Positions 1-64,000 of a stretch of DNA of 64,000 nucleotides are shown here, one piece after another; position 1 is the first letter of the stretch; the number at the start of each line of letters is the position of its first letter. Source of the DNA: Clostridium sp. M62/1. Lineage in GTDB: Bacteria > Bacillota > Clostridia > Lachnospirales > Lachnospiraceae. The translations under genes were made by a program, and so were the position numbers. The stretch covers positions 1,184,001 through 1,248,000 of the forward strand of contig NZ_CP085988.1 in NCBI RefSeq assembly GCF_020736365.1. Direction: 5' to 3'. Under the pieces are notes generated by a model. The model was not told the DNA's origin, searched no databases, and worked only from the letters and a program-made list of their open reading frames with translations.

Positions 1-489
1 AGCTTTGACTGGGCACTTGTCCCGGGCTATATCATTGCTCAGTTTGCAGGAGCCTTTGTGGGAGCCTGCCTGGTATACATCCTGTTTAAGGATCAGTTTG
101 ACGCAACTCCCGATGCAGGCACAAAGTTGGGCGTGTTCTGTACAGGTCCTTCTATCGACAACAAGCCGCTCAACATTCTGTCTGAGGCAATAGGCACATT
201 CGTCCTTGTATTTGCTATCAAGGGTCTTGGCAATGTTCCAGGAGCAGCAGAAGTCGGCTTAGATAAATTCCTGGTATTCGGAATCATCGTATCCGTCGGC
301 ATGTCCCTGGGCGGTCTGACAGGATATGCAATCAACCCGGCCCGTGATCTCGGCCCGAGAATTGCCCATGCAGTTCTCCCGATTCAGGGCAAGGGCGGTT
401 CCAACTGGGGCTATGCATACGTTCCGGTAGTTGGCCCGATCATTGGCGCCATCGTCGCTGTATTGCTCTACGGAGCTATTCCATGGTAA
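1..489 (+). CDS. glpF: Glycerol uptake facilitator (MIP/aquaporin family), 5' truncated by window edge
   Basis: The frame is open from base 1, so the N-terminal part lies outside the window; 162 residues remain. Visible are several hydrophobic membrane segments and the second pore motif NPAR in the context INPARDLGPR, where the D after NPAR is typical of glycerol-conducting GlpF rather than water-only aquaporins. The family forms a membrane channel for glycerol diffusion. Downstream genes for glycerol-3-phosphate oxidation fit that role, although a terminator and a repeat separate them. The first NPA motif cannot be seen. Function is confident; substrate is inferred. Confidence 0.9.
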   Translation, partial: SFDWALVPGYIIAQFAGAFVGACLVYILFKDQFDATPDAGTKLGVFCTGPSIDNKPLNILSEAIGTFVLVFAIKGLGNVPGAAEVGLDKFLVFGIIVSVGMSLGGLTGYAINPARDLGPRIAHAVLPIQGKGGSNWGYAYVPVVGPIIGAIVAVLLYGAIPW

Positions 490-548
490 AGCACAACTGA
501 ACGCACGGAGTGCGTGAAGTTAATTAAATAGGTATTGCATGGAGAGAT

Positions 549-605
549 GAGCCGGGCAAGGAAATCATCAGCTTACAGGCTGGTTTCTTTTGCCTGGCTT
601 TTTGT
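549..605 (+). terminator. Rho-independent terminator after glpF
   Basis: The arm AGCCGGGCAAGGAAA pairs imperfectly with TTTCTTTTGCCTGGCT, with a loop of about 20 nt, and ends in TTTTT. It lies 60 bases after the glpF stop. The T-run is also the first base run of the adjoining palindromic repeat. Confidence 0.7.
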
Positions 606-711
606 ATCATAGGAAATCCCTTTGAATTTCCTGCGATACAAAAAGTCCTGCCGGGCGGGATGCGCACACCGCGCAGAGGAAAAGGGCTGCTTAAGGCAGC
701 CGCGCGGCGGG
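599..711. repeat. Intergenic palindromic repeat, copy A
   Basis: About 110 bp that recurs almost base for base at 19906-20016. It consists of an inverted repeat (TTTTTGTATC..AGGAAAT / ATTTCCT..GATACAAAAA), a linker containing CCTGCCGGGCGGGATGCGCAC, and a second nested hairpin (CCGCGC..GGCTGC TTAAG GCAGCC GCGCGG). It has no coding logic of its own, but short open frames run through it and could be mis-called as genes. Copy A lies between glpF and the GlpA-like gene, directly after the glpF terminator. The family resembles REP/MITE-type dispersed elements; no transposase is nearby. Confidence 0.8.
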
Positions 712-876
712 ATTTTCACCGTCTGATTTTCACAGATTTTAAACCAACGGCAAAAGAAAATGCGCTGTCCGCAGCGCGATTTGACCGATACTGGAACGCG
801 GGAAATAGGCCCAGGCGTATTTCACTGCGCTTCCTTAACACTTTAGCAGCCAAACTGCAGCGAGGAGGAATGGAGT

Positions 877-2316
877 ATGTATGACGTTATTATTATCGGC
901 GCAGGCGTTTCAGGCTGTGCTTCAGCCAGAGAGCTGTCACGGTACCAGGGAAGCTTCTGCGTCGTGGAGAAGGAAGAGGATGTCTGCTGCGGCACATCCA
1001 AGGCCAACAGTGCCATTATCCATGCAGGATATGACGCGGCCTCTGGCTCACTGATGGCCAAGCTCAATGTGGAAGGAAACCAGATGATGGAGCAGCTCTC
1101 AAAGGATCTGGACTTTCACTTCAGGAGAAACGGCTCCCTGGTTCTCTGTCTCCATGAGGAGGAGCTGCCGAACCTTCAGGCCCTCTATGAGCGGGGAATC
1201 AAAAACGGAGTGAAGGAGCTTCGTATTTTAAACAGGGAAGAGTTAAAGGCGATGGAGCCCAATATCACGGACAATGCAGTAGCTGCACTCTACGCTCCTA
1301 CGGGAGGAATCGTATGTCCCTTCGGCTTAACGATTGCCCTGGCTGAAAATGCCAACATGAACGGGGTGGAATTCAAGTTCAACACAGAGGTTCAGGATAT
1401 TAAGAAGACGGAGGACGGAACCTTTGAGCTTCACACGAACAACGGGGTACTGAAGACGAGATTTGTGGTGAACGCGGCAGGCGTATACGCAGATAAATTC
1501 CACAACATGATGAGCGAGGAGAAAATCCATATTACGCCAAGGCGCGGCGATTACTGCCTCCTTGACCGCACAGCCGGCAATCTGGTAGATAAGACAGTAT
1601 TTACCCTCCCCGGAAAGTTCGGAAAGGGAATTCTCGTCACACCGACAATTCACGGGAACCTGCTTCTGGGCCCCACTGCCATCGACATCGATGACAAGGA
1701 AGGGACGAATACGACCAGAGAGGGGCTTGACGAGGTTATCGAGAAGGCGCAGAACAGCGTGAACAACATTCCCATGCGCCAGGTTATCACCTCCTTCGCA
1801 GGGCTGCGCGCCCATGAGGATCACCATGAATTTATTATCAGGGAGCTTCCTGACTGCAAAGGATTTATCGACTGCGCCGGAATTGAGTCTCCGGGACTTT
1901 CCAGCAGCCCTGCCATCGGAAAGATGGTCGCTGACATTCTGAGGGAGAAGGCTGATCTGAAGGAGAAGGACAACTTCATTGCCACCAGAAAGGGAATCCT
2001 CGATCCTAAATCTCTGTCCAAGGAGGAGAGAAGCAGGCTCATTAAGGAGCAGCCTGCCTACGGAAATATTATCTGCCGCTGCGAGACGATCTCTGAGGGA
2101 GAAATTCTCGACGCCATCCACAGACCGCTGGGAGCAAAGTCCTTAGACGGAGTGAAGCGGCGTACAAGAGCGGGAATGGGCCGCTGCCAGGCAGGATTCT
2201 GTTCACCGAGAACCATGGATATCCTGGCAAGGGAGCTTAATATCAGCATGTACGAGGTTACAAAGTCCGGCGGCGATTCCAAAATCGTAGTGGGAACCAA
2301 CAAGGACAGACTGTAA
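877..2316 (+). CDS. glpA: FAD-dependent glycerol-3-phosphate dehydrogenase, GlpA-like, with [2Fe-2S]-binding tail
   Basis: 479 residues. The N-terminus has the FAD-binding GxGxxG motif (IIGAGVSG, residues 6-13) of the DAO fold. The C-terminal BFD-like domain has four cysteines (C400, C402, C437, C442) spaced to bind an Fe-S cluster. The family oxidises glycerol 3-phosphate to dihydroxyacetone phosphate. The ATG at 877 follows AGGAGG at a good distance. The next two genes, a second flavoprotein and a DUF1667 protein, start 13 and 4 bases after the preceding stop, so the three form one transcription unit and probably one complex. Related FAD oxidoreductases act on other 2-hydroxy acids, so substrate rests mainly on context with glpF. 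Confidence 0.85.
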   Translation: MYDVIIIGAGVSGCASARELSRYQGSFCVVEKEEDVCCGTSKANSAIIHAGYDAASGSLMAKLNVEGNQMMEQLSKDLDFHFRRNGSLVLCLHEEELPNLQALYERGIKNGVKELRILNREELKAMEPNITDNAVAALYAPTGGIVCPFGLTIALAENANMNGVEFKFNTEVQDIKKTEDGTFELHTNNGVLKTRFVVNAAGVYADKFHNMMSEEKIHITPRRGDYCLLDRTAGNLVDKTVFTLPGKFGKGILVTPTIHGNLLLGPTAIDIDDKEGTNTTREGLDEVIEKAQNSVNNIPMRQVITSFAGLRAHEDHHEFIIRELPDCKGFIDCAGIESPGLSSSPAIGKMVADILREKADLKEKDNFIATRKGILDPKSLSKEERSRLIKEQPAYGNIICRCETISEGEILDAIHRPLGAKSLDGVKRRTRAGMGRCQAGFCSPRTMDILARELNISMYEVTKSGGDSKIVVGTNKDRL

Positions 2317-2329
2317 GGAGGGGGACGCC

Positions 2330-3595
2330 ATGAAATCATATGATATTGTCATTATCGGAGGAGGCCCTGCCGGACTGGCTGCGGCCGCTGCCGCAAAGAG
2401 AAACGGAATTGACAGCATCCTGATTCTGGAGAGGGACAAGGAACTGGGAGGAATCCTGAACCAGTGCATTCACAACGGATTCGGGCTTCACACCTTCAAG
2501 GAGGAGCTGACAGGACCGGAGTATGCACGCCGGTTTATCGACCAGGTGGAGGAGCTTCAGATTGAATATTACCTGAACACAATGGTCATTGACATCTCCC
2601 ACGAGAAGGTTGTCACAGCCATGAACCGGGAGGAGGGGCTGTTTGAGATCCAGGCAAAGGCGGTGATCCTGGCTATGGGCTGCCGGGAGAGATCCAGGGG
2701 AGCTCTGAATATCCCCGGCTACCGTCCGGCCGGAATTTACTCAGCGGGAACGGCTCAGCGCCTTGTAAATATGGAGGGCTTTATGCCGGGCCGTGAGGTT
2801 GTCATCCTCGGTTCCGGAGATATCGGGCTGATCATGGCCAGGAGAATGACCCTTGAGGGCGCCAAGGTAAAGGTGGTGGCAGAGCTGATGCCTTACTCCG
2901 GCGGCCTTAAGAGGAACATTGTCCAGTGCCTGGACGACTACGGCATTCCGTTAAAGCTGAGCCACACGGTTGTGGAGATCCGCGGAAAGGAGAGGCTTAC
3001 AGGCATCACCCTGGCCCAGGTGGACGAGAAAGGAAAGCCGATTCCCGGAACAGAGGAGGACTATGACTGCGATACCCTCCTTCTGTCTGTGGGACTGATC
3101 CCTGAAAATGAATTAAGCCGCGGAATGGGCGTGGATATTGAGCCCGTCACCTCTGGCCCGTCTGTCAACGAGAGCCTGGAGACAAACATAGAGGGCGTGT
3201 TTGCCTGCGGAAATGTGCTCCACGTTCACGATCTGGTGGATTATGTGTCTGAGGAGGCGGCCGTGGCAGGCGAAAATGCGGCCAAGTATGTGAAGGGAGC
3301 CCTTCCGGAGGGAAGCGGAAGAGAGATCCGGCTTATCCCCACAGAGGGCGTGCGCTACACTGTTCCAAAGACCATCGATCCGGAGCGGATGGCAGATGCT
3401 CTGACTGTGCGCTTCCGTGTGGGCAATGTCTACAAAAACTGCTATGTGAGCGTATACTTTGACGATGAGCGGGTCATTCACAGAAAACGTCCGGTGGTGG
3501 CGCCGGGGGAGATGGAGAATGTAACCTTCAAAAAAGAGCAGCTTCTGGGCTGTCCGGACTTAAAGACGATTACACTGAAAATAGAGGAGGCGTAG
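2330..3595 (+). CDS. NAD(P)/FAD-dependent oxidoreductase, GlpB-like partner of GlpA
   Basis: 421 residues of a pyridine-nucleotide-disulphide-oxidoreductase-type flavoprotein. An FAD dinucleotide motif is at the N-terminus (IIGGGPAGLAAAAA, from residue 7) and a second nucleotide-binding motif lies mid-protein (VILGSGDIGL, around residue 160). It probably passes electrons from the GlpA-like subunit to NAD or another carrier. The ATG follows a strong AAGGAGGGGG site. It sits between the GlpA-like gene and a DUF1667 gene, an arrangement common in Clostridia for anaerobic glycerol-3-phosphate oxidation. It is not a close match to enterobacterial GlpB in architecture, so no symbol is given. Confidence 0.82.
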   Translation: MKSYDIVIIGGGPAGLAAAAAAKRNGIDSILILERDKELGGILNQCIHNGFGLHTFKEELTGPEYARRFIDQVEELQIEYYLNTMVIDISHEKVVTAMNREEGLFEIQAKAVILAMGCRERSRGALNIPGYRPAGIYSAGTAQRLVNMEGFMPGREVVILGSGDIGLIMARRMTLEGAKVKVVAELMPYSGGLKRNIVQCLDDYGIPLKLSHTVVEIRGKERLTGITLAQVDEKGKPIPGTEEDYDCDTLLLSVGLIPENELSRGMGVDIEPVTSGPSVNESLETNIEGVFACGNVLHVHDLVDYVSEEAAVAGENAAKYVKGALPEGSGREIRLIPTEGVRYTVPKTIDPERMADALTVRFRVGNVYKNCYVSVYFDDERVIHRKRPVVAPGEMENVTFKKEQLLGCPDLKTITLKIEEA

Positions 3596-3599
3596 GACG

Positions 3600-3971
3600 A
3601 TGGAAAAGAGAGAACTGATCTGTATTGGCTGCCCTCTGGGATGTATGGTAACCGTTGAGATGGAAAACGGTGAGATTAAGAGCGTGACAGGAAATACCTG
3701 CAAGCGGGGCGATGACTATGCCCGCAAGGAGGTGACGAATCCGACGAGGATTGTGACCTCCACAGTGATGGTTAAGGGAGGAAATCTCGACATGGTTTCC
3801 GTTAAGACAAGAAACGACATTCCCAAGGGGAAAATTTTCGACTGCGTGCGGGCCTTAAAGGGAGTCTGCGTGGAGGCGCCGGTCCATATCGGGGATGTGA
3901 TTCTGAAGGATGTCTGCGGGACAGGTGTGGATGTGATTGCCACCAAGGAGATTCAGAAGAAGGGCGCCTAG
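3600..3971 (+). CDS. DUF1667 family small cysteine-rich protein
   Basis: 123 residues. The N-terminus has cysteines C8, C11, C15 and a fourth at C34 (CIGCPLGC then NTCKRG), a pattern expected to bind an Fe-S cluster or zinc. DUF1667 proteins regularly follow GlpA/GlpB-like flavoproteins and are thought to be the small electron-transfer subunit, taking the place of GlpC. Only 4 bases separate it from the upstream stop, so translation is likely coupled. The biochemical role is inferred from cysteines and neighbours. Confidence 0.8.
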   Translation: MEKRELICIGCPLGCMVTVEMENGEIKSVTGNTCKRGDDYARKEVTNPTRIVTSTVMVKGGNLDMVSVKTRNDIPKGKIFDCVRALKGVCVEAPVHIGDVILKDVCGTGVDVIATKEIQKKGA

Positions 3972-4020
3972 AGATATACATTAAAAAATGCTACAGAAAA
4001 AACTGAAATTTTGGTATGAT

Positions 4021-4050
4021 AAAAAGCAGGGAGTTTTTCCCTGCTTTTTA
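4021..4050 (+). terminator. Terminator of the glycerol-3-phosphate oxidation operon
   Basis: A perfect hairpin AAAAAGCAGGGA / TCCCTGCTTTTT with a short T-rich loop, 50 bases after the DUF1667 stop. The T-run at the 3' side makes it a standard intrinsic terminator. Confidence 0.85.
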
Positions 4051-4206
4051 TCTTTCAGAAAACATCCCGGTCCCTCCGGAAGGAAAAGGCTGATTTACGC
4101 CCTGGGGCGTGTGGTGAAAGAGCGAAATACCCATGACCGGCAGCCGGGAAGCCGGCTGTTCGGTAAGATGAAGATATTGAAAACAGAGGAAAGGAAAAGG
4201 GATAGA

Positions 4207-4968
4207 ATGGCAGAAAACAGAGAAATGACGATTGAAATTTGCTGCGGAAGCTATGAGGATGCCTTGGCGGCTGCCCGGGGAGGGGCAGAGAGGATCGAGT
4301 TAAACAGCGCCCTGGCCCTGGGAGGCCTCACGCCGTCAGCCGCCTGCCTGAGAATGGTGAAGCGCTGTACGGATCTGCTGGTGGTGTCGATGGTTCGGCC
4401 CAGGGGGGCCGGTTTCTGCTACACAGAGGCTCAGACGGAGCAGATGTTTGAGGAGGCGAGGGAGCTTCTGGAGAACGGAAGCGACGGACTTGCCTTTGGA
4501 TTTCTGACTGAGGACAGGTGTGTGGATCTGGAGAAAACGGGCAGGATGACAGAGCTGATTCACAGCTACGGAAGGGAAGCAGTATTTCACAGGGCCTTCG
4601 ACTGCACAGAAGATCCGGTGAGAGCTATTGAAGAGCTGATTGGGCTGGGAGCAGACAGGATTCTCACAAGCGGGCAGCAGGAGAAGGCAGAACAGGGAAA
4701 GGAGCTTCTCAGGCAGCTTCAGGCCGCGTACGGTTCCCGGATTCAGCTCCTGGCGGGAAGCGGCGTCAATGCAGGAAATGCAAGGGCCCTTGCAGAGTAT
4801 ACGGGTATCAGACAGCTCCACTCCTCCTGCCGATACTGGGAGAGGGATGTCACTACTGTAGGGGAAGGGGTGAACTACAGCATCGCCCCTGCGCCTCACG
4901 AGAGGGATTACGACAGAGTGAGTGAGAGGCTGGTCAGAGAGCTGGCAGAAGCGTTTAGAGAGCGGTAA
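4207..4968 (+). CDS. cutC: CutC family protein (copper homeostasis CutC homologue)
   Basis: 253 residues from the ATG at 4207. The longer open frame begins upstream, but GAGGAAAGG precedes this ATG and the family start (IEICCGSYEDALAAARGGAERIEL) follows directly. It is a TIM-barrel protein with the family signature GLTPS near residue 41. CutC was linked to copper tolerance in E. coli, but its enzymatic role is unsettled. It stands alone between a terminator and the convergent hpf gene. Family assignment is firm; the copper role is by name only. Confidence 0.85.
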   Translation: MAENREMTIEICCGSYEDALAAARGGAERIELNSALALGGLTPSAACLRMVKRCTDLLVVSMVRPRGAGFCYTEAQTEQMFEEARELLENGSDGLAFGFLTEDRCVDLEKTGRMTELIHSYGREAVFHRAFDCTEDPVRAIEELIGLGADRILTSGQQEKAEQGKELLRQLQAAYGSRIQLLAGSGVNAGNARALAEYTGIRQLHSSCRYWERDVTTVGEGVNYSIAPAPHERDYDRVSERLVRELAEAFRER

Positions 4969-5040
4969 GAGGATGAGGGAGAGCTGCCGGACTATGGCAG
5001 AAGAACGGCGGCAGTAAAAAACTGCTGCAAAAAAATAGGA

Positions 5041-5087
5041 GACAGTACACGGCGGAGGGGCTTTTGTTCCCTCCGCCGTGTACTGTC
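5041..5087 (-). terminator. Terminator of hpf, possibly bidirectional with cutC
   Basis: A 19-bp perfect inverted repeat (GACAGTACACGGCGGAGGG and its complement) with a 9-nt loop lies between the convergent genes cutC and hpf. On the minus strand it is followed by a run of seven T, so it mainly serves hpf. Confidence 0.8.
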
Positions 5088-5123
5088 TCAGCCGCAGATT
5101 TTATGGTTTATAAAGATGAAGGT

Positions 5124-5651
5124 TTAGAATTCCGGTTCGATCAGTCCGTAGGTGTGTCCCTTTCTCTTGTATACTACGTTGACTTCCTCTGTCTCTGCGT
5201 TTAAGAATACATAGAAGGAATGTCCGAGCAGCTCCATCTGAACGCAGGCTTCTTCCGGATCCATTGGCTTCATGGCGAATTTCTTTACCTTTTCGATCTT
5301 GATCTCGTCATCAGGCTCTGATTCTTCCTGTACAAAAAGCTCGCTGAAATCCACAGGGGCCTGTTTCTTATCAATGAGTTTTCTCTTGTATTTCTTGAGC
5401 TGGCGCTCGATGATCTCCTCTACCAGGTCGATGGATACATACATATCTGTGCTCTGCTCTTCTGCACGGATGATATGGCCTTTTACCGGGATGGTAACCT
5501 CGATTTTCTGACGGTCTTTCGTCACACTCAGGGTAATGATGGCCTCTGTATCCTGGTTAAAATAGCGTTCCAGCTTTCCGATTTTCTCAATAACCGCTTC
5601 CCTAAGTCCAGGCGTAACATCAATATTTCTTCCAGTAATCGTATAACGCAT
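5124..5651 (-). CDS. hpf: Ribosome hibernation promoting factor, long form
   Basis: 175 residues. The N-terminal S30AE domain begins MRYTITGRNIDVTPGLREAV and the C-terminal dimerisation domain occupies about residues 120-175 (MDPEEACVQMELLGHSFYVF). The length and two-domain form match long HPF of Firmicutes, which binds the 30S subunit and joins two 70S ribosomes into inactive 100S dimers in stationary phase. It is transcribed away from secA; the order hpf, secA, prfB is conserved in Firmicutes. The start follows AGGAGCG at suitable spacing and a clear promoter lies upstream. Confidence 0.95.
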   Translation of the reverse strand: MRYTITGRNIDVTPGLREAVIEKIGKLERYFNQDTEAIITLSVTKDRQKIEVTIPVKGHIIRAEEQSTDMYVSIDLVEEIIERQLKKYKRKLIDKKQAPVDFSELFVQEESEPDDEIKIEKVKKFAMKPMDPEEACVQMELLGHSFYVFLNAETEEVNVVYKRKGHTYGLIEPEF

Positions 5652-5684
5652 AAGTCATCGCTCCTTTTTTATTGGGATGTCCTT

Positions 5685-5713
5685 ATTATAGCATGTTTAT
5701 CAGAAAAATTCAA
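5685..5713 (-). promoter_or_regulatory. Sigma-A type promoter of hpf
   Basis: On the minus strand TTGAAT (5713-5708) and TATAAT (5690-5685) are separated by exactly 17 bases, and the gene starts 34 bases downstream of the -10. No alternative sigma motif was recognised. Confidence 0.75.
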
Positions 5714-5956
5714 TTAAAAATAAAAAATATTATGAAAATTAATCTTAATTTTCACTAAAAGGTTTTTATTTGGACATCCGTAAAGAAATGAGGTGCGTTT
5801 TTGGGGTTATGTGACGGATGGTGCGCAAAAACAGAAAAAGACAGGACCTGTGTGTCTTTTTTTTCTTTAAAACCAGGTTGACAAACGACTGTCGGGTGGG
5901 AAAGTCTGTCAAGGCAGAATCGTGTATTTTTTGTCGAAAAAGGAAAATTTATGAGA

Positions 5957-6134
5957 TGTGTACAAAAAGAGCCGCAGATTTCCTTGTCTGGAGAAAACTG
6001 GTGATAAACAGAGAAAAAATGTGGATAATGTGGATAAGTCGGTGTATAACTGCTTTTTCCTGTAAAACGGACAGAAGTTGATGTGCATAACTTTTGCACA
6101 TTTTCGGGAAAATGATTGTGGATAGTGTGGATGA
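5957..6134 (-). promoter_or_regulatory. Cluster of DnaA boxes in the hpf-secA spacer
   Basis: The DnaA box TTATCCACA occurs twice without a gap on the minus strand (6020-6028 and 6029-6037), followed by TTATACACC (6041-6049), TTATGCACA (6082-6090), and a second gapless pair CTATCCACA and TCATCCACA (6117-6125, 6126-6134). A looser match, TTGTACACA, lies at 5957-5965. All point the same way. No dnaA or dnaN is nearby and hpf/secA flank it, so a DnaA-titrating or regulatory cluster is more likely than the main origin. The rest of the 1 kb spacer is AT-rich on the left, and I see no convincing gene in it. Confidence 0.7.
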
Positions 6135-6406
6135 GTCGAAAACAGAACATATTTTTTGTGCAACCTGCTGGGTTTACAATAATAAATCGAATTATGTAAA
6201 TAAAAGGAGGCGCTTAAGGGAAATCATAAGAGACACAGAGCGCGGCAGGGCTGAGATCGATCCGGCAGGAGAGGAAAAGAGAGAAGCAGCGCAGCGCGAA
6301 AAACCAGAAAAATGCCGCGCTGAAGGGCGGCAGAGAATGGACCTGGGGAAAAACAGGATAAAAAATGAACGAAATGCGAGCAAACTGTAAAAAATTTGTG
6401 AATGTA

Positions 6407-6435
6407 TTGAAAGATAGGGAAGTTAATGATAAAAT
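6407..6435 (+). promoter_or_regulatory. Sigma-A type promoter of secA
   Basis: TTGAAA (6407-6412) and TAAAAT (6430-6435) are 17 bases apart. This gives secA a leader of about 205 nt containing small hairpins (CGGCA-N5-TGCCG near 6451 and CCGCC-N6-GGCGG near 6479). No known riboswitch was recognised in the leader. Confidence 0.65.
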
Positions 6436-6647
6436 AATTAAGATTGTACAGCGGCAGATTATGCCGTTTTGATAAAACCGCCATGGCAGGCGGAGGATAA
6501 ATTTGACTGTGCAGGCGGCAGGCCGGCGCCCGGGGCAGAAAACAGACAGAAGGTTTCACAAAACAGGAGCAGAAAAGCCCAGGCGCTCAGGATTCGAAAG
6601 CCGGAGAACCAGATTAAGAGAAATCGAAAGAAGTAGGAGATTAAGGA

Positions 6648-9401
6648 ATGAATCTTATAGAGAAAGTGTTCGGAACTCACAGCGACAGAGAGCTGAAGCT
6701 GATCTATCCCATTGTGGATAAAATCGTAGCTCTGAAGCCTGAGATGGAAAAGCTCACGGACGAGGAGCTGAAAGACAACACCAGGAAGTTTAAGGAGCGT
6801 CTGGCAAACGGGGAAACCCTTGACGATATTCTTCCAGAGGCATTTGCCACTGTCCGTGAGGCTTCCAGGCGTGTGCTGAAGATGGAGCATTATCCGGTAC
6901 AGCTCATCGGCGGTATCGTGCTTCACCAGGGACGTATTGCGGAGATGAAGACCGGTGAGGGAAAAACGCTGGTGTCCACCTGCCCGGCTTACCTGAATGC
7001 GCTTACGGGAAAAGGTGTTTTCATCGTTACAGTCAACGATTACCTGGCAAAGCGTGACGCCGAGTGGATGGGAGAGGTTCACCGCTTCCTGGGGCTGAGT
7101 GTAGGCGTGGTATTAAATTCCATGACTCCGCCGGAGAGAAAGGCGGCCTATGGCTGCGATATCACCTATGTGACAAACAACGAGCTTGGCTTTGACTATC
7201 TGAGGGACAATATGGCCATCTACAAGGAGCAGATGGTTTTAAGAAATCTGGATTACGCCATCATCGACGAGGTGGACTCTGTCTTAATCGATGAGGCCAG
7301 AACACCGCTGATCATCTCCGGACAGAGCGGAAAATCCACGAAGCTCTACGAAGTCTGCGACATTCTGGCAAAGCAGCTGGAGCAGGGCGAGGCGTCTGCC
7401 GAGTTCACGAAGCTGTCCGCCATCATGGGCGAGGAGATTGAGGAGACCGGAGATTTCGTTGTCAATGAGAAGGATAAGGTTGTCAACCTGACTCTGGACG
7501 GTGTCAAGAAGGTTGAGAAATACTTTAATATTGAAAACCTGGCAGATCCGGAGAACCTGGAAATCCAGCACAACATGATCATGGCGTTAAGGGCCAACTA
7601 TCTGATGTTCCGCGACAAGGATTACGTGGTGAAGGACAATGAGGTTCTGATCGTAGACGAGTTTACAGGACGTATCATGCCGGGCCGCCGCTACTCTGAC
7701 GGACTTCACCAGGCTATCGAGGCCAAGGAGCATGTGGAGGTCAAGAGGGAGAGCCGGACTCTGGCGACGATCACCTTCCAGAACTTCTTCAACAAGTTTA
7801 AGAAGAAGGCGGGTATGACCGGTACGGCCCAGACCGAGGAGAAGGAGTTCCGGAACATCTACCAGATGGACGTTATCGTGATCCCGACGAACCGCCCGGT
7901 AATCCGTATTGATAAGAATGATGCAGTTTACAAGACAAAGAAAGAGAAATTCCACGCAGTTGTGGAGGAAGTCTGTGCAGCCCACGAGAAGGGACAGCCG
8001 GTTCTGGTGGGTACGATCACCATTGAGACCTCTGAGCTTCTGAGCAAGATGCTGAAAAAGCGCGGTGTTCCCCACAAGGTATTAAACGCTAAGTTCCATG
8101 AGCTGGAGGCTGAGATCGTGGCGGATGCCGGAATTCACGGCGCAGTGACCATCGCCACCAACATGGCCGGACGTGGTACGGATATTAAGCTGGACGATGT
8201 GTCCAAGGAGTTGGGCGGACTGAAGATTATCGGTACAGAGCGCCATGAGTCAAGGCGTATCGACAATCAGCTGAGAGGCCGCGCCGGACGTCAGGGAGAT
8301 CCGGGAGAGTCCCGCTTCTACATTTCCCTGGAGGACGATCTGATGCGTCTGTTCGGCTCCGAGAAGCTGATGAACATGTTCAATGCTCTGGGAGTGCCGG
8401 AGAATGAGCAGATCGAGCACAAGATGCTTTCCAATGCCATTGAGAAGGCACAGATGAAGATTGAGACAAATAACTACGGAATCCGTGAAAACCTCTTAAA
8501 GTACGACGAGGTTATGAATGAGCAGCGCGAGGTTATCTACGAGGAGCGCCGCCGTGTTCTGGACGGAGAGAATATGAGAAATGTGATCATGAAGATGATC
8601 ACGGATATTGTGGAGAATGCAGTGGATCTGTCCATCTCCGATGACCAGAGTCCGGAGGAGTGGAACCTGACAGAGCTCAACTCCCTTCTGCTCTCCATCA
8701 TCCCGCTTCAGCCGATTGTCCTGAAGGATGATCAGAAGAAGATGAAGAAGAACGAGTTAAAGCACATGCTCAAAGAGGCGGCTACCAAGCTCTACGAGGC
8801 CAAGGAGGCCGAATTCCAGCAGGCAGAGCAGATCCGCGAGCTGGAGCGTGTAGTTCTTCTGAAGGTAATCGACAATAAGTGGATGGCTCACATTGACGAT
8901 ATGGATCAGCTCCGTGAGGGAATCGGACTTCAGGCCTACGGCCAGAAGGATCCTCTGGTTGAATACAAGATGAGCGGCTACGAGATGTTCGACGCCATGA
9001 CAGCGGCAATCCGCGAGGATACAGTGAGAATCCTCTACCACATCCGCGTGGAGCAGAAGGTAGAGAGGGAACCGGCAGCCAGGGTGACAGGAACCAATAA
9101 GGATGCAGGTCCTCAGGCTCCTCAGAAGAGAGAGACAAAGAAGATTTATCCGAACGATCCGTGCCCCTGCGGTTCCGGAAAGAAGTTCAAGCAGTGCCAT
9201 GGACGTGAGATGCTTGCAAACCTGCAGGCCCGCCAGGTGAGCGAGCAGGAAAAGAAGGCCCGCCGAGATGAGCGACGCAAGGAGCATCAGGCGGAGAAAG
9301 AAGCTCAGAGAGCGGAAAGACAGGCCAGAAAGGCAGAGAGAATGGCCCAGAGGGAGGCCGCAGGAGAAACGGCAGACAGCAGCGAGAAGGCTGACGAGTA
9401 G
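6648..9401 (+). CDS. secA: Preprotein translocase ATPase SecA
   Basis: 917 residues. The Walker A motif GEGKT is at residues 103-107 ([11 protein letters not shown]), the DEVD box follows in [13 protein letters not shown], and the second motor domain ends with [13 protein letters not shown]. The C-terminal zinc motif [14 protein letters not shown] is present. SecA drives secretory proteins through SecYEG with ATP. AGGAG precedes the ATG by 8 bases. Unlike most SecA proteins, about 60 highly charged residues (rich in R, K, E, Q, A) follow the zinc motif, which normally ends the protein. prfB follows, as in other Firmicutes. Confidence 0.97.
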
Positions 9402-9412
9402 GCATACAGGTG

Positions 9413-9468
9413 GGAAAAGGAGAAGATTTACTGTTCCGGAAAAGTCACAGTAAATCTTCTCCTTTTCC
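9413..9468. terminator. Long perfect hairpin after secA (conserved-loop family, member 1)
   Basis: Arms of 22 bp pair perfectly (9413-9434 with 9447-9468) around a 12-nt loop TCCGGAAAAGTC. It begins 12 bases after the secA stop. The right arm is pyrimidine-rich with TTTT near its end, so termination is plausible. The loop recurs, slightly changed, in two other hairpins at 9543 and 14505. Confidence 0.75.
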
Positions 9469-9503
9469 TGGTTAAGGGGGGGATATGTAAACTTGAAGCA
9501 GAG

Positions 9504-9554
9504 AGGGAAGGAGAGGGGGGATAGGGAAGGAGAGGGGGGATAGGGAAGGAGAGG
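9504..9554. repeat. 19-bp G-rich tandem repeat, 2.7 copies
   Basis: The unit AGGGAAGGAGAGGGGGGAT occurs at 9504-9522 and 9523-9541, and the third, partial copy merges into the left arm of the next hairpin. Five G-runs of 3 to 6 bases separated by 3 or 7 bases could form a G-quadruplex. Confidence 0.8.
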
Positions 9555-9600
9555 AAGCTGACAGTTCCAGCGAAGTCACAGTCAGCTTCCTCTCCTTCCC
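9543..9600. terminator. Long hairpin between secA and prfB (conserved-loop family, member 2)
   Basis: Arms of 23 bp with one mismatch (9543-9565 and 9578-9600) enclose the loop TCCAGCGAAGTC. TTTTC follows the right arm. It lies 140 bases past the secA stop, after a first hairpin, so a second terminator or processing site is possible. Confidence 0.7.
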
Positions 9601-9690
9601 TTTTCTTTCCGCGGCTTTTCTTCCCGCCGCTTTTCTTTCCGCGGCTTTTTCCCACGCCGCCTCTTTCCCTGCCGCCTCTTCTCCAGCTCC
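9601..9690. repeat. 15-bp degenerate tandem repeat (minisatellite), six units
   Basis: Units at 9601, 9616, 9631, 9646, 9661 and 9676; the first and third are identical (TTTTCTTTCCGCGGC) and the others vary around it. On the minus strand it would read as an Ala/Lys/Glu-rich repeat peptide, but the frame has no good start and overlaps the hairpins, so I do not call a gene. Confidence 0.75.
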
Positions 9691-9774
9691 TGCCCTTGCT
9701 AAAATTCCTTCTATCATGTAGAATAGGAAACTGTAAGGCGTAAGCCAGAATAAAGTAAGAAAGTGGGTGAAGCT

Positions 9775-10897
9775 ATGGTTGAGTTAGATCAGTTTAAGTA
9801 CATGCTGTCAACGTATGACGATACCCTGGTGGAAGTGAGGGATTCACTTTGACCTGGATGGCAAGGTGAAACGGATTGACGAGCTGGATAAATCGATGGA
9901 GGAGCCCGGCTTCTGGGACGATCCGGAGATGTCCACAAGGCTGATGCGCGAGGCCAAAAATCTCAAGGATACGGTGGAGAGCTACCGGAAGCTGGAGCAG
10001 GAATATGAGGACATCCAGGTGATGCTGGAAATGGGATATGAGGAGAATGATCCCTCCCTGATTCCTGAAATTCAGGGAATGATGGACGATTTTGTAGAGA
10101 AGCTGGAAGCTATCCGCATCCAGACTCTCCTTTCCGGTGAGTATGACAATAATAATGCGATTCTGAAGCTGAATGCGGGCGCAGGCGGAACGGAAGCCTG
10201 CGACTGGTGCAGTATGCTGTACCGGATGTATCAGCGGTGGGCAGATAAAAAGGGCTTTACCACAGCCGTCATTGACTATCTGGACGGTGAAGAGGCGGGA
10301 ATTAAGTCCATTACCCTCCAGATCAACGGGGAAAATGCATATGGATTTCTCAAGTCTGAGAGAGGCGTCCACCGGCTGGTGCGAATTTCACCTTTCAACT
10401 CTGCCGGAAAAAGGCAGACCTCCTTTGTCTCCTGCGACGTGATGCCGGATATTAAGGAGGATCTGGATGTGGAGATTAACCCCGATGAGCTGCGGATTGA
10501 TACCTACCGCTCCAGCGGCGCAGGCGGACAGCACATCAACAAGACCTCCTCCGCCATCCGCATTACCCATCTTCCGACGGGAATTGTGGTGCAGTGTCAG
10601 AATGAGAGATCCCAGTTCCAGAACAAGGAAGTGGCCATGCAGATGCTGAAGACAAAGCTCTACATGCTGAAGCAGGAGGAGCATGCGGAAAAGCTCTCAG
10701 ACATCCGCGGAGATGTGAAGGATATTAATTTCGGAAACCAGATCCGCTCCTACGTAATGCAGCCGTACACGCTGGTCAAGGATCACAGGACGGGAGCGGA
10801 GAGCGGCAATGTAAACGCTGTGCTGGACGGAGACATTGACCTGTTTATCAGTGCGTATTTGAAGTGGATTAACCTGAACGATAAAAAAAGTGATTGA
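9775..10897 (+). CDS. prfB: Peptide chain release factor 2, with programmed +1 frameshift
   Basis: Translation starts at ATG 9775 and reads 25 codons to an in-frame TGA at 9850-9852 in the shift site CTT TGA C. After a +1 slip it continues from GAC at 9851 to 10897, giving about 373 residues. AGGG lies just upstream of the slip site and can act as the stimulatory internal Shine-Dalgarno. RF2 releases peptides at UGA and UAA; low RF2 favours the slip, so the gene regulates itself. The GGQ motif (SGAGGQHINKTSS) and the SPF specificity motif (VRISPFNSAGKRQTS) are intact. This is a real feature of the family, not a sequencing error. Confidence 0.96.
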
Positions 10898-11073
10898 TTG
10901 TGTCTGATAAATGTGATAATATCTTCCCTATGAACACAAATGTTTTTCTGGCGCAAACATTTTGAGGCGGTTTACACAACGTCACCGGAGCGGCAGCGCT
11001 TTGACTCTGTGCCGTCTGCCTTTCAAAGAAGGCTTTGTGCCGAAAGCTGCAGGCAGAAGATGAGGGGAGAGGA

Positions 11074-11517
11074 ATGGAAGAGCAGACAAAGTATTTTGTG
11101 CTAAAGCAGAAGGCTGTGCCGGAGGTGCTTCTGAAGGTAGTCCAGGCAAAACGGCTCATAGAATCTGAGCGGGCCATGACCGTTCAGGAGGCGACAGAGC
11201 GGGTCGGGATCAGCAGAAGCTCCTTCTACAAATATAAGGATGATATTTTTCCATTTTATGACAATGCAAAGGGCAGAACGATCACCCTGGTGCTCCAGAT
11301 GGACGACGAGCGGGGGCTGCTTTCCGATATCCTGCATATCGTGGCAGTTTATAAGGCCAATATCCTGACAATCCATCAGAGTATTCCGGTCAACAATGTG
11401 GCGTCACTGACGCTGAGTGTGGAAGTGCGCCCGGATACCGGGAATATTTCCCGTATGGTGGAAGAAATGGAGGAACAGAAGGGGATTCATCATGTAAAAA
11501 TTATTGCCAGGGAGTGA
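11074..11517 (+). CDS. ACT domain protein, UPF0735 family
   Basis: 147 residues from ATG 11074, preceded by GGGGAGAGG; a longer in-frame start at 11035 lacks such a site. The N-terminal part looks like a helix-turn-helix (VQEATERVGISRSSFYKYKD) and the C-terminal half is an ACT domain, a small-molecule, often amino-acid, sensor. It runs directly into homoserine dehydrogenase, suggesting that it senses or regulates the threonine/methionine branch. The exact role of the UPF0735 family is unknown. Confidence 0.85.
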   Translation: MEEQTKYFVLKQKAVPEVLLKVVQAKRLIESERAMTVQEATERVGISRSSFYKYKDDIFPFYDNAKGRTITLVLQMDDERGLLSDILHIVAVYKANILTIHQSIPVNNVASLTLSVEVRPDTGNISRMVEEMEEQKGIHHVKIIARE

Positions 11518-11522
11518 CAGAT

Positions 11523-12737
11523 ATGATATATGCAGCAGTAATGGGTTATGGAACTATTGGTTCAGGAGTTGTGGAGGTTCTTGACAGGAACAGAGACGTG
11601 ATCTCGGCCAGGACAGGAGAGGAGATTCAGGTCAAATATATTCTGGATCTCAGGGAATTTCCGGGAGATCCCAATGAAGATAAGCTGATACACGATTTTT
11701 CCGTGATTGAGAAGGATGAGGAGATAGGGATTGTGGTAGAAGCTATGGGCGGTGTGCGCCCGGCCTATGATTTTGCGAAGGCCTGCCTTCTTGCCGGAAA
11801 GCATGTGGTGACCTCCAATAAAGCGCTGGTGGCTGCACATGGGACGGAGCTTCTCTCCATTGCCAGGCAGAAGAATCTGAACTTTCTCTTTGAGGCCAGT
11901 GCAGGCGGCGGCATTCCGATTATCCGCCCGCTGACAGAGGCTCTTGCGGGAGAGAAAATCCTGGAGATCAGCGGTATTTTAAACGGAACAACCAACTATA
12001 TTCTCACGAAAATGGACAGAGAGGGCCAGACCTTTGAGGAGGCCCTGAGAAAGGCTCAGGAGCTGGGATACGCGGAGAGAAATCCGGAAGCCGATGTGGA
12101 AGGGTTTGACACCTGCCGCAAGATTGCCATTCTGACTGCCCTGGCTACAGGAAAGGAAATCCACTATGAGGATGTGTACACTGAGGGAATCACGGCAGTC
12201 ACAGACACGGATTTTCAGTATGCGGCAAAATTTCAGGCTTCCATTAAACTGTTTGGAAGCAGCCGCATGGAAGACGGAAGGGTGACAGTTTTTGTATGCC
12301 CTATGATGATTCCTCAGGAGAACCCTCTTTACTGTGTGAGCGATGTGTACAACGCGGTGATGGTGAAGGGAAACATGGTGGGAACTCTGATGTTCTACGG
12401 AAGCGGTGCGGGAAAACTGCCTACAGCCAGTGCAGTGGTGGCGGATATAATGGAAATCGCAGGCAATATGGACAGAAATATCCCCATAGGCTGGAGCGAT
12501 GAGAGGCAGGAGCTTTCACCGGTTACGGAGGCCAGGTTCTCCTACTTCCTGAGAGTGGAGGGAAGGCTGGAGGAAAAGAGGGCTGAGATTGAGGCAGCTT
12601 TTGGCCCGTCCAGGTTTGCAGAGCTTCCGGGAATGGATGAGTTTGCAGTCCTCACGGGAGAGATGACGGAAGAACATTACAGAAAGGTATCAGCAGCCTT
12701 CGGAGACATCCGACAGATGATCCGGGCTCAGATATAG
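11523..12737 (+). CDS. hom: Homoserine dehydrogenase
   Basis: 404 residues from ATG 11523. An upstream in-frame GTG (11514) overlaps the previous stop, but AGGGAG at 11509-11514 is spaced correctly only for the ATG. The Rossmann motif GYGTIGSGVV is at the N-terminus and the catalytic region includes NGTTNYILTKM. An ACT-like regulatory domain occupies roughly the last 80 residues. The enzyme reduces aspartate semialdehyde to homoserine with NAD(P)H, the branch point to threonine and methionine. The aspartokinase gene follows, giving an aspartate-pathway operon. Confidence 0.95.
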   Translation: MIYAAVMGYGTIGSGVVEVLDRNRDVISARTGEEIQVKYILDLREFPGDPNEDKLIHDFSVIEKDEEIGIVVEAMGGVRPAYDFAKACLLAGKHVVTSNKALVAAHGTELLSIARQKNLNFLFEASAGGGIPIIRPLTEALAGEKILEISGILNGTTNYILTKMDREGQTFEEALRKAQELGYAERNPEADVEGFDTCRKIAILTALATGKEIHYEDVYTEGITAVTDTDFQYAAKFQASIKLFGSSRMEDGRVTVFVCPMMIPQENPLYCVSDVYNAVMVKGNMVGTLMFYGSGAGKLPTASAVVADIMEIAGNMDRNIPIGWSDERQELSPVTEARFSYFLRVEGRLEEKRAEIEAAFGPSRFAELPGMDEFAVLTGEMTEEHYRKVSAAFGDIRQMIRAQI

Positions 12738-12814
12738 AGAAGGGCAGGACGGAAACCGGGATGCGGGAAATTGCAAAAACCAGTCCCGGATGCATGATAC
12801 CAGGGAGGAAGAGC

Positions 12815-14023
12815 ATGTTAGTCGTAAAGAAGTTCGGCGGCAGTTCAGTTGCTGACAGGGAGAGGATTTTTAATGTGGCCAGGCGCTGCATTGAGGATTA
12901 TAACAAGGGAAATGACGTGGTAGTAGTTCTCTCCGCTATGGGAAAGACCACGGACGGGCTGATTGCAAAGGCTCATGAGATTACAGAAAGTCCGTCCAGA
13001 CGGGAGCTGGATATGCTGCTTGCAACGGGAGAGCAGGTTTCCGTGGCTCTCATGGCCATGGCCATCCAGTCTCTGGGCGTTCAGGCCATTTCCCTGAACG
13101 CGGCGCAGGTCCCTATGAAAACGACCTCCGCCTACGGGCAGGCGAAGCTGAAGAGGATCGATACCGAGCGCATTCAAAATGAGCTGGATGCCAGAAAGAT
13201 TGTGATCATCACAGGCTTTCAGGGGGTCAATAAGTTCGATGACATGACGACTCTGGGCAGAGGAGGTTCCGACACGACGGCAGTGGCCCTGGCGGCAGCT
13301 CTTCACGCGGATGCCTGCGAGATCTATACGGATGTGGATGGAGTTTACACGGCGGATCCGAGGATTGTGCCCAATGCGAGAAAGCTCCCCGAGGTCTCCT
13401 ATGACGAGATGCTGGAATTTGCGTCTCTGGGAGCCAAGGTTTTGCACAACCGTTCTGTGGAAATGGCAAAGCGGTACGGAGTGCAGTTAGTGGTTCTTTC
13501 CAGCCTTACCAGGGCAGAGGGAACAGTTGTGAAGGAGAGTACGAAGATGGAGAAAATGTTAGTCAGCGGTGTGGCAGCCGATAAGAATACCGCCAGAATT
13601 TCCGTGATAGGAGTGGCTGACGAGCCGGGAATCGCATTCAAGGTGTTCAACCTTCTGGCAAGACATCATATCAATGTGGACATTATCATCCAGTCCATTG
13701 GCCGTGACGGAAGGAAGGACATCTCCTTTACCGTGGCGAGAACCGATCTTCAGGAGGCAATGACCATATTAAATGACAACAGGGAGTCCTTAACGGCTCA
13801 GTCCGTAGAGTGTGCCACAGGCGTTGCCAAGATTTCCATTATCGGAGCCGGCATGACCAGCAATCCCGGAGTGGCGGCCAGAATGTTTGAGGCCCTCTAC
13901 AGCGCAAATATCAATATCCGTATGATCGCCACCTCAGAGATCCGCATCACGGTTCTCATCAATGAGGAGGATACCAACAGGGCTATGAGAGTCGTTCACG
14001 ATGCGTTCTCTCTGGCAGACTAA
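12815..14023 (+). CDS. lysC: Aspartokinase
   Basis: 402 residues from ATG 12815, preceded by GGAGGAA; an open frame extends upstream to 12761 without such a site. The signature KFGGSSVAD is at residues 5-13 and the sugar-kinase-like catalytic fold includes TLGRGGSDTTAVALA. Two C-terminal ACT domains (about 255-402) are expected to bind lysine and/or threonine for feedback control. It phosphorylates aspartate, the first step to lysine, threonine and methionine. No lysine riboswitch is visible in the 77-base gap after hom. Confidence 0.95.
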   Translation: MLVVKKFGGSSVADRERIFNVARRCIEDYNKGNDVVVVLSAMGKTTDGLIAKAHEITESPSRRELDMLLATGEQVSVALMAMAIQSLGVQAISLNAAQVPMKTTSAYGQAKLKRIDTERIQNELDARKIVIITGFQGVNKFDDMTTLGRGGSDTTAVALAAALHADACEIYTDVDGVYTADPRIVPNARKLPEVSYDEMLEFASLGAKVLHNRSVEMAKRYGVQLVVLSSLTRAEGTVVKESTKMEKMLVSGVAADKNTARISVIGVADEPGIAFKVFNLLARHHINVDIIIQSIGRDGRKDISFTVARTDLQEAMTILNDNRESLTAQSVECATGVAKISIIGAGMTSNPGVAARMFEALYSANINIRMIATSEIRITVLINEEDTNRAMRVVHDAFSLAD

Positions 14024-14035
14024 AGGGGAATTCTT

Positions 14036-14455
14036 ATGAATACAGCAGCAGAGTTGCTGATGAAGCTGGGGCAGGGAGAGATTCCCTGCCTCTTTCATAT
14101 GATTACGGGTCTGTACTGCCCTGGCTGCGGGGGAACGAGGGCAGCTCTGGCCCTCCTTCGGGGTCAGGTGGTAAAAAGTCTTCTCTACAACCCGATTCCG
14201 GCCTATCTTCTGTTCGGCGGCCTGTGGTGTATAGCGGCAGTACTGCTGGAGGCTGCAGGAAAAACTGAAGGAAAGGCTGAAGAAAAAGACAGGGCACAAT
14301 TCTTAAGGAAAAGTGCCCTTCCGCGCCCGGTTCTCTGCTTTTTGTGGGGCCTCCTGGCAGTGACCGCCGCCGGATTTCTGATTAAAAACCTGCTTCTCGT
14401 CATGGGCCTCGACCTCCACTCAGTCGCCGCAGGCTGGCCGGGGAGGGCCTGGTAA
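14036..14455 (+). CDS. DUF2752 family membrane protein
   Basis: 139 residues with the family signature CPGCGGTRA (around residues 29-37) and three hydrophobic segments, one in the middle (AYLLFGGLWCIAAVLL) and one near the C-terminus. The CxxCGxTR-like motif may bind metal. It begins 12 bases after lysC, so it may be co-transcribed. The function of DUF2752 is unknown. Confidence 0.8.
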   Translation: MNTAAELLMKLGQGEIPCLFHMITGLYCPGCGGTRAALALLRGQVVKSLLYNPIPAYLLFGGLWCIAAVLLEAAGKTEGKAEEKDRAQFLRKSALPRPVLCFLWGLLAVTAAGFLIKNLLLVMGLDLHSVAAGWPGRAW

Positions 14456-14504
14456 ATGCCGTCCTTCTATTCTGCTCATTCAGCTGCTTATCTGGAAATA
14501 CGGA

Positions 14505-14560
14505 GGGGAGGGAGGAAATTTTTTGTTCCAGCGAAGTCACAAAAAATTTCCTCCCTCCCC
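14505..14560. terminator. Long perfect hairpin between convergent genes (conserved-loop family, member 3)
   Basis: 22-bp perfect arms (14505-14526 and 14539-14560) enclose the loop TCCAGCGAAGTC, identical to member 2, while the stem sequence differs. It lies 50 bases after the DUF2752 stop and 20 before the stop of the convergent DUF4190 gene, so it can terminate both. Confidence 0.75.
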
Positions 14561-14580
14561 TTTGGCCATACATCTCTTTT

Positions 14581-14958
14581 TTAATCGCTCAGAGGATACT
14601 GTTCCATCATCTCCTCTAATATCCCTGTAAAATAGGGATCATTTAGTAGCTGGCTTACAAATATCAGGTAAAGGAACTCGATTATACCGAAGACAATAGC
14701 CAGAATTCCCAGAACCAGCCCTGCCACGGCAAAGCCGGAAAACGGTCCGCCCTTCTTCGACATGATGGAAAGGCAGACAGCACCGGCGCCTAACAGGATG
14801 GATACCGGAAAAGCGATGCACATGCAGAGCAGAAGAATGGCAAAGATTCCGAGAATCATGGATACAATCGCCATATTGTTGGCCGGCGGCTTCGGCTGCC
14901 GTGAAGGCCCGTTCGCCTCCTTTAACTCTCTGTTATCGTAATCGTCATAATACTCCAT
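14581..14958 (-). CDS. DUF4190 domain membrane protein
   Basis: 125 residues: an acidic, tyrosine- and proline-rich N-terminus of about 25 residues, then two long hydrophobic segments joined by a short SKKGGP loop, the DUF4190 pattern (NNMAIVSMILGI ... GFAVAGLVLGILAIVFG). A small integral membrane protein of unknown function, transcribed alone and divergent from tex. Confidence 0.8.
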   Translation of the reverse strand: MEYYDDYDNRELKEANGPSRQPKPPANNMAIVSMILGIFAILLLCMCIAFPVSILLGAGAVCLSIMSKKGGPFSGFAVAGLVLGILAIVFGIIEFLYLIFVSQLLNDPYFTGILEEMMEQYPLSD

Positions 14959-15050
14959 AGAAATCCTCCGTAAATGTAAGTAAGTGTAGGAACGCGGCAG
15001 ACGTGCTTACCGCATCGGACTCCCACGATTATACCAGAAAAGCGTTCCGG

Positions 15051-15079
15051 TTGCAACTTAGCAGGGGATCCCTTATAAT
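15051..15079 (+). promoter_or_regulatory. Sigma-A type promoter of tex
   Basis: TTGCAA (15051-15056) and consensus TATAAT (15074-15079) have a 17-base spacer, 73 bases before the start codon. Confidence 0.75.
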
Positions 15080-15152
15080 AAACAGGTGTACAGAAAAGAC
15101 AGAACAATAGAAGCGGCAGCAGAGAGCAGAGCCGTTTAAGGGAGAAACAGAT

Positions 15153-17294
15153 ATGGATGTAATAAAGACACTGGCCGGGGAGCTTCAGATCCGTGAGGGA
15201 CAGGTGCAGGCGGCCGTAAAGCTGATTGATGAGGGAAATACCATCCCGTTTATAGCCAGATACAGGAAGGAGGCCACAGGCTCCTTAAATGATGAGGTGC
15301 TGAGAAACCTGGACGAGAGGCTTAAGTACCTGAGAAATCTCGAGGACAGAAAGGAGCAGGTGATCGCGTCCATCGGCGAGCAGGAAAAGCTGACAGAAGA
15401 GCTGGAAAGGAAGATTCGGGAGGCGAAAACCCTGGTGGCTGTGGAGGATCTCTATCTGCCATACCGCCCCAAGAGAAGAACGAGAGCCGGCATAGCCAGG
15501 GAGAAGGGGCTTATGCCTCTGGCAGATCAGATTTTCCTTCAGGAGATGAGCGTCCCTGCCATAGAGGAGGCAGAGGGCTTCGTATCGGAGGAAAAGGGAG
15601 TGGCTACGGCAAAGGAGGCTCTGGACGGAGCCATGGATATTCTGGCGGAGCGGATTTCAGAGACGGCCGAGTACAGGACCTACATCAGAAAAATAACCAT
15701 GGAGGAGGGAATGCTCACCTCCTCTGCCAGGAACGAGAAGGAAACTTCCGTCTACGAGATGTACTATCAGTTTTCCGAGCCGGTTAAAAAGGCAGCAGGG
15801 CACAGGATTCTGGCGCTGAACCGCGGGGAAAAAGAAAAGTTTCTGAATGTGAAGATAGAGGCGCCGGAGGAGAAGATTCTCCGCTATCTGGAAAAGCAGA
15901 TCATAAAAAAGGACAGCCGGAACACGGCGCCCGTTCTGCAGGCTGTCCTGGAGGACAGCTACAGAAGGCTGATCGGGCCGGCCATTGAGAGGGAGATCCG
16001 CGCAGGGCTCACAGAGAAGGCGGAGGCAGGGGCCATCCGCGTATTCGGAAAAAATCTGAAACAGCTTCTCATGCAGCCGCCTGTGGCAGACCGGGTGGTG
16101 CTCGGGTGGGATCCGGCCTTTAGGACCGGCTGCAAGCTGGCCGTGGTAGACGGCCTTGGAAAGGTGCTTGATACAGTGGTGATCTTTCCCACCGCTCCCC
16201 AGAATAAGGTGGAGGAGTCAAAGCAGATCCTAAAGAACCTGATTCGAAAATATGGAATCTCTCTGATTTCTCTGGGAAACGGGACGGCATCCCGGGAATC
16301 GGAACAGGTGATCGTGGAGCTGTTAAAGGAGATACCGGAGAAGGTTCAGTATGTGATCGTCAATGAGGCAGGCGCCTCTGTCTACTCTGCCAGCCGTCTG
16401 GCCACAGAAGAATTTCCCAAGTTCGACGTGGGCCAGAGAAGCGCTGTATCCATTGCCAGAAGGCTTCAGGATCCCCTGGCAGAGCTGGTGAAAATTGATC
16501 CCAAGTCTATCGGCGTAGGGCAGTATCAGCATGACATGAACCAGAAGAACCTGGGACAGGCGCTGGAGGGCGTTGTGGAGGACTGCGTGAACAGCGTGGG
16601 CGTGGATCTGAATACGGCGTCTGCCTCCCTGTTAGAGTACATTTCAGGAATCACAAAGACCGTGGCGAAAAATATTGTGGCCTACCGGGAGGAAAACGGC
16701 GGCTTTCATAACAGGAGAGAGCTTTTGAAGGTTCCGAAGCTGGGCCCCAAGGCCTTTGAGCAGTGCGCGGGCTTTCTGAGAATCCGGGGAGGAGAGAATC
16801 CTCTCGACGCTACCAGCGTCCACCCGGAAAGCTACGGAGCCGCAGAGGCGCTTCTCTCCCGCCTGGGCTACCAGATGAAGGAACTTTCGGAATCCGGACT
16901 CCAGGGAATCGGAAGAAAGATTGGGGATTACGGCAGACTGTCACAGGAACTGTCCATCGGTGAGCTCACGCTCAGGGATATGGTAAAGGAGCTGGAGAAG
17001 CCGGCCAGAGATCCCAGGGACGAGATGCCAAAGCCGATTCTCAGGACAGATGTGATGGACATAAAGGATCTGAAGCCGGGAATGATCCTCAAGGGAACGG
17101 TGAGAAATGTTATTGACTTCGGCGTCTTTGTGGATATTGGAGTCCATCAGGACGGGCTGGTCCATATTTCCCAGATGACAGACCGCTATATTAAGCATCC
17201 TCTTGAGGTGGTAAGCGTCGGCGACATCGTGGAGGTGAAGGTGCTGGATGTGAATCTGGAAAAGAAGCGGATCGGGCTTACCATGAAACTGTAG
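15153..17294 (+). CDS. tex: Tex family RNA-binding transcription accessory protein
   Basis: 713 residues, the usual Tex length. It shows the N-terminal helical region (IPFIARYRKEATGSLND), the YqgF-like domain (GWDPAFRTGCKLAVVDG), the helix-hairpin-helix part (NTASASLLEYISGI) and a C-terminal S1 RNA-binding domain (LKPGMILKGTVRNVIDFGVF, last 75 residues). Tex binds RNA and is implicated in transcription termination and recycling. It has its own promoter and terminator, so it is monocistronic. Confidence 0.95.
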   Translation: MDVIKTLAGELQIREGQVQAAVKLIDEGNTIPFIARYRKEATGSLNDEVLRNLDERLKYLRNLEDRKEQVIASIGEQEKLTEELERKIREAKTLVAVEDLYLPYRPKRRTRAGIAREKGLMPLADQIFLQEMSVPAIEEAEGFVSEEKGVATAKEALDGAMDILAERISETAEYRTYIRKITMEEGMLTSSARNEKETSVYEMYYQFSEPVKKAAGHRILALNRGEKEKFLNVKIEAPEEKILRYLEKQIIKKDSRNTAPVLQAVLEDSYRRLIGPAIEREIRAGLTEKAEAGAIRVFGKNLKQLLMQPPVADRVVLGWDPAFRTGCKLAVVDGLGKVLDTVVIFPTAPQNKVEESKQILKNLIRKYGISLISLGNGTASRESEQVIVELLKEIPEKVQYVIVNEAGASVYSASRLATEEFPKFDVGQRSAVSIARRLQDPLAELVKIDPKSIGVGQYQHDMNQKNLGQALEGVVEDCVNSVGVDLNTASASLLEYISGITKTVAKNIVAYREENGGFHNRRELLKVPKLGPKAFEQCAGFLRIRGGENPLDATSVHPESYGAAEALLSRLGYQMKELSESGLQGIGRKIGDYGRLSQELSIGELTLRDMVKELEKPARDPRDEMPKPILRTDVMDIKDLKPGMILKGTVRNVIDFGVFVDIGVHQDGLVHISQMTDRYIKHPLEVVSVGDIVEVKVLDVNLEKKRIGLTMKL

Positions 17295-17340
17295 GAAAAT
17301 ATAGAGAAACATCAGAGAAACTGCAAAACAGGAAGGATGA

Positions 17341-17385
17341 GGGCATCCCGGAGGTCGTGAAAGACTTGCGGGATGCCCCTTTTTT
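17341..17385 (+). terminator. Terminator of tex
   Basis: GGGCATCCCG pairs with CGGGATGCCC around an 18-nt loop, followed by C and six T. Confidence 0.88.
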
Positions 17386-17480
17386 ACGGGACAGAGATGC
17401 CGCCTGCTTTTTTGCCGGCCGGTTCTTTTTGTAACTGCGGGGGTTTCTGAGAAAGGCAGGAAATAATTTTGTCTGGTACA

Positions 17481-17530
17481 TTGACACAGTGTCAGAACGG
17501 TGCTATATTACAGATAATGACACAGTGTCA
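17481..17530 (+). promoter_or_regulatory. Promoter with two palindromic operators, probable TetR target
   Basis: Consensus TTGACA (17481-17486), 17 bases, TATATT (17504-17509). The 13-bp palindrome TGACACAGTGTCA occurs twice, at 17482-17494 covering the -35 and at 17518-17530 just past the start site, both followed by GAAC. The TetR-family gene at the end of the operon is the obvious candidate to bind here. The 166 bases from here to the first start codon hold no other clear feature. Confidence 0.75.
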
Positions 17531-17696
17531 GAACAGAGAGGGATAACCGGTACGGACTCTTACGCCGGACGGCATCTGCCGCGTGCAGGAGTGACTGTGC
17601 CATGGCCTGGTATCTGCCGGGCCATGGAGTTTCAGCGAAATGCCGGCATTCTGAAAACAGTGCAGTATAAGGGTGAAAACAGCAGGAGGGATGATT

Positions 17697-18587
17697 ATGG
17701 GATCAAAGGTCTATTTTACGCGGGAGATTACACCCCAGGCAGTGGTGAGACTTTACCATGAGCTGGGAATCGAGCTGCCCGGCAGGGTAGCTGTCAAGGT
17801 TCATTCCGGGGAAAAGGGAAATCAGAATTTTCTGCATCCGGAGTTCTGGAAGCCTATGGTGGAGGAAGTACACGGCACGATCGTGGAGTGCAATACTGCT
17901 TATGGAGATGCCACAGCGGGGGTGCGGGATCACACAGAATCCCACTTAAAACTGATGGATGAGCACGGCTGGACGAAATACTTCCCGGTGGATCTGATGG
18001 ATGCTGAGGGGCCGGATGTGGTCTGGCCTGTTCTGAACGGCAGGGTGCTGAAGGAGAACCGCCTGGGCAGGCACATAGAAAATTATGATTCCATGCTGGT
18101 GCTGGCTCACTTTAAGGGGCATCCAGCCGGCGGTTACGGCGGTGCACTCAAGCAGCTTGCCATCGGCTGTGCCTCCCGTGCCGGAAAGGCGCTGATCCAC
18201 TCCGGAGGCAGAACCGATGACCGTTTTGAGACCTGGAAGCTGCATGCAGACAACACGGTCTTTCCCGAGGCCATGGCCGACGCCGCATCCAGTGTGACCG
18301 CTCACTTTAAAGGAAAAATCGCATTTATCAATGTGATGAAAAATCTCTCAGTGGACTGTGACTGCTGTGCCGTGGCCGAGGATCCCTGCATGAGGGATAT
18401 CGGTATCCTGGCATCCCTGGATCCGGTGGCCATCGACCAGGCATGTATTGACCTGGTTTCAGGCTCTGACGATCCGGGCAGGGAACACTTTATGGAGCGG
18501 GTGAACAGCAGAAACGGCATCCATACCATAGAGGCTGCCGCTGCTCTGGGAATGGGACAGCGGGAATATGAACTGATTGAGCGATAA
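17697..18587 (+). CDS. DUF362 domain protein
   Basis: 296 residues from ATG 17697, 6 bases after AGGAGGG; upstream ATG (17691) and GTG (17673) in the same frame fit less well. The DUF362 region includes VAVKVHSGEKGNQNFLHP and HFKGHPAGGYGGALKQLAIG. Family members often carry ferredoxin domains, but no CxxCxxC cluster is seen here; there is a CDCC pair near residue 220. Biochemical role unknown. It is the first gene of a three-gene unit with a flavodoxin and a TetR regulator, suggesting a redox or stress role. Confidence 0.75.
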   Translation: MGSKVYFTREITPQAVVRLYHELGIELPGRVAVKVHSGEKGNQNFLHPEFWKPMVEEVHGTIVECNTAYGDATAGVRDHTESHLKLMDEHGWTKYFPVDLMDAEGPDVVWPVLNGRVLKENRLGRHIENYDSMLVLAHFKGHPAGGYGGALKQLAIGCASRAGKALIHSGGRTDDRFETWKLHADNTVFPEAMADAASSVTAHFKGKIAFINVMKNLSVDCDCCAVAEDPCMRDIGILASLDPVAIDQACIDLVSGSDDPGREHFMERVNSRNGIHTIEAAAALGMGQREYELIER

Positions 18588-18602
18588 ATAAAGGAGGAAT
18601 GG

Positions 18603-19076
18603 ATGATGAGTAAAACCTTGATTGCCTATTTTTCAGCCAGCGGAGTGACAGCACAGGCGGCAAAGGAGATGGCAGATGCCGTGGGAGCCGATCTGTATGA
18701 GATACGGCCAGAGCAGCCCTACACCTCCGCTGATCTGGACTGGATGGACAAAAACAGCCGCAGCACCCTGGAGATGAACGACCCTGCTTCCCGCCCGGCT
18801 ATCGCAGAGCCGGTACAGGATATGGGGCAGTACGACACGGTTCTGGTGGGCTTCCCGATCTGGTGGTATGTGGAACCGCGGATTGTGGATACGTTCCTGG
18901 AGAGCTATGATTTTTCCGGAAAGACGATGATCGCCTTTGCCACCTCCGGCGGCAGCGGCATCGGAAAGGCGGAGAAGAGCATGCAGGCCCACTGCCCCAA
19001 GGCAAACTGGAAGAGCGGGCAGCTTCTGAACGGCTCCGGCGCCGGGGACTGGGCGAAACGCATTCTGAAAGGATGA
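18603..19076 (+). CDS. Flavodoxin family protein
   Basis: 157 residues with the FMN phosphate loop near the N-terminus (LIAYFSASGVTAQAA, residues 5-19) and the conserved central motif DTVLVGFPIWWYVEPRIVDTFLE. It belongs to the flavodoxin_4-like group of small FMN proteins. ATGs at 18603 and 18606 are both near the AAGGAGG site, so the exact start is uncertain by one residue. It is 15 bases after the DUF362 gene. It may act as an electron carrier or quinone/nitro reductase. Confidence 0.85.
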   Translation: MMSKTLIAYFSASGVTAQAAKEMADAVGADLYEIRPEQPYTSADLDWMDKNSRSTLEMNDPASRPAIAEPVQDMGQYDTVLVGFPIWWYVEPRIVDTFLESYDFSGKTMIAFATSGGSGIGKAEKSMQAHCPKANWKSGQLLNGSGAGDWAKRILKG

Positions 19077-19219
19077 AAAGACAGCTTTGCAGCATCATCT
19101 GCTTTTGACGGAGCTGTGGGGCCCTGATTTGACCGGTGCCGAAAAATGCCCATACGATTGTCAGAAACGGCCTGCTGTCCCTGTGTGCAGGGAAGCAGGC
19201 CGGGAAAGAGGAAACAGTT

Positions 19220-19846
19220 ATGCCAAAAGGTTCAGAAGAGCTGACGAATGCAAGAAAAGAAGAAATCATTAATGCCTGTGCCCTGCTGTATGAGACTATG
19301 GGGTTTAAGGATATTACGCTCCGCGATATCGGGGCCAGGACCTCGTTTACACGCACTTCGATTTATAACTATTTTCAGACGAAGGAAGAGATTTTCCTGG
19401 CCCTCCTTCAGCGGGAGTACGAGGCGTGGATCGAGGATGTGGAGAGGATCCGGGAACAGAATGAGTCCCTGCCGCCGGAGGAGTTTGCAGATAAGCTGGC
19501 CCATACTCTGGAAAAACGAGGCTGTATGCTGAGGCTGATCAGCATGAATCTCTATGATATGGAGGCAAACAGCCGCCTGGAAAATCTGGCAGCTTTCAAG
19601 CAGGTGTATGGACATGCACTGGGGGCAGTCACCGGCTGTCTGGAAAAATTCTTCCCTTCCATGACAGAGGAGGATAAGGAAGGGTTTCTCTGCGCCTTTT
19701 TCCCATTTCTGTTCGGCGTTTACCCATACACCTCACACACGGACAAACAGAAGGCGGCCATGGAGCTGGCCCATGTGAACTATACAGAACGCTCTGTATA
19801 TGAACTCACAAAGCCTTTTATCACAAAAATACTGAGCTCTCTGTGA
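19220..19846 (+). CDS. TetR/AcrR family transcriptional regulator
   Basis: 208 residues from ATG 19220, preceded by AGAGG; the open frame extends to an ATG at 19136 with no ribosome site. The N-terminal helix-turn-helix (ITLRDIGARTSFTRTSIYNYF, residues about 33-53) is typical of TetR. The C-terminal ligand domain is not assignable. It is the third gene after the DUF362 and flavodoxin genes and probably represses the shared promoter through the two TGACACAGTGTCA sites. Confidence 0.88.
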   Translation: MPKGSEELTNARKEEIINACALLYETMGFKDITLRDIGARTSFTRTSIYNYFQTKEEIFLALLQREYEAWIEDVERIREQNESLPPEEFADKLAHTLEKRGCMLRLISMNLYDMEANSRLENLAAFKQVYGHALGAVTGCLEKFFPSMTEEDKEGFLCAFFPFLFGVYPYTSHTDKQKAAMELAHVNYTERSVYELTKPFITKILSSL

Positions 19847-19887
19847 AAAGGGCCTGTGAATCGGAACAGCATATCAGTCAGAATGGG

Positions 19888-19909
19888 GCGGCCTCAGGGC
19901 CGCTCTTTT
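19888..19909 (+). terminator. Terminator after the tetR gene
   Basis: Short GC-rich hairpin GCGGCC TCAG GGCCGC followed by TCTTTT. The T-run is shared with the first bases of repeat copy B. Confidence 0.75.
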
Positions 19910-20016
19910 GTATTACAGGAAATTCGGAGGAATTTCCTGTAATACAAAAAGCCCTGCCGGGCGGGATGCGCACGCCGCGCAGAGGAAAAGGCTGCTTAAA
20001 GCAGCCGCGCGGCGGC
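19906..20016. repeat. Intergenic palindromic repeat, copy B
   Basis: The second copy of the element at 599-711. Its first hairpin is perfect here: 20-bp arms (19906-19925 and 19930-19949) with the 4-base loop GGAG. The second nested hairpin CGCCGCGC ... GGCTGC TTAAA GCAGCC GCGCGGCG is intact. As in copy A, it directly follows an intrinsic terminator. It lies 21 bases from the end of the convergent BCCT gene. The arms differ from copy A by paired changes (GTATCAT/GCGATAC versus GTATTAC/GTAATAC), which keep the pairing. Confidence 0.85.
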
Positions 20017-20037
20017 GCGAAAAAGCAGGCAAGCCCC

Positions 20038-21663
20038 TTATGATTGAGGGGGATGGGGAGCTGAGGCGGGCCTGCCCGCTTTTTTATTCTGCTCCCTAAG
20101 ATACCTGCCTGCATCCTTTAAGAAGCTGGCAGCAATCAGGACGATCACGAAAGCCAGCGGAAAGGCCGCGATAATGGACACCGTCTGAAGGTTTGCCATG
20201 GAGCTGTCTGAAAACACCAGGGCGATGGGAAGCAGGATCAGCATCAGGGACCAGAATACCTTGACTCCCATGTGAGGCTCATGGCTGTCGGGAAGCTCCT
20301 TGTAGGAGTAGGAGGCAGCCACCAGGGCAATGGCGTCAAAGCTGGTAGCGTAGAAGGCGATCATGGCCAGCAGCAGGACCACTAAAACGAGGGAGGCCAG
20401 GGGAAGGGTCTGGAGGATGGCTATAATGGTGCTGTACAGATCCTGTGCTGCCCCGTAGATGGCCATCACGTCAAGGCGTCCTGATACCTGGAGTCCCAGG
20501 CTGTAGTTTCCAAGGACAATAAAGCTGGTAAAGGTCCCGCCAAGGCCGAAGAGATAGCCACCCAGAATCGTCTGCTTTACCGTGCGCCCTCTGGAGATGC
20601 TTCCTATAAAGAAGGGGGAGGCCACAGACCAGACCATCCAGTAGGCCCAGTAGAAGATCGTCCAGGTCTGGGGGAAGGAGGTGGTTCTCGCAGGATCCGT
20701 GTAGGTGGCGAGAGTTAAAAAGTTCTGGGCAAGATTTCCCAGGGCAGAGAACCCGGTCTCTACAATGTACCTTGTCTCCCCTCCAGCCAGAAACACATAG
20801 GCCAGAAGGATGAAGAACAGGTAGACACAGGAGGAGGCCAGCTTTGCCACGCCCTTCATCCCGCGGACTACGGAGAAGGTGTAGACTGCGCAGGTGGCTG
20901 CGAGGATGAGGATGGTGAGCCATTTGGAGCAGGCAATGCCGAAGGGCCCGGGGGCCGCAAGCCAGCCGGAGGCGTCAAGACCCAGAAGGCTGGCCAGAGC
21001 CTGCCCCATCAGCGGGGTGGCCAGGCTGAAGGTGGTGGCAGTCCCCGCCAGAAGGGCAAAGACAGCCAAAAGATCGATGAGCTTTCCGGGAGCTTTGTCC
21101 ACCAGGGAGCCAAGAATGGGCCGGCAGGCCTCAGAATATTTCTGCTTCCTGCAGTTTCTCACATGGAGCATGAAGCCGAAGGATACGGCCAGAACCAGGT
21201 AGAAGCTCCAGGGGATCGGACCCCAGTGAAACAGAGGGTAGACGCTTGACCAGTCCTGGATGGAGCCCATTTCTGCCAGATGCGGATCATTGGCATACAG
21301 AATCCACTCACACAGAGAGTAGAAGAGGATATCGGCAGCCAGGCCGGAGGTGAACATCATGGAACCCCAAACAAAGGCAGGATACTGAGGCTTTTCGCCC
21401 GGTTTCCCCAGACGGATGGAACCGTAGGGCGAGAAGGCCAGATAGATAGACAGCAGAAAAAAGCCAAGTCCCACAGCCAGATACCAGACGCCGAACTGAT
21501 CGCCCAGGAAGGCCCTGACAGAATCCAGCGTCTGTCTGGAGCTTTCCGGTGCGGCGAAAAAGCAGCCGCACAAAAGCAGGATAACGGCGAAGGGGAGGGC
21601 GATGGGAATCCAGTCGAGCTGAGATTTAAGGGGCGCCCCGCTGTTTTTGGAAATACGGTTCAT
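20038..21663 (-). CDS. BCCT family betaine/carnitine/choline-type transporter
   Basis: 541 residues from the ATG at 21663, which has AAGGAGGT 5 bases upstream; a longer frame to 21729 lacks this. About twelve hydrophobic segments and the BCCT tryptophan box (WTIFYWAYWMVWS) are present. The family imports quaternary ammonium compounds with sodium or protons, or exchanges substrate and product. Substrate cannot be told from sequence. No choline TMA-lyase or betaine reductase genes are nearby. Confidence 0.88.
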   Translation of the reverse strand: MNRISKNSGAPLKSQLDWIPIALPFAVILLLCGCFFAAPESSRQTLDSVRAFLGDQFGVWYLAVGLGFFLLSIYLAFSPYGSIRLGKPGEKPQYPAFVWGSMMFTSGLAADILFYSLCEWILYANDPHLAEMGSIQDWSSVYPLFHWGPIPWSFYLVLAVSFGFMLHVRNCRKQKYSEACRPILGSLVDKAPGKLIDLLAVFALLAGTATTFSLATPLMGQALASLLGLDASGWLAAPGPFGIACSKWLTILILAATCAVYTFSVVRGMKGVAKLASSCVYLFFILLAYVFLAGGETRYIVETGFSALGNLAQNFLTLATYTDPARTTSFPQTWTIFYWAYWMVWSVASPFFIGSISRGRTVKQTILGGYLFGLGGTFTSFIVLGNYSLGLQVSGRLDVMAIYGAAQDLYSTIIAILQTLPLASLVLVVLLLAMIAFYATSFDAIALVAASYSYKELPDSHEPHMGVKVFWSLMLILLPIALVFSDSSMANLQTVSIIAAFPLAFVIVLIAASFLKDAGRYLREQNKKAGRPASAPHPPQS

Positions 21664-21757
21664 ATGATACCTCCTTGCGAGCAGAACACGGTCAGCGGGA
21701 GCAATCATTGATCCTCTGATAATGTTCATTTATTTGAAAAATAATTAGATATTGAAC

Positions 21758-21786
21758 ATTATAGCAGGGCAGGGGCAGAAATGCAA
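21758..21786 (-). promoter_or_regulatory. Promoter of the BCCT transporter gene with a nearby inverted repeat
   Basis: On the minus strand TTGCAT (21786-21781), 17 bases, TATAAT (21763-21758). An inverted repeat AATGTTCA ... TGAACATT spans 21721-21760 downstream, overlapping the -10, and may be an operator. Confidence 0.65.
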
Positions 21787-21873
21787 GAGAAGAAATGAAT
21801 GGAAATGAGGAAAAGCGAGCAGGAGTGGGCTGAAAGCGGGAAGAAACGAAAACGTCCCGGAAAAAGCAGTACA

Positions 21874-21918
21874 AAAACGGCGCCGGAAAGCAGGCAGGAG
21901 GCTTTCCGGCGCCGTTTT
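21874..21918 (-). terminator. Terminator of the 2-hydroxyacid dehydrogenase gene
   Basis: An 18-bp perfect hairpin (AAAACGGCGCCGGAAAGC and its complement) with a 9-nt loop, 24 bases after the stop on the minus strand. TTTT at the far end of the stem supports termination. Confidence 0.75.
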
Positions 21919-21941
21919 CTGCCGGGGAGGAGGTCCCGGGC

Positions 21942-22883
21942 TTACATTACATTCTGAGGTTTTCCGTCTATCCAGGCCGTAATATTGTCAAAGACAATGG
22001 CGGCGCGCTTGATGAGAGCCTCTTTCGTGGCAAAGGCAACGTGAGGCGTGGCGATCACATGCTTTGCATTTAAGAGGGGGTGCTCCTTCCTGATGGGCGG
22101 CTCTGTCTCAAATACGTCAATGGCTGCGCCGGCGATGCGCTCCTCATTCAGCGCCTCTGCAAGGGCTTCGCTGTCCACCACAGGGCCCCGGGAGGTATTG
22201 ATGAGAACGGCGCTTCGCTTCATGAGAGCCAGCTGTTCCCGCCCGATGAGACCTCTCGTGGAATCATTTAACGGCGTGTGGAGGGAGACGATGTCGCACT
22301 GGGAGAGCAGAGAGTCAAGATCCGTGTATGTAATTCCGGGAATATCCTTCTCTGTCCGACTGTAGGCCAGAACCTCACAGCCGAAGGCCTGGGCGATGGC
22401 GGCCACCCGAAGGCCGATGGCGCCTGTTCCGATCACGCCGAACTTCTTGCCCTCCAGCTCAAAGCCGATGAGACCGTCCTTAGTCCCCTCGCGCCGCACA
22501 GCCTCGTCGCAGGCGGGAATGTTCCTATATAAAGAGATCAGCATTCCGAAAACCAGATCCGCCACGGCGGCAGTGGAGTAGCCGGCGCAGTTGCTCACCA
22601 GGACGCCGTTTTTTCTGCAGGCATCCATGGCAATGTGGTCAATGCCTGTGAAGGCCACGGAGAGCATCTTTAAGTTTTTGCAGCCGTCGATGACTTCAGC
22701 ATTTAACGGCAGGTTGGAGACTGCTATAATGTTTGCGTCCTTTCCCCTCTCAATCAGGGCCTTGGTGTCTGTGACGCGTGTGTCGTAATAGACCACTTCT
22801 ATTTCCTTGGGGAGCTGCTCTGCCGCCATGGAAAGCAGCCGCTCCTTTTCCACGCCTAAAGGTTCAATGATAACAAGTTTCAT
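21942..22883 (-). CDS. D-isomer-specific 2-hydroxyacid dehydrogenase family protein
   Basis: 313 residues. The NAD-binding motif GVIGTGAIGLRVAAIAQAFG lies near residue 148, with the family catalytic pattern R235/E/H: INTSRGPVVDSEAL, FETEPP and TPHVAFATKEA. It reduces or oxidises an unknown 2-keto/2-hydroxy acid with NAD(P)H (the family includes D-lactate, glycerate and phosphoglycerate dehydrogenases). No pathway neighbours help. An extended -10-like TGCTAGACT with TTTACA upstream near 22970-22990 may be its promoter. Confidence 0.85.
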   Translation of the reverse strand: MKLVIIEPLGVEKERLLSMAAEQLPKEIEVVYYDTRVTDTKALIERGKDANIIAVSNLPLNAEVIDGCKNLKMLSVAFTGIDHIAMDACRKNGVLVSNCAGYSTAAVADLVFGMLISLYRNIPACDEAVRREGTKDGLIGFELEGKKFGVIGTGAIGLRVAAIAQAFGCEVLAYSRTEKDIPGITYTDLDSLLSQCDIVSLHTPLNDSTRGLIGREQLALMKRSAVLINTSRGPVVDSEALAEALNEERIAGAAIDVFETEPPIRKEHPLLNAKHVIATPHVAFATKEALIKRAAIVFDNITAWIDGKPQNVM

Positions 22884-23212
22884 GGATTTTTCCTTCCTTT
22901 CCTAAATAAAAACAAGAGCTTTTTCGGTGGCGGATAAGCCGTAACCTTAATATAAAATAGTCTAGCATAAATTTTGGCATTGTAAAGTAAATGGAAAAAT
23001 AATAAAAAAATAGAAAAGACTAAAAATAATAATATTTATATATAAATAATTAGCAATAATCGGATGGTAAAACAATAAATAAAAAATATTGACAAAAAAA
23101 CATAGAAATGACATAATATTCTTATAAAAAAACAAACAAAATAGATAAAACAAAGAGGCGGGTGATGTAAAATGGTAAGCTAGAAAAAGATAAGATAAGA
23201 TAAGAAGAGAAG

Positions 23213-23614
23213 ATGAAGGAGGCGTTTGGAATAAAAATAAAAATTTTTTTACTGAAATATATAGCATGTATTATAAGTTTATTCTACTTGATTAGTTATT
23301 TTATAATTCTAAAAAATATAGATGCCAAGAATTATTCAGCATTTTATTTTAATATTGCGTACATAATAGCGTTTCCAATATTTTATTTTACAGCAGCATT
23401 GATTATAGTAGGACTTATAAAGCAATACTTATTTCAAAAAAATGATTCCATTATTAAATTAGCAGCTAAAATTGGTATACTACTATTGTTAATATATTTA
23501 GTAATGTTGATATATTTTTTTATTACAAACAACTACCCTCTTGGATTTATTATTCTTGTCAATAATCCGTGGTTATTTATAATTCCTGGAATTCTTATAG
23601 CAATAGGTTATTAG
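23213..23614 (+). CDS. Small integral membrane protein of unknown function
   Basis: 133 residues, nearly all hydrophobic, with about four membrane segments separated by short loops (KNIDAKNYS, KQYLFQKNDS). I do not recognise the family. AAGAAGAG precedes the ATG. The base composition is strikingly AT-rich compared with genes on both sides, and so is the 300-base spacer before it, which suggests horizontal transfer. It is followed after 26 bases by a secreted protein gene; the two may work together (for example as an exported effector and a membrane partner), but nothing in the sequence proves this. Confidence 0.55.
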   Translation: MKEAFGIKIKIFLLKYIACIISLFYLISYFIILKNIDAKNYSAFYFNIAYIIAFPIFYFTAALIIVGLIKQYLFQKNDSIIKLAAKIGILLLLIYLVMLIYFFITNNYPLGFIILVNNPWLFIIPGILIAIGY

Positions 23615-23640
23615 GAAACATTTTAGGAAGGAGAAACATT

Positions 23641-24234
23641 ATGAAAAAACTAATTAGTATCTTAACAACGATTTTTGTATTAGCTTTTTCAATTCAGGCT
23701 TTTGCAGCAACAAACGAAGAAAAGGTAAAGGGCAGTGCTGAAGGTTATCTTATAAGCGATACAGGTGAAAGTCTTTTTGTAGAAGGGAAACGTGTTAACA
23801 CTCCGATTACACTTTTGTCAGATGAAAATACGGTTACATATGAGTTTATATTATACGGAAATCCGGAGTATATTTTATCTGGCAATCAGACGGATGGTTC
23901 TGAATCAATCAGAGTATATTTAAACTTACACTACAAAACACAGCCCAATGGACAAAATAGTGAATATCTTCTGACAAAGGTAACGGGGAATTGGGATATA
24001 TTAGATTCTCGGGTATCAGTAAGCAGCGCATCCTTAACTTATGGTTGTTCAGATACAGGGCATTCTCAAAGTGGAACTAAGGCAGTAAATAATAATTTTA
24101 GCGTGAATACAGGGTTTAGTGGATATGTATTACCTGAAATGGGAGGAATTTGCGGAGCGACTTTAACAACTAATTTAAAAATGGGCTCCACAAGAACCTG
24201 GTCATTTGTTATGAAAAATAACATTTTTGGATAA
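23641..24234 (+). CDS. Secreted protein of unknown function
   Basis: 197 residues from ATG 23641, directly after AGGAAGGAG. It begins with a clear Sec signal peptide (KK, hydrophobic core, then IQAFA-AT; cleavage expected after residue 22). The mature part is about 175 residues, rich in S, T, N and G with alternating beta-type stretches, and has two cysteines (C136, C171) that could form a disulphide. It has no membrane anchor or cell-wall sorting motif. Family not recognised. Codon use is AT-rich like its upstream neighbour. Confidence 0.7.
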   Translation: MKKLISILTTIFVLAFSIQAFAATNEEKVKGSAEGYLISDTGESLFVEGKRVNTPITLLSDENTVTYEFILYGNPEYILSGNQTDGSESIRVYLNLHYKTQPNGQNSEYLLTKVTGNWDILDSRVSVSSASLTYGCSDTGHSQSGTKAVNNNFSVNTGFSGYVLPEMGGICGATLTTNLKMGSTRTWSFVMKNNIFG

Positions 24235-24290
24235 GTCCCCAAAAGTTGTGCGTAACTTTCAAAGTAGATTTATGGTTCTATGTTAATAGT

Positions 24291-24325
24291 TGGGGTGGGA
24301 TTCATTTGAATCCCACCCCATTCCT
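24291..24325. terminator. Hairpin after the secreted-protein gene
   Basis: A 13-bp perfect stem (GGGGTGGGATTCA / TGAATCCCACCCC) with a 2-base loop, but only ATTCC follows, so termination is likely but not textbook. The 140 bases from here to the rpsL promoter hold no clear gene. Confidence 0.5.
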
Positions 24326-24468
24326 GCATCTGAGGAGCCAGTCTGAGGTCATCGCTGTACTGAAGCGTTAAGTCACAGGCACGTTTGTCTTCCCCGGCAT
24401 TAAATCTTTCAAACCCCTCTCAACCCCCTAAAAACAAGGAAAATCCGCAAAAAAATATTCTGGAAGCC

Positions 24469-24496
24469 TTGACAGAACATGACAATCTGCTATAAT
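24469..24496 (+). promoter_or_regulatory. Promoter of the str operon
   Basis: Consensus TTGACA (24469-24474) and TATAAT (24491-24496) with a 16-base spacer and an extended -10 TG at 24488-24489. About 95 nt of leader precede rpsL. Confidence 0.85.
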
Positions 24497-24598
24497 GAGT
24501 AAGCGTGCAAAATTTTCATACAGGATTTTTGTGCGTAAAAACAGGGCTTTAAACGTAAAAGCCGCAACCAACAGACAATATCACAGGAGGTGAAAAGG

Positions 24599-25018
24599 AT
24601 GCCTACATTTAACCAGTTAGTAAGAAAGGGAAGACAGACATCTGAAAAGAAATCCACAGCACCGGCTCTGCAGAAGGGATACAACTCTTTACAGAAGAGA
24701 GCTACAAACGTATCTGCTCCTCAGAAGAGAGGTGTTTGTACAGCAGTTAAGACTGCAACACCTAAGAAGCCGAACTCAGCTCTTAGAAAGATCGCCAGAG
24801 TACGTCTGTCCAACGGAATCGAGGTAACAAGCTACATTCCAGGTGAGGGACACAACTTACAGGAGCACAGCGTTGTTCTGATCCGCGGCGGCCGTGTTAA
24901 GGACTTACCAGGTACAAGATACCACATCATCCGTGGTACACTTGATACAGCAGGTGTAGCCAACAGAAAGCAGGCCCGCTCCAAATACGGTGCTAAGAGG
25001 CCGAAAGATAAGAAATAA
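24599..25018 (+). CDS. rpsL: Ribosomal protein S12
   Basis: 139 residues from ATG 24599 with AGGAGG 8 bases upstream (the GTG at 24590 overlaps that site). The sequence [12 protein letters not shown] and [11 protein letters not shown] is unmistakable; the lysine in the TPKKPNS loop is the wild-type, streptomycin-sensitive form. S12 lies at the decoding centre of the 30S subunit. First gene of the str operon. Confidence 0.98.
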
Positions 25019-25221
25019 TTAGGTGAAAATTCAGATGAATTTTAGTGCCGGACTTTGATATTGACTTGTAGGTTGCAGGTTTAATCATAAGAACCGAGCA
25101 CGACACGCATTGGAATTCATGCGAGTACCTAAGATCTAATGAAACGCTGCGGGAAACGAAATCTGCCTGCATATGCAGCGTAAAATAAGTTTCAGGCAGC
25201 CATATTAAGGAGGGAAGTAAC
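25019..25221 (+). other. Long rpsL-rpsG intercistronic region
   Basis: 203 bases between two genes that are usually close. It contains small inverted repeats (AAAATTCA GATG AATTTTA near 25025; GCCTGCATATGCAGC near 25165). In E. coli the S12-S7 spacer binds S7 for autoregulation; a similar role is possible here but no specific S7 site was recognised. No gene is seen. Confidence 0.5.
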
Positions 25222-25692
25222 GTGCCACGTAAAGGACATACTCAGAAAAGAGACGTATTAGCAGATCCGCTGTACAACAACAAGGTTGTTACTAAATTAA
25301 TCAACAACATTATGTTAGACGGCAAGAAGGGTGTTGCTCAGAAGATCGTATACGGCGCATTTGACCGTGTAGCAGCTGAGACAGGCAAGGATGCCGTTGA
25401 GGTTTTCGAGGAGGCTATGAACAACATCATGCCGGTTCTCGAGGTTAAGGCAAAACGTATCGGCGGCGCCACATACCAGGTTCCGATCGAGGTTAAGCCG
25501 GAGAGAAGACAGGCTCTCGCGCTTCGCTGGATCACACTCTACTCCCGCAAGAGAGGCGAGAAGACTCAGGAGGAGAGGCTTGCAAAGGAAATTATGGATG
25601 CAGCCAACAACACAGGCGCTTCCGTAAAGAAGAAAGAAGATATGCATAAGATGGCAGAGGCTAACAAGGCATTTGCTCATTACAGATTCTAA
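25222..25692 (+). CDS. rpsG: Ribosomal protein S7
   Basis: 156 residues, the normal length. It starts with GTG after AAGGAGGG. Typical sequence [19 protein letters not shown] at the start and [19 protein letters not shown] in the middle. S7 nucleates assembly of the 30S head and contacts the 3' domain of 16S rRNA. Confidence 0.98.
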
Positions 25693-25707
25693 TAGGAGGA
25701 AAAAGCT

Positions 25708-27828
25708 TTGGCTGGAAGAGAATATCCGTTAGAGAGAACCAGAAATATCGGTATTATGGCTCACATTGATGCTGGTAAGACCACATTAACAGAGCGTATC
25801 CTTTATTACACTGGTGTAAACTATAAGATTGGTAATACTCACGAAGGTAATGCTACCATGGACTGGATGGAGCAGGAGCAGGAGAGAGGTATTACAATCA
25901 CTTCTGCGGCTACAACATGTCACTGGACTCTGGAAGAGAACTGCAAACCGAAGCCAGGCGCTTTAGAGCACCGTATCAACATCATTGATACTCCAGGACA
26001 CGTTGACTTCACAGTAGAGGTTGAGCGTTCCCTGCGTGTACTTGACGGCGCTGTCGGCGTATTCTGCGCAAAGGGCGGTGTTGAGCCACAGTCTGAGAAC
26101 GTATGGCGTCAGGCAGACACCTACAACGTACCGAGAATGGCATTCATCAACAAGATGGATATCCTCGGCGCAGATTTCTACAACGCAGTAGAGCAGATCC
26201 GCACCAGACTCGGAAAGAACGCTATCTGCTTACAGCTCCCCATCGGCAAGGAGGATGATTTCAAGGGAATCATCGACCTGTTCGAGATGAAGGCTTACAT
26301 CTACAACGATGAGAAGGGCGACGATATTTCCATCGTTGACATTCCTGAGGATATGAAGGATGAGGCTGAGCTGTACCACACCGAGCTCATTGAGAAGATC
26401 TGTGAGTTAGATGACGATTTAATGATGCAGTACCTTGAGGGCGAGGAGCCTTCTGTAGAGGAATTGAAGAAGGCGCTGAGAAAGGGAACCTGCGAGTGCG
26501 CGGCTATCCCGGTATGCTGCGGTTCCGCCTACAGAAACAAAGGTGTTCAGAAGCTTCTCGACGCTATCGTAGAGTATATGCCGGCGCCTACAGATATCCC
26601 GGATATCAAGGGCGTTGATATGGACGGAAACGAAGTTGAGAGACATTCCTCCGATGAGGAGCCATTCTCCGCTCTGGTATTCAAGATTATGACAGACCCG
26701 TTCGTAGGAAAGCTTGCTTACTTCCGCGTTTACTCCGGTACATTAAACTCCGGTTCCTATGTGCTGAACGCTACAAAGGGCAAGAAGGAGCGTGTCGGAC
26801 GTATCCTGCAGATGCATGCAAATAAGAGACAGGAGCTTGATAAGGTTTACTCCGGCGACATCGCCGCAGCAATCGGATTCAAGTTCTCCACAACGGGCGA
26901 TACAATCTGTGACGAGCAGAATCCGGTAATCCTTGAGTCCATGGAGTTCCCGGAGCCGGTTATCGACATCGCTATCGAGCCGAAGACAAAGGCTGGACAG
27001 CAGAAGATGGGCGAGGCCCTGGCAAAGCTTGCCGAGGAGGATCCGACCTTCCGCGCTCACACCGATCAGGAGACAGGACAGACCATTATCTCCGGTATGG
27101 GCGAGCTTCACCTGGAAATTATCGTTGACCGTCTGCTCCGCGAGTTCCACGTTGAGGCAAACGTAGGCGCTCCTCAGGTTGCTTACAAGGAGACATTTAC
27201 AAAGGCAGTTGACCAGGAATACAAGTATGCAAAGCAGTCCGGCGGACGCGGTCAGTACGGACACTGTAAGGTTAAATTCGAGCCGATGGATGCAAACGCA
27301 GAGGAGACATTCAAGTTCGATTCTGCCGTTGTCGGCGGCGCGATTCCGAAGGAGTATATCCCGGCAGTCGGCGAGGGTATCGAGGAGGCAGCTAAGGCTG
27401 GTATCCTTGGAGGATTCCCGGTACTGGGCGTTCACGCAACTGTTTACGATGGTTCCTACCATGAGGTCGATTCTTCCGAGATGGCTTTCCACATCGCCGG
27501 TTCCATGTGCTTCAAAGAGGCCATGAAGAAGGCAGGCCCGGTTCTTATGGAGCCGATCATGAAGGTGGAAGTTACTATGCCGGAAGAGTATATGGGTGAT
27601 GTTATCGGTGACATCAACTCCCGCCGCGGCCGTATCGAGGGTATGGAAGATGTCGGCGGCGGAAAGATGGTTAAGGCATTCGTTCCGCTTTCCGAGATGT
27701 TCGGATACTCCACAGACCTGCGTTCCAAGACACAGGGACGCGGAAACTACTCCATGTTCTTCGAGAAGTACGAGCAGGTTCCGAAGAGCGTACAGGAGAA
27801 GATTCTTTCCGAGAAAGCCGGAAAGTAA
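25708..27828 (+). CDS. fusA: Elongation factor G
   Basis: 706 residues. The start is TTG at 25708 after AGGAGGA; no ATG or GTG fits the conserved N-terminus ([20 protein letters not shown]). G-domain motifs are intact: AHIDAGKTT (P-loop), DTPGHVDF and NKMD. EF-G moves tRNAs and mRNA through the ribosome using GTP. 15 bases after rpsG, third gene of the operon. The rare TTG start may damp its translation. Confidence 0.98.
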
Positions 27829-27953
27829 TCAGAGACCGTAAAGGTTAAATTGTCCTCCGGCAGCCGGCAGCGGACTTGCGACGCGCCATCTGCCGGGGGT
27901 TCCGAGAGGGGCCCCGGATAGACAAAAATCTGCCGGGGGATTGTAAAATAGGC

Positions 27954-27982
27954 TTGAAAAAGATATTCTGATAGAATATAAT
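27954..27982 (+). promoter_or_regulatory. Separate promoter for tuf
   Basis: TTGAAA (27954-27959) and TATAAT (27977-27982) are 17 bases apart in the 218-base fusA-tuf gap. Upstream, CTCCGGCAG and CTGCCGGGGG (around 27853-27901) can pair and may stop part of the upstream transcription. Confidence 0.75.
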
Positions 27983-28046
27983 TAGAAACAGCCTAACATA
28001 TATCATCTAGCCCTTTTGCGGGCAAATTTAAGGAGGACGTTATAAA

Positions 28047-29240
28047 ATGGCAAAAGCAAAGTTTGAAAGAACTAAACCACATTGCAACATTGGTACCATC
28101 GGACACGTTGACCATGGTAAGACAACTTTAACAGCAGCTATCACAAAGGTACTTCATGAGAGATTAGGTACAGGTGAGGCTGTTGCTTTCGAGAACATCG
28201 ATAAGGCTCCAGAGGAGAGAGAGCGTGGAATCACTATCTCTACAGCTCACGTTGAGTATGAGACAAACAAGAGACACTATGCACACGTTGACTGCCCAGG
28301 ACATGCTGACTACGTTAAGAACATGATCACTGGTGCTGCTCAGATGGACGGCGCTATCCTTGTAGTAGCTGCTACAGACGGTGTTATGGCTCAGACAAGA
28401 GAGCACATCCTTCTGTCCCGTCAGGTAGGCGTTCCTTACATCGTTGTATTCATGAACAAGTGTGATATGGTTGACGATCCAGAGCTTCTTGAGTTAGTAG
28501 AGATGGAGATCCGTGAGCTTCTGAACGAGTACGAGTTCCCGGGCGATGACACACCGATCATCCAGGGTTCCGCATTAAAGGCTCTTGAGGATCCGTCCAG
28601 CGAGTGGGGAGACAAGATCCTTGAGCTTATGGATGCTGTAGACAGCTATGTTCCGGATCCAGTTCGTGACACAGATAAGCCATTCCTTATGCCAGTTGAG
28701 GACGTATTCTCCATCACAGGTCGTGGTACAGTTGCTACAGGCCGTGTAGAGCGTGGTACACTTCATGTATCTGATGAGGTTGAGATCGTTGGTATCCACG
28801 AGGAGACACGTAAGGTAGTTGTAACTGGTATCGAGATGTTCCGTAAGCTCCTTGACGAGGCTCAGGCTGGTGACAACATCGGTGCTCTGCTTCGTGGTGT
28901 TCAGAGAACAGAGATCCAGAGAGGTCAGTGTCTGTGCAAACCAGGTTCTGTAAAGTGCCACAATAAGTTCACAGCACAGGTTTACGTTCTGACAAAGGAC
29001 GAGGGTGGCCGTCATACACCATTCTTCAACAACTACCGTCCGCAGTTCTACTTCAGAACAACAGACGTTACAGGTGTTTGCGAGTTACCGGCTGGTACAG
29101 AGATGTGCATGCCTGGCGATAACGTAGAGATGACAGTTGAGCTGATCCATCCAGTAGCTATGGAGCAGGGACTTCGTTTCGCTATCCGTGAGGGCGGCCG
29201 TACAGTTGGTTCCGGTAGAGTAGTTTCTATCCTTGAGTAA
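28047..29240 (+). CDS. tuf: Elongation factor Tu
   Basis: 397 residues with GHVDHGKTT (P-loop), DCPGHADY and NKCD motifs, all intact. EF-Tu delivers aminoacyl-tRNA to the ribosome. AAGGAGGA precedes the ATG. It is transcribed both from the str operon and from its own promoter. Only one tuf copy is visible in this window. Confidence 0.98.
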
Positions 29241-29289
29241 TCACCAATACGGATTCATAAAATAAATGCGCGGCAAGCGCTTGTAATAC

Positions 29290-29347
29290 GATACCGGTCT
29301 GCTCTGAGTCTCTCTCTGGGAGAGACCCAGGCCGGGGCGGTATCTTG
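29290..29347 (+). terminator. Stem-loop downstream of tuf
   Basis: GATACCG (29290-29296) pairs with CGGTATC (29338-29344); an inner stem GTCTCTC / GAGAGAC lies within. There is no long T-run, so this may be a processing structure and the next hairpin the true terminator. Confidence 0.5.
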
Positions 29348-29360
29348 CTCAAGTGGGATA

Positions 29361-29409
29361 AAAGCGGTGCTGCAAAGTCGATGAGGCTTTGCGGCACCGC
29401 TTTCTTTTT
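29361..29409 (+). terminator. Terminator of tuf / str operon
   Basis: A 17-bp stem with one mismatch (AAAGCGGTGC.GCAAAG and its complement), 9-nt loop, followed by CTTTTTG. Confidence 0.85.
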
Positions 29410-29434
29410 GCCGTAAGAAAATAAGAAAGAAGCA

Positions 29435-29471
29435 GGCCGGCCGCTCTGGCATACACCAGGAGCAGCCGGCC
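29435..29471 (-). terminator. Terminator of the MATE transporter gene
   Basis: GGCCGGC.GCTC pairs with GAGC.GCCGGCC; on the minus strand a T-rich stretch (TTCTTTCTTATTTTC) follows. It lies 44 bases beyond the MATE stop. Confidence 0.65.
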
Positions 29472-29514
29472 TTCATTCGAAAAGTGAGAAGTGAGCTGTC
29501 TGAATGATTCCGTT

Positions 29515-30933
29515 TTACTGCGCCGCCGTTCTCATCTCACTGATTTTCTGGTTGAGTTTTTTCATCTCCGGAATGACAAACAGGGAAACAATGATCGTGG
29601 AGCTGATGTCCGCCACAGGACCGGCAAACAGAATTCCGTCGAGGCCCCAAAACAGAGGAAGGATCAGAATCAGCGGGATGAGAAGCACAAGCTGGCGCAG
29701 GGAGGATAGGATAGCCGCTTTGAGAGGCTGTCCCGTAGCCTGAAAATAGTTGGTAGAAACAATCTGAAACCCGGCACAGAAGATGCCAAACAGATAGATC
29801 CGCATACACTTTACTGCAAAATCCGTGAACGCTGCACTTTCATGTCCAAAAAGGCTGATGATCTGCTCGGGGAAGAGCTGACAGAGAGCCCAGCCGGTGA
29901 TCAGACAGACGGAAGCCATAATACTGCATATTTTATAGGTTGTTTTAATCCGGTCATACTTCCCGGCGCCGCGGTTAAAGCCAAGGATTGGCTGGGCACC
30001 GATACCGAAGCCGATGGCCAGGGAAGCCAGAATCATGGAAATTTTCGAGACGATTCCCATGGCGCTGAGAGCAATGTCGCCGCCGCCGGCAGCCTCCAGA
30101 TTTCCGTAGTGGACAAGAGAGTTGTTTAAAACAACCTGCATGATGCACGCCACAGACTGGGTAATTCCGGAGGAAACGCCAAGCGTCAGAGACCGGCTTA
30201 CGATGGGGCCGGCAAATTTCATCGAGCGCAGGCGAAGCCTCATGTGCTGAGGATTTTTGTTTGCCCGCAGGAAATAGGCGGTCAGAATGATGGCTGAGAT
30301 AATCTGCGAGGTGATGGTAGCGATAGCTGCTCCCTTGACACCCCAGTGGAAAATAAAAATATAAATCGGATCCAGGATGGTGTTGAGCCCGGCTCCAATC
30401 ATCATGCCATACATGGAAAGTCTCGGATGACCGTCTGTCCTGGCCAGGTTAGACAATACAATTCCAATCAGGTTGAAGGGGGTTCCAAGCAGGATGATGG
30501 AAGTGTAATCGACAGCATAGGGCATGGATGCCTCGGTAGCTCCGAACAGAGAGAGAATCGGTCTGAGGAAGAGAAGGCCCACAGCCATCAGGATAATCCC
30601 TGACACAAGGGCGAGAGCGAAGGCATTGTTCAGTATGATTTCCGCCCGCCTGTTTCTCCGCTCTCCCAGGCTGATCGCCGCATTAGCGCTGCTTCCTGCA
30701 CCGATGAGGGTTCCGAAAGCCAGTATAATGGTCATGACAGGGAAAGCGATGGTCGTGGCTGCGTTTCCCAGGTACCCGACGCCCTGCCCAATGAAAATCT
30801 GGTCTACGATATTGTAAATCGAGTTGATCAGGCAGGAAATAATGGCCGGAACCGAAAAGGCCAGAAGCAGCTGGGGGATCGGTTTATATTCCAGCGGATT
30901 TCCTGACTGCAAAGCTTTGGTTTCATGTTTCAT
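29515..30933 (-). CDS. MATE family efflux transporter
   Basis: 472 residues and twelve expected membrane segments. MATE-type features are visible: the N-terminal half carries FSVPAIISCLINSIYNIVDQIFIG, and the two halves are similar in layout. The family exports cationic drugs and metabolites using a sodium or proton gradient. Its ATG overlaps the stop of the upstream MarR gene (ATGA), so the two are translationally coupled and the regulator most likely controls the pump. Substrate unknown. Confidence 0.9.
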   Translation of the reverse strand: MKHETKALQSGNPLEYKPIPQLLLAFSVPAIISCLINSIYNIVDQIFIGQGVGYLGNAATTIAFPVMTIILAFGTLIGAGSSANAAISLGERRNRRAEIILNNAFALALVSGIILMAVGLLFLRPILSLFGATEASMPYAVDYTSIILLGTPFNLIGIVLSNLARTDGHPRLSMYGMMIGAGLNTILDPIYIFIFHWGVKGAAIATITSQIISAIILTAYFLRANKNPQHMRLRLRSMKFAGPIVSRSLTLGVSSGITQSVACIMQVVLNNSLVHYGNLEAAGGGDIALSAMGIVSKISMILASLAIGFGIGAQPILGFNRGAGKYDRIKTTYKICSIMASVCLITGWALCQLFPEQIISLFGHESAAFTDFAVKCMRIYLFGIFCAGFQIVSTNYFQATGQPLKAAILSSLRQLVLLIPLILILPLFWGLDGILFAGPVADISSTIIVSLFVIPEMKKLNQKISEMRTAAQ

Positions 30934-31385
30934 AATCGGTATTCTCCTTTTTCAGTCATTTCCCAGGCCCGTGAGGCCATTCTGCTCAGAAAGTCCTCCA
31001 TCTGTGCTTTTTCCTGCTCAGAAAATCCTTCTGTGAGCTGATTTTTCCAGCGATCTCTGACTTCGTAAAGACGCTCAATCAGGGCCTTGGCTGTGTCTGT
31101 CAGATACAGATGGTGGATTCGCCTGTCTCTGGGATCCGGGACAGAGCAGACAAGGTGCTCTTCTGTGAGTTTCTGGACTGCCTTTGTCACAGTCGTTTTA
31201 TCATAGTTTCCGCGTTTTGCCAGCTCCTGAAGGCTGATGCCCTCCTGCTCACTGATGCGGAGCAGAAAAAACTGCTGTCCGTATCCGATGCTGAAGTCGG
31301 TCAGAGCTGCCTCAAAGTATCTCTGGGTGCAGCGCTGAATCGTGGAAATATGCTTTAGGTATGTAGTATTTCTCTGAATGCCCAT
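30930..31385 (-). CDS. MarR family transcriptional regulator
   Basis: 151 residues with a winged helix: ISLQELAKRGNYDKTTVTKAVQKLTEEHLV and the wing DPRDRRIHHLYLTD, diagnostic for MarR. These dimeric repressors release DNA on binding a small phenolic or drug-like ligand. It is the first gene of a two-gene unit with the MATE exporter, and a palindrome overlaps the -35 of their promoter, so autorepression is likely. Confidence 0.9.
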   Translation of the reverse strand: MGIQRNTTYLKHISTIQRCTQRYFEAALTDFSIGYGQQFFLLRISEQEGISLQELAKRGNYDKTTVTKAVQKLTEEHLVCSVPDPRDRRIHHLYLTDTAKALIERLYEVRDRWKNQLTEGFSEQEKAQMEDFLSRMASRAWEMTEKGEYRL

Positions 31386-31497
31386 AACCTGCCTTTCCAG
31401 GCCGGATTTTACTGTGAGAGAGTTCTGACAGCAGATATCAGGCCTTTTACCGAAGATTCGGTGTTAAAATTTTGTAATAATAAAAAGTGACAAAATT

Positions 31498-31528
31498 ATT
31501 ATAGAAAATGAAAGTTGAATTGTCAACT
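31498..31528 (-). promoter_or_regulatory. Consensus promoter of marR-MATE with overlapping operator
   Basis: On the minus strand TTGACA (31526-31521), 17 bases, TATAAT (31503-31498): a perfect sigma-A consensus. The inverted repeat AGTTGA ATTG TCAACT (31513-31528) covers the -35, the size and place expected for a MarR site. A further inverted repeat AATTTTGT/ACAAAATT flanks the start site (31469-31497). Confidence 0.78.
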
Positions 31529-31773
31529 ATTTTGCAGTACGGAGACGCAGGAGTGAACATGGCTGAGAGCAGAGTCACGCCGGACCGTCAGGGAGGGGAC
31601 AGAGGCGTATTTGCGGAAATCAGGCGGGAAATCAGGAAAGTATCTGCATGTTTAGGAAAATTTAAGAAAAAACAGGAGTTGATTTTGATTAAAATATGGT
31701 ATTCTATCTAAAAGGCAGAATCTATTATATAAAAAGCGAAAAGAACTGAAATTTAATGGGAGAGAGTTTGATT

Positions 31774-31793
31774 CACCTGCGCAGCAGCAGGTG
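31774..31793. other. Small hairpin in the 31386-31917 intergenic region
   Basis: CACCTGC GCAGCA GCAGGTG forms a 7-bp stem with a 6-base loop. It has no T-run. The surrounding 530-base spacer otherwise holds the two divergent promoters and no convincing gene. Confidence 0.4.
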
Positions 31794-31845
31794 AGACGTG
31801 ATGGGCTGAGGCGGACAGAAACATAAAAAATGTGTTCTGCGGCTA

Positions 31846-31873
31846 TTGAAATTTCCGCAGGCTCGGTTATAAT
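31846..31873 (+). promoter_or_regulatory. Promoter of the SWIM/MoxR/VWA operon
   Basis: TTGAAA (31846-31851), 16 bases, TATAAT (31868-31873), 44 bases before the start codon of the SWIM gene. The SOS-type box lies immediately downstream. Confidence 0.75.
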
Positions 31874-31879
31874 AAAAAT

Positions 31880-31893
31880 AGAACAAATGTTCG
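31880..31893 (+). promoter_or_regulatory. LexA (SOS) box over the operon start site
   Basis: AGAACAAATGTTCG matches the Gram-positive LexA consensus CGAACRNRYGTTYG at 13 of 14 positions; only the first base differs. It begins 6 bases after the -10, so bound LexA would cover the start of transcription. No other GAAC-N4-GTTC site was found by eye in the window's intergenic regions. Confidence 0.78.
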
Positions 31894-31917
31894 TTTTTGC
31901 AGGGGACAGGAGGTTAT

Positions 31918-33402
31918 ATGAGAACGATCAGTGAGCAGGAGATTATCAGCCTGGCTCCCAACGGAGGAGCTGTGATGAACGGAAGGAAAATTTCGTCGGG
32001 CGGAGGCTTTGTATCCCGCATGCGCTCTGCGGACGACACCTTCTATATGGGAGAGTGCAGGGGAAGCGGAAAGTCAAATTATACGGTTTCGGCAGATTTT
32101 GTGAAGGAGGGAGCGCCTGTATTTCGATGCAGCTGTCCCAGCCGTCAGTTCCCCTGCAAGCACAGTATTGCCCTTTTGTTTGAGATAGCCTCGGGAAAGG
32201 ATTTTCCTGTGGGAGAGATTCCAGGGGATATTCTTGATAAGAGGGCAAGGCAGGAAGCCAGAGAGGAAAAAAAGGCAAAAACCCTTTCACAGGCACAGGG
32301 CGGCACAGAGAGCGGTGGGGAGAAAAAGAAAAAAACAGCCGCGAAGTCTTCCGGGGCTGCGAAGACAAGGAAGATGAAAAAGCAGCTGGAGGGACTTGCA
32401 CTGCTGAAGAAGATGACGGATCAGCTTCTTTTCTCCGGCCTTTCGTCTATGGGAAGCATCTCTCTGAAGAATTACAGGGAGCTGTCAAAGCAGCTTGGAG
32501 ACTATTATCTCCCCGGGCCGCAGAAATATCTGAATGAACTGATTCTGTGCATGGAAAAGTATCAGAAGGATTCAGACCCATCCCACTGCAGGGCGGCAGT
32601 GAAGCTTCTGATCCGGCTGCACGCCCTGGGAAAGAAGGCGGACGTTTATCTGAGGGAAAGGCTGGAAGCCGGTGCGGCAGAGGAGGACGGGAGTATCCTG
32701 TTTGAGGAGCTGGGCGGAATCTGGCGTCTGGATCAGCTGGAGGAGCTGGGACTTAAAAAGGAGAATGCGCAGCTTCTGCAGCTCTCCTTTTCCGTTCTGT
32801 ATGACGAGGCGGCCAGGGAGTACATAGATGAGGCTTTCTGGGCAGATATCGACACAGGCGAGGTGTCGGTTTCCAGAAATTATCGCCCTGTGAGAGCTCT
32901 CAGTCACATAAAGCAGGAGGACTCCTGCTTTGCAAAACTGAAGGTTCCTTCCCTGATATACTATCCCGGCGATATGAACCGGCGGATTCGGTGGGAGCAG
33001 GCCATCTTTCAGGAGGTGGAGGACAGTGACAGGAGAGGACTCATGGAGCTTGCCTGGAAGGATATTCCGTCAGCGGTAAAGCAGGTGAAGAATCAGATAA
33101 AAAATACATTGTCAGATGACTTTTGCGGGATGCTCATTGCCTTTTCTCAGATTGGCCGCGCCGGGGAGGACGGCGAATGTGTGGTGATGGAGGATGCAGC
33201 AGGCGGAAGGATCGAGCTGAGAGACCGCACCTGCAGGGGCTGGGAACCCTGTGTGCAGCAGCTTGGCCTGCTTCCCGACAGGACACTTTTAAAAAATCAG
33301 GTGATGTTTGGCCTGCTGTACTATGACGAGACAGACAGGAAGATTTGCCTGCATCCCAGAAGTATAGTCACGGAAAAGGAGATTGTAAGGCTCATGTATT
33401 AA
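31918..33402 (+). CDS. SWIM zinc finger protein, first gene of the MoxR/VWA cassette
   Basis: 494 residues from ATG 31918, just after AGGAGGT; the frame extends 7 codons upstream to a TTG with poorer context. The SWIM motif CxCx(6)CxH is at residues 71-82 (CSCPSRQFPCKH) and is expected to bind zinc and DNA or protein. A lysine- and glutamate-rich linker follows (about 100-155), then a mainly helical C-terminal region. SWIM proteins occur in nucleic-acid enzymes and in MoxR/VWA gene neighbourhoods. Directly downstream of a LexA box, it is the likely first SOS-induced product. Exact function unknown. Confidence 0.85.
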   Translation: MRTISEQEIISLAPNGGAVMNGRKISSGGGFVSRMRSADDTFYMGECRGSGKSNYTVSADFVKEGAPVFRCSCPSRQFPCKHSIALLFEIASGKDFPVGEIPGDILDKRARQEAREEKKAKTLSQAQGGTESGGEKKKKTAAKSSGAAKTRKMKKQLEGLALLKKMTDQLLFSGLSSMGSISLKNYRELSKQLGDYYLPGPQKYLNELILCMEKYQKDSDPSHCRAAVKLLIRLHALGKKADVYLRERLEAGAAEEDGSILFEELGGIWRLDQLEELGLKKENAQLLQLSFSVLYDEAAREYIDEAFWADIDTGEVSVSRNYRPVRALSHIKQEDSCFAKLKVPSLIYYPGDMNRRIRWEQAIFQEVEDSDRRGLMELAWKDIPSAVKQVKNQIKNTLSDDFCGMLIAFSQIGRAGEDGECVVMEDAAGGRIELRDRTCRGWEPCVQQLGLLPDRTLLKNQVMFGLLYYDETDRKICLHPRSIVTEKEIVRLMY

Positions 33403-33485
33403 AGAGGGGAAGCGCAGCTGAAAATTCAGGGAAGTTTTCGTGTGCTGCGGACCAGTCTGAACCGTTCAGGCAGAAAGGATAAGAT

Positions 33486-35621
33486 ATGAACTTGAGCGCA
33501 CTGTATGAATTGAAGGAACAGCTTGAGGCAGCGGCAGTTTATGGGACAGGTCTTATGACCGAGGATTTTCGCCTGAAAAAGGCGGCAGCTCAGATGGGGC
33601 CTCTGGCGCAGGCCGCTCCTGTTTTCAAAAAAATTGAACAGGCAGCCCAGGCGGCCATAGCGCCTGAGTGTCAGGACAGGCCGGGAGCGCTGATGGATGC
33701 TCTGGCACTGGTGAATGCAGTTGTATACACGCAGGGGACCGTGGGGGCGGCCGGTGAGCTTCTTCCCCTTGAGGGAGACGGCTGTGAGCAAAACAGAGTC
33801 TGTGCGGGGGAAGGGGGCAGCCTTTCAGATGAGACAGGCAGAGAGGAAAAGTCCCTAAGCTTCCTTCAGAATATTCCGTACAGCAGGATGGCTCCTCTTG
33901 TGGCAGCCCTCACGGGAACGGGAGGAGGAAGATACGCAGTGCTCGAGAGCGCTGTGCGGGAAGAGCCGGAGCTGCTTTCTGACTGGCGCCTTCTCCGTCT
34001 TATGATAGAGGCGCTGGGGGACAGCTATGGAGAGATCGGAAATCTTGTATACAGAAGGCTCCTTGAGATGGGAAGCAGTATTGTTCCCATGCTTCGCCAG
34101 GGCTTTGATTCAAATGGAAAGCGGGGCATGCTTCTGAGGCTTCGCCTCATAGGAGAGCTGGCCGGGGCCTCAGAAAATCAGCTTTACCGGAAGGCGGCCA
34201 TGGATGGAGAGAAGAGCATCAGGGAGGAGGCGATTGGGCTTCTTCGCTTTGACAGTGAAAATGTTTCTCTTCTGTACGATATGCTGAAAACAGAAAAAGG
34301 GGGAATGAGAAACCGGGTTCTCTGGACTCTGTCCTTCATGGAGCTTGAGGAACCAGAAGAATATCTGGCCGCCATGAAGAAGAAAAAGCCCTCCGAGGCT
34401 GCCGGGATCCTCTGCGGCGCCCGCAATGTCCGCTCGGCAGATTTGATGGCAGATGTCCTGGAGCAGTTCCGCAAGAGTGTGATAACAGAGATGGAGAAGG
34501 CCGGGGAGGAGTATCGCAGGACAGAATCACTGTTAGCCTCTCTCGGGAAAAACGGCACACTTGAGGACGGGACTACAGCATCCCAGCTCAGAAAGAAGAG
34601 AGATCAGCTCTGTAAACAGATGCAGTGGGACAGGCGGCAGAGCGGAAAAGACCTGAACTGGCCGGCCTGGGGAACGGATGAAGAGAAGATCTGGAGGGCA
34701 GCAGAGGGGAAGTGCTCAGATAAGCTGTTTGAATGGCTAAGGCGCGCTTATGCTGAAACGCCGGGATTTTTTCCTCCTTTCTTTTTCTATGATTCCTTCT
34801 GCGATTCCCCCACGGAGGAAATGGCTTCCTTTATTGAAAGGATGTTCCGGGAGTTTGGAGATTCAGACAGACAGAATGAGAGGCGCAGCGGGATCGAGGA
34901 GGCTGTGTTTGCCAGAGCTCTCCTTACAGAGACGGCAGAGGCCGTATACGAGAAATTCAGTCCCTGGCTGGCAGGGGGGAGAGCTTCTGCCATCCTGCAG
35001 GTATTGTGTCAAATCCAGTATTCAGAAGAGAAAAAGCAGTATGTTTTTATTAAGCAAAGCCGCGGAAAGGACAGCGGCGGCAGAACAGAGGAGCCCGTTT
35101 GCTTTGAAAATCTGGACAGGAGATGGTATGGCTGGCTTCTTCTGCCGGGGAACAGAACTTTTGTCAGAAAAAACGTGAAGGTGTACACAGGGCAGATGCC
35201 GGGGCAGGGATATGCTCTGGAGAGGGATTCGAAGGCGTCTGAATGGAGCTGCCTGGAACAGGCGCTGGTGCAGCTGTACTGTCCGGAGGCAGAGGGACTT
35301 TCCGAGGCATACAGAGCGCACTTTGAAAGCCTGATTCACATGGGGTTGGAGATTGACAGCCGGCTGCTGAGGATTCTCAGGCGATGCGGATTCAGAGATT
35401 ATGATTTCGTCGTTGAGAGAGTCCTGAGGGAAAATCAGAGCCAGTATTTATGGCGGGTGAAATGCCTGCTGGAAGAGATTCCTCTGCCTGCCAGCGAGCT
35501 TTCGGAGAGCCTTGGCCGTGCCCTTGAGAGGGACAGGAAAGGCACCATAGCCGGAAGAGAAAGAATTCAGATTTGGCGGGAGCAGCTTGCTGACGGGGCA
35601 TGCGTGGGAGAGCTGGCATAG
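33486..35621 (+). CDS. Large alpha-helical (HEAT-like) protein of the MoxR/VWA cassette
   Basis: 711 residues with no membrane segment or signal peptide. The middle shows repeated helical pairs resembling HEAT repeats (for example LRLRLIGELAGASENQLYRKAA, EKSIREEAIGLLRFDSENVSLLYDML, RNRVLWTLSFMELEEPEEYLAAM), suggesting a scaffold. Some related cassettes carry a protein called DUF5691 at this place; I cannot confirm the match. A charged coiled-coil-like part lies near residues 325-385. It starts 83 bases after the SWIM gene and probably bridges the ATPase and its targets. No catalytic motif seen. Confidence 0.7.
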   Translation: MNLSALYELKEQLEAAAVYGTGLMTEDFRLKKAAAQMGPLAQAAPVFKKIEQAAQAAIAPECQDRPGALMDALALVNAVVYTQGTVGAAGELLPLEGDGCEQNRVCAGEGGSLSDETGREEKSLSFLQNIPYSRMAPLVAALTGTGGGRYAVLESAVREEPELLSDWRLLRLMIEALGDSYGEIGNLVYRRLLEMGSSIVPMLRQGFDSNGKRGMLLRLRLIGELAGASENQLYRKAAMDGEKSIREEAIGLLRFDSENVSLLYDMLKTEKGGMRNRVLWTLSFMELEEPEEYLAAMKKKKPSEAAGILCGARNVRSADLMADVLEQFRKSVITEMEKAGEEYRRTESLLASLGKNGTLEDGTTASQLRKKRDQLCKQMQWDRRQSGKDLNWPAWGTDEEKIWRAAEGKCSDKLFEWLRRAYAETPGFFPPFFFYDSFCDSPTEEMASFIERMFREFGDSDRQNERRSGIEEAVFARALLTETAEAVYEKFSPWLAGGRASAILQVLCQIQYSEEKKQYVFIKQSRGKDSGGRTEEPVCFENLDRRWYGWLLLPGNRTFVRKNVKVYTGQMPGQGYALERDSKASEWSCLEQALVQLYCPEAEGLSEAYRAHFESLIHMGLEIDSRLLRILRRCGFRDYDFVVERVLRENQSQYLWRVKCLLEEIPLPASELSESLGRALERDRKGTIAGRERIQIWREQLADGACVGELA

Positions 35622-35687
35622 AGCCGGAAAGAGAGCCGGAAGACAGAATACAGAACACGATGATTTGAGAGAAAGGACAGGACATTT

Positions 35688-36776
35688 ATGGGGAAGGAAA
35701 ATATACAGAGGCTGCCTGCAGAAGAGCTGTTTCAAAAGGAGATCGATGCGCTGATTGCTGCAGAGAGGGAGTCTGTTCCCTCGGGATGGAGGATGTCGCC
35801 GCGCTCGGTTCTCACCTACATATGCGGCGGGAAGGCAAAAGGAGTGGAGATTACTCCCAAGTATATCGGCCACAGAAGGCTGGTGGAAATAGCCATCGCT
35901 ACCCTGGTGACGGACAGGGCTCTTCTGCTGATAGGAGATCCGGGAACTGCGAAATCCTGGCTGTCAGAGCATCTGACTGCGGCTATAAACGGGGATTCCA
36001 CCAAGGTTATCCAGGGGACGGCAGGGACCACAGAGGAACAGATCCGATATTCCTGGAACTACGCCATGCTGATTGCAGGAGGTCCCTCCAGGGAGGCTCT
36101 GATCCCAAGTCCGGTGTACCGCGCCATGGAAACGGGAACCATCGCCAGAATGGAGGAGATTTCAAGGTGCGCCTGTGAGGTACAGGATGCGCTGATCTCG
36201 ATTCTGTCGGAGAAGAGGATATCCGTACCGGAGCTGGGAATCGAGATACCGGCGAAAAAGGGGTTTTCCATTATCGCTACAGCCAACACGAGGGACAAGG
36301 GAGTCAACGATATGTCCTCAGCCTTAAAGCGCCGTTTTAATACCGTGGTCCTGCCGGCGCCTGAAAGCCTGGGTGCAGAGATGGACATCGTGCGCACCAG
36401 AGTTACCCAGCTTTCGGAAAATCTGGATCTCAATGCGGCAGTGCCTGACAGTGAGGTGGTGGAAAAGGTCTGCACCATTTTCAGGGAGCTTAGGATGGGG
36501 ATGACGCTGGACGGCAGGCAGAAGTTAAAGAGCACATCCGGCGTGCTGTCTACGGCTGAGGCAATTTCCCTGCTGGGGGGAAGTATGGCTCTGGCCGGAA
36601 GTTTTGGAGACGGAACAGTCACAGACTGCGATTTGGCTGCAGGACTGCAGGGAGCCATAGTCAAGGACGAGGACAGGGATTCCAAGGCATGGGTAGAATA
36701 TCTGGAAAATGTCATGAAGAAACGCGGTTCCCGATGGCTCGGACTTTACAGGGAGTGCAGGGAGCTGAACAGCTAG
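35688..36776 (+). CDS. MoxR-type AAA+ ATPase of the cassette
   Basis: 362 residues. Walker A GDPGTAKS is at residues 83-90, sensor-1 ATAN at 197-200 and the arginine finger in ALKRRFN at 212-218. The Walker B segment reads TIARMEEIS (151-159), with E-E in place of the usual D-E. MoxR ATPases act as chaperones that load cofactors into or remodel partner complexes, nearly always with a VWA protein, which here is encoded two genes downstream. It is a soluble protein. It starts 66 bases after the helical protein gene. Confidence 0.9.
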   Translation: MGKENIQRLPAEELFQKEIDALIAAERESVPSGWRMSPRSVLTYICGGKAKGVEITPKYIGHRRLVEIAIATLVTDRALLLIGDPGTAKSWLSEHLTAAINGDSTKVIQGTAGTTEEQIRYSWNYAMLIAGGPSREALIPSPVYRAMETGTIARMEEISRCACEVQDALISILSEKRISVPELGIEIPAKKGFSIIATANTRDKGVNDMSSALKRRFNTVVLPAPESLGAEMDIVRTRVTQLSENLDLNAAVPDSEVVEKVCTIFRELRMGMTLDGRQKLKSTSGVLSTAEAISLLGGSMALAGSFGDGTVTDCDLAAGLQGAIVKDEDRDSKAWVEYLENVMKKRGSRWLGLYRECRELNS

Positions 36777-36810
36777 CTGATCAGAGGCAGAAAGGCAGGG
36801 AGAGAAAGAC

Positions 36811-39153
36811 ATGAGAGAAGGGTTTGAGGAAAGAAAGCTGCGGCTCTGTCCGGGCGGCCCCCATCTGTTCGGAATCCGTCATCTGTCGCCTGGGGGAGCC
36901 TGGCATCTTCGGACATTTCTGGATCAGACGGATCCGGAGCTTGTGCTAATCGAAGGGCCGTCTGATTTTACCGATCTGATTGGGGAGCTGACAGACACCC
37001 AGGTGAAGCCGCCCGTAGCTGTGATGGCCTACACAACAGAGCTCCCCGTCCGGACGCTTCTCTATCCGTTTGCCGTCTATTCGCCGGAATATCAGGCGCT
37101 TCTGTGGGCCAGGGAAAATGGAAAGCAGGCCAGATTTATGGATCTGACCTCCGGCACCTTTCTGGCTCTTCAGAAGGCGAGAGAGGAACTAAGGAGTGAA
37201 GCCTCCATAGAAAAAGAACATGCGGATAAGGAAAAACGGGAGCAGGGACTCCGTATATCCGAGCTCTACGAAAAGGTCGACCGGACGGCAGGCGCAGGAG
37301 GGCAGGAGGCCTTCTGGGAGCATGTGATGGAAAACGCAGGGACGGCTGATGGCTACAGGAAGGGGGCGGCTGAATTTGGCTCCAGTCTTCGGGAGCTGTC
37401 AGAGGAGGATCCGGCTGAGCGGGCAGAAACGAATCTGAGGGAAGCGTATATGCGCCGTGAGATAGAGCGGGCTGTGAGGGAGGGGATCCCTCCTGATCGG
37501 ATTGTCGCCGTCACCGGAGCCTTCCACCTTACAGGGCTTCAGAGGACGGCTGCCATGACAGAGGAGGAGGTACAGACTCTTGCCTGTATGGAGTCCTGCA
37601 GGACACTGATGCCGTATTCCTACTTCCGGCTTTCTGAGCGAGGCGGATATGGGGCGGGAAACCGGGCACCGGCCTACTATGAGCTGCTGTGGGAGGCCAG
37701 AAAGAGGAGAGAGGGAAGCTACGGAGCCATACGCTATCTTTCCAATCTGGCGGCATTCTGCCGGAGAGAGGGAAATCCTGTCTCTTCCGCTGAGGTGATC
37801 GAGGCCCTCCGCCTGGCCGGGGCGCTGGCACAGCTGTCAGGTTACGAGAATCCGTCGCTGAGTGATCTGAAAGATGCGGCCATAGCCTGCATGGGCCATG
37901 GGAGCTATGGAGAGCTGGCAGTGGCCATGGCGGACACGGAGATCGGAACTGCAGTGGGAAGCCTGCCGGAGGGAGTGAGCCAGACCTCCATTCAGACGGA
38001 TTTTAACAGAAATATGGCGGAGCTGAAGCTGGAGCGCTACCGCTCTGTGACGGCACAGGAGCTCTCCCTGGATCTGAGGGAAAAGCTGACTGTGAAATCG
38101 GAGCGGGCTGCATTTCTGGACTTAAACCGCTCTTTTTTCCTGCACAGGCTTCGCGTCCTGGGAAACAGCTTTGTATCTCTGCAGAAAAAACGCCAGGAAG
38201 GGGCGACCTGGGCGGAGGGATGGGTTCTGAGATGGACGCCGGAATCAGAAATCCAGCTGGTGGAGGCAGTGCTCAAGGGGGATACCATCGAGCAGGCCGC
38301 TTCTCTTGAGCTGAAACAGAGGGCGGACAGGGCGGGAAGCATCGGAGCTCTTTCCAGGGTTACAGAGGAGGCATTTCTGTGCGGTATGCCGGAGGCAGTG
38401 GCCTACACTGTGTCAGCTCTGCAGGCCATGGCAGTGGATACGGCTTCTGCAGAGGAGCTGGCCTCTGCGGCCGGCAGCCTGTCTGTGGTGCTCCAGTATG
38501 GGGATATCAGGAAACTTAACAGGAAGCCGCTGATCCCAGTGCTTGCCCAGATCTTCTTAAGGCTCTGTCTGATTCTGGTGGAAGAGTGCCGGTGCGATGA
38601 CGATGCGGCTAAACGGGTGGCCGAGGCCATAAACACAGCCAACACGGTAGCTGTTTCCCATGATTTTTTGGATGGGGAGCGTCTGGATCGTGTCCTGCAG
38701 GAAATTGCCGGAAGGGATGATCTGAACACAAAACTGTCAGGCTTTGCGGCAGCCATCCTTCTTGAAAAGGGAAAAATGATGGAGGAGGAGCTTTTAAGAG
38801 AGGTGTCCAGAAGGCTCTCGCCGGGAATTCCGGCTGAGCTGGGGGCCGGGTGGTTTGAAGGGCTGTCCATGAAGAACCATTACGCCCTGATTGCAAGACT
38901 CTCCTTGTGGGAAAGCCTGAGCGGGTATCTGGATGAACTGGATGACAGGGAATTTAAGAGGGCCCTTGTGTTTCTGAGGAGAGCCTTCGCAGACTTCACC
39001 TCTGAGGAAAAAAACAGGATTGCGGAAAATCTGGGAGAAATCTGGCAGGTAAACCCGGGACAGGTGAGCGAGCTTTTAAATGAAACTCTCTCAGGTGAGG
39101 AGCAGCAGGAGCTTTTAGAGGGGCTGTCAGATTTTGACTTTGACGATATATAG
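36811..39153 (+). CDS. DUF5682-like protein of the MoxR/VWA cassette
   Basis: 780 residues, soluble. The N-terminus has the signature GIRHLSPGGAWHLRTFL (22-38) followed by ELVLIEGPSD (46-55), and later VAVTGAFHLTGL (around 230-241). This histidine/glutamate pattern resembles the TraB/ChaN/Tiki-like fold, some of whose members are metal-dependent proteases or hydrolases; that link is a guess from motif shape. The C-terminal half is helical. DUF5682 proteins typically sit beside MoxR and VWA genes, as here (34 bases after the ATPase). It may be the effector of the cassette. Confidence 0.75.
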   Translation: MREGFEERKLRLCPGGPHLFGIRHLSPGGAWHLRTFLDQTDPELVLIEGPSDFTDLIGELTDTQVKPPVAVMAYTTELPVRTLLYPFAVYSPEYQALLWARENGKQARFMDLTSGTFLALQKAREELRSEASIEKEHADKEKREQGLRISELYEKVDRTAGAGGQEAFWEHVMENAGTADGYRKGAAEFGSSLRELSEEDPAERAETNLREAYMRREIERAVREGIPPDRIVAVTGAFHLTGLQRTAAMTEEEVQTLACMESCRTLMPYSYFRLSERGGYGAGNRAPAYYELLWEARKRREGSYGAIRYLSNLAAFCRREGNPVSSAEVIEALRLAGALAQLSGYENPSLSDLKDAAIACMGHGSYGELAVAMADTEIGTAVGSLPEGVSQTSIQTDFNRNMAELKLERYRSVTAQELSLDLREKLTVKSERAAFLDLNRSFFLHRLRVLGNSFVSLQKKRQEGATWAEGWVLRWTPESEIQLVEAVLKGDTIEQAASLELKQRADRAGSIGALSRVTEEAFLCGMPEAVAYTVSALQAMAVDTASAEELASAAGSLSVVLQYGDIRKLNRKPLIPVLAQIFLRLCLILVEECRCDDDAAKRVAEAINTANTVAVSHDFLDGERLDRVLQEIAGRDDLNTKLSGFAAAILLEKGKMMEEELLREVSRRLSPGIPAELGAGWFEGLSMKNHYALIARLSLWESLSGYLDELDDREFKRALVFLRRAFADFTSEEKNRIAENLGEIWQVNPGQVSELLNETLSGEEQQELLEGLSDFDFDDI

Positions 39154-39195
39154 GACGTGAGTCTGGACAGGAGAGAGTGCAGAGGGGAGGCAGAA

Positions 39196-40395
39196 ATGGA
39201 TACGGCAGAACGCATGAAACGATGGCGCCTGATTCTTGGCGCAGAGAGCGAGGGGCAGTTTCAGACAATGGAGGGGTATGGAGGAGCCAGGCTGTCAGAG
39301 GAGCAGCTGATGATGGATCAGGCCCTTGCCGCCATATATAACAGCGCAGCCTACGGCGGATTTCAGGCTCAGGGAGGAGCCGGACAGGGAGGCGGAAAGG
39401 GACCCTCCAACCCTCAGATTACCAGGTGGCTGGGAGATGTGAGAACGCTGTTTGACCGGGAGCTTGTGAAGATTGTGCAGGGTGATGCCATGGAGCGGTG
39501 CGGTCTGAAACAGCTTCTGTTTGAGCCGGAGATACTGGAAAATCTGGAGCCGGACATGAGCCTGGCCAGCACCCTTCTGCTCTTAAAGGATCAGATCCCA
39601 AAACGCTCGAAGGACAGTGTAAGAGCATTTATAGAGAAAATTGTGGAGGAGATCAACCGGCTGCTGGAGCAGGATGTCAGGAGGGCGGTAGCATCTGCGG
39701 TCAACCGACGCCGCCATTCTCCTATCCCGTCGGCCTCTGCCATGGATTTTCAGAGGACGATCCAGAGAGGGCTTAGAAACTACAGGCCGGAGGTGAAAAA
39801 GATCATCCCCGAGCATTTTTATTTCTTTGACCGCACCAGCAGGACAGCGGCCAACAGGCATACGGTTATTCTGGATGTGGATCAGAGCGGTTCCATGGGA
39901 GAGTCGGTTATCTATTCTTCGGTTATGAGCTGCATTCTGGCCAGCATGGCGGCTTTAGAGACAAGAATCGTGGCCTTTGACACAAATGTGGTAGATTTAA
40001 CGGAAAAATGCAGTGACCCGGTGGATCTGCTGTTCGGATTCCAGCTGGGAGGAGGAACAGATATTGACCGCTCAGTAGCGTACTGCGAGAAATTCATCGA
40101 GAATCCGTCTAAGACCCTGTTTTTTCTGATTTCAGATTTAGAGGAAGGGGGAAACCGGGCCTCCCTTCTGAGACGTCTCGCCTCCCTTCGGGAGTCGGGT
40201 GTATCGGTAATCTGTCTGCTGGCCATTGCCGACAAGGGAAAGCCCTACTACGATGCCCAGATGGCAGGCCGCATCGCCTCCCTGGGAATCCCCTGCTTTG
40301 CCTGCGCCCCGGAAAAGCTCCCGGCCCTCCTGGAGCGAGCCCTGAAAGGGCAGGACCTCACCATCTTTGAAAAAGAGATTTCAGGAAGTTCATAA
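39196..40395 (+). CDS. VWA domain protein of the MoxR cassette
   Basis: 399 residues from ATG 39196 behind GGGGAGG; an in-frame GTG at 39157 is less likely. The C-terminal von Willebrand A domain (about 221-399) has a complete MIDAS metal site: DxSxS at 229-233 (DQSGSMG), T288 in GGGTDI and D314 in SDLEEGG. The N-terminal half is helical with a glycine-rich stretch near 59-69. Such proteins work as the substrate-binding partner of MoxR ATPases. It ends the five-gene operon. Confidence 0.88.
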   Translation: MDTAERMKRWRLILGAESEGQFQTMEGYGGARLSEEQLMMDQALAAIYNSAAYGGFQAQGGAGQGGGKGPSNPQITRWLGDVRTLFDRELVKIVQGDAMERCGLKQLLFEPEILENLEPDMSLASTLLLLKDQIPKRSKDSVRAFIEKIVEEINRLLEQDVRRAVASAVNRRRHSPIPSASAMDFQRTIQRGLRNYRPEVKKIIPEHFYFFDRTSRTAANRHTVILDVDQSGSMGESVIYSSVMSCILASMAALETRIVAFDTNVVDLTEKCSDPVDLLFGFQLGGGTDIDRSVAYCEKFIENPSKTLFFLISDLEEGGNRASLLRRLASLRESGVSVICLLAIADKGKPYYDAQMAGRIASLGIPCFACAPEKLPALLERALKGQDLTIFEKEISGSS

Positions 40396-40447
40396 CCGCA
40401 CCAAAAACACAGCAAATCAAAAACCGCCCCCCATTTAAAGCTCCACC

Positions 40448-40645
40448 TTAACAGAACCATGGGGGTATGGTATAATAACCGCGGAGCGGTTATTATACCT
40501 GCGCATACCGGTTTCAGCATGTACTGCTGAAATCCGGGCGCTAAATTCCGCCGGAGGCTGCCGTATCCGAAGGATATGGTATAATAACTGCGGGAAAGCA
40601 AAGCGCAGTTTACCCGTATAAAGCCTGCAGGACGCGCAAGCAGGC
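40448..40645 (+). promoter_or_regulatory. Structured control element with duplicated promoter motif before the restriction-modification genes
   Basis: A promoter TTAACA (40448-40453), 17 bases, TATAAT (40471-40476) is built into a perfect 14-bp inverted repeat GGTATAATAACCGC GGA GCGGTTATTATACC (40469-40499). The motif TATGGTATAATAACYGCGG, with an extended -10, recurs 109 bp later (40466 and 40575), the second copy leading into AACTGCG-N11-CGCAGTT (40586-40610). Further stems: TTTCAGCA TGTAC TGCTGAAA near 40512 and GCCTGC ... GCAGGC near 40623. It likely sets methylase timing or is a dispersed repeat. No gene is seen in this 300-base spacer. Confidence 0.65.
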
Positions 40646-40695
40646 CTCTGGCCTCACTCGTCCGCTGCAATACAGACTACTCACAGGAGAGATAC

Positions 40696-41622
40696 ATGAC
40701 ATCATCACATACATCCTTAACAGCATCATCAACACAGCCGCACCACCCATCTGTGTGCGGAAACTCCCATGTACAGAAACGGGGGACTGCCCGGCAGCAG
40801 GAGGTTGCGCCTATCCTCAAATGGGTAGGAGGAAAGCGGCAGCTTCTGGAATCCATTGTGCCGCTGATTCCGGAGTATACCACTTATTATGAGCCCTTTG
40901 TGGGAGGAGGTGCAGTCCTGTTTGCCACTCAGCCCAAAAAGGCAGTGATCAATGACTCCAATGCCGAGCTGATCAATGTCTATGAGACTGTGAAAAACCA
41001 GCCGGAAGAGCTGATCAGCCTTCTGGAACAGCACAGAGAGGCAAACTGTCAGGAGTACTTTTACCAAATCCGTGCTCTTGACCGGGAGCCGGAAGCCTAC
41101 GGACAGCTGACGCCTGTGGAGAGAGCTGCCAGGATCATCTATCTGAATAAAACCTGCTATAACGGTCTCTTTCGTGTCAACAGCTCCGGCCAGTTCAACG
41201 CGCCCTGGGGGCGTTACAAAAACCCGAATATCTCAGGGGCGGACAACATCCGGGCTATGAGCGCCTACCTGAACCGGGCCAGGGTGACAATCAAATGCGG
41301 AGACTACAGGGAAGCCCTGAAGGGGATCCGAAAGGGAGCCTTTGTCTACTTCGACCCGCCTTATATGCCCCTCAGCTTATCCTCCTCCTTTACCGGCTAC
41401 ACGGCGAGCGGGTTCGGCGAGGCAGAGCAGATTGAGCTGAAGCGCCAGTGCGACCTCCTGGATAAAAGAGGAATCAAATTTCTGCTCTCCAATTCCTGCT
41501 GTGAATTTATAGAAAACCTTTACAGCGGCTATACCATAGAGCGTGTTTCAGCCAAGCGGGCTATCAATGCAAAGGCAGATAAGCGGGGAGCCATCGACGA
41601 GGTTCTGGTGAGAAATTACTGA
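40696..41622 (+). CDS. DNA adenine methyltransferase, Dam/D12 class (alpha group)
   Basis: 308 residues. Motif order fits the alpha group of N6-adenine methylases: PILKWVGGKRQLL (39-51), the SAM-binding FVGGGAVLF (68-76), and catalytic DPPY at 220-223 (FDPPYMPLS). Relatives include Dam and the MboI/DpnII methylases that modify GATC; the site cannot be read from sequence. The first 37 residues are an unusual S/T/H-rich extension before the conserved start; no better internal start was found. The restriction gene follows 43 bases later. Confidence 0.9.
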   Translation: MTSSHTSLTASSTQPHHPSVCGNSHVQKRGTARQQEVAPILKWVGGKRQLLESIVPLIPEYTTYYEPFVGGGAVLFATQPKKAVINDSNAELINVYETVKNQPEELISLLEQHREANCQEYFYQIRALDREPEAYGQLTPVERAARIIYLNKTCYNGLFRVNSSGQFNAPWGRYKNPNISGADNIRAMSAYLNRARVTIKCGDYREALKGIRKGAFVYFDPPYMPLSLSSSFTGYTASGFGEAEQIELKRQCDLLDKRGIKFLLSNSCCEFIENLYSGYTIERVSAKRAINAKADKRGAIDEVLVRNY

Positions 41623-41665
41623 TCCGTAAGATTGCCGGACGCATCTTCAGAACGAGGGAGGAACT

Positions 41666-42961
41666 GTGGGAATCATTGAGGAAAAATGGGAGGCTCTGTT
41701 TGAAAAATACAGAATCAGGGAGGAAGTGGACGCGCACGGCTGCTTCTCGATTACAGCCGATCAGATCCGGGAGTTTAAGGAACCGCGTCTCATGACAAAA
41801 TTTGACACCCGGGAATCCCTACCGAAGGTTTTTGGAAGACTGGGAATTCTCCCGGTGACCAGGGGAAAATACGTGATCGGAGACTTCAGACTCTATGAGG
41901 ACTTTCCGGAGTTCTCCCCGGAGTCTGCCGGAGGGATAAAGCGGGCAGACAGTTCCCTGATACCGGATTATCTGGAAACCATCGATATAAAGGACGTGCG
42001 CTCAGAGGCAGCGGCCATCCGTCTGATGGGGTTCGCAGGGATCCTGGAGGATTTTCTCGGAGAGAAAAGAATGATTGAAACAGTGTCCGGCAGGATGGCA
42101 TCCGGCGTGTTTTCCTTTCAGATTCACTCAGAGGACAGGAAACGGCTGTCAGCCATTGAGGTGAACAATTCCCAGGTGGAAATTGACGGCGGATTCGAGG
42201 GCCGCAGCTGTTTTTCCATCATAGAAGGAAAAAATGTAGTGCACAGCAACTTTCTGGTGCGCCAGCTCTATTACCCCTTTCGCCTGTGGAGGGAAAAGAT
42301 CAGAAAACCGATCCGTCCGGTGTTCCTGGTCTACTCCAACAATATCTTCCGGCTTCTGGAGTATGAATTCACCGACTGGCAGCTCTACGACTCGCCGCGG
42401 CTGATACAGGAAAAATATTATAGCTTTGAGGACACGGCGATCCGGCTGGAGGAGCTGGCTGAGGTGTGGCGCGAGACAAAGGTTCTCCCTGAGCCTGAGG
42501 GGATTCCCTTTATACAGGCAGACAGCTTTGACAAGGTCATTTCCCTGACTGAGCATCTGAACCGTCATCCCCTGACCTCACAGGAGATTGCAGAGGTGTT
42601 CGGATTCCGGGAGAGACAGTCCGGCTATTACTACAATGCCTGCGCCTATCTGGGACTGGCGTGCAGAAAAAAGCCGGCCGGGGCACAGAAAGGACCTGTG
42701 CGCATCGGGATTACTCCGGCTGGAAGGCGCCTGCTGTCCCTTTCCTACCGGGAGAGGCAGCTTGGCTATGTAAAACGGATTCTGGAGCATGAGATTTTCC
42801 ATGAGCTTTTTGGGATTTTCCTGAGTACCGGAACGATACCTGATAAGAAATACATCGAAAAAAGAATGATGGCCATGGGCCTCTGCACAGAGAGCCTGGC
42901 AGGCCGCAGGGCCTCATCGGTAGCAGGCTGGCTCAGATGGATCAAACACCTTACGGACTGA
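41666..42961 (+). CDS. Type II restriction endonuclease, PD-(D/E)XK type
   Basis: 431 residues starting at GTG 41666 after AGGGAGG. Around residues 165-190 (AIEVNNSQVEIDGGFE ... FSIIEGKN) it shows the nuclease pattern with D174 and E187-x-K189. The C-terminal third looks like a winged helix (LTSQEIAEVFGFRERQSGYYYNA ... ITPAGRRLL), fit for target recognition. Placement directly after an adenine methylase supports a restriction role. I do not recognise a close named enzyme, so specificity is open. Confidence 0.78.
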   Translation: MGIIEEKWEALFEKYRIREEVDAHGCFSITADQIREFKEPRLMTKFDTRESLPKVFGRLGILPVTRGKYVIGDFRLYEDFPEFSPESAGGIKRADSSLIPDYLETIDIKDVRSEAAAIRLMGFAGILEDFLGEKRMIETVSGRMASGVFSFQIHSEDRKRLSAIEVNNSQVEIDGGFEGRSCFSIIEGKNVVHSNFLVRQLYYPFRLWREKIRKPIRPVFLVYSNNIFRLLEYEFTDWQLYDSPRLIQEKYYSFEDTAIRLEELAEVWRETKVLPEPEGIPFIQADSFDKVISLTEHLNRHPLTSQEIAEVFGFRERQSGYYYNACAYLGLACRKKPAGAQKGPVRIGITPAGRRLLSLSYRERQLGYVKRILEHEIFHELFGIFLSTGTIPDKKYIEKRMMAMGLCTESLAGRRASSVAGWLRWIKHLTD

Positions 42962-43086
42962 TGAACCCCGGGGAAGAAGGGGGAGGAGTCCAGCCTGCCC
43001 CCAGTCCGCCTCAAATCTGCCTCAAATCGGAGCGCAGCAAAGCTTTCCGCCGCGCTCAGCAAATGAGAGACAACGCCCTCGGCTCC

Positions 43087-44259
43087 TTAATACCATCTTA
43101 CCATGGGAATCTCATTGTTGATGCCCTTTGTGCAGAGGATCTGATGGATGTCAATGATGCCGTTGTGGAAGGTGGCTGCGCAGGAGGACAGATACAGTTC
43201 CCACATTCGCAGGAAGCGCTCGTCAAACATGGCGCGGGCCTCCTCCATATGCTCTCTGTAGTTCTTCTCCCAGCAGAGCAGGGTTTTGTTGTAGTGGAGG
43301 CGGAGATTTTCCACGTCAAGGGTGTGGAAGCTGTCTTCTGCCAGGGCGGAGATCATTTCCCGCAGGCTTGGGATCATCCCTCCCGGGAAGATATATTTTT
43401 TGATCCAGGGATCTCCCGGATGCTCCTTTAAAGCGCTGATAAAGTGGAGCAGGAACATGCCTCCGTCTTTTAATACACTGTCCACACAGTCTATAAAGAG
43501 CTGATAGTTGTCACGTCCCACATGCTCCAGCATCCCTACGCTCACCACACGGTCAAAGGACAGGCCGCTTCCCTTCAAATCTCTGTAATCCATCAGCTTG
43601 ACCGTGAGGGAATCCTGAAGGCCTTCATCCTGAATGCGTTTTTCAAATTCTCTGTACTGTTCATGGCTCAGAGTAATGCCTGTGCCCTTAATCTTATACT
43701 TCTTTGCAGCCTCAATCAGAAGAAAGCCCCATCCGCAGCCGATATCCAGAAGAGACATTCCCTCCTTCAGCCACAGCTTTTCGAGAATGTAGTCAACCTT
43801 ATTTTTCTGGGCTGTCTCCAGGCTGTCCTCCGGCGTCTTAAAATAGGCGCAGGAATAGCTCATGGTCTTGTCCAGCCATAGCTTATAAAAATCATTTCCC
43901 AGATCGTAATGGCTGGTTACCTCCTTTGCCTGATTTTTCTTTGAGGTGGAGGAGTGAATCAGCTTTTTCAGGGCATGTTCATCCGTTGAAAATTTTCCCA
44001 TCTGTCCCAGAAAGTGATCCAGAGCATTGTAGAGATTTCCCTCCACCTCCAGATCGCCGTCCATGTAGGCCTCGCCCAGAGCCAGAGAAGTACTGGTCAG
44101 GAGCTTTGACATGGGGATCGCTTTTTTGAAAGAAACGGTAAAAGCCGGCTCTCCGCTTCCGATGGGGTAAGAACGGTCACCAAACTTTATTATAAAGGGA
44201 TAATCTGTAAAACGTCCGAGAAATTCTACCATGGCTTTTTCTTCTACTGCTTCAAACAT
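43087..44259 (-). CDS. cfa: Cyclopropane-fatty-acyl-phospholipid synthase
   Basis: 390 residues from the ATG at 44259, preceded by AAGGAGG; the open frame runs 25 codons further upstream without support. The SAM-binding motif LLDIGCGWGFLLIEAA is near residue 172 and is followed by GTGITLSHEQYREFEKRI, both typical of Cfa. The enzyme adds a methylene group from SAM to unsaturated membrane lipid chains, often in stationary or acid stress. It stands alone between the convergent restriction gene and a divergent acetyltransferase gene. Confidence 0.9.
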   Translation of the reverse strand: MFEAVEEKAMVEFLGRFTDYPFIIKFGDRSYPIGSGEPAFTVSFKKAIPMSKLLTSTSLALGEAYMDGDLEVEGNLYNALDHFLGQMGKFSTDEHALKKLIHSSTSKKNQAKEVTSHYDLGNDFYKLWLDKTMSYSCAYFKTPEDSLETAQKNKVDYILEKLWLKEGMSLLDIGCGWGFLLIEAAKKYKIKGTGITLSHEQYREFEKRIQDEGLQDSLTVKLMDYRDLKGSGLSFDRVVSVGMLEHVGRDNYQLFIDCVDSVLKDGGMFLLHFISALKEHPGDPWIKKYIFPGGMIPSLREMISALAEDSFHTLDVENLRLHYNKTLLCWEKNYREHMEEARAMFDERFLRMWELYLSSCAATFHNGIIDIHQILCTKGINNEIPMVRWY

Positions 44260-44652
44260 CGTCAATTCCTCCTTCCAAGAAAAACTCCCGAGAGGGGAGT
44301 ATAGCCGTCCATATACATTTCTACTAATGTTCATATGAATATATATAAAAACTAATACTATTTCTTTTTATTTACTCTAATTTTTTAAAACTGTCAAGGG
44401 AAATAATGGCAAAAATATCGGAAAAATAAGGTAAATTTTCGACAAATGCGAATGCGATCTTAAAATATATCCATAATAATGTCGGATTCGGACGTTTGCT
44501 GAGGGCAGAATAGAGAAACAGACGGAGGAAGAGGCAGCATAAAAGCCTTGCTAAGAGAGCGCAGATCAGGTATATTTTTCTTGCGGCACCGGCCTTATCT
44601 GGCAGGTGCCGCACACGAATCGACATCGAAAATTCAGGAGGGGAACGGAAGG
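44260..44652. promoter_or_regulatory. AT-rich divergent intergenic region between cfa and the acetyltransferase gene
   Basis: 393 bases, AT-rich from 44315 to 44480. It must contain divergent promoters, but I cannot pick a convincing -35/-10 pair on either strand. TGCGGCACC near 44582 and its partner GGTGCCGCA near 44604 can form a hairpin in the leader of the plus-strand gene. No gene seen. Confidence 0.45.
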
Positions 44653-45267
44653 ATGGATTTAAGGGAAATTCAGGAGAGGATGAATACAGGACGCCTCTAC
44701 TATGCCAATGACAGCGAGCTGGCGAAGGAGCAGGAAAAACAGATGGAGCTGCTCTATGAGTACAACCATACAAGGCCGTCTGAGGGAGAAAAAAGAGACA
44801 GCCTGATGAGGGAAATGTTTGCAGAGGTAGGGGAAAACTGTTATATAGAGCCTCCCCTTCACGCCAACTGGGCAGGAAAATTTGTACATATGGGAAAAGG
44901 TGTCTATGCCAATTTCAATCTGACTCTGGTGGACGATGCGGAGATCTTTATCGGGGACCATGTCATGTTTGGACCCAATGCAGTGGTCTGTACGGGAACA
45001 CACCCAGTCTGCCCGGAGCTTCGCAAAAAGCAGGCCCAGTATAATCTTTCTGTAAAGATTGGAAATAACGTCTGGGTCGGAGCAGGCGCCGTGATTCTTC
45101 CAGGCGTGACGGTGGGAGAAAATTCCGTGATCGGGGCCGGGAGCGTAGTTACGAAGGACATACCGGACAATGTGGTGGCAGTAGGGAACCCCTGCCGCGT
45201 ACTCCGAGCCATCACCCAGGAGGACAGAAAGTATTTCCGCCGCGGGATGGAAATCGACATTGATTAA
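44653..45267 (+). CDS. Sugar O-acetyltransferase, maltose/galactoside acetyltransferase type
   Basis: 204 residues from ATG 44653 (GGAAGG upstream); the open frame extends further but the family start (MDLREIQERMNTGRLYYAND) is here. The left-handed beta-helix of hexapeptide repeats is visible (VWVGAGAVILPGVTVGENSVIGAGSVV), as is the active-site histidine context GTHPV. It transfers acetyl from acetyl-CoA to sugars. 14 bases before the RpiR gene, it belongs with the beta-glucoside block. Confidence 0.88.
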   Translation: MDLREIQERMNTGRLYYANDSELAKEQEKQMELLYEYNHTRPSEGEKRDSLMREMFAEVGENCYIEPPLHANWAGKFVHMGKGVYANFNLTLVDDAEIFIGDHVMFGPNAVVCTGTHPVCPELRKKQAQYNLSVKIGNNVWVGAGAVILPGVTVGENSVIGAGSVVTKDIPDNVVAVGNPCRVLRAITQEDRKYFRRGMEIDID

Positions 45268-45281
45268 TAGAGGGAGAGATT

Positions 45282-46145
45282 ATGCTTCTGGTACAGCTCA
45301 GAGAGATGAAAAATTTCACAAACCACGAGAGGGATGTGGCAGAGTATATTTTAGGACATATGGACCAGATTCCGGATATCTCTGCCGGCGAGCTGGCCAG
45401 AGCCTCCCTCACCAGCAAGGCTACGGTTGTCAGGCTCAGCAAAAAGCTGGGACTGTCAGGCTACCAGGAGCTGAAGCTCAGGCTGGTGGCGGAGATGAAC
45501 CAGAGCGAGCGGATCAGCCAGCTAATCTCAAAGGAGCCCATTACAGGAAACAGCTCCTACTCCGACATTATCCTCACCCTTCCGGGACTTTACGACAAGG
45601 CGATCACCAATACGCGTCTGACCCTTGATAAAAATACTATGATGCGGATCGGGCGTTTTCTGCAGGGGGCAGAGTGCATTGACATCTACGGCACCGGGAT
45701 CAGCTATGTGCTGGCACAGGCGGCCGCCTTTAAGTTTGCCACGCTGGGACTGGAATGCTCCGCCTATGAGAGCATAAACGGCCACTACCTGGCAGCCAGA
45801 AAGCATAAAAGGACAGTGGCCTTCCTCATCAGCTTTACCGGGGCAAACAGGACGGTGGAGCGGATGGGAGAGTACCTGATGACGGCCACCAACAATCACA
45901 TCGTAGGAATTCTGGGGCCTCACAGCCAGGTTACAGGAAAATGGTGCCACGAGGTGGTGGAGATCCCAAACAGGGATTCTGTATTGAGCCTGGATGTGAT
46001 TACCTCCTTTATGGCCGGCAACTATGTGTTCGACATCTTCTTTTCCATGCTTCTGGCAGGGTGCCAGGAGGAGCATGTGAAATCCTCGCTGGAAATGCAG
46101 AAGCACGAATCGCTTTTGCTGAACAGTGCCGGAGAGGAGCCTTAA
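45282..46145 (+). CDS. MurR/RpiR family transcriptional regulator
   Basis: 287 residues: an N-terminal helix-turn-helix (SAGELARASLTSKATVVRLSKKLGLSGYQELKLRL, about 33-67) and a C-terminal SIS domain (about 120-260) that binds phosphosugars. It probably senses a phosphorylated beta-glucoside derivative and controls the downstream PTS and glycosidase genes, although a terminator lies between. Repressor or activator cannot be told. Confidence 0.88.
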   Translation: MLLVQLREMKNFTNHERDVAEYILGHMDQIPDISAGELARASLTSKATVVRLSKKLGLSGYQELKLRLVAEMNQSERISQLISKEPITGNSSYSDIILTLPGLYDKAITNTRLTLDKNTMMRIGRFLQGAECIDIYGTGISYVLAQAAAFKFATLGLECSAYESINGHYLAARKHKRTVAFLISFTGANRTVERMGEYLMTATNNHIVGILGPHSQVTGKWCHEVVEIPNRDSVLSLDVITSFMAGNYVFDIFFSMLLAGCQEEHVKSSLEMQKHESLLLNSAGEEP

Positions 46146-46158
46146 GTTCTGAGATTTT

Positions 46159-46192
46159 GAACCGCTGTTTCAGATACGGCGGTTCTTTTTTT
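46159..46192 (+). terminator. Terminator after the RpiR regulator gene
   Basis: GAACCGC / GCGGTTC with a 13-nt loop and seven T. It separates the regulator from the PTS gene, which must have its own promoter or partial read-through. Confidence 0.85.
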
Positions 46193-46289
46193 GCATATTT
46201 TGAACCGATGGAACTACGGGGCCGCCCGGCCTTGTGTTTCAGGGCCGGATTCGTTACATTAAATCCATAGAAAACAAAAGGAAAAATAG

Positions 46290-48242
<1,953 letters not shown>

Positions 48243-48245
48243 TGA

Positions 48246-49697
<1,452 letters not shown>

Positions 49698-49717
49698 TGG
49701 AAAAACGGCGAAAATAC

Positions 49718-49768
49718 AGAAAGCTGTGCAGGGAGTTTGTGGGCTCATCCTGTACAGCTTTCTCTTTT
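49718..49768. terminator. Terminator after the glycosidase gene, between convergent genes
   Basis: A 15-bp stem with one mismatch (AGAAAGCTGTGCAGG / CCTGTACAGCTTTCT), then CTTTTAA. It lies 20 bases after the stop and may also serve luxS from the other side. Confidence 0.75.
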
Positions 49769-49883
49769 AAGCATGTTCTTTCATCGAATCCTGGCGGAGC
49801 GCTGAGGTGGTTCAAAGTCAGAACGGTTCAGGCTAAGCTTCTGCCATATCCGGCTCTCCCCAATTACATACCGCTCCCCGGAA

Positions 49884-50366
49884 TCAGTCTTCCGGATAGA
49901 GGAGCCTGCTGTCGTCCACAGAATCCAGCACCTCTCTCAGAAAACGGTCAGCCAGCCAGTTGGCCATGGGAAGATTCATATCCAGATAGTTTCCGCAGTC
50001 CCTTGCAGATGCGCCCGGCACATCTCCCCTGTAGTCGCGGATAAAGGCGAACATTTCCTTCATCAGAGGCACAATATCCCTTGACTCATAGTCGCCGCAA
50101 AGAAGCAGGTAGAAACCGGTGCGGCAGCCCATGGGGCCGAAGTAGAGCACACGGTCTTTGTACTCGGTGTGGTTTCTGAGGAAGGTGGCGCCCAGATGCT
50201 CAATGGTGTGAACTTCCGCAGTATTCATGACAGGTTCAAAGTTTGGCCTGGTCATGCGGATGTCGAAGGTGGTGACTGTCGTATCTCCGGCCTTGTCCTT
50301 TCTGGATACATAGACACCCGGAAGCAGTTTTAAGTGGTTGATGGTAAAGCTTGTGATTTTATCCAT
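49884..50366 (-). CDS. luxS: S-ribosylhomocysteine lyase LuxS
   Basis: 160 residues from the ATG at 50366, 8 bases after AGGAG; a GTG at 50375 overlaps that site. Metal ligands H53, H57 (HTIEH) and C124 are present, as is catalytic C81 (MGCRTGFY). It cleaves S-ribosylhomocysteine to homocysteine and DPD, the precursor of autoinducer-2, in the activated methyl cycle. No pfs or metK gene is nearby. Confidence 0.96.
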   Translation of the reverse strand: MDKITSFTINHLKLLPGVYVSRKDKAGDTTVTTFDIRMTRPNFEPVMNTAEVHTIEHLGATFLRNHTEYKDRVLYFGPMGCRTGFYLLLCGDYESRDIVPLMKEMFAFIRDYRGDVPGASARDCGNYLDMNLPMANWLADRFLREVLDSVDDSRLLYPED

Positions 50367-50530
50367 AGCGATCACTCCTGTCTGTCAGATTTGCAGAGGA
50401 GGCTTGCCGGAGGCAGGCCTGTCTGCAGGTATAAGTGTACCAGAGGAGGGAGAGGAAGACAAGTGGGTAAGGGCAGGAATGAGGAGATGCCGGTGCAAAA
50501 GCAGAAAGCCGGGGAAAAGGGGAAAAAGGT

Positions 50531-50558
50531 TTGCAAATATATTTTTTTTTGATATACT
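50531..50558 (+). promoter_or_regulatory. Probable promoter of the glycan cluster
   Basis: TTGCAA (50531-50536), 16 bases including a run of nine T, TATACT (50553-50558), about 100 bases upstream of the first start codon. The rest of the 50367-50657 spacer shows no gene. Confidence 0.55.
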
Positions 50559-50697
50559 GTAACAAAAAGTAAAACGGTATAATTATAGAAGAAAAAAGTC
50601 AGCTGTATAAGGCTGCAGACAGTATTTTGAAGCAGAAATACAGAAGATGGGAGGAGCATGAAGATGCAGTGGAACGGAAAAAGGATCTTTAATACCA

Positions 50698-50706
50698 GGG
50701 GGGGGG
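50698..50706 (+). repeat. Poly-G tract of nine at the 5' end of a membrane glycosyltransferase gene
   Basis: Nine consecutive G lie 13 codons inside a frame that starts at ATG 50658 (preceded by GGGAGGAGC). In the present state that frame ends at TGA 50727-50729. With eight or eleven G it would join the long downstream frame. This is the classic layout of a slipped-strand phase switch. Confidence 0.7.
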
Positions 50707-50709
50707 TAT

Positions 50710-52542
50710 TTGCAGAAAAGAAACGCTGATACCCTTCTTTTAACTGACTGGTTATGTCTGGGATCCATTCTTTTTTTTGCATATGTGGTTTTTCTGTATG
50801 CAGATCTGACAGATACGTATGAAAATTCAATTCTTTTTTTAAAATCCATTTACCACGGCCGCCTAGGGCAGTTTTATTCTTATACAGTAGAAAATTCAAG
50901 ATCCTTTTGGGCGGCAAACTATGACGCTATGATCTATCTGGTTTACGGCATATGGAATCTTCCTGTGCTCCTGATCACGAAGCTTCTCGGGATCGACTAT
51001 TTTACATGGGCTCCCGGGCTTTTGTGGTGCAAAACTCTGGGAATTCTCTTCTGCCTTGGAAGCGCCTGGATGATCAGCAAAATTCTGCGCTGTATCGGAA
51101 CGCCGAAGGCTTTTGCAAGACTGGGCAGCTTTTTGTTTCTGAGCAGCTTATCCCTGTACCTGATTGTCTTCGTGATTGCGCAGGTGGACGGCTTCGCCCT
51201 GTTTTTTCTGCTTTTGGGCTTTTATTTTTATCTGAACGGAAAGGAAAAATGGTTCCTGCTCTGCTACGCTGTTGCAATGCCGTGCAAGATGTTTGCCATA
51301 TTTCTCTTCCTTCCGCTGCTACTTCTGATAGAAAAGCGGATTATTTTTCTGGGAGTAAAAACAGCGCTGCTGTTTGTGTTTTGGTTTCTGTCAAGACTTC
51401 TGTTTAACGGTGATCCGGCCTACCACTTTGCTGTGGGGTCTCAGAGCCGGGATGCCATACTGCAGATTGCGGGAAGCAAGTTTTTCTGGGGCTGGGACGT
51501 CATTCTGTTCGTAGTTGCCTATATAGGAATCTGCGCGTTCTGCTATCTGTGCAGAGAATACAGAGAAAACAGGAACCGCTATGAGATTCCTGTCTACTGT
51601 GCCATGGCCGTATGGACCTGTTTTGTCTGCTTTATCAACTTCAATTCCTACTGGGTCCTCTATCTGCTCCCGTTTTTGATTATCGGGATCGTGGGAAACG
51701 GGCGTTTTTTAAAGCTCTGCTGTTTCCTGGAGCTGGCGTTTTCCGTAGGCTATTTCGGAGTGCTGGTGCTTTACTGCAATCCTCTGGCAGACGTAGATCT
51801 GCTGAACCGGCTGTTTCTTGGCAGCTTTTACTCCATTCCGGCCTATGATGCCACAAAGTATGGTTCTGTTAATTACATGGCAGAAGTGATGGGCTGGGAT
51901 ATGTGGGCGCCCTTTTTTTCCTCCTGTATGGTAGGAGCTCTTTTCATGCTCCTTATTTTGGCCTGCCCGTTTCTGTTTAAGAAGGAAAAGCGCTTTGAGA
52001 TGCCGGAGCAGTCGGTTTTGGCTGTGAGAGTCGTCTGTATGGCAGCTCTGACCATTTTTATTCTGTACGCATACTTAAAGACAGCGCCCCCTGTTCTGTA
52101 TTCCTCCCTGGAGGCAGAGCAGCTCACATGCCAGACAGACCTGCTGAAAGACAGCTCGTGGATCGGACAGGAGATAGAGCCGGACGAAACGGCAAATCCG
52201 GAGGAGATAGAGCTGTTTTTCATGAATCCTGACTATAAGCGCAATAATTTCTGTTCCATAGAGGTAGAGGTGATTGATACCCAGGATGGCCGGGCCCTGT
52301 TTTCTGAACGAATCGGATGCTCGATGATAGAGAGCGGAGAAAAGGTTCGAATAGGCTTAGACGGACTGACTCTGGAGGCAGGGAAGACCTACCTGGTGAA
52401 GCTGACGGGAATAGAGGGAATCGAACGAAATGAAGGCATGGAGATTTATCCGAGTATAACGGATGGCCTTTACGATCCGGAGCATCCGGCCATTCTTAAT
52501 GGTGCGGAGCAGGACTACAATCTCTATTTCAGGGTCCGCTGA
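50710..52542 (+). CDS. Polytopic membrane protein, probable GT-C type glycosyltransferase, possibly phase-variable
   Basis: 610 residues if started at TTG 50710, which has only the G-run as a ribosome site. The natural start may be ATG 50658 (GGAGG upstream), reached only when the G-run is 8 or 11 long. About ten to eleven membrane segments fill residues 10-470, followed by a soluble C-terminal domain (about 475-610) outside the membrane. Layout and neighbours fit lipid-linked sugar glycosyltransferases of the GT-C fold; no DxD/E signature is certain. It may be OFF or weakly expressed in this sequence. Confidence 0.65.
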   Translation: MQKRNADTLLLTDWLCLGSILFFAYVVFLYADLTDTYENSILFLKSIYHGRLGQFYSYTVENSRSFWAANYDAMIYLVYGIWNLPVLLITKLLGIDYFTWAPGLLWCKTLGILFCLGSAWMISKILRCIGTPKAFARLGSFLFLSSLSLYLIVFVIAQVDGFALFFLLLGFYFYLNGKEKWFLLCYAVAMPCKMFAIFLFLPLLLLIEKRIIFLGVKTALLFVFWFLSRLLFNGDPAYHFAVGSQSRDAILQIAGSKFFWGWDVILFVVAYIGICAFCYLCREYRENRNRYEIPVYCAMAVWTCFVCFINFNSYWVLYLLPFLIIGIVGNGRFLKLCCFLELAFSVGYFGVLVLYCNPLADVDLLNRLFLGSFYSIPAYDATKYGSVNYMAEVMGWDMWAPFFSSCMVGALFMLLILACPFLFKKEKRFEMPEQSVLAVRVVCMAALTIFILYAYLKTAPPVLYSSLEAEQLTCQTDLLKDSSWIGQEIEPDETANPEEIELFFMNPDYKRNNFCSIEVEVIDTQDGRALFSERIGCSMIESGEKVRIGLDGLTLEAGKTYLVKLTGIEGIERNEGMEIYPSITDGLYDPEHPAILNGAEQDYNLYFRVR

Positions 52543-52563
52543 CAGGAAAGGAGGCACAGAATA

Positions 52564-53562
52564 ATGGAGAAGGAGCAAAAAACGGTGGGAAAGAGAAAGA
52601 CAGCGCCGATCCTGTATGTCGTTGTCCCCTGCTACAATGAGGAGAGCGTACTGCCTGTCACTTCAAAGATTTTTCTGGAGAAGCTTCAGGGCATGATCGG
52701 AAGAAAAAAAATAAAGGACGAGAGCCGTATCCTGTTCGTAAATGACGGTTCCAGAGACAGTACCTGGGAGCTGATACGCAGCCTGGCCAGGGAGGATCGC
52801 CACTATGGGGGGATCTCCCTGAGCCGGAACCGCGGCCATCAGAATGCGGTTCTGGCAGGGCTGATGACTGCAAAATCTGTCTGCGACATAACCATAACGA
52901 TTGACTGTGACGGTCAGGACGAGCCGGACGCCATGGAGAAGATGGTGGATGAGTGGAACAGGGGAGCCGAGATTGTGTACGGGGTGAGAAGCAACAGGAA
53001 AACAGACACCTTTCTCAAGCGGTTCACTGCGGAGAGCTTTTACCGGATCATGGGCTGGATGGGAGTGGAGACAGTGTTTAACCATGCCGACTACCGGCTT
53101 CTGAGCCGCCGGGTATTGGACGAACTGTCCGGTTACCAGGAGGTGAATCTTTTTCTCAGAGGCATGATCCCCCTGATCGGGTTTCAGAGCAGCTGTGTCT
53201 ACTACGAACGCCAGGAACGTCTGAAGGGAGAGAGCCATTACACGCTGAAAAAGATGGTTGCCCTGGCGGTGGACGGGATCACGAGCCTGTCCACCAAGCC
53301 GATCCGCCTGATCACAGGCCTGGGGCTGATGATCGCCTTCCTGAGCTTTATCGGAGTTCTGTGGTCTGTGCTGCAGGTGTTTGCAGGAAAAACAGTCCAG
53401 GGCTGGGGCTCGATCGTCAGCATCGTCTGCTTCCTCAGCGGAATTCAGCTGCTGTCCCTGGGGATTATCGGTGAATATATCGGAAAAATCTATATGGAGA
53501 CGAAGCACAGACCCAGGTTTATTATCAGTGAGACTACGTGGGAACTGGAAGAGGAAGAATGA
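52564..53562 (+). CDS. Family 2 glycosyltransferase, GtrB/DPM-like polyprenyl-phosphate sugar transferase
   Basis: 332 residues. The GT2 domain begins ILYVVVPCYNEESVLPVT and holds the nucleotide motif VNDGSRDST and the metal-binding DCDGQDEPD (about 116-124). Two C-terminal membrane segments (about 245-315) match GtrB proteins, which move a sugar from UDP to undecaprenyl phosphate at the inner face of the membrane. Start 21 bases after the upstream gene. The next gene overlaps its stop (ATGA). Sugar unknown. Confidence 0.88.
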   Translation: MEKEQKTVGKRKTAPILYVVVPCYNEESVLPVTSKIFLEKLQGMIGRKKIKDESRILFVNDGSRDSTWELIRSLAREDRHYGGISLSRNRGHQNAVLAGLMTAKSVCDITITIDCDGQDEPDAMEKMVDEWNRGAEIVYGVRSNRKTDTFLKRFTAESFYRIMGWMGVETVFNHADYRLLSRRVLDELSGYQEVNLFLRGMIPLIGFQSSCVYYERQERLKGESHYTLKKMVALAVDGITSLSTKPIRLITGLGLMIAFLSFIGVLWSVLQVFAGKTVQGWGSIVSIVCFLSGIQLLSLGIIGEYIGKIYMETKHRPRFIISETTWELEEEE

Positions 53563-55274
53563 TGGCAAAATACTTTGAAAAAAACTTCTGCATTATCAAT
53601 TTTTTTCTTACTGCGTTTTTTGCAGCTGTGATGGTAGTGGGCGCAAGTTTTATGAAGCTTAACAGCTGGGAAGAGGTGAGACGCTACCCGATATTTAGCC
53701 TGGTATCGTTTTTCTGCTACTGGGCTGCTTACTTTATTATTTCTCTGCTTCTGTTTAAAAAGATCCTGCGCCTGGAGAAAGACAGGAAAGAGACGAAGAG
53801 CGGGACGTACGCAAAATTTTTCATCCTGTGGGCAGGGCTATTGCTGTGCTGGCTCCCCTGGCTGATCGGATTTTATCCCGGGATCAGCAACAGCGATGTC
53901 TCGGATCAGCTCGCTCAGGCATTTAATTTTGAAAATGAAACGTATCTGTTAATTGATAATCCCTTATCGGATGAGGTTCTCATTAACGGGCACCACCCTG
54001 TTTTTAATACCTGGATCCAGGGATTATTTCTGAGGATTGGGATATTGCTGGGAAGTCAGAATGTGGGGATTTTTCTGCACGCTCTATGGATAGCCCTTCT
54101 TACGACGGGTGTATTTGCATATTCACTCTGGTATATGATGCGAAACTCTGTGCCCAGATGGATGTGCATGACAGTTTTTTGCATATTTGCGTTTGTTCCC
54201 TGCTTTCCGCTTTACGGGATCAATCTTGTAAAAAATTCTACCTACTCTGCCTGGCTGTATCTGTGGGTGATCCTGCTGGTGCGCCTGGCCGTGGAGGGAG
54301 AGGGGCTGCTCAGGAAAAAGGCCTATCTGCTCTTATTTTCTCTTTCCATACTGATGCAGATGCTGAATGTCAAGCATGGAGTTCATGTGGTTGTTTTGAC
54401 AGCTGTATTTGTGCTGTGGGCGTACAGGGCATCCCTCAGAAGACTGCTGCCGGTGTTTCTGATTCCTGTTTTGGCAGTTCAGATTGGATTTAACGGAATT
54501 CTGATGCCGTTTCTTCAGATATCGCCGGGGAGCAGGAGGGAGGCACTGGGATTTTTCTACCAGCAGACGGCCCGCTATGCCAGAGATTATCCTGATGAAG
54601 TGACTCCGGAAGAGAAGGCCGCGATTGACGGAGTGCTGGATTATGACCGGCTTGCCGGACTGTACAACCCGATCACCTCGGATCCGGTGAAGTTTGAAGC
54701 CTACAGAAAGGAGCAGACCCGGGCCGATCAGACTGCGTACTTTAAAGTATGGGCAAAACAGTTTATAAAACATCCGGGAGTGTACCTGGAGGCCGCTGTA
54801 AACGGCTGTTATGGATTCTTCTATCCGGGGCTGATGGAATGGTACGATTACAGAGGATTTGACTCTGCCATCCGGGAGGTGGGAGACGGCTTTTTCACGG
54901 CGGGACATCCCCAGGCGCTGTCGGAATTCAAAGATTTGCTGAAAGCCATAGAATACAACGCCAAATTTCTTCCTGTCATCGGCATGTTTTTCCGGCACGG
55001 CACCTACGTATGGGTGATGCTTTGGTGCGCGGCGGCGCTGTTAGCCGTAAAAAAATACCGTTATCTGGCAGCGCTGATGCCCTTTCTCCTGAATATTCTG
55101 GTATGTATAGTCTCGCCGTTTAACGCAAATACCAGATACCTTCTGCCTGTCATTTACGGATCCGGTTTTGCCGTATTAATTGTTATTTCGGCAGTTCTGC
55201 AAATCAGAAAGGGAGATAGTGAACAGCAGAATCCAGATGCCTCCTGCGGGAAAAGCCGTGAAGAAGTACGGTGA
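53559..55274 (+). CDS. DUF6020-like polytopic membrane protein, probable glycosyltransferase
   Basis: 571 residues from ATG 53559, which overlaps the upstream TGA. About twelve membrane segments. After the third segment comes the conserved extracytoplasmic stretch GFYPGISNSDVSDQLAQAF and NGHHPVFNTWIQ, characteristic of DUF6020-type proteins and of GT-C enzymes whose first outer loop carries acidic catalytic residues. It likely uses the lipid-linked sugar made by the GtrB-like neighbour to decorate an envelope polymer. Biochemical role inferred. Confidence 0.7.
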   Translation: MMAKYFEKNFCIINFFLTAFFAAVMVVGASFMKLNSWEEVRRYPIFSLVSFFCYWAAYFIISLLLFKKILRLEKDRKETKSGTYAKFFILWAGLLLCWLPWLIGFYPGISNSDVSDQLAQAFNFENETYLLIDNPLSDEVLINGHHPVFNTWIQGLFLRIGILLGSQNVGIFLHALWIALLTTGVFAYSLWYMMRNSVPRWMCMTVFCIFAFVPCFPLYGINLVKNSTYSAWLYLWVILLVRLAVEGEGLLRKKAYLLLFSLSILMQMLNVKHGVHVVVLTAVFVLWAYRASLRRLLPVFLIPVLAVQIGFNGILMPFLQISPGSRREALGFFYQQTARYARDYPDEVTPEEKAAIDGVLDYDRLAGLYNPITSDPVKFEAYRKEQTRADQTAYFKVWAKQFIKHPGVYLEAAVNGCYGFFYPGLMEWYDYRGFDSAIREVGDGFFTAGHPQALSEFKDLLKAIEYNAKFLPVIGMFFRHGTYVWVMLWCAAALLAVKKYRYLAALMPFLLNILVCIVSPFNANTRYLLPVIYGSGFAVLIVISAVLQIRKGDSEQQNPDASCGKSREEVR

Positions 55275-55488
55275 GATTCACCTCCTCAGATTTCGGTTAT
55301 AAGCTGTAAAAATTCTGTTTCTATTATGTAAAAAAATGCAGTTTCAGGGGATAAGTGTGGACACGAAAAGCAGAATCATCTATAATTCCAGAAGAAGCGT
55401 GTATGAAAACTGAATGTGAATATGATGCAGCTCAGAGTACGGTCAGCTGCGGCCTAAGCATGGCCTGTAAACTTTTCTTTTTAAAGTA

Positions 55489-55516
55489 TTGACATAGAAC
55501 CATAAACTGATATATA
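55489..55516 (+). promoter_or_regulatory. Probable internal promoter in the glycan cluster
   Basis: TTGACA (55489-55494), 16 bases, TATATA (55511-55516), in a 530-base spacer that is AT-richer than the genes and in which I see no gene. It would produce a long leader of almost 290 nt before the next gene. Confidence 0.55.
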
Positions 55517-55805
55517 ACGGAATGAGTTCTGAGCTATCATAAATCCGTGTGCTCAGAAAACACTTTTTTGCCGTGATTTGCAGACGGCAGCAGCAGTGAT
55601 TTAAAGTATCAATTACTGGAATATTGGGACATCAAGGCCAAAATTCATCTGTCTGGGAATGGAGAGACAGGTGAAAAACAGACTTTTTACTGCGTGACTG
55701 AGTCTTAGAAGGTGGCAGAGACGGCTGCCAGTTCGGAACTGCTGGCGGAGACTGAGATAAGTTGTGGAGAAAAACGGATGAAAGGATAAAGGGGAGATAT
55801 TTAAG

Positions 55806-56768
55806 ATGAGAGAGACCGGAAACAGAGAACAGGGACGCATTGCAGTTCTGATTCCGTGTTATAATGAAAGCCAGACCATCGAAAAGGTTGTGAGAGATTA
55901 TAAAAACGCGCTGCCGGAGGCCGATATCTATGTTTATGACAATAACTCCACAGACGGTACAGGGGAGATAGCGAAGCGGGCTGGAGCCATTGTGCGCCGG
56001 GAGTACAGGCAGGGGAAGGGAAACGTGATCCGCAGTATGTTCCGGGATATTGACGCGGACTGTTATCTGATGACGGATGGGGATGATACCTATCCGGCAG
56101 AGAATGCCAGGGAGATGGCGGACTTGATCATGAGCGGACGGGCTGATATGGTGATAGGAGATCGCCTGTCCTCCACCTATTTTACAGAAAATAAGAGACC
56201 ATTTCACAATTTTGGAAACCGGATCGTGAGGGGATTGATTAACAAGTTATTTAAGAGCAATATCCATGATATCATGACGGGCTATCGGGCATTCAGTCCG
56301 CTGTTCGTAAAAAGCTTTCCCGTTCTCTCCCAGGGTTTTGAGATAGAGACAGAGATGAGTATTCATGCTTTGGACAAAAATTTTAATCTGGTGGAGATTC
56401 CTGTCTCCTACAGGGACAGGCCAGCCGGAAGCGTGTCGAAGCTGAATACTTACAGGGACGGCGTAAAGGTCCTGAGGACGATTGCGAGACTTTTTCGGGA
56501 ATACCGCCCCTTTGAATTTTTTGGATGGCTGGGACTGTTCCTTTTTCTGATTGCCACAGCCTGCTTTATTCCGATCTTTTTTGGATTCCTGCACACAGGA
56601 CAGGTGCTCAGGTTCCCTACTCTGATTGTGATTTCAGGGCTCTATGTGATTTCCTTCCTGCTGTGGATGTGCGGTCTGCTCCTGGACATGATTGCCAAGA
56701 AGCACAGACAGCTCTTTGAGCTGTATCTGAACCTCAGGCCAGACAGAAAACGAGAATCCGATCAATAA
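55806..56768 (+). CDS. Family 2 glycosyltransferase with C-terminal membrane segments
   Basis: 320 residues. The GT2 domain (AVLIPCYNESQTIEKVV, YDNNSTDGT, TDGDDTYPAE as the metal-binding motif near residue 91) is followed by two membrane segments (about 238-265 and 277-300). It resembles DPM1/GtrB-like enzymes that make polyprenyl-phosphate sugars. The second such enzyme in the cluster, so two different lipid-linked sugars, or one redundant step, are likely. GGGAGA lies before the ATG. Confidence 0.85.
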   Translation: MRETGNREQGRIAVLIPCYNESQTIEKVVRDYKNALPEADIYVYDNNSTDGTGEIAKRAGAIVRREYRQGKGNVIRSMFRDIDADCYLMTDGDDTYPAENAREMADLIMSGRADMVIGDRLSSTYFTENKRPFHNFGNRIVRGLINKLFKSNIHDIMTGYRAFSPLFVKSFPVLSQGFEIETEMSIHALDKNFNLVEIPVSYRDRPAGSVSKLNTYRDGVKVLRTIARLFREYRPFEFFGWLGLFLFLIATACFIPIFFGFLHTGQVLRFPTLIVISGLYVISFLLWMCGLLLDMIAKKHRQLFELYLNLRPDRKRESDQ

Positions 56769-56780
56769 AGCTTTTCTGAC

Positions 56781-56817
56781 GCCCCGCTTTGCGATAGACA
56801 CAGACGGGGCTTAATTT
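56781..56817 (+). terminator. Possible terminator or attenuator between glycan genes
   Basis: GCCCCG (56781-56786) pairs with CGGGGC (56805-56810), then TTAATTTG. The stem is short and the T-run broken, so partial read-through is likely. Confidence 0.5.
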
Positions 56818-56853
56818 GTGTATTGTGACAAGATCTTTTGCAGGAGAAAGAGA

Positions 56854-59079
56854 ATGGGAGAAAGTTATTTATCAGGCCGGAATGGCCTTAGTGATGTCAA
56901 AAATAGCAGGCGCGGGGCAAAGGGAGATGGCGCGGGCGCAAAAATTTCATCAAGAAGCATCCGTCTTACCTCAAAATTATTTTATGTTTTTTTACTGTAC
57001 ACAGTATTTATATGGTTCTGTGAGGCTGCAGACTTATTCTGTTATCTGACAGGTCTGCCTCAGACAAGTATTCTGTCGAGAGTGTTTGCGCTTGCAGCCG
57101 CCGCAGCTTTCCACCTTTACTGGGGAAAAAGGGTTTCCTTCAGCAGTGCCTCGAAAAATCAAAAAATACTGTTTGCGGCAGGATGCCTGTTCATTATGGG
57201 CTTTTGTCTGGTGAAATGTATTTTTCCGGATTTCAGCTACGATACAGGAAATTACCATCTTTATGTGCAGGTTCCGGGATTTACGGATAATATTCACGAG
57301 AGTGTGCTGCCGGGGAGATTCCAGCTTTTTGGCTTCCGTCTGCCGGACCGTATGTTTTATCTGTTCAGAGCAGTGCTGGGTCTGAGGCTGGGAATGCTCT
57401 TTACCGGACTTGCCTTGACAGTATCGTATGCCCAGATCTGCTCCCTTTTGAACAGTTTTCTGGAGCAGATGGACAGGCCCCAGACGAAGACAGGCAGGGC
57501 GGCAGTGGGACTTCTGGCCTGTGTGCCCTTCCTTTCGCTGCTGTTTCTTCTGAAAAATGAGGTTCTCATGCAGCTGGGAACTTACATGGTGGAAATTCTG
57601 TGTCTTCCGTTTTTTATTGAGCTTCTGTCTTTTCTTCTTCAGGAAGAGGAGAGCGAAGAGAAGGCTGTCCTCTTTTGCATCCTGGGAGGCTTTTTTTTCT
57701 GCACGAAAATGACTAATATTGTGTACCTGATACCAGTACTGGTCTTATATATTATCAAAATCAGAAAAATCGTTACAGTCAGACTGTTTTTAGGCTGCCT
57801 GATTTCAGGGGCCATTCCTGTGTCTGTCTATCTGATTTATAACGGTCTTACCACCGGGAACATTGTCTATCCTTACTATAATACAATTTTTCACTCTCCA
57901 TGGTTTCCGGATGCCGATTTTAAGGATGGACGCTGGGGACCAAGAGGGATGAAAGAACTTCTGCTGTGGCCTTTTTATATGCTTCTCTATCCGGATTACA
58001 GGACGTCAGAGCTGCCGACCAGATATGTACTGGATATGTGGGCCGGGTATATAGCCATAGGAATTCTTGTAATCAGCGGATTCCTTAGGGGCTGGAAAAA
58101 ATACTGGAGAGAGGGGATTTTGCTGATTGTCTATGTATTCTCTCTCTACGGGTGGGCTGCGACTACAGGACACAGCAGATATCTGATGATAGGAAGCATA
58201 CTGAACGCCTTAATTTTTGGCTTCTGGTATATCAGAACGGTTTCATCCATGAAGCCTGTCCGCTGCGCTGCCGGTGTTTTTCTGCTTCTGTTTTTCGCAG
58301 GACAGGTCTGCAGCAGCGGCTGGGGAACCTTACATGGCTCAGAGTGGAGCTTCAGGAGTATATCGCAGCCGGAAAAAAAGGCTAACATTTCCTGGTTTTT
58401 CCGGGACAGAGAGCTGGCCGATCAGGAGACCAGGCAGAAAATCGATGCTGTATATCTGACACAGAATAACTGGGGCGGATGGGCAGAAATGCTGGCAGAG
58501 GGAAAACCCATAGTAAATCTTCAGGCAATTCAGTTTGAGCTTCAGGATAAAGAAGAATTTTATGAGAAAGTTCATTCCTGGATGAGAGAGGGAAAACAGG
58601 TCTGGGACATGCTTCTGGAAGGGGAGGAAAACCTGCACACTTATCTGGATGGGCTGAACGGACTTGGATATTACGTGGAAGATATGGAGTATCTGGATAA
58701 TTCCCTGGTGGGCTACAGAACAATGGCCATAGCCAGACTGACCATGGCCGATGGAAGGGAGAATCAGATCATCACAGCAGGGCGGGAGGAAAATTCCGCG
58801 ACCGTACGGCGGCCGGCAGACCGATGCACGGTGAAAGCTCTGGCAGGCAATCCGGTCTATACAGGAGAGGGGCAGGAATTTACTCTGATTATTGAGGCCA
58901 GGGACAGCGCAGGAAATGAGCAGACTGTGAGAATTCCAATGGAGGGAAAGCAGTACAGGAAAATAGAGGCTCCTATGGACCTGTCAGGAATGGAGGAGCA
59001 GGTAGAACTAAGTGTGAGGACAGAGCCGGAGACAGTAATAGAGGCGGTAGTGAACCTGCAGCTTATCCCTGCAGAATAG
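56854..59079 (+). CDS. Large polytopic membrane protein, probable GT-C glycosyltransferase
   Basis: 741 residues from ATG 56854, 7 bases after AGGAG; the frame also opens at GTG 56818. About twelve to thirteen membrane segments in residues 40-500, with an outer loop after the third (FPDFSYDTGNYHLYVQVPGF) whose acidic and histidine residues fit GT-C active sites. Roughly the last 230 residues are soluble and probably outside the cell. It closes the glycan cluster. Family not identified with certainty. Confidence 0.65.
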   Translation: MGESYLSGRNGLSDVKNSRRGAKGDGAGAKISSRSIRLTSKLFYVFLLYTVFIWFCEAADLFCYLTGLPQTSILSRVFALAAAAAFHLYWGKRVSFSSASKNQKILFAAGCLFIMGFCLVKCIFPDFSYDTGNYHLYVQVPGFTDNIHESVLPGRFQLFGFRLPDRMFYLFRAVLGLRLGMLFTGLALTVSYAQICSLLNSFLEQMDRPQTKTGRAAVGLLACVPFLSLLFLLKNEVLMQLGTYMVEILCLPFFIELLSFLLQEEESEEKAVLFCILGGFFFCTKMTNIVYLIPVLVLYIIKIRKIVTVRLFLGCLISGAIPVSVYLIYNGLTTGNIVYPYYNTIFHSPWFPDADFKDGRWGPRGMKELLLWPFYMLLYPDYRTSELPTRYVLDMWAGYIAIGILVISGFLRGWKKYWREGILLIVYVFSLYGWAATTGHSRYLMIGSILNALIFGFWYIRTVSSMKPVRCAAGVFLLLFFAGQVCSSGWGTLHGSEWSFRSISQPEKKANISWFFRDRELADQETRQKIDAVYLTQNNWGGWAEMLAEGKPIVNLQAIQFELQDKEEFYEKVHSWMREGKQVWDMLLEGEENLHTYLDGLNGLGYYVEDMEYLDNSLVGYRTMAIARLTMADGRENQIITAGREENSATVRRPADRCTVKALAGNPVYTGEGQEFTLIIEARDSAGNEQTVRIPMEGKQYRKIEAPMDLSGMEEQVELSVRTEPETVIEAVVNLQLIPAE

Positions 59080-59147
59080 AGGAATCAGAAGGGCATTTAT
59101 GCCGGAAAAGGAAGAGAAACAAAGATTTCCCATCCGCGCTTTCCGTC

Positions 59148-59176
59148 TTGAAACCATCCCCGGTCTGTACTATAAT
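59148..59176 (+). promoter_or_regulatory. Promoter of trpS
   Basis: TTGAAA (59148-59153), 17 bases, TATAAT (59171-59176). Only about 50 nt of leader remain before the ATG, too short for a T-box riboswitch. Confidence 0.8.
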
Positions 59177-59230
59177 GAAGAACAAAGCCGGAAGTCCGGC
59201 CAAACCAGACAAAAAGCAAGGAGAAAACAT

Positions 59231-60235
59231 ATGTTAGACGGAAAGAAAACACTCTTCAGCGGTATGCAGGCTACCGGAAACCTGACTCTTGGAAATTACC
59301 TGGGAGCGCTGAAGAACTGGGTTACCATAAGCGATGAGTACCAGACTTTTTTCAGTGTGGTTGATATGCACTCCATTACCGTCCGCCAGGATCCGGCGGA
59401 GCTCAGAAAGAGAGCCAGAAATCTTCTGACGCTGTATATTGCGGCAGGACTGGATCCGGAGAAGAACTGCATTTATTACCAGTCCCATGTGAGCGGACAT
59501 GCGGAACTGGCGTGGATTTTAAACTGCTTCACCTACATGGGCGAGTTAAACCGTATGACGCAGTTTAAGGACAAGGCAGCCAAGCACGCGGACAATATTA
59601 ACGCGGGACTTTTCACCTACCCGGTTCTGATGGCGGCAGACATTCTGCTCTATCAGGCAGATGTGGTTCCGGTGGGTATTGACCAGATGCAGCACCTGGA
59701 GCTTACAAGGGACATCGCCATCCGGTTCAACAATATTTACGGCGATGTATTTACCGTGCCGGAGGCCTATATCGGCAAGGCCGGAGCAAAGATCATGAGC
59801 CTTCAGGATCCGGCTAAGAAGATGAGTAAATCAGACGAAAATCCAAACGGAAGCATCTATCTGATGGACGATCCGGATACGATCATCCGCAAATTCAAGC
59901 GGGCGGTGACAGACTCTGAGGCCTGCGTGCGCTACTGTGACGAGCAGCCTGGCATCAAGAACCTGATCGATATTTACAGGGCCTGCACAGGAAAGACTCC
60001 GGAGGAGGTTGAGCGCGAGTTTGACGGAAAGGGATACGGAGACTTTAAGATGGCTGTGGGCGAGGCAGTTGTGGGAGTTCTTCGTCCTCTTCAGGAGAAA
60101 TATGCAGAGCTCTCCAAGGATAAGGCCTACATCGACAGCGTGATTAAGACCAATGCCGAAAAGGCTCAGTATTTTTCCAGCAAGACACTGAGAAAGGTTC
60201 AGAAAAAGGTCGGCTTCCCTGAGAGAATCAGATAA
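59231..60235 (+). CDS. trpS: Tryptophanyl-tRNA synthetase
   Basis: 334 residues from ATG 59231, with AAGGAG upstream; the open frame runs back to 59099 through the promoter. The class I signatures are the HIGH-like TGNLTLGNYLG (residues 15-25) and KMSKS in KKMSKSDEN near residue 200. It charges tRNA-Trp. Monocistronic, with its own promoter and terminator. Confidence 0.96.
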   Translation: MLDGKKTLFSGMQATGNLTLGNYLGALKNWVTISDEYQTFFSVVDMHSITVRQDPAELRKRARNLLTLYIAAGLDPEKNCIYYQSHVSGHAELAWILNCFTYMGELNRMTQFKDKAAKHADNINAGLFTYPVLMAADILLYQADVVPVGIDQMQHLELTRDIAIRFNNIYGDVFTVPEAYIGKAGAKIMSLQDPAKKMSKSDENPNGSIYLMDDPDTIIRKFKRAVTDSEACVRYCDEQPGIKNLIDIYRACTGKTPEEVEREFDGKGYGDFKMAVGEAVVGVLRPLQEKYAELSKDKAYIDSVIKTNAEKAQYFSSKTLRKVQKKVGFPERIR

Positions 60236-60270
60236 TAGGAAAGAAAAGGCATTCGCTTGCCAGGACAGAT

Positions 60271-60310
60271 AAAAGGCGGTATACCCTTCTGCAGGGCGTA
60301 CCGCCTTTTC
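60271..60310 (+). terminator. Terminator of trpS
   Basis: AAAAGGCGGTA pairs with TACCGCCTTTT; the loop of about 17 nt contains a further CCCT/AGGG pair. It lies between trpS and the convergent kinase gene and can act in both directions. Confidence 0.85.
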
Positions 60311-60382
60311 GTGGTCCCATCAAAGATTTCCGCGTTTGTTTCGGGAAGCGGATGCTTCAAAAGAGCCGGTCTCCCCTTCCTG

Positions 60383-61627
60383 TCAGGCTGGAAACGTGAC
60401 CGTGATCAGCAGAGATTTTTCATCCTGGGTAGCTGCCGATATTTTCCCCCGGTGGGCGTTTACAATAGCCAGTGCGATGGAAAGGCCGAGGCCATAGCCG
60501 CCGGTCTGGGAATTTCTGGACTGATCCGCGCGGTAAAAGCGATCAAACAGATGTTCCAGGCTTTTTCTTGAGAGAAACGGTGTTGTATTGAATACACTCA
60601 GCCGGATGCTGTTTTTCTGTTTCTCCAGTGTCAGAGAAATGCTTCCTCCCTCCTGGGAGTACTTTACCGCATTGTCCAGGAGAATGGTGATAAGCTGGCG
60701 AAGCGCCTTCTCGTCTCCACACATGGATATCATGGGCTGAATCCTGCATTCAAGAGTTTTGTTCTGCGTTTTCTCCAGGGCCAGAAAGCTCTCGGCAGCT
60801 TCCTGGGCAATGTCCGACAGGGGAAAGTCGATTTTTTCCGCCGCCGGCTGCTCCTCCATGCGGGCCAGCATAATCAGACTGTTCGTCAGCTCTGTCAGCC
60901 TTCTGGTCTGGTTCTGAATATCGCTCAGCCACTCATTGGCTCCGTAATCCATCTCCAGGATTTCCGTATCTGCATTGATAATGGTCAGCGGGGTTTTCAG
61001 CTCATGGCCGGCATCTGTGATGAAGCGCTTCTGCTTTTCGTAAGTTTCAGAAAAGGGCTTGACGATTCTGCCGGACAGAACGAACAGCAGAAGCAGAACT
61101 GCCAGCAATCCGGCCAGGGACACGCCTGCGCTGGTTAAGATAAAGGTGCGGAAGGAATCCAGCTCACGTCCCCTGTCCAAAAAGATGATATGTGTCCCTG
61201 ATTCGGAGCTGCTGACGGTATACCGGTAGTCGTTTACAAAGCCCCGGGATCTGCCGGAATCCATGACAGACTGCGCGAAATTCACGGCGTCTGTGGAGTC
61301 CACGGCCGCTATTTTTCCCGTGTTTACAGAGAGGACGGTGCCGTCCTGCGCCAGGGAGACTGAGAAAAACCTCAGCTCATAGGGCAGCTCAGGAGAAAAA
61401 CGGCGATCTCCTCTGTACCTGTCGGACGGGGGAGGGGGCTCTTCTGCGGGATGTTCCCGCTTCGGAAAATTGCCGCCGTTTTCAGCCAGGATTGCCAGCA
61501 GACTGTCGGCATCAGAGGTCAGCTTCCTGTAACTCAGGATGCCTGAAACGCTCAGGATCACGGCCAGGACAATCAGCAGGGAACACATGGAGGCGATAAT
61601 CAGTTTTATGCGCAGTTTCCCTATCAT
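60383..61627 (-). CDS. Sensor histidine kinase
   Basis: 414 residues. Two membrane segments (about 9-31 and 165-187) flank an extracellular sensor region with a proline- and charge-rich stretch. The phosphoacceptor H-box DAGHELKTPL is near residue 208, the N-box LLDNAVKYS near 318, and the G-box GGYGLGLSIA near 380. No HAMP domain is obvious. Its ATG overlaps the response regulator stop, so the pair is coupled. The signal is unknown. Confidence 0.93.
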   Translation of the reverse strand: MIGKLRIKLIIASMCSLLIVLAVILSVSGILSYRKLTSDADSLLAILAENGGNFPKREHPAEEPPPPSDRYRGDRRFSPELPYELRFFSVSLAQDGTVLSVNTGKIAAVDSTDAVNFAQSVMDSGRSRGFVNDYRYTVSSSESGTHIIFLDRGRELDSFRTFILTSAGVSLAGLLAVLLLLFVLSGRIVKPFSETYEKQKRFITDAGHELKTPLTIINADTEILEMDYGANEWLSDIQNQTRRLTELTNSLIMLARMEEQPAAEKIDFPLSDIAQEAAESFLALEKTQNKTLECRIQPMISMCGDEKALRQLITILLDNAVKYSQEGGSISLTLEKQKNSIRLSVFNTTPFLSRKSLEHLFDRFYRADQSRNSQTGGYGLGLSIALAIVNAHRGKISAATQDEKSLLITVTFPA

Positions 61628-62298
61628 ACGGTTTCCTCCAGTGAATACCCGGCATTTCTGGAAGCCTTAATGTGGATAGTGGCGTGGAGAGCAGCCAGTT
61701 TTTTGCGCAGGTAGGAGATATATACCCATACCACATTGATTTCAGCCTCGCTGTCATAGCCCCAGATTTTCTCCATAAACCGCTCAGAAGAGATCAGACA
61801 TTTGGGATTGCTCATCAGCATTTCCATCATCTGAAATTCTTTATTGGCCAGCCGATAGCTGCCGCTCGGTGTGGAAAGTTCGAAGCTTGCCCTGTTTAAC
61901 ACTACATTTCCCATTTGAAGCTGTGAATCGGGATGTGCTGTCTGCGTCCGCGTCATGGCACGGATCCGGGCCAGCAGTTCCCTTGAGTGGAACGGCTTTG
62001 TCAGGTAGTCATTGGCTCCGGCATCCAGTCCCAGCACCTTGTCATCGACCTCTGATTTGGCAGTCAGCAGCAGCACCGGGACCAGGCTTCCCTTTTGGCG
62101 CAGCTTCCTGAGCACGGTGATTCCGTCTATTTTAGGCATCATAATATCGAGGATGACCCCGTCGTAATTATCTGATTCCAGATATTCCAGCGCAGCCTGG
62201 CCGTCACAGACAGAGTCCACCGAATAATTATTCCGTTCCAATATGGCTGTGAGCGCTTTTGAAAGCGCAGCCTCATCTTCCGCCAGAAGCAGTCTCAT
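61624..62298 (-). CDS. OmpR/PhoB family response regulator
   Basis: 224 residues: a receiver domain with phosphoacceptor D51 (VILDIMMPK) and acidic pocket E7-D8, then a winged-helix DNA-binding domain (about 125-222; WGYDSEAEINVVWVYISYLRKKL). First gene of the two-gene operon with the kinase. The start has AAGGAGGG upstream. An IS element begins 54 bases upstream of its start and appears to separate it from the native promoter. Confidence 0.93.
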   Translation of the reverse strand: MRLLLAEDEAALSKALTAILERNNYSVDSVCDGQAALEYLESDNYDGVILDIMMPKIDGITVLRKLRQKGSLVPVLLLTAKSEVDDKVLGLDAGANDYLTKPFHSRELLARIRAMTRTQTAHPDSQLQMGNVVLNRASFELSTPSGSYRLANKEFQMMEMLMSNPKCLISSERFMEKIWGYDSEAEINVVWVYISYLRKKLAALHATIHIKASRNAGYSLEETV

Positions 62299-62351
62299 GA
62301 TGTCCCTCCTTTGAAAAAGCAGTTCTGAAGTTAAACATTTATTGTAAAATA

Positions 62352-63939
62352 ACTAAAACTTCCCATACCTAAAATGGGATTCGTTCCTTGAAAATTCAAT
62401 ATTTCAGCTAACAAAATAGCGATTTATGCCGCTGCAGCTTCCAAATGGAGTGCTTTTCTCAGATATTCCGGCAATCTTGCTTCAAAATCAGCGGTAAAAG
62501 CATTCAGTTGCTCATCGCTTAGTTTAAAGATTCCCTGAAGACTTGCCATCAAGGCTTCCATCAGGATGCAAAGTGACCTGTTGAAAGTAATGTCTGCCAT
62601 TTCATCAACAAGGAAGAAGAACAGTTCACCAAGCGTTCTCTGATCTTCATTTTGGCGCTGCTCCATTGCAAGTAACATATATCGGGTAAACACGATCGCC
62701 ACATGGGCTGTCAGTGCATCATAAGATAAACTGTGGCATTCTCCAACCAGATTCAGCATGGATTTGCAGGTTTTGAAAAAGACCTCGATCTGCCAGCGCT
62801 TTCCATAAATACGGATAATCTCTTCCTCGGAAAGTGTTGTAGCTGTACAGATAAAAGCAAGCCAGTCCTTGCGGTTTGCCTTGTTCCTTACGCATACGAT
62901 TTTCGCCGGAATTGGATTCGCCTTTCCTACCATAACATCAACAGAAAGCAGATACTTTGATCTGCCACGGCGCTTTTTGTTCCGGGAATAGATTTCTTTG
63001 ATATTCAGCTGTTCACCACCGTACGAATATTTGATCCGGCTACTTTTCTTAATCATGGCAATCACATCCATGCCTTTTGCATGGATGGCTGTGACCTGTG
63101 CTGGATTGGAAAACCAGGAATCAAACAGGACATAATCCGCTTTCAGCCCTGCACTGAGGGCTGTATTCAGTAAAGTCATCATTGCCTCTGGTGCTTTTGT
63201 TTGGGCTAGCGCACGTCTTTTTCCTGCAAGGGTTCTGTTGTCAAAGTCCTTTACCGGGCCGATGATATTTGTATTCTTTGCAGACGCTAACAGGCAGCTG
63301 TTTACAGGGATCAGTGTGTTTCCATCACTCCAGCTTAAAGTAAGCATCCTGAAGCCCTTTTTGAAATGCATATCCGTGTGGTCAAAAACTTTTGATCCCA
63401 GTTCCGTTTTCTTACAGCTGGTACGGTTGAAAAGGCTGTCATCAATGATAAAGACATTTTTTCTTTCCGGATCTGTCAGATCACGAATGTCATGATTGAC
63501 AATATCAGCTGCAAGAAGAGAAGTAAAACGAAGCCAGTTTGTTTTTGAAGAATTAAGGAAACGGTAGAAAGTGTTCTTGGAAAACGCCTCCTTAAAAGAG
63601 CCAGTCCGCTGCTGCATATACATACTTCTTCCGACAAAAATGTTGCTGAGTTTATAACGAAGCAGGGAAACAGATGAAACACCTTTTTCCTTCATTCCAT
63701 TACATCTGGCAAGGAGCCTGCCAACATGATGTTTGGAAAAAAATCTCTGAACACAGTCAATTAAGTCGTTCTCAACGAAATAGTTTTGTGGTATACTGGA
63801 CATGGCATAAATCTCCTTTGTAAAGATGGTTTCTAGTCAATTCCATTATACCAAACGGAACAGATTTATGCTTTTTTTATTGGCTGAAATATTGAATTAT
63901 CAAGGATCAACGCACCAATATGGTGTGGGAAGTTTTAGT
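62352..63939. mobile_element. IS4-family insertion sequence, 1588 bp, complete
   Basis: Imperfect terminal inverted repeats: outer part ACTAAAACTTCCCAYACC at both ends (from 62352, and reversed to 63939), and inner part CCTTGAWAATTCAATATTT (from 62386, and reversed to 63905). The 6-base sequence AAAATA flanks both ends (62346-62351 and 63940-63945), a likely target duplication although AT-rich and short. It contains one intact transposase gene on the minus strand. Confidence 0.78.
62424..63803 (-). CDS. IS4-family transposase
   Basis: 459 residues, intact. DDE catalytic residues are visible: the first D in FIIDDSLFNR, the second in VLFDSWFSNP and the E in the YREK signature (YGKRWQIEVFFKTCK). 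AAAGGAGA precedes the ATG. It is transcribed toward the two-component genes and may feed transcripts into them. Being undamaged, it is probably still active. Confidence 0.93.
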   Translation of the reverse strand: MSSIPQNYFVENDLIDCVQRFFSKHHVGRLLARCNGMKEKGVSSVSLLRYKLSNIFVGRSMYMQQRTGSFKEAFSKNTFYRFLNSSKTNWLRFTSLLAADIVNHDIRDLTDPERKNVFIIDDSLFNRTSCKKTELGSKVFDHTDMHFKKGFRMLTLSWSDGNTLIPVNSCLLASAKNTNIIGPVKDFDNRTLAGKRRALAQTKAPEAMMTLLNTALSAGLKADYVLFDSWFSNPAQVTAIHAKGMDVIAMIKKSSRIKYSYGGEQLNIKEIYSRNKKRRGRSKYLLSVDVMVGKANPIPAKIVCVRNKANRKDWLAFICTATTLSEEEIIRIYGKRWQIEVFFKTCKSMLNLVGECHSLSYDALTAHVAIVFTRYMLLAMEQRQNEDQRTLGELFFFLVDEMADITFNRSLCILMEALMASLQGIFKLSDEQLNAFTADFEARLPEYLRKALHLEAAAA

Positions 63940-63945
63940 AAAATA

Positions 63946-63974
63946 ATTATATCATAGGCCTTGTACTTTAAATA
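63946..63974 (-). promoter_or_regulatory. Probable original promoter of the two-component operon, now cut off by the IS
   Basis: On the minus strand an extended -10 TGATATAAT (-10 hexamer 63951-63946) sits directly next to the target duplication, with a weak -35 TATTTA 17 bases upstream. Without the IS it would lie about 60 bases from the response regulator start. The last 50 bases of the window show no gene. Confidence 0.5.
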
Positions 63975-64000
63975 GAATTAAAATCGTCTTACCGGAGCGC

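Follow-up and report, generated by a model that had tools for sequence, protein, structure and literature searches.

What five consecutive plus-strand genes, encoding SWIM zinc-finger, HEAT-repeat, MoxR, DUF5682 and VWA proteins, do together is the question raised by this locus. The genes lie within the whole 64,000-nucleotide stretch of DNA that was analysed (the window) and, from the list of open reading frames, form one operon with intergenic gaps of 83, 66, 34 and 42 bases, the VWA gene being counted from ATG 39196 (Table 1). An operon of this kind, with gaps of 34-83 bases, had been described in the initial annotation and is confirmed by the open reading frames. Because all five genes lie on one strand in 62 of the 63 related loci with sufficient flank, the arrangement, on whose recurrence in other genomes that annotation had staked its reading, is far beyond chance. 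The predicted recurrence in distant bacteria also holds, since the gene set was found in seven phyla (Bacillota, Pseudomonadota, Bacteroidota, Deinococcota, Actinomycetota, Fusobacteriota and Planctomycetota). The 80 surveyed loci come mostly from Bacillota and were the nearest among at least 585, a bias of the survey. Near the window the distribution is patchy: relatives above the cut-off occur in 5/299 genomes of the host phylum, and the gene set in 8 of 61 relatives of the host, its own genome counted. Only 36 of 72,556 plasmid records and one of 50,697 phage records contain a relative.

Table 1. Coordinates of the operon features within the window.
Feature	Position	Strand	Basis or remark
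Sigma-70-like promoter TTGAAA-16-TATAAT	31846..31873	+	11/12 matches; consensus match only
LexA/SOS-type box GAACAAATGTTC	31881..31892	.	Between -10 and start codon
SWIM zinc-finger protein	31918..33402	+	Likely start ATG 31918; ORF open from TTG 31897
SWIM zinc motif CxCx6CxH	32128-32163	+	Pfam, invariance
HEAT-repeat protein	33486..35621	+	N-terminal part (about residues 1-300) more conserved, C-terminal part variable
MoxR AAA+ ATPase, YehL-like	35688..36776	+	Pfam, YehL identity
MoxR P-loop	35934-35957	+	GxPGTAKS
DUF5682 protein, YehM-like	36811..39153	+	Predicted Tiki-superfamily domain and C-terminal helical solenoid
Predicted Tiki/ChaN/EreA-like domain, residues 12-300	36844..37710	+	Model, fold comparison, profile, invariance
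DUF5682 residues H24; E48; R210; H239	36880-36882; 36952-36954; 37438-37440; 37525-37527	+	
Predicted C-terminal HEAT-like solenoid, about residues 480-770	38248..39120	+	Model; matches reflect a common fold
VWA_CoxE protein, YehP-like	39196..40395	+	ATG 39196 more likely; ORF open from GTG 39157
VWA MIDAS DxSxS	39880-39894	+	Invariance

The MoxR protein matches Pfam AAA_5 (E 7e-38), and its P-loop, N200 and R215/R216 are invariant across 56 loci including the window. The VWA protein matches VWA_CoxE (E 4e-44) through a domain that occupies residues 171-390 of 412, with no other domain detected by Pfam, and its MIDAS (D242-x-S244-x-S246, T301 and D327) is invariant in the same loci. These include the Walker A and sensor motifs and the complete MIDAS that were initially read from a single sequence. 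The MoxR-DUF5682-VWA core corresponds to E. coli yehL-yehM-yehP, with 38% identity between the window MoxR and YehL over 359 aa, 34% between the VWA protein and YehP over 382, and 27% between the DUF5682 protein and YehM over the full length. The YehL identity and the VWA_CoxE neighbour suggest that the MoxR belongs to the YehL subfamily. E. coli K-12 has two MoxR ATPases, YehL and RavA, of which RavA has been extensively characterised by the authors who give this count (excerpts of PMC3893208). As in the window, the K-12 yehL-yehM-yehP-yehQ cluster includes a SWIM protein, whereas its SWIM gene comes last and WGR and DUF4132 genes stand upstream where the window has the HEAT gene; pairwise comparison of YehQ with the window SWIM protein gave no convincing similarity. 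Of 5426 E. coli genomes 5166 carry the gene, which makes it near-core in this species. A literature search, judged mostly from its listing, brought up no apparent paper on the function of the yeh cluster. The initial annotation did not mention the yehLMPQ kinship, nor three features described below: a Tiki fold, a LexA-type box and helical-gene copies in tandem.

The DUF5682 protein (Pfam E 9e-149) has an N-terminal domain that, in the predicted structure and by fold comparison, displays the alpha/beta core of the ChaN/EreA/TraB-like Tiki superfamily, and a profile search supports this weakly. Residues H24, E48, R210 and H239 are invariant in 67/67 DUF5682 sequences and in all 12 of a diverse set, their catalytic equivalence being assigned from order, strand ends and spacing. 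Both the GIRH and the IEGP motif that had first drawn attention to the protein are present, with H24 and E48 invariant, while the rest of LIEGP varies. The second Glu of the 2His/2Glu set, which in RRSP lies two residues before the first His, is missing, position 22 being Ile in 41 and Val in 26 of the 67 sequences. Tiki and TraB have GxxH without that Glu. The complete set is called common to RRSP and other Tiki enzymes in the available part of PMC6254334. We claim membership for the predicted Tiki-superfamily fold and not for the RRSP/Ere catalytic set. On this model, the N-terminal domain is probably a Tiki-superfamily domain, which is the new result, and the protein a predicted hydrolase; MoxR-VWA pairs were already known, as were yehLMPQ as uncharacterised genes. 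Two natural DUF5682-VWA fusions were found, and because of them the enzyme is tied to the chaperone. The initial idea of a MoxR-VWA pair acting with DUF5682 as effector draws support from the conserved adjacency, from these fusions and from the Tiki-type domain. A literature search for DUF5682, with most subscription journals outside its reach, gave no paper.

The SWIM gene is preceded by AGGAGG at 31908-31913, upstream of ATG 31918. Its product scores above the cut-off for Pfam SWIM PF04434 (22.8 bits against 19.6), and C78, C80, C87 and H89 of the CxCxnCxH zinc finger, already described as intact, are invariant in 57/57 sequences; SWIM-DUF5691 fusions also occur. No Pfam family matches the helical protein, but the profile built from its relatives hits designed HEAT-repeat proteins (alphaRep, E 4e-19 at best). 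Its identification as DUF5691 was rejected, with a profile comparison probability of 0.5 percent from three DUF5691 sequences, and no homology between the two is detectable. Conservation is far lower in the helical protein than in the other four (mean pairwise identity 27% versus 45-75%, in 56 loci), and its gene occurs in 2-4 full tandem copies at 7/80 loci. Nearest neighbours in the HEAT tree are those of the DUF5682 tree for 34 of 61 loci. With only the first HEAT copy taken at multi-copy loci, and dS saturated in several pairs, nine of the 11 pairs have a dN/dS of 0.07-0.17; the values for L052/L059 and L047/L072 are 0.61 and 0.71. Because HEAT dS is raised in the latter two, they have likely retained different tandem paralogues. 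Selection on the HEAT protein is, by these ratios, purifying. An arms race, considered in view of the variable C-terminal part, was rejected with dN/dS below 0.2 in 9/11 pairs, and we claim no diversifying selection.

The candidate promoter upstream of the SWIM gene, a strong match, comes from a scan that gave 11 such sites overall versus 4.8 expected. The reverse complement of the 12-mer box that follows it is the box found before recA in the same genome. A predicted operator is placed at the promoter, and the operon may belong to the LexA regulon in this genome, an assignment that is post hoc since the box had been recognised beforehand. A link to DNA damage, in line with the DNA or damaged substrates of the initial annotation, is possible in view of this box and of E. 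coli molR, which heads the cluster homologous to the window operon and has been published as LexA-regulated. The box, however, is rare across the family (3/64 operon upstream regions, and 0/13 further operons), so an SOS box as a general family feature was rejected. Other operator types were tried in seven loci only.

We propose that the operon encodes one machine. In it, MoxR would serve as the motor, in the form of a hexameric AAA+ ATPase, with the VWA protein as its arm, and together the two would remodel DUF5682 or activate it. DUF5682 itself would be a hydrolase, perhaps a protease, whose active site comprises the His-Glu pair, the second His and the Arg. The SWIM zinc-finger and HEAT-repeat proteins would make up a separate module for targeting, taking the machine to a substrate that may consist of damaged complexes or of complexes bound to DNA. 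If LexA controls transcription in this genome, the machine would be made in the SOS response. A MoxR-VWA motor that drives a Tiki-type hydrolase, is aimed by SWIM/HEAT and is linked to DNA damage in some lineages is the reading that we tentatively adopt, at somewhat below even chances. It seems unlikely that this is, moreover, a new type of ATP-dependent proteolysis or hydrolysis machine, in which MoxR-VWA feeds or switches the Tiki hydrolase, SWIM is combined with interchangeable, sometimes tandem helical adaptors, and recruitment to the damage response occurred several times independently.

The pair might instead be a maturation chaperone for metal insertion or folding, with DUF5682 as a client enzyme whose metabolic or stress job is unrelated to DNA. 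In the cases studied, MoxR-VWA pairs act on client enzymes, which they mature or activate, NorQ-NorD putting iron into nitric oxide reductase (excerpts of PMC13036017), Tiki itself is described as metal-ion dependent in part of PMC6254334, and both the near-core status in E. coli and the purifying selection agree with such a role. The same part of PMC6254334, however, presents RRSP as active without metal and the metal of EreB and Bcr136 as structural, not for activity, and this explanation, which we hold to be rather improbable, leaves the SWIM protein, the large helical-repeat partner and the LexA links unexplained. General protein quality control, by an ATP-driven protease for damaged proteins with SWIM/HEAT adaptors and no DNA connection, appears very doubtful. 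It could build on known Tiki-superfamily proteases (RRSP and Tiki, excerpts of PMC6254334), on the DUF5682-VWA fusions and on jumbo phages, in which the vWA member of a MoxR-vWA pair carries a fused metallopeptidase (PMC7824862, in the part available). A DNA connection is, however, indicated by the LexA-type box and by the SWIM and WGR partners, and Tiki-fold proteins are, by the titles of the fold matches, also esterases or haem binders (EreC, ChaN), so that protease activity is putative.

The initial annotation proposed a probable conflict or repair system. In a biological conflict system, MoxR-VWA would restrain the DUF5682 hydrolase until HEAT and SWIM sensors detect a phage or other invading element. 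MoxR-VWA ternary conflict systems have been described (excerpts of PMC7159879), and the patchiness near the window, the helical gene, which evolves fastest of the five and has tandem copies, and the restriction-modification pair that adjoins the operon would suit this explanation. Searches of the 88 other loci, however, gave no homologue of that pair, which was rejected as part of the system. PADLOC, which covers known families only, gave no match to the five proteins better than E 0.0017. Enrichment in defence islands, one of the checks suggested at the outset, was sought by comparing 125 nearest neighbours with 125 control genes. The neighbours came from a set of 130 (61 upstream and 69 downstream), taken only from loci in which the outer gene had been located, less five of at least 900 aa, and the controls from 230 ORFs in 15 stretches of 6 genomes. 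PADLOC families at E up to 1e-15 showed no visible excess in the first 25 of the 35 and of the 31 families listed. A five-member PDC-M37B/DolB group among the neighbours was read as a false positive, its number equalling that of five Clp-type AAA proteins recognised by Pfam. Judged from PADLOC families and neighbours, the operon would not qualify as anti-phage defence. The anti-phage reading is weaker because the genes are near-core in E. coli, defence families show no visible excess and selection is purifying, the outlying HEAT pairs being likely different paralogues; plasmid and phage records also contain few relatives. We regard a conflict role as unlikely.

To return to the damage-linked motor and hydrolase: should YehL have DUF5682 as its enzyme and act when DNA is damaged, a laboratory strain would allow the function of this multi-phylum gene set to be tested. 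MoxR-VWA machines would, if this is true, have a new type of catalytic partner.

The operon can be compared with several known systems. A literature search on MadB, MadC, MoxR and metal, with most subscription journals outside it, found nothing relevant among the papers listed. The MoxR-vWA ternary conflict systems (Kaur et al. 2020, excerpts of PMC7159879) share MoxR, vWA, a third component and the same operon logic. In those systems VMAP, iSTAND or FtsH takes the third place and effectors are often fused to vWA, whereas the window has a predicted Tiki-type domain with a solenoid; Pfam detects no VMAP, iSTAND or FtsH in the five proteins and no effector fused to the window VWA, and, at 26.1 bits, the window MoxR stays under the 27-bit cut-off for their bpMoxR family. 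NorQ-NorD also combines a MoxR-like AAA+ protein with a VWA partner and might serve as a mechanical model, with a VWA finger in the pore and a twisting linker; its client is nitric oxide reductase, and SWIM, HEAT or DUF5682 partners are not mentioned in the available part of PMC13036017. With the Tiki/ChaN/EreA hydrolases (PMC6254334, in part) the predicted DUF5682 domain shares a parallel beta-sheet core. The His-Glu pair, the second His and the Arg also follow one another as they do there, and the Arg-His spacing is equal; the domain differs from these hydrolases by lacking the first Glu of 2His/2Glu, by its long C-terminal solenoid and by the AAA+/VWA pair alongside. In the jumbo-phage MoxR-vWA system a hydrolase is tied directly to the vWA partner, as here, although the enzyme is described only as a metallopeptidase and its proposed role is virion assembly (excerpts of PMC7824862).

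The five-gene operon of the window is a real, widespread, uncharacterised machine that is present in E. coli as yehLMPQ; the gene set itself is not new. The five successive plus-strand genes proposed by the initial annotation are borne out by ORF calls and domain searches, and the key motif residues it named are intact in the window and invariant among relatives. The window genome harbors a single DUF5682 gene.

Features of the operon and its flanks, in window coordinates.
Feature	Position	Strand	Basis or remark
Putative promoter	31846-31873		
LexA-type box GAACAAATGTTC	31881-31892		Between promoter and start codon; sequence match
SWIM zinc-finger protein	31918-33402	+	ORF call, domain search
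HEAT-repeat protein	33486-35621	+	ORF call
MoxR AAA+ ATPase	35688-36776	+	ORF call, domain search
DUF5682 protein	36811-39153	+	ORF call, domain search
VWA_CoxE protein	39196-40395	+	ORF call, domain search
Dispersed repeat with inverted parts	40508-40535		Between VWA and methyltransferase genes
Dam-family adenine methyltransferase, then predicted type II restriction enzyme	40696-42961		PADLOC REase_II, DUF6996/DUF6997/DUF7226; directly downstream of operon

At least 585 DUF5682 relatives were found in the species-genome collection, and the closest 80 of these were used. They come mostly from Lachnospiraceae, Oscillospiraceae, other Clostridia and Paenibacillus, with one Planctomycetota and one Verrucomicrobiia bin. 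Among the 63 loci with sufficient flank, 62 harbor all five genes on the same strand, as expected from the proposed co-occurrence. Disregarding tandem HEAT copies and inserted genes, the gene order is that of the window in 61, with HEAT and SWIM swapped in one. The sole exception is stretch L060, where only MoxR and DUF5682 were found. Fusobacterium has the same five genes. The recurrence in distant bacteria that the initial annotation noted was also observed: in other phyla the MoxR-DUF5682-VWA core is kept with a SWIM protein and a different large partner. As that partner, Deinococcus, Hymenobacter and Rhizobium have DUF5691, Sinorhizobium has a WGR-DUF4132 protein and E. coli has DUF4132 (YehI). 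In Nonomuraea the core was found together with a SWIM protein.

Prevalence around the window is low and patchy. Only 5 of 299 genomes of its phylum pass the cut-off; 8 of 61 relatives (own genome counted) and two of seven congeners are positive, and the one positive congener examined carries the second architecture, with another large partner instead of HEAT. In Planctomycetota, 18 of 149 genomes are positive, centre genome counted. We examined 17 extra operon stretches, 5 from window-related genomes and 12 from the 18 over-cut-off Planctomycetota. VWA is present in all 17 and MoxR in 16, the remaining stretch running off its contig; SWIM was found by homology in 12, as a CxCxnCxH candidate only in three, and as neither in two. 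Unlike this patchy spread, yehM is near-core in E. coli, being matched in 5284 of 5426 genomes, 5166 of which have 80% or more of its length.

The window proteins are homologues of E. coli YehL (MoxR, 38% identity), YehM (DUF5682, 27%) and YehP (VWA, 34%); pairwise comparison of the SWIM protein with YehQ, that of the E. coli cluster, gave no convincing similarity. One of seven MoxR subfamilies is named after YehL (PMC3893208). In the genome-reduced strain DGF-298 the yeh cluster has been deleted, so it is dispensable there (PMC10652928). In the literature searched, neither the fusions nor the LexA-type box nor a placing of DUF5682 in the Tiki superfamily came up.

The HEAT protein is the fastest-evolving component, with a mean pairwise identity over 56 loci of 27%, against 75% for MoxR, 63% for VWA, 54% for DUF5682 and 45% for SWIM; it is nevertheless under purifying selection. 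Conservation scores of its 50-residue blocks are 22-51% up to residue 300 and 6-18% after. The protein resembles an adaptor, one part being fixed for docking and the other variable. At 7 of the 80 loci the gene is present in two to four full-length tandem copies, and an eighth, L066, has a fragment; one operon (L056:1175-8911) harbors four full-length HEAT genes. Copies from one locus often cluster with copies from another, which means that some of the tandem paralogues are ancient and that loci have kept different ones.

The box ahead of the operon was recognised by the consensus of Gram-positive LexA. It was spotted while reading the sequence, so its test is post hoc. GAACN4GTTC occurs 37 times in the 3.92-Mb window genome (reversed pattern, 67), which gives about 0.0004 sites expected in the 44 bases between the -10 element and the start codon. 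Four sites, the operon box included, have an AWWT core, a grouping chosen after the list had been seen. One ends 13 bases ahead of the recA open frame and is the opposite-strand version of the operon 12-mer; the operon box is thus of the genome's own LexA type, a putative operator, from which we infer LexA control. The other two, GAACATATGTTC, lie in the first 55 codons of the TIGR03916 open frame, which is followed by the TIGR03915 repair gene (L147:2452-2520). Since the TIGR03916 DNA-repair domain begins at residue 90, both probably precede the true start. Two more GAACN4GTTC sites precede lexA. Elsewhere in this genome, a GAACTTATGTTC box (L149:1940-1951) may mark a further SOS gene: it ends 63 bases ahead of a gene with similarity to part of ComEC/Rec2, a match below family cut-off.

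The exact box lies within about 300 bases upstream of 3 of 64 operons (window, L070, L085), compared with 0.15% of random windows and 0.4% of shuffled upstream regions; a B. subtilis-type consensus occurs in 2 of 64, versus 0.2%. With one mismatch permitted, the 64 regions show no excess, and none of the 13 operons tested from the extra stretches has the box. It was thus rejected as a general operon feature.

In E. coli, a CTGN10CAG box, unremarkable by simple match count, ends 9 bases ahead of yehF, which we take to be part of the former molR. PMC11039860, PMC4576408 and PMC3978071 describe molR as LexA-regulated, and PMC10652928 places it immediately upstream of yehI-yehQ. In Deinococcus radiodurans, one DUF4132 and one WGR gene are strongly raised on depletion of the damage-response repressor DdrO (PMC8533742); both families belong to the partners in the second architecture rather than to the core.

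The operon could alternatively be a maturation chaperone serving a metabolic enzyme, a general protein quality control machine or, as initially suspected, a conflict system. Against the last, PADLOC families show no visible excess in the 125 nearest neighbours over 125 control genes, among the families listed, and the families met most often next door are everyday ones, namely response regulators, aldo-keto reductases, Clp-type ATPases, thioesterases and YebC. Relatives are also few on mobile elements (36 of 72,556 plasmid records, 1 of 50,697 phage records), and the adjoining methyltransferase and restriction enzyme have no homologue at the other loci searched. The phage record (MT835988.1 10530-12761; 14 kb, labelled Bacteriophage sp.), whose DUF5682 gene shares 55% identity with that of the window, is possibly a mis-binned bacterial contig.

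Some genes intervene between DUF5682 and VWA elsewhere. An HSDR_N_2 gene (type I restriction R-subunit N-terminal domain) separates them at L037:13403-14752 and L040:4327-5529. At L062:3499-6836, RtcB RNA ligase, an ankyrin-repeat protein and an unknown 466-aa protein lie there on the same strand, hinting at a link to RNA repair. The 28-base core of the repeat downstream of the operon has 24 copies genome-wide when as many as 3 mismatches are allowed; three of these lie less than 1 kb upstream of recA.

DUF5682 and VWA share a single stop-free open frame in 2 of 12 Planctomycetota genomes examined, L178 (1273 aa, strongly matching DUF5682 profile positions 6-517) and L183 (1131 aa). Both fusions keep the four invariant residues (H24, E48, R210, H239) of the N-terminal domain, whose computed fold is that of the Tiki/ChaN/EreA superfamily. 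In Hymenobacter, SWIM (3-223) and DUF5691 (499-1000) are fused in a 1009-aa protein. These fusions suggest two sub-complexes, one of motor and enzyme, the other of SWIM and helical repeat. We infer that the machine assembles and catalyses a reaction on a substrate. By analogy, MoxR and VWA most likely operate like NorQD, where, according to PMC13036017, a VWA finger enters the pore of the AAA+ protein and the VWA partner is twisted as ATP is turned over. MoxR-VWA action would open, load or activate DUF5682, and SWIM and the helical repeat would deliver the machine to its target. The DUF5682-VWA fusion is paralleled by a phage MoxR-vWA pair in which, according to PMC7824862, a metallopeptidase is fused to the vWA.
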